Source: a virus. Taken from it: a stretch of DNA of 22,712 bases. This document shows positions 1-22,712 of this stretch, one piece after another (the first letter of the stretch is position 1; each line of letters starts with the position of its first letter). A program made the translations under genes and the position numbers. Location of the stretch: the IMG/VR virus record IMGVR_UViG_3300013101_000110, positions 1 to 22,712 of that record; one strand, 5' to 3'. A model generated the notes under the pieces. That model was given only the letters and a program-made list of their open reading frames with translations, ran no database searches and was not told the DNA's origin.

Positions 1-95
1 ACAGCTACCAATTTTCCATGATAGAAATAAGTTACACAAAATAGTGTTACAGTTTCACCTAGTAATTCTTTAAGTCCGTTAAATTTCTCTTCCAT
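1..95 (-). CDS. hypothetical protein, N-terminal part, cut by the left edge
   Basis: An open frame starts at an ATG ending at base 95 on the minus strand and runs off the left edge with no stop. The visible part is about 31 residues, beginning MEEKFNGLKELLGETVTLFC. An AAGGAG site sits about 7 bases upstream of this ATG, which favours it over an in-frame ATG at base 128 that overlaps the end of the preceding small gene. It is the last visible gene of the leftward module that starts near 2169. Too little is visible to assign a function. Confidence 0.55.
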   Translation of the reverse strand, partial: MEEKFNGLKELLGETVTLFCVTYFYHGKLVA

Positions 96-120
96 TATTT
101 TCTCCTTGTTAGTTAATGGT

Positions 121-234
121 TTATTCATCCTCATCCTCCTCGTCTTTCAAAAACAGCATTATAAAGGCCACTATACTACCCAACAAACCACCTATCAGTA
201 TCCAAAACCAAGGACACTCTAGTATGTGCTCCAT
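121..234 (-). CDS. tiny single-span membrane protein with acidic tail (37 aa)
   Basis: This frame encodes 37 residues with a very good ribosome binding site (GGAGGAG) about 2 to 6 bases before the ATG. Residues 9-29 form a hydrophobic stretch (WFWILIGGLLGSIVAFIMLF) that should span a membrane once. It is followed by a lysine and a run of seven Asp/Glu residues to the C-terminus. It lies downstream of the terminator-like hairpin at 270-300, so it may be read at a lower level than the recombination genes or from another start. Small proteins of this form are common in phages and often unassigned. I do not recognise a family and give no function. Confidence 0.55.
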   Translation of the reverse strand: MEHILECPWFWILIGGLLGSIVAFIMLFLKDEEDEDE

Positions 235-269
235 CACTCCTCCTCAGTGTTAATCTCTCCTTAAAATAA

Positions 270-300
270 GGGAGCGCCAACCTTATACATCCACGCTCCC
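270..300 (-). terminator. hairpin terminator or attenuator after the DUF669 gene
   Basis: The arms GGGAGCG (270-276) and CGCTCCC (294-300) pair perfectly over 7 bp around a 17-base loop. On the minus strand the stem is followed by TTATTTT, so it could act as a Rho-independent terminator or partial terminator for leftward transcription past base 317. The long loop and interrupted T tract make it weaker than the hairpin at 8903-8929. Confidence 0.5.
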
Positions 301-316
301 CAATTATGCTAGGGAA

Positions 317-820
317 CTACTCCCATGGCATTTTATCTACTGATTCTTTTTCTTGTGATGGTGACTTCATAAAGCTGGCTGTTTCATTTTTAGCAGCACC
401 GTTAGAAGGAGTATCTCCGCTATACTGATACTTTTTGTAACCTTTAACATCGTTATTGGTGTATTCACCATTTGTTCTGTTTTCTAGAACAGCAGAAAGA
501 ATTAGGCCATGCATTTCAATAGAGTCTGAGATCCCTTGAGGATTCTTATGGCCTCCTAGATTTAGGATAGCTTTTAATCTTCCCTTGGCGATATCCTCAG
601 CTTGCTTTGAAGCGTTCACGATATTTAGAAAGTCGCTAAATCCACTACCAGAATGTTCACCTTCTATTACTTCAAAATGAATCTTTAGAGCAGATCCAGA
701 TTTGGTATTAACAATCTCAGTGTCAACAATCTTTGCATTGTAATTCCCTGGAGGCAAAAGAGTTTCCCCTCCGCCGCTGTTTTCTTTAACATTTCTTAGA
801 TCCAAGTTTAGTTTTGTCAT
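317..820 (-). CDS. DUF669 family protein, probable phage single-stranded DNA-binding protein
   Basis: This is a 167-residue protein of the DUF669 type: an N-terminal half with the pattern LLPPGNYNAKIVDTEI then SGSALKIHFEVIEGEHSGSGFSDFLNI (about residues 21-66), as in phage proteins that keep the ligand bound in an OB-like fold. The C-terminus is acidic and ends in MPWE, recalling the acidic tail of SSB proteins. Established knowledge places DUF669 genes next to Sak4-like recombinases, and here the start codon overlaps the ATPase stop (TAATG) with a GGAGG site just upstream. Its likely role is coating single strands during phage replication and recombination. The SSB role is inferred from family and context, not shown by a visible catalytic motif. 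Confidence 0.75.
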   Translation of the reverse strand: MTKLNLDLRNVKENSGGGETLLPPGNYNAKIVDTEIVNTKSGSALKIHFEVIEGEHSGSGFSDFLNIVNASKQAEDIAKGRLKAILNLGGHKNPQGISDSIEMHGLILSAVLENRTNGEYTNNDVKGYKKYQYSGDTPSNGAAKNETASFMKSPSQEKESVDKMPWE

Positions 821-1509
821 TACTTCCCTCCCAGGAGTTTACTTAGTATTTTACCTAAGTGTGGTTCTTCATATTTATCTAATTTACCAGATCGGTCTTT
901 TGCTAGTGGGGCCTCAACTATGTCTGTTACTAGCTTTCTATGCGGCTTTCCTTCATCATCACCATAGATTTTGTACTGAAAGACGATATCGAAATAGGAT
1001 TTAATATCGTCCTTAATCTTCTGCCCTGGCAAGTTGAAAGTAGTTATCTTTTCCAGACCGTCAGTTTTTTGACTATCCAGGCACGTAAAGAAAACATTGT
1101 AAGGCGAGAAGTCCCTGAATGTTTTTATATAGTTAGATATATGCATGGCATACTCGCCCCATAGCCTAAAAGCTTGTTTAGGATCGTTAACTGATGGATC
1201 GTTCTTTAGCTCCTTGACAATCATTTCTCCAATTTCAGTTAAAGAGTCGATAAAGACATTCTTGTATCTCTCTTTAGTTTTTGGATTAGCGAGGATCTCT
1301 TCAACTTTATCCAGGTCTTTCATTGTGTTGATTTCAAATACATCAATGTTAGTTCCCTGGAGGCAAAGTAGTCCTGACTCCGCTGATAAGATTAAGGTCT
1401 TATCAGGATCAAGAGTTTTTACCAGGGAAGTTTTTCCTACTCCAGATGGCCCTACAATTAAGGCACTTACCCTGGAACTTGCCACATCTTTTGTGTTAGT
1501 TAGCTTCAT
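820..1509 (-). CDS. RecA-fold ATPase of the AAA_24 / Sak4 type, phage recombination protein
   Basis: This 229-residue ATPase has a Walker A motif GPSGVGKT at residues 20-27, a Walker B-like strand NVFIDSLTE at 84-92, and the WGEYAMHISNYIKTFRD and NVFFTCLDSQKTDG segments typical of the phage nucleotide-binding family PF13479. Some members (Sak4) act as single-strand annealing recombinases together with an SSB. I chose the ATG ending at 1509 rather than one 33 bases upstream because GGAGATAAA directly precedes it and it sits just after the stop of the upstream gene. It is followed without a gap by the DUF669 gene, its usual partner. The length fits the family. Whether it performs annealing or another ATP-driven DNA step cannot be read from the sequence. 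Confidence 0.78.
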   Translation of the reverse strand: MKLTNTKDVASSRVSALIVGPSGVGKTSLVKTLDPDKTLILSAESGLLCLQGTNIDVFEINTMKDLDKVEEILANPKTKERYKNVFIDSLTEIGEMIVKELKNDPSVNDPKQAFRLWGEYAMHISNYIKTFRDFSPYNVFFTCLDSQKTDGLEKITTFNLPGQKIKDDIKSYFDIVFQYKIYGDDEGKPHRKLVTDIVEAPLAKDRSGKLDKYEEPHLGKILSKLLGGK

Positions 1510-1510
1510 T

Positions 1511-1819
1511 TTATCTCCTGTCCAAGTTATAGGCTTTTGCAATTAGCAGTTCTAGCGTTTCCATTATTTTTTCTTGTTGCTCTGCCATTGAATTTATTGC
1601 CATTCTATTTGCCCTTACATCCATTCCATAGGAGCGTACCGCTTCCTTCATGTTTTGTAGGTCTACTCGGTAAACAACTCCCTCTGTCCTTCCTCTTGAT
1701 ATTGCCTCGTTATATCTAATGTCTCCAGAGTTACTTGCCACCATGGTCTTTATGCTTTTTATTAGTGCAGTGTTGTTTTTAATAGATTTTATTAGCTCTA
1801 GAATTTCTTGCTCTATCAT
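1511..1819 (-). CDS. small helical protein of unknown function (102 aa)
   Basis: The product is predicted to be mostly alpha-helical. Residues 1-30 and 60-95 have heptad-like spacing of Ile, Leu, Met and Ala, suggesting coiled-coil pairing. There is no signal peptide, membrane segment or recognisable motif. Its ATG overlaps the stop of the upstream gene (ATGA), and its TAA lies one base before the ATPase start, so it is surely co-transcribed and probably translationally coupled with the recombination genes. A structural or adaptor role in that module is a guess from position only. Confidence 0.65.
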   Translation of the reverse strand: MIEQEILELIKSIKNNTALIKSIKTMVASNSGDIRYNEAISRGRTEGVVYRVDLQNMKEAVRSYGMDVRANRMAINSMAEQQEKIMETLELLIAKAYNLDRR

Positions 1820-2169
1820 AGATTTATCTCCACATCGAAAGAAGGTTTGCCAGGTTTTTCAGTAATCGCTTTTGCCATTACCTTTTTATCTAGCGGTGAT
1901 AGTTTGTCGAACTCAGCTTTAGACCATGAGTATTTTGTCTTTAGTCCAAATCCTCCAAGTTCTTCTGCGATATCTTGATTAACTGTTCGATTTATCTTTC
2001 TGGTAATTTTAACCGTATAATCGCCATCGACTATCTTAGTTAGACCCTCTTCGTTATCTCTTACTATCTGTGAGTGTTTTTTATACATCTCAACCTCTAG
2101 TCCGATCTTGGCTTTTTGCAATTCCTTTACCTGTTCGCATATATTTAAGTAATTGTGATAGTCAAACAT
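1816..2169 (-). CDS. conserved-looking small phage protein, coiled-coil plus beta region (117 aa)
   Basis: The start at 2169 is favoured over an ATG 45 bases upstream because AAGGAG stands 5 bases before it and the upstream extension would lie inside the promoter region. Residues about 10-40 are helical and charged. They are followed by a strand-rich part with the pattern DGDYTVKITRKINRTVN, then a helix. Small proteins with this order occur in phage replication modules, but I do not recall a function. It is the first gene of the leftward operon whose promoter faces the HTH gene. The G-[DS]-[YF]...R...[LV]N pattern has a partial echo in the product of 8040-8312. Confidence 0.65.
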   Translation of the reverse strand: MFDYHNYLNICEQVKELQKAKIGLEVEMYKKHSQIVRDNEEGLTKIVDGDYTVKITRKINRTVNQDIAEELGGFGLKTKYSWSKAEFDKLSPLDKKVMAKAITEKPGKPSFDVEINL

Positions 2170-2186
2170 AGTATCTCCTTTTTTAG

Positions 2187-2215
2187 TTGACCTGAAAGAA
2201 GTTAACTCGTACATT
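2187..2215 (+). promoter_or_regulatory. predicted rightward promoter of the HTH-helicase-primase operon
   Basis: TTGACC at 2187-2192 and TACATT at 2210-2215 are separated by 17 bases, with five and four matches to the sigma70 hexamers. Transcription would start near 2222, giving a short leader before the AAGGAG site and ATG at 2251. The -35 box lies inside the left arm of the inverted repeat described separately. Confidence 0.5.
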
Positions 2216-2227
2216 TGAGGCTGTCAA
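2200..2227 (-). promoter_or_regulatory. predicted leftward promoter of the recombination operon
   Basis: On the minus strand a perfect TTGACA (bases 2227-2222) is followed after 16-17 bases by weak -10 candidates, TTAACT or TAACTT. Transcription would start near 2193, about 25 bases before the ATG at 2169. It occupies the same DNA as the rightward promoter, so polymerase should be able to use only one at a time. The -10 assignment is the weak point. Confidence 0.42.
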
Positions 2228-2250
2228 CTAAAAACAAAGGAGTTAACGTG

Positions 2251-2475
2251 ATGACTAAACTGATTAAGTATCTTAAACGAGAAGGCCTGAGTAGGTTCTC
2301 ATTTGCGGTGAAGGTGGGAGTTACCCCATCAGCTATACATAATATAGTAACTGGCAAAAGCACCCCTTCATTAATGCTAGCGTTTAGAATCGAGGAAGAA
2401 ACAGATGGCGAAATCTCAGCAGAGTACTTTTACAAAGCAGCACTTAAGAAAATACCAAAAGGAAGGAATAAATGA
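2251..2475 (+). CDS. small XRE-type helix-turn-helix regulator (74 aa)
   Basis: Residues about 14-40 (SRFSFAVKVGVTPSAIHNIV then GKSTPSL) match the Cro/CI-like HTH pattern: helix 2, a Gly-containing turn, a recognition helix, and the downstream GKxxPS motif. The start at 2251 has AAGGAG 8 bases upstream; an earlier in-frame ATG at 2215 would lie at the promoter. The protein is only a DNA-binding domain with a short basic tail, like Cro rather than a full CI repressor with a cleavage domain. It is the first gene of the rightward operon and lies beside repeated AGTTRAC sites, so it probably autoregulates and controls the divergent pair. Its last 71 bases overlap the helicase gene in another frame. 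Confidence 0.8.
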   Translation: MTKLIKYLKREGLSRFSFAVKVGVTPSAIHNIVTGKSTPSLMLAFRIEEETDGEISAEYFYKAALKKIPKGRNK

Positions 2476-3835
2476 AATCCATCAGTCTTTCAGAGAGGGA
2501 CTTAAGCGAGTTATCTTCCATCTTTCAACAGGGGGAGGAAAGAGTATTACTTTTAGTTCTATCGTTTGGGATCATTATATTAATAATCTTCCTGTCATCG
2601 TGGTAGTCAAACGAAGACAGCTAATAGACCAGGCATCTAAAAACCTTGATAATTTCAGGATTCCCCATGGAGTACTAATGGCGAACCACTGGAGGAAAAA
2701 ACCAAATGAGAAAATACAAATCGCAAGTATCGACACTATTCATTCCCGTAGTAATTATCATTATAGCGACGATCCCCGTTGCTTGGTTATTGTGGACGAA
2801 TGTCACGATGTGCGTGGATCGGGGGCTAAGTACCCAAAGCTTTTTGAGGTGTACGACAAGTCCTATATTGTGGGATTTACAGCAACACCGTATGCAGACA
2901 ATTCCTTCTTTCAAAAGATAGTCTGTCCGATAGAAGGGTATGAATTGAGAGATCAGGGTTTTCTTGTACCAGAGAGAACCTATATCCCTTCAAGCATCGA
3001 CGTTTCCCAGGTAAAAAGTTCCGGTGGCGATTATAACAAAAAGCAATTGTTCGAGGCATCCAGTGGGAGTCAAATAATTGGCGATATTGTTAAGTCATGG
3101 AAAACTCATGCAGAAGGAAGAGCAACACTTCTTTTCGCAGTAAACGTGGAACACTCAAAAATGATTAGGGATAAATTCCTTGCCGAGGGAATATCAGCAG
3201 TACATTTAGACGCTAACGATTCCCTCGATGCAAGAAAAAAAGCTTTAAACAAACTTTCACAAGGATTGATAAAGATAATCACAAATTGCGATGTAATGTC
3301 AACGGGAGTCGACATACCCATGGTGTCTTGCATCCAGTTAGCAAGACCAACTAGATCTGTTATCTGGCATATCCAATCGATAGGCAGGGGCCTTAGGCCG
3401 TTTCCAGGTAAGAAAGATTGTATAATAATAGATAACGCTGGAAATACATTAAGACATGGTTCAATCTATATGCCCAGAATTGCAACTATAGAGAAAAGGA
3501 AGAAAAGACTAGATCCCCTGCCAATGATGAGAACCTGTGCTAAATGCTATTTCATCTTCACGACTCTAGGGCCTTGCCCTCAGTGCGGATTCGCTGACAA
3601 AAAAGTTAGAAATATAGACTATGTAGAAGGTGATTTAATCCATCACCAAGTAAGCGAGGAAGAAATCAGAAAAACACACTTCTTAAATAGATATAAAACT
3701 CTTAGAAAAGCGGCCAGGTTCGGTAAAAAGAAATGGATTCCAAGCTACGAATACCAACAACTTAAAAAGGAATTTGGCGTTGATATCTGCAAAAAGTTTT
3801 CAAATCTAGTCTCATTCCCAGGGCATTTACTATGA
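2405..3835 (+). CDS. superfamily 2 DEAD/DEAH-type helicase with C-terminal zinc ribbon
   Basis: The 476-residue product carries the SF2 set in order: a Q-like element LRKYQKEG (14-21), Walker A STGGGKS (41-47), motif II DECH (131-134), motif III GFTATP (157-162), and motif VI QSIGRGLR (324-331). A Cys4 zinc site follows at C378, C381, C391 and C394. These define an ATP-driven DNA or RNA translocase or helicase; phage members of this type sit in replication modules beside VRR-NUC and prim-pol genes, as here. The only Met before the Q element is at 2405, so the gene must start inside the HTH gene and overlap it by 71 bases; a GAGGAAG stretch precedes it. Its stop overlaps the next start (ATGA). 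Confidence 0.88.
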   Translation: MAKSQQSTFTKQHLRKYQKEGINEIHQSFREGLKRVIFHLSTGGGKSITFSSIVWDHYINNLPVIVVVKRRQLIDQASKNLDNFRIPHGVLMANHWRKKPNEKIQIASIDTIHSRSNYHYSDDPRCLVIVDECHDVRGSGAKYPKLFEVYDKSYIVGFTATPYADNSFFQKIVCPIEGYELRDQGFLVPERTYIPSSIDVSQVKSSGGDYNKKQLFEASSGSQIIGDIVKSWKTHAEGRATLLFAVNVEHSKMIRDKFLAEGISAVHLDANDSLDARKKALNKLSQGLIKIITNCDVMSTGVDIPMVSCIQLARPTRSVIWHIQSIGRGLRPFPGKKDCIIIDNAGNTLRHGSIYMPRIATIEKRKKRLDPLPMMRTCAKCYFIFTTLGPCPQCGFADKKVRNIDYVEGDLIHHQVSEEEIRKTHFLNRYKTLRKAARFGKKKWIPSYEYQQLKKEFGVDICKKFSNLVSFPGHLL

Positions 3836-4176
3836 GCAAGTACCGACAACATCAAATTTTAGTGAGGGAATTATGTATATCAATCCAAAAGGAATACCCA
3901 CTGGCTCTTATCTTTCAACCATCGGTGGGATTGTTTTTTACCAAGAGCGGGAGACCAATCAAGATTGGAAAAAACGGGCAGAGCGATATTTATCTGCTTC
4001 ATCCCCATTCAGCTATGAAACTGCTTTTTTACGTTGCAATAGAGGTAAAAACGGGCAATTCACAATTATCCCCCGTACAGAAAAATTTCAAAAGGGAAGT
4101 AGAGTCAAGAGGCGGTACTTATATCTTAGCTAGATCAGTAGAGCAAACTTTAGAGGAGTTAAAAAATGTTATCTAA
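3832..4176 (+). CDS. VRR-NUC domain nuclease (PD-(D/E)xK fold)
   Basis: The 114-residue protein has the stand-alone phage VRR-NUC layout. SDIYLL (D52) supplies the first metal ligand, VAIEVKTG (E71, K73) gives the ExK part of the catalytic site, and LSPVQKNF has the conserved Gln (Q83), followed by GGTYILARSVEQ. Family members cut branched or flapped DNA; FAN1 is the well-studied eukaryotic relative. The start overlaps the helicase stop by 4 bases and the end overlaps the primase start by 11 bases, so the three are coupled. Processing replication or recombination intermediates alongside the helicase is the likely job; the exact substrate is unknown. Confidence 0.88.
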   Translation: MSKYRQHQILVRELCISIQKEYPLALIFQPSVGLFFTKSGRPIKIGKNGQSDIYLLHPHSAMKLLFYVAIEVKTGNSQLSPVQKNFKREVESRGGTYILARSVEQTLEELKNVI

Positions 4177-6538
4177 AACAAAATTATTTGAACTAATGGA
4201 AGAATATTCCGAAAACGATATGTCAGTTATTCCTGTATTTAGAACCATTACCAATGGTGGATTCAGTGGGAAAGTTACCAGGATAAAAGGTTGGCAAGAA
4301 TATTCCAACCGCTTACCAACTGAAGCAGAAAGAGATGCGTGGAAAACCATGCAAAATATCTCAGGGATAGCACTGGTATTAGGCCCTAAAAGTAATATTT
4401 GTGCCATGGATATCGACACCGATGATCCTAGAATACTAGCTAAAATGCAACAATCACCTTGTGTGAAAAGAGGTAAAAAAGGCGAGACCAGATTCTTTAG
4501 AAGAAAAGATCTAGACGATCAATCATATCCAGAACCGCCAAGGCAGATTGTAACAGTAAAAAGAGATGGGAAAGCTACGGTAGAGTTTTTCTTCGCCAAT
4601 AAATATGTAGTCATTCCACCAAGCCTTCACTCACAAAATGGCAACGCTGATCCATTGTTTTTTAAATGGACTTCAATGGAACAGTTAATAGATATCGACC
4701 TATACGAATTACCAGTATTTGATCCAGGTCAAATAGCACTAGCAGAATCCTTATGCCAGGAAACTAATTTTGACCAAAATAAGCCGCTAACTATTGTTAA
4801 GAATGGAGACTATGAAGGCGATAGATACAACGATATGAAAACCTTGGCATCTAAGTTGATAGCATTTAAGACACCGCTTGAAGAGGCCATTCAATCACTG
4901 TTAGATCACGATGAATCAAGAAACAAAATGAACCCATACTTTGCAGATAAATCAAAAGGACACAGAACTGATTCAATGAGAATAAATGCTATGAAATACT
5001 ACTGCGATATATTAGCAGTAACTCAGATAAACAAACCTCATGATAAAATAGAATTACCAAAGCCTACGGTAGTATCAGTATTGATAGACGGGCTGGAGTG
5101 GGAAGAACCTTTGCCGATAAGCTTTGAACAAATAATACCAGATATGAGTATAGACTTAGTTCCAGAAATAATGAGACCTTGGATATTATGGCAAAAAGAA
5201 AATCTAGGAGTCGATCTAGCACCAGTATATTATAAGGCAGAAACGGCACTATCAGGGTTGATCGGAAACAAGGTAGAAATACAACCAAAAGAAAATGACT
5301 TCAAATGGAAAGAGGCTGCAAACTTATGGACTATGTTCATAGCTCCCCCAGGTAGAAAAAAATCGCCTATCACTAACTCTGTATTAAGTTTTGTTCAAGA
5401 GATCGAAAAAGAAATAGTTAAGAAATCTCATAAACAGGAAATGGAGAATAACGAAAAAAGATGCGAACTTGCCGCCATCATTAAACATAAAGAGAAATAT
5501 CTACATAGGGCCTTAATTGAAGGATGTGAACAAGAGGCAGAACAGGCAAGAAAAGAACTAGCTGAACTCAAAATAGAGGAGTCTGCAATTTTCTCTTGCA
5601 GACCTCAGATAATAGTTAATTCCCTTACCATGCAGAAACTAGGTAATATCCTGGTAGAAAATCCATCAGGTGTTCTGATGAACGTAGACGAATTAGGCCA
5701 GCTATGGAAAAACATGGAAAAAGAAACATCAGGATTACTGCGAGGTTTTTTATTGCAAGCTTGGGGAGGGCTTTCAAGCTATAGACATCAAACAGTAGGA
5801 GGATCAGATTTTAATATAGAACATCTCTGCATTTCACTAATGGCAAATGTTCAGCCTTCTCTGTTTAGCCACATGATATCTGAACAAATAAGACAAAATT
5901 CAGATGATGGATTCCTTCAGAGATCCTCTATTTGTTTTGATAGTGGAAAGATTAGAGATTTTAAAGATGCTATTATAAATCCGAAAGATTTAGAACGTGC
6001 TAAAAATCTTTACTGGAGAGCATACAACATTAATCCTGCAATAATCAAATTTTCAAAACCTGCTCAGGCCTTTTTAGTCGAATACAATAGAAAGCTAGAC
6101 AAGATGATTATTAAAGAGGAAATGGGAATAGTTGCTGGATTCTTATCTAAATTTAGAGGCCTATTAGTTAAGAAAGCGTTTTTAATAGATTTTATACACT
6201 CCGATGAAGTAGTTCATGAAGTATCACTAAGAGGCGTTCAAATGGCAGAAAAACAATTAGATCTTAATTATAAAAATATCAAAATTGCTATGTTATCCCC
6301 GGCCTTCGACCTTGCTAAGTCCTTTATAGCAGAAATAAAAGATTGCACCATAGAATCAGGAATCAATATTAGCCAACTTTCTCGAAATTATAAACGATAT
6401 TTTGCCAACCGCTTTATAAGCGACACTATGTTTAAACTATTGGAAAGAAATAATTACATAAAAATTCATAGAGTAGGGAATGCCAAAAAGTTGCTAGTCA
6501 ATCCTTGTTTATATCAGGATATGCCAAAGCAAAATTAA
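4166..6538 (+). CDS. bifunctional primase: prim-pol domain fused to DUF3987 helicase-like domain
   Basis: The 790-residue protein begins with a prim-pol type domain: KGWQEY (41-46), the metal-binding DID within ICAMDIDTDD (D82, D84), and VIPPSLH (149-155), where His is a usual catalytic residue. The C-terminal two thirds match DUF3987: a P-loop-like APPGRKKS near residues 393-400 and MNVDELGQLW near 503-513 as the Walker B counterpart. A charged coiled-coil insertion lies at about 415-475. The protein should make primers and may unwind DNA at the phage origin. GAGGAG stands 8 bases before the ATG. The gene ends the rightward early operon and its stop overlaps the end of a minus-strand gene by 4 bases, with no terminator visible between them. 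Confidence 0.82.
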   Translation: MLSKTKLFELMEEYSENDMSVIPVFRTITNGGFSGKVTRIKGWQEYSNRLPTEAERDAWKTMQNISGIALVLGPKSNICAMDIDTDDPRILAKMQQSPCVKRGKKGETRFFRRKDLDDQSYPEPPRQIVTVKRDGKATVEFFFANKYVVIPPSLHSQNGNADPLFFKWTSMEQLIDIDLYELPVFDPGQIALAESLCQETNFDQNKPLTIVKNGDYEGDRYNDMKTLASKLIAFKTPLEEAIQSLLDHDESRNKMNPYFADKSKGHRTDSMRINAMKYYCDILAVTQINKPHDKIELPKPTVVSVLIDGLEWEEPLPISFEQIIPDMSIDLVPEIMRPWILWQKENLGVDLAPVYYKAETALSGLIGNKVEIQPKENDFKWKEAANLWTMFIAPPGRKKSPITNSVLSFVQEIEKEIVKKSHKQEMENNEKRCELAAIIKHKEKYLHRALIEGCEQEAEQARKELAELKIEESAIFSCRPQIIVNSLTMQKLGNILVENPSGVLMNVDELGQLWKNMEKETSGLLRGFLLQAWGGLSSYRHQTVGGSDFNIEHLCISLMANVQPSLFSHMISEQIRQNSDDGFLQRSSICFDSGKIRDFKDAIINPKDLERAKNLYWRAYNINPAIIKFSKPAQAFLVEYNRKLDKMIIKEEMGIVAGFLSKFRGLLVKKAFLIDFIHSDEVVHEVSLRGVQMAEKQLDLNYKNIKIAMLSPAFDLAKSFIAEIKDCTIESGINISQLSRNYKRYFANRFISDTMFKLLERNNYIKIHRVGNAKKLLVNPCLYQDMPKQN

Positions 6539-6687
6539 TGACTCTTTTCTTCAATTTCTGCTGAAGCCTTTATAAGTTTGGCCATTAAATGCTCAATGAA
6601 CTTTTTTTCACTATCGGACATCTCTTTTTTATGGGCCTCAACTAAGAGGCCTCCTAAAAAGGTTATTTCATTCCAGTTAAGAGTCAT
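6535..6687 (-). CDS. small helical protein of unknown function (50 aa)
   Basis: The product begins MTLNWNEITFLGGLLVEAHK and is predicted to be two helices, with no membrane or motif signature. I prefer the ATG at 6687, which has GGGA about 8 bases upstream; starts at 6693 and 6717 are in frame and cannot be excluded. The start lies inside the end of the preceding gene, so translation is probably coupled. The stop overlaps the primase stop on the other strand. A short GGCCTC/GAGGCC hairpin lies within the coding region (6634-6651). No function can be offered. Confidence 0.5.
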   Translation of the reverse strand: MTLNWNEITFLGGLLVEAHKKEMSDSEKKFIEHLMAKLIKASAEIEEKSH

Positions 6688-6877
6688 CTTCATTTTCCCA
6701 TGGCAAAGGCTCCCCATGCTCCCGATAAAGGTCTATAATCTCAGTTATAGGCATTTCGCTAAGACTGTAAATAGCATCGTCGATCATTATTTGATAGGCC
6801 TCAGATAGGGTTAATTTTCCAACTACTATATTGGCAAATTCCTCTATTTGATTAGGTGTAAATTCATCTACTTTCAT
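6677..6877 (-). CDS. very acidic small protein (66 aa)
   Basis: Of 66 residues, 16 are Asp or Glu and only 3 are Lys or Arg, a net charge near -13. The sequence is predicted helical and ends in PLPWENEDDS, an acidic tail with an aromatic residue. AGGGAG lies 7 bases before the ATG, and the start overlaps the previous gene by 14 bases. Small acidic phage proteins include DNA mimics that block restriction enzymes or nucleoid proteins, but charge alone does not show this and I recognise no family. It belongs to the leftward operon that begins with the gene at 8040-8312. Confidence 0.62.
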   Translation of the reverse strand: MKVDEFTPNQIEEFANIVVGKLTLSEAYQIMIDDAIYSLSEMPITEIIDLYREHGEPLPWENEDDS

Positions 6878-7046
6878 CTAAAAACTCCCTTATAAATTCT
6901 TGATAATCATCTATTTTTAAATCGCAATTTGCGATATCCGTTAATAGTTCCGCTATATCTGAAATTTCGGTACTGGCAATTAAATCACTTAATTGATCCA
7001 CGTTAAATTCCCTATATCCAACCATGTCCCTTTTATCTACTCCCAT
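6864..7046 (-). CDS. acidic small protein (60 aa)
   Basis: Sixteen of 60 residues are acidic and six are basic (net near -10). The chain looks like three short amphipathic helices (around DQLSDLIAST, ISDIAELLTDIA and DYQEFIREFLDE). It has no cysteine pair, signal peptide or membrane segment. The ATG overlaps the end of the DUF7227-like gene by 10 bases with AAGGGGATAAA just upstream. It resembles its downstream neighbour in size, charge and helix content, but I see no clear alignment between the two. Function unknown. Confidence 0.6.
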   Translation of the reverse strand: MGVDKRDMVGYREFNVDQLSDLIASTEISDIAELLTDIANCDLKIDDYQEFIREFLDESR

Positions 7047-7696
7047 TTTATCCCCTTGTTTTTTCTTAGTTTACCTTTTGGTTTTAGGCCTATAACTTGC
7101 CCTGGTCTATCCAAAAAGCGTAAATCATGATTATCACCATCACTAACAGCGAATCCCTTAAAGGTCTCTGGTATTTTGTCGAAAACGATTGCAACATTAA
7201 ACCCGTCTCTAAGCTTTTTAAGGCAATCCCCCCAGTTTGTCCCATCATAGCTGTAAATAAGATAATAATTTTTGTGAATTGAATATTCGTAAAAGTCTTT
7301 TGTATAGTCATAAAATTGTACTTCCTTATACTTTTCTATAATGCCTAAATCTTGTGTTTTAATATCACTTGTTCCATTTAATCTAAAAGAAGGTTTTAAA
7401 CCTAGTTTTTCAGCTTGCCTAATATGTTTTCTGATATCTATTTCCAACATCATTAACCACGTTGAAAAATCATTCTTAAATAGGCCTGATCTTTCTTGTA
7501 GGGCCTTTTTTTGAACTGGCATACCTAATTGGCCTGAATTATAATAGCAGTCATTAATACATAATTTAAATTTTGGCGTGCAAATTTTTGGCCCTGGTTC
7601 ATGATAGGAAATGCCGTTTAAATAACCTAGTGACCTGCCAAGCTTTTTGGCCTTTACCGATGATTCGGGTTTATAAATATATCCTGGTATGTTCAT
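7037..7696 (-). CDS. DUF7227 / GP88-like phage protein of unknown function
   Basis: The 219-residue product has a strongly patterned sequence I recognise from many phages: three cysteines in CTPKFKLCINDC (39-50), then RLNGTSDI, FYDYTK, LIYSYDGTNWGDCL, NVAIVFDKIPETFKGFAV, and near the C-terminus SDGDNHDLRFLDRPGQVIGLKPKG. This order matches the family listed as DUF7227, with a looser likeness to mycobacteriophage gene product 88; the exact family name is from memory. The conserved Cys, His, Asp and Tyr residues suggest an enzyme or metal-binding protein, but no activity is established that I know of. It overlaps its upstream neighbour by 4 bases (ATGA). Confidence 0.72.
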   Translation of the reverse strand: MNIPGYIYKPESSVKAKKLGRSLGYLNGISYHEPGPKICTPKFKLCINDCYYNSGQLGMPVQKKALQERSGLFKNDFSTWLMMLEIDIRKHIRQAEKLGLKPSFRLNGTSDIKTQDLGIIEKYKEVQFYDYTKDFYEYSIHKNYYLIYSYDGTNWGDCLKKLRDGFNVAIVFDKIPETFKGFAVSDGDNHDLRFLDRPGQVIGLKPKGKLRKNKGIKWE

Positions 7697-7998
7697 TTTG
7701 CACCTATCACTTTTATGGCCGATTCATCGATTAAATCTAACTCAAAATATCGGTAATTCCTTATCTTTGATTCCCTATCGGTATTAAAAACATTTACCTT
7801 GGGTGAGATTCCCGTCATTTTTTTTAATTGTTCTGAAAAAATAGGCCAGTCGCAGTCCTCTTCTAGATAAACATGGCCTTTTCTTTCATAGCTACAATTT
7901 GAAATTTTTTTCATTAGGCCTAACCTTACAAGGTCAATCCTTTTTACTTTCACCCAACCATGGCCAGGATCAGAATAACAATTAAATATTTTTTGCAT
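7693..7998 (-). CDS. conserved phage protein with DPGHGW and YLEEDCD motifs, function unknown
   Basis: The product is 101 residues from the ATG at 7998, chosen because AAGGAT lies about 7 bases upstream; a start at 8028 lacks this. It carries SDPGHGWVKVKR near the N-terminus, ISNCSYERKGHVYLEEDCDW in the middle, and YFELDLIDESAIK near the end. I recognise this combination as a widespread small phage family whose role is not known to me. Its end overlaps the start of the DUF7227-like gene by 4 bases, so the two are translated together and may work together. The conserved His, Glu and Asp residues could bind a metal. Confidence 0.68.
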   Translation of the reverse strand: MQKIFNCYSDPGHGWVKVKRIDLVRLGLMKKISNCSYERKGHVYLEEDCDWPIFSEQLKKMTGISPKVNVFNTDRESKIRNYRYFELDLIDESAIKVIGAK

Positions 7999-8039
7999 TT
8001 TACTATCCTTGTAAAAAGGGCCTTCCATGGCCCTATAGA

Positions 8040-8312
8040 TTAATATGAATAATGATTTATGGAAATTGATTCAATTTTTCTTTTTACAGAAAATTGTTCT
8101 GGATCTAGGCCAGCGGATATTAATAGCTCTTTATTAAGCGTGGGCCTAATACAAGCGGATAAAGAAAAAGAACCTTTTTCACCTTGCCAGTGATTTATCT
8201 TTTCTTCCTTCATTTCCCGCTTTACTGATTCTTTTAATTTTTCAAACTTCTTTTTTAAAGAGGCCTGTTTCTTGTGTAACCTAATCAACTCATTAAAATT
8301 TTTGTGATCCAT
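8040..8312 (-). CDS. small coiled-coil protein of unknown function (90 aa)
   Basis: The first half (residues 5-40) is a highly charged helix with coiled-coil spacing, rich in Lys and Glu. The second half is strand-rich with GEKGSFSLSACIRPTLNKEL then GLDPEQFSVKRKIESISI. AAGGG lies 6 to 7 bases before the ATG. It is the first gene after the long leader that starts at the predicted promoter 8712-8740. The helix-then-strand order and the G-S-F-S-L...R..LN pattern faintly resemble the product of 1816-2169, first gene of the other leftward operon. No known family assigned. Confidence 0.65.
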   Translation of the reverse strand: MDHKNFNELIRLHKKQASLKKKFEKLKESVKREMKEEKINHWQGEKGSFSLSACIRPTLNKELLISAGLDPEQFSVKRKIESISINHYSY

Positions 8313-8403
8313 TTAATTCCCTTACTTTGTATTTTCAAAAAGCTGCCAACTACTTTGTGCCGCCCTGAAAAGAGATGTTTTTTAAAACCAATTGTAATAT
8401 TTT

Positions 8404-8420
8404 CATATATAAAATTTACA
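8404..8420 (+). repeat. 17-bp direct repeat, copy 1
   Basis: CATATATAAAATTTACA occurs here and again at 10531-10547, 2.1 kb away in the other long gap. In both places TTTACA/TGTAAA palindromes follow within about 20 bases, so the repeat marks a shared regulatory or replication element rather than chance AT-richness. Confidence 0.6.
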
Positions 8421-8425
8421 TACCT

Positions 8426-8447
8426 GATTTTACATAATTGTAAAATC
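8426..8447. promoter_or_regulatory. 22-bp palindrome GATTTTACA-TAAT-TGTAAAATC, possible operator
   Basis: Nine-base arms pair perfectly around TAAT. The core TTTACA...TGTAAA recurs at 10542-10555. The symmetry and short spacer suit a dimeric regulator. It lies about 115 bases upstream of the first gene of the leftward operon (8040-8312). No known binding protein can be named. Confidence 0.45.
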
Positions 8448-8711
8448 TACACGGTGCAGTTTGGCCCTAAGGCATAAAACTTGAATGTGCAAGATTCATG
8501 CCAAAAATTATTTTTTCAGAATTCCATCTTTTTCTCCAGAATTGTTTTTTTATATCTCAAAAAAAAACCTGAAAAGCTTTTCCCTGGATGGATCTGGATT
8601 AAATTTCTAAGGGCCTAAATAGAGCGTTATGAAGTATTTTGCACGTTAACCATCCTTGTATATAGGTATTTTTAATGAGGCCTTAAAAACCGTCTTAAGA
8701 GCCTTAAATAG

Positions 8712-8740
8712 ATTAAATAGAGTCGACTCTGTATCGTCAA
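8712..8740 (-). promoter_or_regulatory. predicted leftward promoter with palindrome between -35 and -10
   Basis: On the minus strand TTGACG (8740-8735) and TTTAAT (8717-8712) are 17 bases apart, each with five of six consensus matches. The perfect 12-bp palindrome AGAGTCGACTCT (8719-8730) lies in the spacer, where a bound repressor or MerR-like activator would act. The -35 is preceded by TTTAG, as in the promoters near 2200. Transcription would start near 8705, giving a leader of about 390 bases to the gene at 8312. Confidence 0.55.
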
Positions 8741-8902
8741 CTAAATAAATGCCTTTCCTAGAAAAAAACTCCAGAAGTTTTTCTTTAGATATCCAAAAAG
8801 GCTTGAAATAGACAAGAAAGTTAAATTTAGGCTTTTCAGGATTAGGTCTAAGGCCGTTTTTTTAATTAAAAGATATCAAGGTAAGGGGATTTTTGGACAA
8901 AA

Positions 8903-8929
8903 AAATAGGCCCTTTTCTAGGGCCTATTT
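8903..8929 (-). terminator. strong Rho-independent terminator of the 8998-10033 operon
   Basis: AAATAGGCCC (8903-8912) and GGGCCTATTT (8920-8929) form a perfect 10-bp stem with a 7-base loop. On the minus strand it is followed by seven or more T residues (8905-8899) and comes about 70 bases after the stop of the lipoprotein gene. This is a textbook terminator for leftward transcription. Confidence 0.85.
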
Positions 8930-8997
8930 CAGGTCACGCATTTTGATTTTCTATTATAATGATGATCACCACCATTATAATCATAATTAAAAACATT

Positions 8998-9339
8998 TTA
9001 GTTTTGGGCCGATTGATAGGCCTCATTGGAAATGAAGTTTTCAATACACCGATTATAAAGATCATTGTTTTCTGCAGAAAAGTATTTTAGGCATTTTTGA
9101 ACGATGGTCTTATTTAGTTTTGGACATCCTACGATGATTCTTGCCTCTGGAGTATCGCATCGGTCTTTTTTAATTTCTGGTTTTTTTTCTGGTTTAATAT
9201 CTACAACCTTAGTGGTTTTCACACAAGTATAGCCATTATAATTAAAATTGTTTTGGCATTTAGTTGTGGTGGTTTTTTCACCGCAACTGATTAGTGTGAA
9301 AAGTGATACTAGAGAAACTAGTCTAAATAAATTTTTCAT
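8998..9339 (-). CDS. small cysteine-rich lipoprotein (113 aa)
   Basis: Residues 1-19 form a lipoprotein signal: MKNLFR, a hydrophobic core, and the lipobox LISC ending at C19, followed by Gly. The mature part has six further cysteines (C28, C39, C61, C72, C83, C98), an even number that could form disulfides in the periplasm, and a Lys/Pro-rich linker around residues 45-60. AAGGAAAAA precedes the ATG. Phage lipoproteins of this size include superinfection-exclusion proteins such as T5 Llp, and outer spanin subunits. No holin or endolysin is visible beside it, so exclusion or another surface role is more plausible than lysis, but this is inference. It ends the leftward operon before a strong terminator. 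Confidence 0.75.
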   Translation of the reverse strand: MKNLFRLVSLVSLFTLISCGEKTTTTKCQNNFNYNGYTCVKTTKVVDIKPEKKPEIKKDRCDTPEARIIVGCPKLNKTIVQKCLKYFSAENNDLYNRCIENFISNEAYQSAQN

Positions 9340-9386
9340 GATTTTTTTCCTTGCCTCTATAGTGAGGCCTTAAAATTAACGGCCTC

Positions 9387-9593
9387 TTAATAAGACCGTT
9401 TTGTGTTTTTTCCAATTTTATAAGTAAAAGCATAACTCATTAAAAGGCCCATCGATGAGGCCACCAAAACTTGAATTGTTTCAATGTTATTCAAGGGCCT
9501 TAAATTTTCTCCAGTTCTAAAAGAGAAATACATTAAAAAACCTGTAAGCGTTAACATTAAAAGAGACGCAGAAATATAAAATAAATTTCTCAT
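9387..9593 (-). CDS. small membrane protein with two predicted spans (68 aa)
   Basis: Hydrophobic stretches at about residues 5-25 (FYISASLLMLTLTGFLMYF) and 41-58 (IQVLVASSMGLLMSYAF) should cross the inner membrane twice, with a short polar loop between and a basic C-terminus (KIGKNTKRSY). Size and topology would suit a class II holin, but there is no lysis gene nearby and the gene sits between a lipoprotein and a coiled-coil protein, so exclusion or another membrane function is equally possible. The ATG overlaps the previous stop by one base (TAATG), with AAGGTG upstream. Confidence 0.65.
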   Translation of the reverse strand: MRNLFYISASLLMLTLTGFLMYFSFRTGENLRPLNNIETIQVLVASSMGLLMSYAFTYKIGKNTKRSY

Positions 9594-10033
9594 TAGTGTA
9601 GCACCTTTTCTTTTCTCAACTTTTCAGACTTTTCAAGATCAAGATTTAATTTATTTAACGCTCTTCGGTTAACATCTAGTCCCTTTTCGTTCGACACTCT
9701 AAACAAATCAACGGTGGAGAAATTCAACGCTTCAACTTGAGCAGAAATAACTTCCAGCTTTTCTTTACCATTTTTAAAAAATTTCTCGGCCTCTTTCACT
9801 TTCACAAATAAATCGGCCTGATTTTTAATTAAGGATACCTTCTCTAAATTTATTCTATTTAGATCCGAGTCGAACTTTTCAGCGTCTAAAAGAGTCTGTT
9901 TTTCTTTTAGTTCCTTAATTTGGGAATCGAGATCATCCGATCTAATTTGTTTTTCCAATGTCCAGCCTAGAATAATGTCTTGATCCATTTTTTCCATTTT
10001 CATTTTCCTTTTCTCCTTTGAAAAATTAAGCAT
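9593..10033 (-). CDS. coiled-coil protein of unknown function (146 aa)
   Basis: Almost the whole chain is charged helix with heptad repeats, strongest around residues 35-70 (DDLDSQIKELKEKQTLLDAE) and 75-105. There is no signal peptide or membrane segment, so it is probably cytoplasmic, perhaps attached to the membrane through its operon partners. There are two good starts: ATG at 10033 with AGGAG, and an in-frame ATG at 10003 with AAAGGAG; the two initiation regions are nearly the same sequence. It is the first gene of the operon that also makes a membrane protein and a lipoprotein, a set that could span the envelope. Function unknown. Confidence 0.65.
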   Translation of the reverse strand: MLNFSKEKRKMKMEKMDQDIILGWTLEKQIRSDDLDSQIKELKEKQTLLDAEKFDSDLNRINLEKVSLIKNQADLFVKVKEAEKFFKNGKEKLEVISAQVEALNFSTVDLFRVSNEKGLDVNRRALNKLNLDLEKSEKLRKEKVLH

Positions 10034-10064
10034 TTTCTTTTCTCCTAAAAGTTATTTTCTAGGA

Positions 10065-10093
10065 TATATCTACTTATACACTAAAAGAGTCAA
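10065..10093 (-). promoter_or_regulatory. predicted leftward promoter of the lipoprotein operon
   Basis: On the minus strand TTGACT (10093-10088) is followed after 17 bases by GATATA (10070-10065), or after 19 by TATATC (10068-10063). It is preceded by AAAAG, so the -35 again reads AGTTGAC as in the control region near 2200 and the promoter near 8740. Transcription would start near 10058, leaving about 25 bases before the ATG at 10033. Confidence 0.4.
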
Positions 10094-10221
10094 CTTTTAT
10101 ATGTAGCGTGAAAATACTTCCAAAAGTTTTGCGCAGAATGTTTTTGGTCTTTTATAAATACCTGTTATTAAATGTGAATTGATCTAAGTCGTTGATTTCC
10201 CGAAATACCTTTCATGATGTT

Positions 10222-10301
10222 CTTCTATACATATATATAAATTTTAATTTTCTGCATTACTAGTAATATATAGAGTCATTTTTTTAATGTATGTATAGAA
10301 G
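10222..10301. repeat. 12-bp perfect inverted repeat with 56-base centre
   Basis: CTTCTATACATA (10222-10233) and TATGTATAGAAG (10290-10301) are exact reverse complements. The centre is almost wholly A and T and includes ATATATATAA and AGTAATATATAG. This could extrude as a cruciform, bind a protein at both arms, or be an easily melted origin segment. Confidence 0.55.
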
Positions 10302-10329
10302 TGCGGAATGCAAAGCCTTACGGGATTCT

Positions 10330-10404
10330 AGGCACTTAAGTCAGAACCCTAAAGTTAACAGGCACTTAGCTATATACCAAATAGCAGCATCGAGCAGAAC
10401 CCTA
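10330..10404 (+). repeat. two-part direct repeats AGGCACTTA ... CAGAACCCTA
   Basis: AGGCACTTA occurs at 10330-10338 and 10360-10368; CAGAACCCTA occurs at 10342-10351 and 10395-10404. Each AGGCACTTA is followed by one CAGAACCCTA but at different distances (3 and 26 bases apart), so this is a paired-element arrangement rather than one simple tandem duplication. Confidence 0.5.
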
Positions 10405-10477
10405 CAACGTACCACGTTGACATGAAGAGTCTATGATTTTGAAATGATTACATGGTGCAAAAAGGCACTGGTATCGT

Positions 10478-10520
10478 ATGCAAGTATCGTGCCAGTTGTG
10501 CATGCAAGGATCATGCCAGT
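10478..10520 (+). repeat. tandem imperfect repeat, 19-base units, 24-base period
   Basis: ATGCAAGTATCGTGCCAGT (10478-10496) and ATGCAAGGATCATGCCAGT (10502-10520) differ at two positions. A partial inverted copy, GGCACTGGTATCG, lies just upstream at 10464-10476. Repeats of about 20 bases at near two-helical-turn spacing resemble iterons that bind a replication or regulatory protein. Confidence 0.55.
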
Positions 10521-10530
10521 GTAAGATTTA

Positions 10531-10555
10531 CATATATAAAATTTACACGTGTAAA
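10531..10555. repeat. 17-bp direct repeat copy 2 with TTTACACGTGTAAA palindrome
   Basis: Bases 10531-10547 repeat 8404-8420 exactly. They run into the perfect 14-bp palindrome TTTACACGTGTAAA (10542-10555). A related TGTAA-GAT-TTACA element lies at 10520-10532. The same hexamers form the palindrome at 8426-8447, so the two long gaps probably share a binding protein. Confidence 0.55.
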
Positions 10556-10645
10556 AAATACAATTGGGGGTAGGGGGGGGTACAAGAAAAAAGAGAAGGA
10601 CAAAAAGAAATAGACCCCTCTCCCAAATAATTCCAAAATATCGAA

Positions 10646-10675
10646 AAGACAATTTAACTCAAGTATTAGTATGCT
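10646..10675 (+). promoter_or_regulatory. possible rightward promoter of the late region
   Basis: AAGACA (10646-10651) and TATGCT (10670-10675) are 18 bases apart, each with about four consensus matches. They lie just before the first rightward late gene at 10687. The match is weak, and a phage-specific or activator-dependent promoter elsewhere in 10300-10686 is also possible. Confidence 0.25.
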
Positions 10676-10686
10676 AGGATATTGAT

Positions 10687-10881
10687 ATGAAAATTCTACT
10701 ACCTATTATGGCCCTACTATCATGCAACTCCTATGATTTTAAATATTGTATTGACAGGAGATATTCCGACCCAACGAAAGTGCCAGTCTCCAGATCGTAC
10801 TGCCATGAATATAAAACTGATCGAGAATTGTATATCCATTTTATTGACGAAATACACGACCTAACGGATGATTGCGAGTAA
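10687..10881 (+). CDS. small putative lipoprotein (64 aa)
   Basis: The N-terminus MKILLPIMALLSC gives a short hydrophobic segment and the lipobox LLSC with the lipid cysteine at residue 13. The mature part has three further cysteines, many charged residues, and an acidic end (IHDLTDDCE). AGGA lies about 8 bases before the ATG. It is the first gene after the repeat-rich gap and reads rightward, with about 140 bases before the next gene. A Rz1-like spanin or a surface-exclusion role could be imagined, but the usual proline-rich spanin pattern is absent. The signal is short, so a cytoplasmic protein is not excluded. Confidence 0.5.
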   Translation: MKILLPIMALLSCNSYDFKYCIDRRYSDPTKVPVSRSYCHEYKTDRELYIHFIDEIHDLTDDCE

Positions 10882-11021
10882 CAGTGTTTCTGTGGATGGC
10901 AAGGGGTTAAAAGCAGAATAACTATTTTACTATTTAGCGATAACTAGAGTAGCAATCCGATCGCTGTACCCTCAATTGGGTGGAATGCCCATACATCACC
11001 TCTTGTTAATTAGGAAACCTC

Positions 11022-11318
11022 GTGGATCCAATTTGTGAAAAATGCACTGTTAGAGGTCGATGCTGTCAGGCCCCAGTAAGGGCCGAAGATAATTATATTA
11101 TATATACAGATGTAACCTGTCCTGTACTAGATCCAGAAACAAAAATATGTACTGATTATTATAACAGACCAGGATGGTGTAAAACCGCAGGGGATTCAGA
11201 TTGCGCGCCAAGTGAATGCGGTTACAGAAAAAAGAACGGTGGAATTTACTCGTATAAGTATTCAGAGTACCCTGAAGATAATGAAAGATTCAAGATGATT
11301 AAAAGTTATGAAAGCTGA
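11022..11318 (+). CDS. YkgJ-like cysteine-cluster protein (98 aa)
   Basis: The start is a GTG with AGGA about 8 bases upstream. The layout matches YkgJ/CxxCxxCC-type proteins: an N-terminal cluster C5, C8, C14, C15, then CPVLDPETKICTDYYNRPGWC, where C33, C43, the RP pair and C53 agree with the family pattern C-x-x-L-D...C...Y..RP..C. Further cysteines are C61 and C66. Family members are thought to bind zinc or an iron-sulfur centre, and their reactions are mostly unknown. In a phage, just upstream of the packaging genes, its role is unclear. The N-terminal cluster spacing (C-x2-C-x5-CC) is slightly wider than usual. Confidence 0.6.
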   Translation: MDPICEKCTVRGRCCQAPVRAEDNYIIYTDVTCPVLDPETKICTDYYNRPGWCKTAGDSDCAPSECGYRKKNGGIYSYKYSEYPEDNERFKMIKSYES

Positions 11319-11356
11319 TTAAAGAAGATGAAAGTTTTTATAAATTGGAGGGAAAT

Positions 11357-11482
11357 TTGAAAGTAAAATTAAAAGGAGATAATAAAGGATCTCCATTTGA
11401 ACCAGATGATAGAACGAAAGATAGAACGAAAGAAATGATAAAGAAAAAGAAGAAGAAAGCAAAAGGAGATAAGCGTGGTTGA
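11357..11482 (+). CDS. tiny Lys-rich protein with TTG start (41 aa)
   Basis: A TTG codon at 11357 has a strong GGAGG site 6 bases upstream and opens a 41-residue frame that ends 8 bases inside the next gene. The product is rich in lysine, with KKKKKKAKGDKRG at the end and a DDRTKDRTK repeat in the middle. There is no Met start, which is why it is easily missed, but the ribosome site and gene overlap support it. It is the first of four consecutive basic proteins. The basic tail may bind nucleic acid; function otherwise unknown. Confidence 0.5.
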   Translation: MKVKLKGDNKGSPFEPDDRTKDRTKEMIKKKKKKAKGDKRG

Positions 11483-11786
11483 TAAATTAAGAAAAAGATA
11501 CAATCCTGATTCGAGAAAAGTAGAGAAGAAGGGTAGAGTTCGATCAAGAAAACCTACGAGTGAAAAATCGCCGGCCGACGAAGATAGAGAAGCAGGAGAT
11601 CGACCAGCGTATCCAAATGAACAATTAGGTCAAGATGTAAATAAAGGCCCAAGGATTAAAGATTATTCATCCTCAGGAAATGAAAAGAAAAGGTTGGCGA
11701 TGAAAAGATTGATAAAACTTAGGTCAAGGAAACAATCTCGTAAAGATATTTCCTATTATCTAAATAAAAAAAAGAAAGGAGAATAA
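11475..11786 (+). CDS. Lys/Arg-rich small protein (103 aa), basic-cluster member
   Basis: The start is GTG with AAGGAG 7 bases upstream, inside the end of the tiny gene before it. About one third of residues are Lys or Arg, concentrated at both ends, with a more acidic middle (ADEDREAGD). Residues 6-18 read RKRYNPDSRKVEK, a motif found again as KRYNPSTRKVER in the next protein, so the two share at least this segment by duplication. The chain looks disordered with helical ends. It lies just upstream of the small terminase in the late operon. DNA or capsid-interior binding is possible but unproven. Confidence 0.65.
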   Translation: MVDKLRKRYNPDSRKVEKKGRVRSRKPTSEKSPADEDREAGDRPAYPNEQLGQDVNKGPRIKDYSSSGNEKKRLAMKRLIKLRSRKQSRKDISYYLNKKKKGE

Positions 11787-11788
11787 TT

Positions 11789-12154
11789 ATGGCGAACCCT
11801 ACGAAGTTGAGAAATAAAATTTCTCGCATAAATGCGAAGGCGAAAAAAAGAAGAGAAGAACGATCTGTAAAGAGATACAATCCATCTACAAGAAAAGTCG
11901 AAAGAAGACCTGCTAGTGCAGATTTTACGATGAAAGATTTAGAAAATTCCAGAGGTACATTTCAAGAATCGAATGAAGCTGTTAGCAATACAAGTGCCAG
12001 TATAGATATGACTGAAGGACTTAAGCCGTCGATGAAAGGAAGGGGTGGAAAAAGATTAAAAAAGAAAGCTAAAGAAATAATAAAAGATTCGCAGATAGAA
12101 ATAGAAAAAACGAGAAGTAAAAAAAGGGCAAAAGCGATGTCTAAAGGAAAATAG
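11789..12154 (+). CDS. Lys/Arg-rich small protein (121 aa), paralogous motif with its neighbour
   Basis: AAAGGAG precedes the ATG by about 8 bases. The protein is strongly basic, with NAKAKKRREERSVKRYNP near the start and a Lys-rich end (GRGGKRLKKKAKEIIKD, then KKRAKAMSKGK). The KRYNPSTRKVER segment (about residues 28-39) matches the preceding protein. The middle (SADFTMKDLENSRGTFQES) is neutral to acidic. Two basic ends around a neutral middle repeats the layout of the protein encoded before it. Likely a DNA- or RNA-binding late protein; no family recognised. Confidence 0.65.
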   Translation: MANPTKLRNKISRINAKAKKRREERSVKRYNPSTRKVERRPASADFTMKDLENSRGTFQESNEAVSNTSASIDMTEGLKPSMKGRGGKRLKKKAKEIIKDSQIEIEKTRSKKRAKAMSKGK

Positions 12155-12156
12155 AA

Positions 12157-12513
12157 ATGGATTTATTGTCGCAGATAATAGCAAATAGAAAAAAAAGAGT
12201 TAGCCCTGTTAGTAAACTAGGAGAGCAGAAATCCCCAGACGTAGTTCAAGTCGTAAAAAGCAAAGAGCGCAAAATATCGAACGTGGCAAGAGGTAAAGGT
12301 AAACAGGCAAGACCGATGCTTAAACCAAAACCTGCAGCGGAAAATCCATTAGCAGGGATAAGGTCAAAACACTACGAGCCACCAGACGCGATATTGGCAC
12401 GCAGAAGGGCAATGAGAGGAAAAGGGTATAATGAAAGGATGCAGATTAAATCTAATAGCAGGGCCAGGATAGCGAAGGCGAGAGCAGAGCAGATAGAGAA
12501 GGCCAAGAAGTGA
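12157..12513 (+). CDS. Lys/Arg-rich small protein (118 aa), third large member of the basic cluster
   Basis: About 30 percent of the residues are Lys or Arg, spread along the chain. The sequence has MDLLSQIIANRKKR at the start, a Pro-containing basic linker in the middle (around GKGKQARPMLKPKPAAENP), and a long basic helix at the end (RARIAKARAEQIEKAKK). AAAGGA lies about 9 bases before the ATG. Its stop overlaps the small-terminase start in the form GTGA. It does not carry the RYNP motif of its neighbours, so relation by descent is not shown. A nucleic-acid-binding role is inferred from composition only. Confidence 0.62.
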   Translation: MDLLSQIIANRKKRVSPVSKLGEQKSPDVVQVVKSKERKISNVARGKGKQARPMLKPKPAAENPLAGIRSKHYEPPDAILARRRAMRGKGYNERMQIKSNSRARIAKARAEQIEKAKK

Positions 12514-13058
12514 CGCTAGATCAGGAAATTATAAATCTATACTACGCTAAGATTTCTGATGGAAGTGGAAAGGAAATAAAGAATACTATTTCATGGATTG
12601 CAGGACAGAGTAATGTGCCTGTAAACAGAGTTCGCACGTTGATATTTGGAAAAGATGAAACTGGGAACGATCCTACCTGTCCATACTATTTAAAAAAACA
12701 CCATGGCGAGTCCATACCGATTAAGAAGTACCAGGAATTAAAGGGGCAATTATTTTTACAAGTTGAAGCGAATGCCCTGGCGCTATTGCAGAAAGCGATT
12801 AAGGTTCACCTTGAATCGGATGCGGTTCCGTCGATACAAGAATTAAAATCACTATCAGGGTTAATATCAGATCTAGACAAGATAGGAAGACTAGAGGAAG
12901 GTAGACCAACAGATATTAAATACTCAGTAAATTTTTCGCCAGAAAAGATATTAGAAATAATTCATAACGATCCGATGTATGTCGGAAAAAAAAGGAGAAT
13001 GATAGATGAAAAAGAAAAAGAAAACAAATCAGATAACGAGCCAAGAATCGAAAGCTGA
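12510..13058 (+). CDS. probable terminase small subunit (182 aa)
   Basis: The start is GTG overlapping the previous stop, with AGAAGG upstream. The N-terminal part (residues 4-50, IINLYYAKISDGSGKEIKNT and following) could form an HTH for DNA recognition. The middle is helical (LFLQVEANALALLQKAIKVH), and LISDLDKIGRLEEGRPTDI (about residues 118-136) resembles the Leu-rich oligomerisation and RL-x-x-G-x-P-T segment seen in many phage small terminases. The C-terminus is charged. Position, a few small genes before the large terminase, supports this. It would bind the packaging site and load TerL. Assignment rests on pattern and context, since small terminases diverge strongly. Confidence 0.55.
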   Translation: MTLDQEIINLYYAKISDGSGKEIKNTISWIAGQSNVPVNRVRTLIFGKDETGNDPTCPYYLKKHHGESIPIKKYQELKGQLFLQVEANALALLQKAIKVHLESDAVPSIQELKSLSGLISDLDKIGRLEEGRPTDIKYSVNFSPEKILEIIHNDPMYVGKKRRMIDEKEKENKSDNEPRIES

Positions 13059-13173
13059 TCCAGTAGAAGTTGTTAATGAAGAAGTCGTTGTTGAAACTCC
13101 ACCTGCTACGTTACCTGAAAAAGAAAAAGGTAAGTTAAGTGTTGCTGAAACATTTAAAAAGCATTTGCCATAA
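13006..13173 (+). CDS. tiny protein overlapping the small-terminase gene (55 aa)
   Basis: The ATG at 13006 has AGGAG about 8 bases upstream, lying within the end of the small-terminase frame, so the two genes overlap by 53 bases in different frames. The product has a basic start (MKKKKKTNQ), an acidic Val/Glu-rich middle (VEVVNEEVVVETPPATLPEK), and a C-terminal LSVAETFKKHLP. Its stop overlaps the next start (TAATG). The good ribosome site and exact coupling to the next gene make it likely real. Function unknown. Confidence 0.55.
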   Translation: MKKKKKTNQITSQESKADPVEVVNEEVVVETPPATLPEKEKGKLSVAETFKKHLP

Positions 13174-13514
13174 TGGATTACTCTAATCTGTTGATTGGTT
13201 TTTTTCGTGATTACTGGTCATGTGAAACTATGCTTTATAAAGACAAGGGTTTCATGGCCTACTATTTTGAGGAAGATAGTTTATTTGTTTTACATTTCTT
13301 TATTGACCCGGAAGATAGAGGGCTGAAGTCTGTTCATGAAATGTTTGAGAACATAAAAAAGATTGCAATTAAAAAAGGTAAAAAATTTATAGACTGCTCT
13401 AATAATATGGAAATAAAGAGGTCGAACGAGAGATTGCTGTTCCAACTAAGATATGGGTTCAAGATAAAAAAAATCGTAGGTAACGACATCTACCTGAGGT
13501 ACGAAATAAAATGA
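13173..13514 (+). CDS. GNAT-like protein, apparently without the acetyl-CoA loop (113 aa)
   Basis: This protein aligns with the next one throughout: DYSNLLIGFFRDYW against NLKDLMHDWWRDDW, YKDKGFMAYYFEED against YADKGFMSYQLIDD, and LHFFIDPEDRG against RHFYVLPEFRG. The neighbour has the GNAT R-x-x-G-x-G loop (RGGGIG), but here the matching place reads RGLKSVHE, with only one glycine. Acetyl-CoA binding is therefore doubtful. It may be an inactive partner, a heterodimer subunit or a structural derivative of the duplicate. Phage GNAT-like genes are known near packaging and head genes, usually without known substrates. Confidence 0.7.
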   Translation: MDYSNLLIGFFRDYWSCETMLYKDKGFMAYYFEEDSLFVLHFFIDPEDRGLKSVHEMFENIKKIAIKKGKKFIDCSNNMEIKRSNERLLFQLRYGFKIKKIVGNDIYLRYEIK

Positions 13515-13852
13515 ATCTTAAAGATCTAATGCATGATTGGTGGCGAGATGATTGGGGTGAATGCGCCGTTGTTTTTTATGCCGATAAAGGCTTTATGTCT
13601 TATCAGTTAATTGATGATGAAATATTCATTCGACACTTTTATGTTTTACCTGAGTTTAGGGGAGGCGGAATCGGAACGAGTATGTTCGAGGAATGCAAAC
13701 GGATAGGAAGGTTAAATAAAAAGAAAATGCTAACGAGTGCTATTGAATTAAAATGGAAAGGAGTCACTCAGAGAATTGCTCTTTTCCTACATCATAAACT
13801 AGAAATATATGATAGCGACAAAGATAATGTTTACATGGGAGTTAATCTTTGA
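13511..13852 (+). CDS. GNAT family acetyltransferase-like protein (113 aa)
   Basis: The strand FIRHFYVLPEFRGGGIGTSM (about residues 39-58) is the GNAT motif A: a beta strand, then R50-GGGIG-T as the pyrophosphate loop for acetyl-CoA, followed by a helix (FEECKRIGR). At 113 residues it is near the lower size limit of the family. It overlaps the upstream paralog by 4 bases (ATGA) and the large terminase start by 4 (TTGA). Acetylation of a virion or host protein is possible; the substrate is unknown. It may alternatively be a structural use of the fold. Confidence 0.75.
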   Translation: MNLKDLMHDWWRDDWGECAVVFYADKGFMSYQLIDDEIFIRHFYVLPEFRGGGIGTSMFEECKRIGRLNKKKMLTSAIELKWKGVTQRIALFLHHKLEIYDSDKDNVYMGVNL

Positions 13853-15273
13853 GTGAAGATATAAATTCTTTAAACTACTACGCTTCTGTCTTGGAGGATA
13901 TTCATGAACATTTTAGACCGCATACGGGGCAAGTCCTCATCGGAAAGGCCCTTTTCGGATATGGCAACAGCATGGTATTTGTCCAGTGTGGACGAAAATT
14001 TGGAAAAACGTGCTTCGCCCTTTACTCGCTGTTTAGGTTTGCTATGTGCTTTCCTAACTCTGCTTGCTATTATTTTGCTCCTTATCTAAAGCAGGGAGCA
14101 GAGATTGTTTGGCATCCCAAGTATATGCAGAACTTTTTCCCAGAGAGTGTGAAGAAAAAATATGGAATTAAATTTAATAATGGAGACTATAGAGCAACCT
14201 TTGCAAATGGAAGCTTTATTAAGATCGAAGGGTGTGACAACGTACACGCTGTTGCTGGCCTTAACCCTCATTTTGTTGTTCTTGACGAGCTTAAAGATGT
14301 TAAGGGTTCTTTTTGGGAAGTAATGGAACCAAACCTCCTGGCGAAGTCCGCCCCCATTCTAGTCGTTGGTTCCCCTCCAGATAACGAAGATAATCTCTAC
14401 GTTAAATTGGCGAACGAGTGTAAAAGCTCACCAAACAAAGCATATTTCAAAATGCCTTCCCAGAGGAATCCCCATATTTCGCATGACTATTTGATGGAAA
14501 AAAAAGAAGCGCTTATAAAAAGAGGAGAGTTAGATGTCTGGGAAAGAGAATACATGGCGAACATTATTTTCGGAGGCCAGAAGTTTATTTTCCCAATGCT
14601 CGATCCAGGGATTCACGTTAAGCCTCATAAGGAACTTCTTATACCTATTCAGCAACGTCGTAAAGATTATGATTATTATTGTTCCTTCGATCCTGGTACT
14701 ACTAGTTGCTTCGCTGTTCTCCTCGTCGCTATTCATAAATATACTAAAAAGGTTGTTCTTTTGGACGAAATTTATGAAAAGAATCAATCGGATGCCGTCA
14801 CAAAATCCATATGGAATAGAGCAGTTGAGAAAATGAGAGCAATAAATCCAATTGATGACGATTGGATAAAAATATATGATTATGCCGCCGCCTGGTTTGC
14901 AAACGAAGTGCAGATGCAATTTGGTGAGGCCATATTCCCATGCACTAAGGATTTGAAAAATAAGGAAATGAAGCTATCCTTGATTAAAGAACTCATGGTT
15001 GAGCGACTTATGTTAATATCTGATAAGTGTGTTAACTTCTTCTGGGAGGCCCGAAACTACAGGAAGGACGAAAATGGGAAGATACCGAAGGTCAACGATC
15101 ATTTACTGGATGATTTTAGATATATTCTTAATACCGCTCATTATTACTCTTTACCGAATCAGAGAATTGATAAAAGATCAGACTGGAGGGGCTACACAGC
15201 AGAACATGATATGATAGAAATCGGAATAGACTCAGATCCGTTTAACAAAACACTGGTGGACTACTATGAATAG
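13849..15273 (+). CDS. terminase large subunit (packaging ATPase-nuclease)
   Basis: The 474-residue protein starts at a TTG overlapping the previous stop, with GGGAG upstream. The ATPase half has Walker A GRKFGKT (48-54), Walker B VVLDE (143-147), and coupling motif GSPP (174-177). The nuclease half has the RNase H-like carboxylates: D281 in SFDPGTTS, D306-E307 in LLDEIYE, D344 in IYDYAAAW, and D417/D421/D422 in NDHLLDDFRY. It pumps phage DNA through the portal into the procapsid and cuts it. The length is typical. The type of packaging (cos or pac) cannot be judged from this alone. Confidence 0.93.
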   Translation: MSEDINSLNYYASVLEDIHEHFRPHTGQVLIGKALFGYGNSMVFVQCGRKFGKTCFALYSLFRFAMCFPNSACYYFAPYLKQGAEIVWHPKYMQNFFPESVKKKYGIKFNNGDYRATFANGSFIKIEGCDNVHAVAGLNPHFVVLDELKDVKGSFWEVMEPNLLAKSAPILVVGSPPDNEDNLYVKLANECKSSPNKAYFKMPSQRNPHISHDYLMEKKEALIKRGELDVWEREYMANIIFGGQKFIFPMLDPGIHVKPHKELLIPIQQRRKDYDYYCSFDPGTTSCFAVLLVAIHKYTKKVVLLDEIYEKNQSDAVTKSIWNRAVEKMRAINPIDDDWIKIYDYAAAWFANEVQMQFGEAIFPCTKDLKNKEMKLSLIKELMVERLMLISDKCVNFFWEARNYRKDENGKIPKVNDHLLDDFRYILNTAHYYSLPNQRIDKRSDWRGYTAEHDMIEIGIDSDPFNKTLVDYYE

Positions 15274-15529
15274 AATTAAACTTGGAAAGAGAGAAAGAAA
15301 ATTAAAAGAAAAGGCAAACGAAGGATTTGAATTGTCTGATGAAAGGAAAAAATTTGCATCAGAGCAAAAGTATGGAATAGAATCTAGGACTATAAATATA
15401 TTAAGAAAAGAGCAGGGTTTCACATCAAGAAGGGGGGTTAAGAAAGGAATCAGAAGAACTATGAACTCAGACTACTTAGGCCCTCCTCAGAAAGTAGAAA
15501 AAGGAAATTACGGTAATGAAAATACATAA
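15266..15529 (+). CDS. small basic protein after the large terminase (87 aa)
   Basis: The ATG overlaps the terminase stop by 8 bases, with GGTGG about 8 bases upstream. The N-terminal half is a highly charged helix (RIKLGKRERKLKEKANEGF), followed by a basic segment (RKEQGFTSRRGVKKGIRR) and a Gly/Asn-rich end. Net charge is clearly positive. No motif is recognised. It is the first of four small genes between terminase and portal, and resembles the basic proteins upstream of the small terminase in composition but not in detectable motif. Confidence 0.6.
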   Translation: MNRIKLGKRERKLKEKANEGFELSDERKKFASEQKYGIESRTINILRKEQGFTSRRGVKKGIRRTMNSDYLGPPQKVEKGNYGNENT

Positions 15530-15719
15530 ATTTCATAAAAGCGAGAAAAAGTGTGTGGAAAGTATCAAAAAGTCTCATAAAAAAGTGCTTGATACATTCA
15601 AGGAAATGGTAAAAAAGAAAAGCAATGGTACTAGACCAAAATATGATGAAGAAGTATTAGAGGAGCAATACAATGGAAAACAAATCGACGAGTACAAAAA
15701 AACAAGGACAAAAAAATAG
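15516..15719 (+). CDS. small Lys-rich protein (67 aa)
   Basis: An AAGGA site about 10 bases upstream and a 14-base overlap with the previous gene support the ATG at 15516. The chain is lysine-rich throughout (KCVESIKKSHKKVLDTFKEM, then KKKSNGTRPKY), with a short acidic patch (DEEVLEEQY). It is predicted mainly helical and has one cysteine. There is no known domain. The gene could have a head-assembly role from its position, but nothing in the sequence shows it. Confidence 0.57.
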   Translation: MKIHKFHKSEKKCVESIKKSHKKVLDTFKEMVKKKSNGTRPKYDEEVLEEQYNGKQIDEYKKTRTKK

Positions 15720-15727
15720 GAGAAGTA

Positions 15728-15973
15728 ATGAAACGATCAAAGCTTGATATGTATATCTCTAACAAGGACGATAGTTCAAAGAGAGAAAAGTCTGGACTTA
15801 ATGGATCTAAGGGCGGAAACGATGATACTGCATTTAGAGGATTTAAAAGAGTTAACGATATGACCGCAGGGACTACACATGGATATGACGAACAAGGCGG
15901 ATCCGATGCTACAAGGGCATCGTCAATCGAAGATGGCGCTAGGGTTTCATCATCAATGTCAACAAAGGTTTAA
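15728..15973 (+). CDS. small polar, probably disordered protein (81 aa)
   Basis: A clear AGGAG stands 5 to 6 bases before the ATG. The product is rich in Ser, Gly, Asp and Lys (NKDDSSKREKSGLNGSKGGN) with hardly any hydrophobic core, so it is likely unstructured or folds only on binding. It ends SSIEDGARVSSSMSTKV, separated by two bases from the next gene. Short polar proteins before the portal can be head-completion or assembly factors, but I do not recognise this one. Confidence 0.58.
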   Translation: MKRSKLDMYISNKDDSSKREKSGLNGSKGGNDDTAFRGFKRVNDMTAGTTHGYDEQGGSDATRASSIEDGARVSSSMSTKV

Positions 15974-15975
15974 AC

Positions 15976-16191
15976 GTGGATTCCATATTATTAGGACTAG
16001 GAATGGCGGGACTATTCATTTCGGTAATATCCCTGGGGATAGGATCATGGGCATTAATAGAAACCATGGCGATGAAGAGAAGCACCCACAAAGTTCAATA
16101 TGTCCCTGTCGAAAATCCTGAAGCTACGAGCGGAAGAGATTTACTAAAACAACTCCATCCAGAGTTAGACATTGAAGAGGATCTTGTATGA
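15976..16191 (+). CDS. single-span membrane protein just before the portal gene (71 aa)
   Basis: The start is a GTG two bases after the previous stop, with AAAGG upstream. Residues 4-28 (ILLGLGMAGLFISVISLGIG and following) form one membrane span, followed by a basic segment (MKRSTHKVQ), predicting a cytoplasmic C-terminal tail. The tail ends LLKQLHPELDIEEDLV. Its stop overlaps the portal start by 4 bases. A membrane protein so tightly coupled to the portal is unusual; it could tether head assembly to the membrane or be a displaced holin. Neither is shown. Confidence 0.6.
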   Translation: MDSILLGLGMAGLFISVISLGIGSWALIETMAMKRSTHKVQYVPVENPEATSGRDLLKQLHPELDIEEDLV

Positions 16192-18323
16192 CAATTTCAC
16201 ATGAATCTTTTGATGAATATAGATCATCAGAGAACCTTGGAGAGTACCAAGAAATAATGCCATTCCCTTTTAGAAAAGATGAAACACTTCTTGGCAGCGC
16301 CAAAGGAGGATCAGACGTTCAAATGGAACCGCTCACTACCCTCGAATGGTTGAATATGGCATTTGAAAATAGATTAAGGCTGGCAGAGTCCAGACTATAT
16401 GTTTATAGGAGATACCATGCCTTATACAAAGGAATCCACTGGAGAAGTCAGGATACGAGAGACTCCAATAGAGATATCGAAGAAAGCATTAGAAAGCCTA
16501 AGATGGTTTATAACTTCATTCAAGAAATGGTTCAAGCAAAAATGTCCCAAAGAGGGAAAAACAAAGTAGCCATAGCTGTAGTTCCTCAAACGAGTGAACA
16601 GACTGACCTAAATAATGCTAGGGCCGCAAAACTATTATTAGATAACAGAGCAGAAAAAATAGACCTAGACAATATTATAACTAGAGGAGATCAAGTGCTT
16701 CTTACTTTTGGGCATCAATTCTCTTTCGTCATGTGGAATAAACACATGGGAGAGTTGAGAAAAATGGTCGAGGGGCAAGAAGATAAGAGGACTCGTGTTG
16801 GCGATGTTGACGTCTTTGTTTACGGCCCAGACAGAGTTTTCCCTGAGCCTAATAAAAATAAATGGGAAGAAGTAAATGATTTGTTCTTTTACAGATGGAT
16901 GCACGTTTCTGAGGCAAGAGCGAGATGGAGGAAACATAAGGACGATATACATGAAACTGCTGATAGTCTTTATTTTGATTACGATACACTTAAGTTTACT
17001 AAATATGATAATCACTGCCTCGTCAGGCACTACTTTTATAGAAAGAATGAGCTTCTGCCTGAAGGTGCTTATATCATATCTACGAATGATGTAATCCTTT
17101 ACGAAGGGCCTCATCCTTATGACGATGGAGAATTACCATGCGTCCCTGATACTGATATCGACGTACATGAGGAATTATGGGGTAGATCATTTATTTCAAA
17201 TATAGAACAACTTCAAAGACATTTTAATAATATAACTTCAGGCATAGCTAGAAACCATGGAATAGGTTCTGCTCCAAAATGGATGATGCCTAAAGGGGCC
17301 TGTTCTGTTTCTAGTCTTAATAACGAATTTGTAATCGTCGAGTATTCAGGGCCAGTTGCTCCGCAATTGGTGGCCATGAATCCAACAGGGAGGGAGATAT
17401 TCGAGTATCAAGAAAAATTAGAGAGCTATATAAAAAAATTGTCCGCAATTTACGATATATCACAAGGAAACCCACCACCAGGCGTAACCGCAAACTCCGC
17501 CCTGAGATTCTTAGACGAACAAGAAAGTCAGAGGGATTCGCGTGGGATCGCCAAGAGAAACATGAGGGTCAAGAAGATTTACAAGATGATGCTTCAGAGG
17601 ATGGCCCAATTTTATAGTCCAGACGAAGAGAGAATCGTTCATATTCTTGGTAGGGATAATAATTTTCTAATTAGGAAAATGTCCTCTGTTGATTTTAAAG
17701 CGACGTATGACGTTAGAATAATGAACCAATCCGCGTTGCCGGACACCAAAACAGGTAAAATCTCGGCAATTATAGATCTAAACCAGGCCACTGCTGACGA
17801 CCCAGTTTTTAAGAGGGCTGAGATCGTCGAGGCGCTCGATTTAGGATTAGATGATGCGTTTAAGGATGCAGCTACGATAGCGTCCACAGCGGCCAAGTCT
17901 GCGCTTGAGTCGTTGCTTGAAGGTGACGAGGTGGCGGAACCTCAGATATTCGACAACCTATTCATAACGTACGATGTCTTTTTGAGAGAATTACAGTCTA
18001 GAGGATTCAAGGAAAAGACCGATTCCAATATCCAAAATGATATAATCAGCTATCTGACCGTTGTTGAGGGGCTAATGTCGATTAGAGCAGAAAAGAATAT
18101 GCTTTTTGCTCAGAAGTTGCAGAGCTACGATACCTATCCATTATTCTTCACTGTAGCTATGGAAGGAAGTCCCATGGAACGTGCAGGGGTCGATCAAGCC
18201 GGAGCTGAAAAAGAAGAAGGAATGGGAGGGCAAGGAGTACAACCAGGAACGATGCCGACTCCACCAGATATCCAGCACGATAATGAACAAGTAAAAAAAT
18301 TCGGCCCAGGGGCCGGTCAATAA
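16188..18323 (+). CDS. portal protein (711 aa)
   Basis: Size, position after the large terminase, and sequence pattern point to a large P22-like portal. The N-terminal part has a long helix with RLRLAESRLYVYRRYHALYK and KPKMVYNFIQEMVQ. The wing region includes DVDVFVYGPDRVFPEPNKNKW, and the clip-stem part has LWGRSFISNIEQLQRHFNNI and GNPPPGVTANSALRFLDEQE, a pattern found before the portal tunnel. The C-terminal 60 residues are Gly/Pro/Glu-rich and likely disordered. Twelve copies would form the vertex ring through which DNA passes and to which the tail attaches. The exact family is less sure than the role. Confidence 0.82.
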   Translation: MTISHESFDEYRSSENLGEYQEIMPFPFRKDETLLGSAKGGSDVQMEPLTTLEWLNMAFENRLRLAESRLYVYRRYHALYKGIHWRSQDTRDSNRDIEESIRKPKMVYNFIQEMVQAKMSQRGKNKVAIAVVPQTSEQTDLNNARAAKLLLDNRAEKIDLDNIITRGDQVLLTFGHQFSFVMWNKHMGELRKMVEGQEDKRTRVGDVDVFVYGPDRVFPEPNKNKWEEVNDLFFYRWMHVSEARARWRKHKDDIHETADSLYFDYDTLKFTKYDNHCLVRHYFYRKNELLPEGAYIISTNDVILYEGPHPYDDGELPCVPDTDIDVHEELWGRSFISNIEQLQRHFNNITSGIARNHGIGSAPKWMMPKGACSVSSLNNEFVIVEYSGPVAPQLVAMNPTGREIFEYQEKLESYIKKLSAIYDISQGNPPPGVTANSALRFLDEQESQRDSRGIAKRNMRVKKIYKMMLQRMAQFYSPDEERIVHILGRDNNFLIRKMSSVDFKATYDVRIMNQSALPDTKTGKISAIIDLNQATADDPVFKRAEIVEALDLGLDDAFKDAATIASTAAKSALESLLEGDEVAEPQIFDNLFITYDVFLRELQSRGFKEKTDSNIQNDIISYLTVVEGLMSIRAEKNMLFAQKLQSYDTYPLFFTVAMEGSPMERAGVDQAGAEKEEGMGGQGVQPGTMPTPPDIQHDNEQVKKFGPGAGQ

Positions 18324-18341
18324 AAAAAGGAGAAGCCTACA

Positions 18342-19592
18342 ATGGAAAATGAAGAAGTAAACCCACAGAGCGCTTATGCGCCAGCAAAAGATTCAACTGG
18401 CGGAGGTGCAGAGTTAGACACGTTTGACAATGCTGACGATGGAAATCCTCAAGCATTCGATACACCACAAGAAGAACTTAAAGAGGAGAAGCCGAAAGAG
18501 GCGACTCAAGCTGATAAATTAGAGGAGAGTAATGATGAAGGGAAGGGACAAGAGAAAGGAAAAGAGGCCAAGGAAAAAGACGCTGAAGGAGAAAAGGAGA
18601 GAGAGGAAGGAAAAGACGAAGAGTTTGAGCGAGATGCAGATGCCGTCAAAAAAGTAGGCGGAAAAGTAAAAGGTCGCCTTGGCGAGAAACAGATTGAGTT
18701 TGATGAAGACACCCAAGTCAGAGTTAAAGTTGATGGAAAATATATGAATGTGCCGCTATCAGAAATGAGAGACGCGTACTCATCAATTACTAAAAATAAA
18801 GAATTAGGAGAAGAGATTCAAGAAAGGGAAATAGAAGTCCAAAAAGAACTCGACGATTATGTAGAAGAAAGAGAGGAAGTGGTTGGACATCTAGAGAAAA
18901 TCGGAGAACTCCTTGATGATAAGGAAGGAAATCCGATGGATGCGATTTACTACCTGCTTGACATGACGGGCAGAAACAGAAATGATTACCAAAGGAAGAT
19001 ATTGCATCATCATCTTGAAGAGGTCGAAAGCCTCCAAATGATGAGCGATAGTGAGCGTAAAGCTTATTTCCTAGAGCAAGAGAACGAATACTTGAAAGAG
19101 CGCCATGAGACCTCAGAAAGTTCGGTCAGAGAGATAGAGGAACAGAAGTCCTTTGTTGATAACATGACTAGACAGAGGGAAGCTCAAGGCATCAGCGAGG
19201 ACGAGTTCATCGACGCATATAAAGATTTGGTGAATAGTGGTGAGACAGAGTCTGACCTAACGCCAGAGACGGTTATTCAGTATGCTAAATTTCTTCCTGT
19301 CGTTATAGAGGCTGAAGAGATTGTGGAAGGCTTTGACCCTGACCTACTTGACGATGATGAAGTTGTTCGTGCGGTTGCAGACAGTATCGTGGAAGATCCT
19401 GAAATCACCAAAGAAGAACTAATCGAAATTTTAGAATACAGTTTCGGAAAAATGGGCGGAGAAACGGCCATTAAAGAGACTGGAGAACATGGCGAGAGTT
19501 TCTATAAGGAAGCTAGGCCTAAACAAAAACCAAAAGAAAGTGACCATTTAGAGTCATTTGATGACTTCGGCCAGTACGGAGGAAATTACTAA
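18342..19592 (+). CDS. scaffolding-type protein, acidic and coiled-coil (416 aa)
   Basis: It lies between portal and capsid, where scaffolds are encoded. Residues 45-105 are a low-complexity Glu/Lys stretch (GKGQEKGKEAKEKDAEGEKE). They are followed by IEFDEDTQVRVKVDGKYMNV and PLSEMRDAYSS, a segment seen in many phage scaffolds. Residues 145-275 are long charged helices, and the rest is acidic helix. The protein would guide capsid assembly and leave or be degraded before maturation. AGGAG lies about 9 bases before the ATG. No protease domain is visible. Confidence 0.7.
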   Translation: MENEEVNPQSAYAPAKDSTGGGAELDTFDNADDGNPQAFDTPQEELKEEKPKEATQADKLEESNDEGKGQEKGKEAKEKDAEGEKEREEGKDEEFERDADAVKKVGGKVKGRLGEKQIEFDEDTQVRVKVDGKYMNVPLSEMRDAYSSITKNKELGEEIQEREIEVQKELDDYVEEREEVVGHLEKIGELLDDKEGNPMDAIYYLLDMTGRNRNDYQRKILHHHLEEVESLQMMSDSERKAYFLEQENEYLKERHETSESSVREIEEQKSFVDNMTRQREAQGISEDEFIDAYKDLVNSGETESDLTPETVIQYAKFLPVVIEAEEIVEGFDPDLLDDDEVVRAVADSIVEDPEITKEELIEILEYSFGKMGGETAIKETGEHGESFYKEARPKQKPKESDHLESFDDFGQYGGNY

Positions 19593-19606
19593 AATAGGAG
19601 ATTATG

Positions 19607-20860
19607 ATGGGTAAGGCATTTAACACAGAAGACCAATCGAATTTATTTAAGATTAATTATTATAAGAAATCAGCGAATATGTATAACTCGGAGAATGTTC
19701 TCCAGGGTCGTATTCGCAAGAGATATGACTTTACTGGTAGGCAGAGATTTGTCTCTACTCCCATGTCCTTTTCAGGTGGTGTTGGTTCTGGAGTCCTTCC
19801 TAAATCTAACGCTGGTATCTATGAAGGCGCTATCATCAATTCAAATAAGGTGTATGCGACTTGTGAGATTGAAAGAGAGGCCATTAAAGCTTCTGCCAAC
19901 AACCAAGGTGCCTTTGTTCAAGCGACCAAAGAAACTGTTAAAAAGACTGTTGAATCGTATATGAGAAACTCTTCTAGGATCCTTTTTGGCGATGGAACGG
20001 GTATTCTTGCTGATGGTGACGCGACTACTACTGTAACTGGACTTGGAACTGTTGCTAGTCCGTATATCCTATCTTTTCCTCTTCCTTCTGTTTTCAGAGA
20101 TGTTAATTTTGAAGAGAAAGATTACGTTCAGATGGTAGATGCTGGGGCCTATGAAGATGCTTCAATTTATCTTGAAGTAGTTGATGTTAATGCTGGAGGA
20201 AGGGTAATTAAGCTTGTTAATTCAACTGGGGCAACTGCTGGATCGACTCTTTTAACTGCTGGAGCCTTTGGAGTAGGACAATCACTAGTTATGCAAGGTT
20301 CTCTAAATGAAGATCCTACAGGTCTTAAAAAGATTCTTGATTACACGATTGCTGAAACTGGAAGCCTTTACAATATTGCTTACCAAAGACGTTGGGCAAT
20401 GACTGCGAACGATGCTGGTGGAGCAGGGGTTACTACTGACCTTATGAATGGGGTTATGCTTGATGTAGAACGAAAGTTTGGAAAGGTTCCTAACTTGGTA
20501 ATGTGTCACTATAATCAATTCAGAAAAATTCTAGCACTGCTTGAGGATCAGAAGGTTTATAATCTTCCGAATAGAAACCTTAAGGGTAGCTTGAGTTTCC
20601 AAGGTATCGAATATATGTCAACTAGAGGCCCTATCGGCATCTTCGTTGATAGATTCTGTGAAGAAGGTCAGATCTGGTTCTTGAATGATGATTTCATTGA
20701 AACCCATCACAGACCTGATTTTGGTTGGTTCGATGATGATGGGACTGTGTTCTTAAGAGAGCAAGGTTCTGATTCTTATGGCGCTCGTTACGGTGGGTAC
20801 TATGAGAACTTCATAACTCCAACTGCTCATGGATGTTTACACAATTTAACAACTGCATAG
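19607..20860 (+). CDS. major capsid protein, HK97-fold (417 aa)
   Basis: Position after the scaffold and the composition (about 417 residues, few Lys-rich segments, many Gly/Val/Phe) fit a capsid protein. Recognisable parts are SFSGGVGSGVLPKSNAGIYE (around residue 55), a spine-helix-like segment AFVQATKETVKKTVESYMRN, and a P-domain strand region ending with the PNLVMCHYNQFRKILALLED helix. I use the second of two adjacent ATGs (19604 and 19607) because its spacing from AGGAG is better. Codon use shifts toward T-ending codons here compared with neighbours, as is common for highly expressed genes. It is followed by a hairpin that may limit read-through. Confidence 0.78.
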   Translation: MGKAFNTEDQSNLFKINYYKKSANMYNSENVLQGRIRKRYDFTGRQRFVSTPMSFSGGVGSGVLPKSNAGIYEGAIINSNKVYATCEIEREAIKASANNQGAFVQATKETVKKTVESYMRNSSRILFGDGTGILADGDATTTVTGLGTVASPYILSFPLPSVFRDVNFEEKDYVQMVDAGAYEDASIYLEVVDVNAGGRVIKLVNSTGATAGSTLLTAGAFGVGQSLVMQGSLNEDPTGLKKILDYTIAETGSLYNIAYQRRWAMTANDAGGAGVTTDLMNGVMLDVERKFGKVPNLVMCHYNQFRKILALLEDQKVYNLPNRNLKGSLSFQGIEYMSTRGPIGIFVDRFCEEGQIWFLNDDFIETHHRPDFGWFDDDGTVFLREQGSDSYGARYGGYYENFITPTAHGCLHNLTTA

Positions 20861-20881
20861 AAATGTGCAGTTTGTAGGCTT

Positions 20882-20908
20882 CCTGGGGTCATTAAAAACG
20901 GCCCCAGG
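20882..20908 (+). terminator. hairpin after the major capsid gene, possible partial terminator
   Basis: CCTGGGGTC (20882-20890) pairs with GGCCCCAGG (20900-20908) over 9 bp with one G-T pair and a 9-base loop. It is followed only by TTTCT, so it may act as an attenuator or RNA-stabilising hairpin rather than a full terminator. Its position just after the capsid gene would let capsid mRNA exceed that of the genes downstream. Confidence 0.5.
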
Positions 20909-20949
20909 TTTCTACTTAGCGCCCTCCACAGGCTAACAGGAGATTCAAA

Positions 20950-21306
20950 ATGACTAAAGAAGGACGTAGAGCAATTAAAACAGCACAAATTAAACTCAGA
21001 GAAATGAACATAATCGTACAAGGGACAGACACTGGCCCTGCGATTGTTCCTCTTGGTTTTGATCGAATGGGAGTAACTATAGAAAAGACTGGGAACGGTC
21101 TCTATACGATTTCCTTTAAGGTTGCATTCATTAGAGATGTAGTTGGATATGGCCAGACTCTTACTGATGGGCATCTCGTTTCTGTGCTTGCGGTTAGCCC
21201 GACAAGTATTGATATCAAGACAGCAGCAGGCTCGGCCCCTACAACTGCCTCTGATGCTGATTTTGCATTAAGGATTGTAGGTTCAGAACACAGTTACGAC
21301 ATTTAA
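20950..21306 (+). CDS. probable virion structural protein (118 aa)
   Basis: AGGAG precedes the ATG by about 7 bases. The chain is strand-rich: GPAIVPLGFDRMGVTIEKTG, then LYTISFKVAFIRDVVGYGQT, and ends ADFALRIVGSEHSYDI. Small beta proteins with this kind of ending occur directly after capsid genes in several tailed-phage groups and may be head-decoration or head-tail joining proteins. Which of these it is cannot be said. It has no signal peptide and no cysteine. Confidence 0.55.
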   Translation: MTKEGRRAIKTAQIKLREMNIIVQGTDTGPAIVPLGFDRMGVTIEKTGNGLYTISFKVAFIRDVVGYGQTLTDGHLVSVLAVSPTSIDIKTAAGSAPTTASDADFALRIVGSEHSYDI

Positions 21307-21348
21307 GATTTCTCTACACAGAGATCCCAATTAGGAGGTTAGGTAGTT

Positions 21349-22026
21349 ATGATAAAAGGATTTCCATCATCAGATAAACTGTTAAAAGGAAAAGGCATTA
21401 CTGCCAATTACGCTACTCTAACTCCAGTTGGTTCTAAGAGACACGCACTAGATGTTGTTCCAATGGAAGTCTCAATCTTTGCTACTGGCGAGACAGCGGA
21501 AGCTGGATCTTCTGGTAGTATAATTGTTGATTCAGGCCATTCAGTAAGAGAAGGGGATATGATTAGATTCTTATCTCCTGCTTCTATTGCTGGTGTTGAA
21601 TCATCGGTACTAGAAGTAATAGACGCTAATTCATTCAAGATATCAATGGTAATGGCCATAGATATCGTTGGCGCTCAATACGAGATATTACGATTCTCTA
21701 CCACTGCTTCTGGAGGTGGTGCTGCAGTTTCAACAGATTTATCCATAAAGCAGGCACTTTTGTTAGATTACTCAGTTACGAGTGTTGATGATACTGCATG
21801 GGTTCCTGTTGGAGTTACAACATCGGCAACAAAAAAGATTCATATTTTTGATAGCGGTGGGTATCCATTAAGCCTTGGCGTTGATGGAGTCGAAGTTGCG
21901 ATTATTCCTCCAGGTGGATTTGATTATATAGATTTAGTAATCGCCGCTGGAGTTACATTGCAAGTAAAATCGATAGAAATTAAATCGATATCTTCTGGAA
22001 TGATTACTGTAAATTTAGTGGGGTAA
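21349..22026 (+). CDS. probable virion structural protein, beta-rich (225 aa)
   Basis: The start has AGGAGG about 10 bases upstream. Residues around 55-110 contain HSVREGDMIRFLSPASIAGV and SSVLEVIDANSFKISMVMAI, a small beta module that occurs in phage tail and baseplate-associated proteins. The C-terminal half (from about 140) looks like a second beta domain: IHIFDSGGYPLSLGVDGVEV, IIPPGGFDYIDLVIAAGV and SSGMITVNLVG. Its location between the capsid and a fibre-like gene supports a virion role. No enzymatic motif is seen. Confidence 0.55.
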   Translation: MIKGFPSSDKLLKGKGITANYATLTPVGSKRHALDVVPMEVSIFATGETAEAGSSGSIIVDSGHSVREGDMIRFLSPASIAGVESSVLEVIDANSFKISMVMAIDIVGAQYEILRFSTTASGGGAAVSTDLSIKQALLLDYSVTSVDDTAWVPVGVTTSATKKIHIFDSGGYPLSLGVDGVEVAIIPPGGFDYIDLVIAAGVTLQVKSIEIKSISSGMITVNLVG

Positions 22027-22031
22027 AAAAA

Positions 22032-22712
22032 ATGAAAAAAACTATTACCGTTGTAATTACGTCGTTATTAACTATATTGATATTTTATGCTTCTGATACT
22101 AAAGCGGATGCCTGTATCTTTCAAGGAGATACAGTAAAATGCCTTAAGAGGTCTCTAGCATTTCAAGACTCAGAAAATAAATATATTACTGGCGACACTG
22201 ATGATCCCAGGGTTGTATCTAAGGATGGAATCCCTGGCGATGTTTATATTCGTGCAGGAACAGGCCAAATGTTTATAAAGCAAATCGCTGGTGACAACAC
22301 TGATTGGGATTTATCTACAGTCCCTACTATAGGGACAAATGGACAGGTACTTACTGTTGTTGCTGGAGTCTCAGAATGGGCCACTCCTACTGGCGGTGGT
22401 GTCTCTGTTGTCGATGGATTCGGATCTGTCAGTGCTGTCGATGCCTCGTCAGTAAACAACGCTACCGTTTTAGATGGGAGGGTTACTACCAATACTAGCG
22501 GTCTATCTGGTTTAGAAATACGTGTCTCTGCCAGTGAGGCCAGCATAACGGTAAACGATTCCAAGGTTTCTGCTGATGGCTTAGTAACCACTCATTCAGA
22601 TGTTACAAGTTCAGGATCTGGGATTATTATAACTGCTGCTGAGAGAACAAAGTTGGCAGGTATAGAGGCCCTTGCAGAGGTTAATCCAACTTCTACAACG
22701 GAACTAACAGAA
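22032..22712 (+). CDS. tail-fibre-like protein with N-terminal signal peptide, cut by the right edge
   Basis: The open frame begins at 22032, has GGGG about 8 bases upstream, and continues to the edge with no stop (227 codons visible). Residues 1-27 read as a Sec signal: MKKTITVV, a hydrophobic core, and SDTKADA with an AxA-type cleavage site before C28. The mature part is fibre-like: GDVYIRAGTGQMFIKQIAGD, Gly/Ser/Thr-rich linkers, and ITAAERTKLAGIEALAEVNP, a motif common in phage tail fibres. A signal peptide is unexpected in a cytoplasmically assembled fibre. It could be a fibre with a hydrophobic anchor, or a secreted or surface protein that shares fibre repeats. Confidence 0.7.
   Translation, partial: MKKTITVVITSLLTILIFYASDTKADACIFQGDTVKCLKRSLAFQDSENKYITGDTDDPRVVSKDGIPGDVYIRAGTGQMFIKQIAGDNTDWDLSTVPTIGTNGQVLTVVAGVSEWATPTGGGVSVVDGFGSVSAVDASSVNNATVLDGRVTTNTSGLSGLEIRVSASEASITVNDSKVSADGLVTTHSDVTSSGSGIIITAAERTKLAGIEALAEVNPTSTTELTE

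Follow-up and report, generated by a model that had tools for sequence, protein, structure and literature searches.

The region at 2180-2247 of this virus contig is probably a strong/strong bidirectional promoter, in which two early operons use a shared polymerase slot and a Cro-like protein regulates its own synthesis, in a tailed phage of apparently virulent type. The window, i.e., the whole stretch of 22,712 nt that was analysed, is an entire contig (G000:C39) without any Rfam or tRNA match, and it looks incomplete, since the relatives sharing its capsid protein are about 40-42 kb long in IMG/VR. When two proteins encoded in the half of G369, a relative, that the window lacks were sought in the host assembly, neither gave a match, so the remainder of the phage was not located. 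The genes on either side of the junction are as follows.

317..820, - strand: DUF669 / SSB-like protein
820..1542, - strand: Sak4-like AAA_24 ATPase (PF13479, E 2.1e-22; phrog_124), with a likely ATG start at 1509
1511..1819, - strand: 102-aa protein with no family match above noise
1816..2169, - strand: DUF7173 / phrog_2480 protein, the first leftward gene, with the SD GGAG at 2178-2175
2251..2475, + strand: Cro-like HTH_3 protein of 74 aa (PF01381, E 8.9e-7), the first rightward gene
2405..3835, + strand: DNA helicase (ResIII/Helicase_C, phrog_16)
3832..4176, + strand: VRR-NUC nuclease
4166..6538, + strand: Prim-Pol / DUF3987 primase-helicase

This arrangement agrees with the sequence-only reading, which had placed a Cro-sized HTH protein first on one side (here HTH_3) and recombination genes on the other (DUF7173, Sak4-like and DUF669). 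The structural model of the HTH protein has five helices and a mean pLDDT of 89, and Foldseek related it to XRE folds of the HigA, SinR and C-protein type with a best E of only ~0.02, as expected for such a small domain. The DUF7173 gene (phrog_2480) heads the recombination operon in the window and in the relatives G375 and G369, suggesting that its product may act with the Sak4-like and SSB-like proteins.

Promoters were predicted by a position-weighted sigma-70 scan of both strands of the 22.7 kb window, using hexamer frequencies typical of E. coli promoters and a 17 bp spacer as the optimum. With this matrix, which may not fit the host, the rightward promoter of the junction ranked second and the leftward promoter eleventh in the window.

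2187..2215, + strand: rightward promoter, TTGACC (2187), 17 bp, TACATT (2210); predicted start ~2222
2199..2227, - strand: leftward promoter, TTGACA (2227), 17 bp, TAACTT (2204); predicted start ~2192

Two opposing promoters on common DNA (~45 bases), as the sequence-only reading had proposed with starts near 2222 and 2193, were thus recovered by the prediction, both with 17-bp spacers. The boxes are fully interleaved in the order rightward -35, leftward -10, rightward -10 and leftward -35, while the two -10 boxes (2199-2204 and 2210-2215) are separate with 5 bp between them, and the predicted starts are 30 bp apart. The gap between the start codons is 81 bp, and two promoters so good within it had a probability of P = 0.002 in shuffles of the gap only. 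The leftward -10, TAACTT, is weak; because it matches only 3/6 positions, a simple 4-of-6 scan lists the rightward promoter alone. The promoter that ranks third in the window (AGTTGACG-17-TTTAAT, 8740-8712 on the - strand) lies in the non-coding stretch 8313-8997. This stretch and another long AT-rich non-coding stretch, 10034-10686, have CATATATAAAATTTACA in common (8404-8420 and 10531-10547), possibly a late promoter or origin element.

The junction also carries a pair of inverted arms and four physical AGTTRAC sites (2185-2191, 2200-2206, 2223-2229 on the - strand, and 2241-2247), both located where the sequence-only reading had put them.

2180..2191, no strand: left 12-bp arm, TTTTTAGTTGAC, containing the rightward promoter -35
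2200..2207, no strand: AGTTAACT palindrome, AGTTRAC at 2200-2206 and, on the other strand, at 2201-2207; overlaps the leftward -10
2223..2234, no strand: right 12-bp arm, GTCAACTAAAAA, comprising most of the leftward -35 as well as the rightward mRNA's 5' leader
2236..2247, + strand: SD AAAGGAG and spacer TTAAC of the HTH gene, the spacer lying within the AGTTAAC copy at 2241-2247

The arms are 100% complementary and separated by 31 nt. Each of them has a dual content, in that TTGAC serves one promoter as its -35, and the opposite strand is the predicted start of the other transcript; the left arm, for example, reads GTCAACTAAAAA in the leftward direction, which is the 5' leader of the leftward transcript. 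The predicted mRNA leaders are TGTCAACTAAAAACAAAGGAG (rightward) and GGTCAACTAAAAAAGGAG (leftward). The symmetry therefore belongs to the promoters and leaders, and no operator is needed to explain it. By themselves the arms are modest, since 0.13 perfect 12-bp inverted repeats with a gap of up to 60 nt were expected per shuffled window and two were seen; the second, with a 56-nt loop, is at 10222-10301 in a non-coding stretch. The two AGTTGAC copies are the two -35 boxes. The leftward -10 (AAGTTA on the + strand) overlaps one AGTTAAC copy; the second copy forms the SD spacer of the HTH gene, whose SD is a good one. The AGTTAACT palindrome is a possible candidate operator.

Searches of viral contigs with the single helicase or primase protein gave no match, and two scans of genome contigs gave no relatives. 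A search with the capsid protein was successful, and the HTH gene was then sought in the records of the capsid relatives, where it is present in G375, G369, G380 and G378. The junction is kept in G375 and G369, with DUF7173, Sak4-like and DUF669 genes leftward and the HTH gene followed by the helicase rightward; in G380, G378 and G373, the HTH gene follows an SSB-like gene within an operon whose genes all run the same way. A primase motif scan added L283, L288, L289, L303, L304 and L306, which have the Sak4-like gene leftward and a small HTH gene and a more distal primase rightward, and the junctions of L293, L297 and L302 are identical to that of L288. The small HTH proteins of these added contigs belong to the same family and have 64-70 aa (the open frame in L289 has 57 aa). 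The divergence of a Sak4/SSB-type operon from a small Cro-like HTH gene with helicase and/or primase recurs in other virus contigs. An alignment of ten HTH proteins showed a common pattern with differing recognition helices, so a single shared operator is not expected. In G375 the HTH gene and the helicase are separated by an HNH-like ORF (L126:6337-6786), and a similar ORF is found in L258 (2695-3147). A symmetric opposing -35 pair, AGTTGACAGGG...CCCTAGTCAACT with N33, was also observed in a divergent gap of L204 (2153-2199), a contig with a phrog_16-like helicase from a phage that otherwise looks unrelated.

We scored the best rightward and the best leftward promoter in the gap of each relative with the same E. 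coli matrix, with the same reservation as to the host. G375 has TTGACA-17-AATAAT against TTGACA-17-TAGTCT with a start distance of 33 (P 0.001). In L288, L289, L303 and L306, all spacers are 17, the start distance is 26 and the outer span of the -35 boxes is 45 (P 0.006, 0.001, 0.004 and 0.010, respectively). In G369 the -35 boxes overlap rather than cross, with a start distance of 64 (P 0.043), and neither L283 (P 0.076) nor L304 (P 0.25) has a convincing pair. Fisher combination over eight regions, omitting L289 as close to L288, gave P 6.7e-9, a figure that overstates the count of independent events because the regions are partly homologous. The best-kept element across the relatives is GTTGACA at the leftward -35.

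The overlap might come merely from the shortness of the phage gap, with no meaningful competition or regulatory logic. The start codons are close together, and a small control set of other short divergent gaps in the fetched loci, chosen in part by motif, likewise included several with overlapping best sites. Short gaps force closeness, and overlap was seen in these control gaps too, so overlap alone is weak evidence. E. coli bidirectional promoters at basal strength, moreover, show little competition (PMC12825309). However, in contrast to those weak pairs, the window has 17-bp spacers and near-consensus -35s on both sides, and the 26-bp start distance is fixed in L288, L289, L303 and L306 even though their sequences have diverged; being homologous, these four do not count as independent events. 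A pair of near-consensus promoters whose spacing is kept is stronger evidence than overlap alone, and we consider an ordinary compact gap the less probable explanation, though one that keeps a real chance. Somewhat less likely still is the proposal that the HTH protein uses AGTTRAC as its operator and would set the direction by filling the sites over one promoter first, making a compact two-state switch. Four sites occur within 63 bp, two of them independent of the -35 constraint; the 12-mers AAAGAAGTTAAC and AAAGGAGTTAAC match at 11/12 positions, and G375, too, contains one GTTGAC, two copies of GTCAAC and a GTTAAC, the last within the other gene's SD spacer. However, AGTTGAC is accounted for as the -35, GGAGTTAA is present at the primase start too, and the centre spacings of ~15, 22 and 19 bp form no regular dimer pattern. 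The cluster is also not significant post hoc, as regions with at least four copies of some once-degenerate 7-mer within 70 bp number ~0.65 per shuffled window and four in the real window. Upstream of the orthologues, AGTTRAC was not conserved beyond the -35 except in G375; in most relatives, only the leftward -35 GTTGACA is kept. A common HTH operator sought by eye in L288, L289, L303 and L306 gave nothing consistent. The control by clustered AGTTRAC operators that was proposed from the sequence is thus not supported. AGTTRAC was also rejected as a regulon motif, with seven sites outside the cluster against 5.5 expected in the whole window, i.e., about chance; the one at 8736 (- strand) forms the -35 of the promoter that ranks third, and another at 10089 (- strand) is upstream of a leftward gene. 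Among the matches listed for AGTTGAC-N22-40-GTCAACT in viral contigs, 79 of 121 lie within long ORFs and seven in clean divergent gaps, and no spacing was favoured among these matches (at least 120).

It is very improbable that the junction is the immunity region of a temperate phage, representing the Cro half of a CI/Cro switch with the CI gene missing or outside the contig. A divergent promoter with a Cro-like HTH gene would suit such a region, and the contig, at 22.7 kb against ~40 kb in relatives, is incomplete. However, the leftward operon consists of recombination genes (DUF7173, the 102-aa protein, Sak4-like and DUF669) with no CI-type repressor, the absence of which in the window had been pointed out from the sequence. 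An integrase was found in none of the eight related contigs, and no contig among them had more than one clear small HTH_3 protein; the assembly has three integrase matches, all of them outside the window contig, which is itself incomplete. Together, the lack of an integrase in the eight contigs, the single HTH_3 protein at most and the recombination genes opposite make a lysogeny switch unlikely. Of the genetic switch proposed earlier, the opposing promoters stand, but a choice between lysis and lysogeny is unlikely.

We return to the strong/strong bidirectional promoter with Cro-like autoregulation. The leftward transcript would carry the DUF7173, Sak4-like recombinase and SSB-like genes, and the rightward transcript the Cro-like HTH, helicase, nuclease and primase genes, while the AGTTGAC arms would chiefly be -35 boxes and the beginnings of mRNA leaders. 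From the geometry, a polymerase bound in one direction would cover the opposite promoter, so that the two early operons would share a single slot; the mutual exclusion so predicted is sound on steric grounds. We infer that both promoters are used and that the HTH protein binds and represses at the junction. Given its family and position, it most likely binds in or beside the slot and, on accumulating, would lower its own operon and probably both. Since the -35s on both sides are near consensus, polymerase competition is a reasonable prediction, and the polymerase's choice of direction may be part of early-gene timing in these phages. Distinctly doubtful is the further idea that, in a virulent-type phage family, one conserved promoter of this kind with a mini-Cro protein works as a CI-less switch by polymerase competition, choosing between recombination-annealing and replication by infection stage or by cell.

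Several known systems resemble the junction in part. As in the CI/Cro regions of lambda, phi13 (PMC8516035) and PY54 (PMC4488713), a small Cro-like HTH gene is first at a divergent promoter; in contrast to them, the divergent side has recombination genes instead of CI, and no integrase was seen in the relatives. The nearest named phage by helicase (36%), Bdellovibrio phage phi1422 (JQ177062), has a small HTH-like gene, gp11, starting beside the divergent gene gp12, although its gene order is different. Among systems with the regulator gene to one side, the nearest analogue found was the Pr/Pc pair of pLS20 with RcoLS20 (PMC4207663), in which divergent promoters with overlapping -35/-10 positions likewise serve the regulator gene from one side and a large operon from the other. 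However, Pr is a weak promoter that depends on Rco, whereas the sequences of both promoters here suggest strength; tetrameric Rco also loops the DNA between two operators, and no second operator was found here.

The E. coli bidirectional promoters of Warman, Grainger and colleagues (PMC12825309) also consist of pseudo-symmetric DNA with divergent transcripts, on which opposing polymerases cannot co-bind and one strong -35 represses the other direction, a likeness that for the window is predicted from geometry. Divergent starts from overlapping promoter DNA are predicted here too; however, the E. coli pairs have a shared -10, TSSs mostly 10-23 bp apart and low basal activity, whereas the window lacks the shared -10 and the ~10-23 bp distance, and the phage junctions have predicted starts 26-33 bp apart, separate -10s, both -35s near consensus and a Cro-like gene in one operon. 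In five E. coli bidirectional promoters competition appeared only after transcription one way had been increased, for instance through an improved -35, being negligible at the weak basal level and substantial after the improvement (PMC12825309). A natural strong/strong pair with a Cro-like gene would belong to the known class of bidirectional promoters, differing in the near-consensus -35s on both sides. In the bacterial bidirectional promoters studied to date, the basal level is so weak that polymerases seldom compete (PMC12825309); a near-consensus pair kept between replication and recombination operons in several phages would be a good test case for regulatory polymerase competition and would suggest a reason for a Cro-like protein in phages without visible lysogeny genes.
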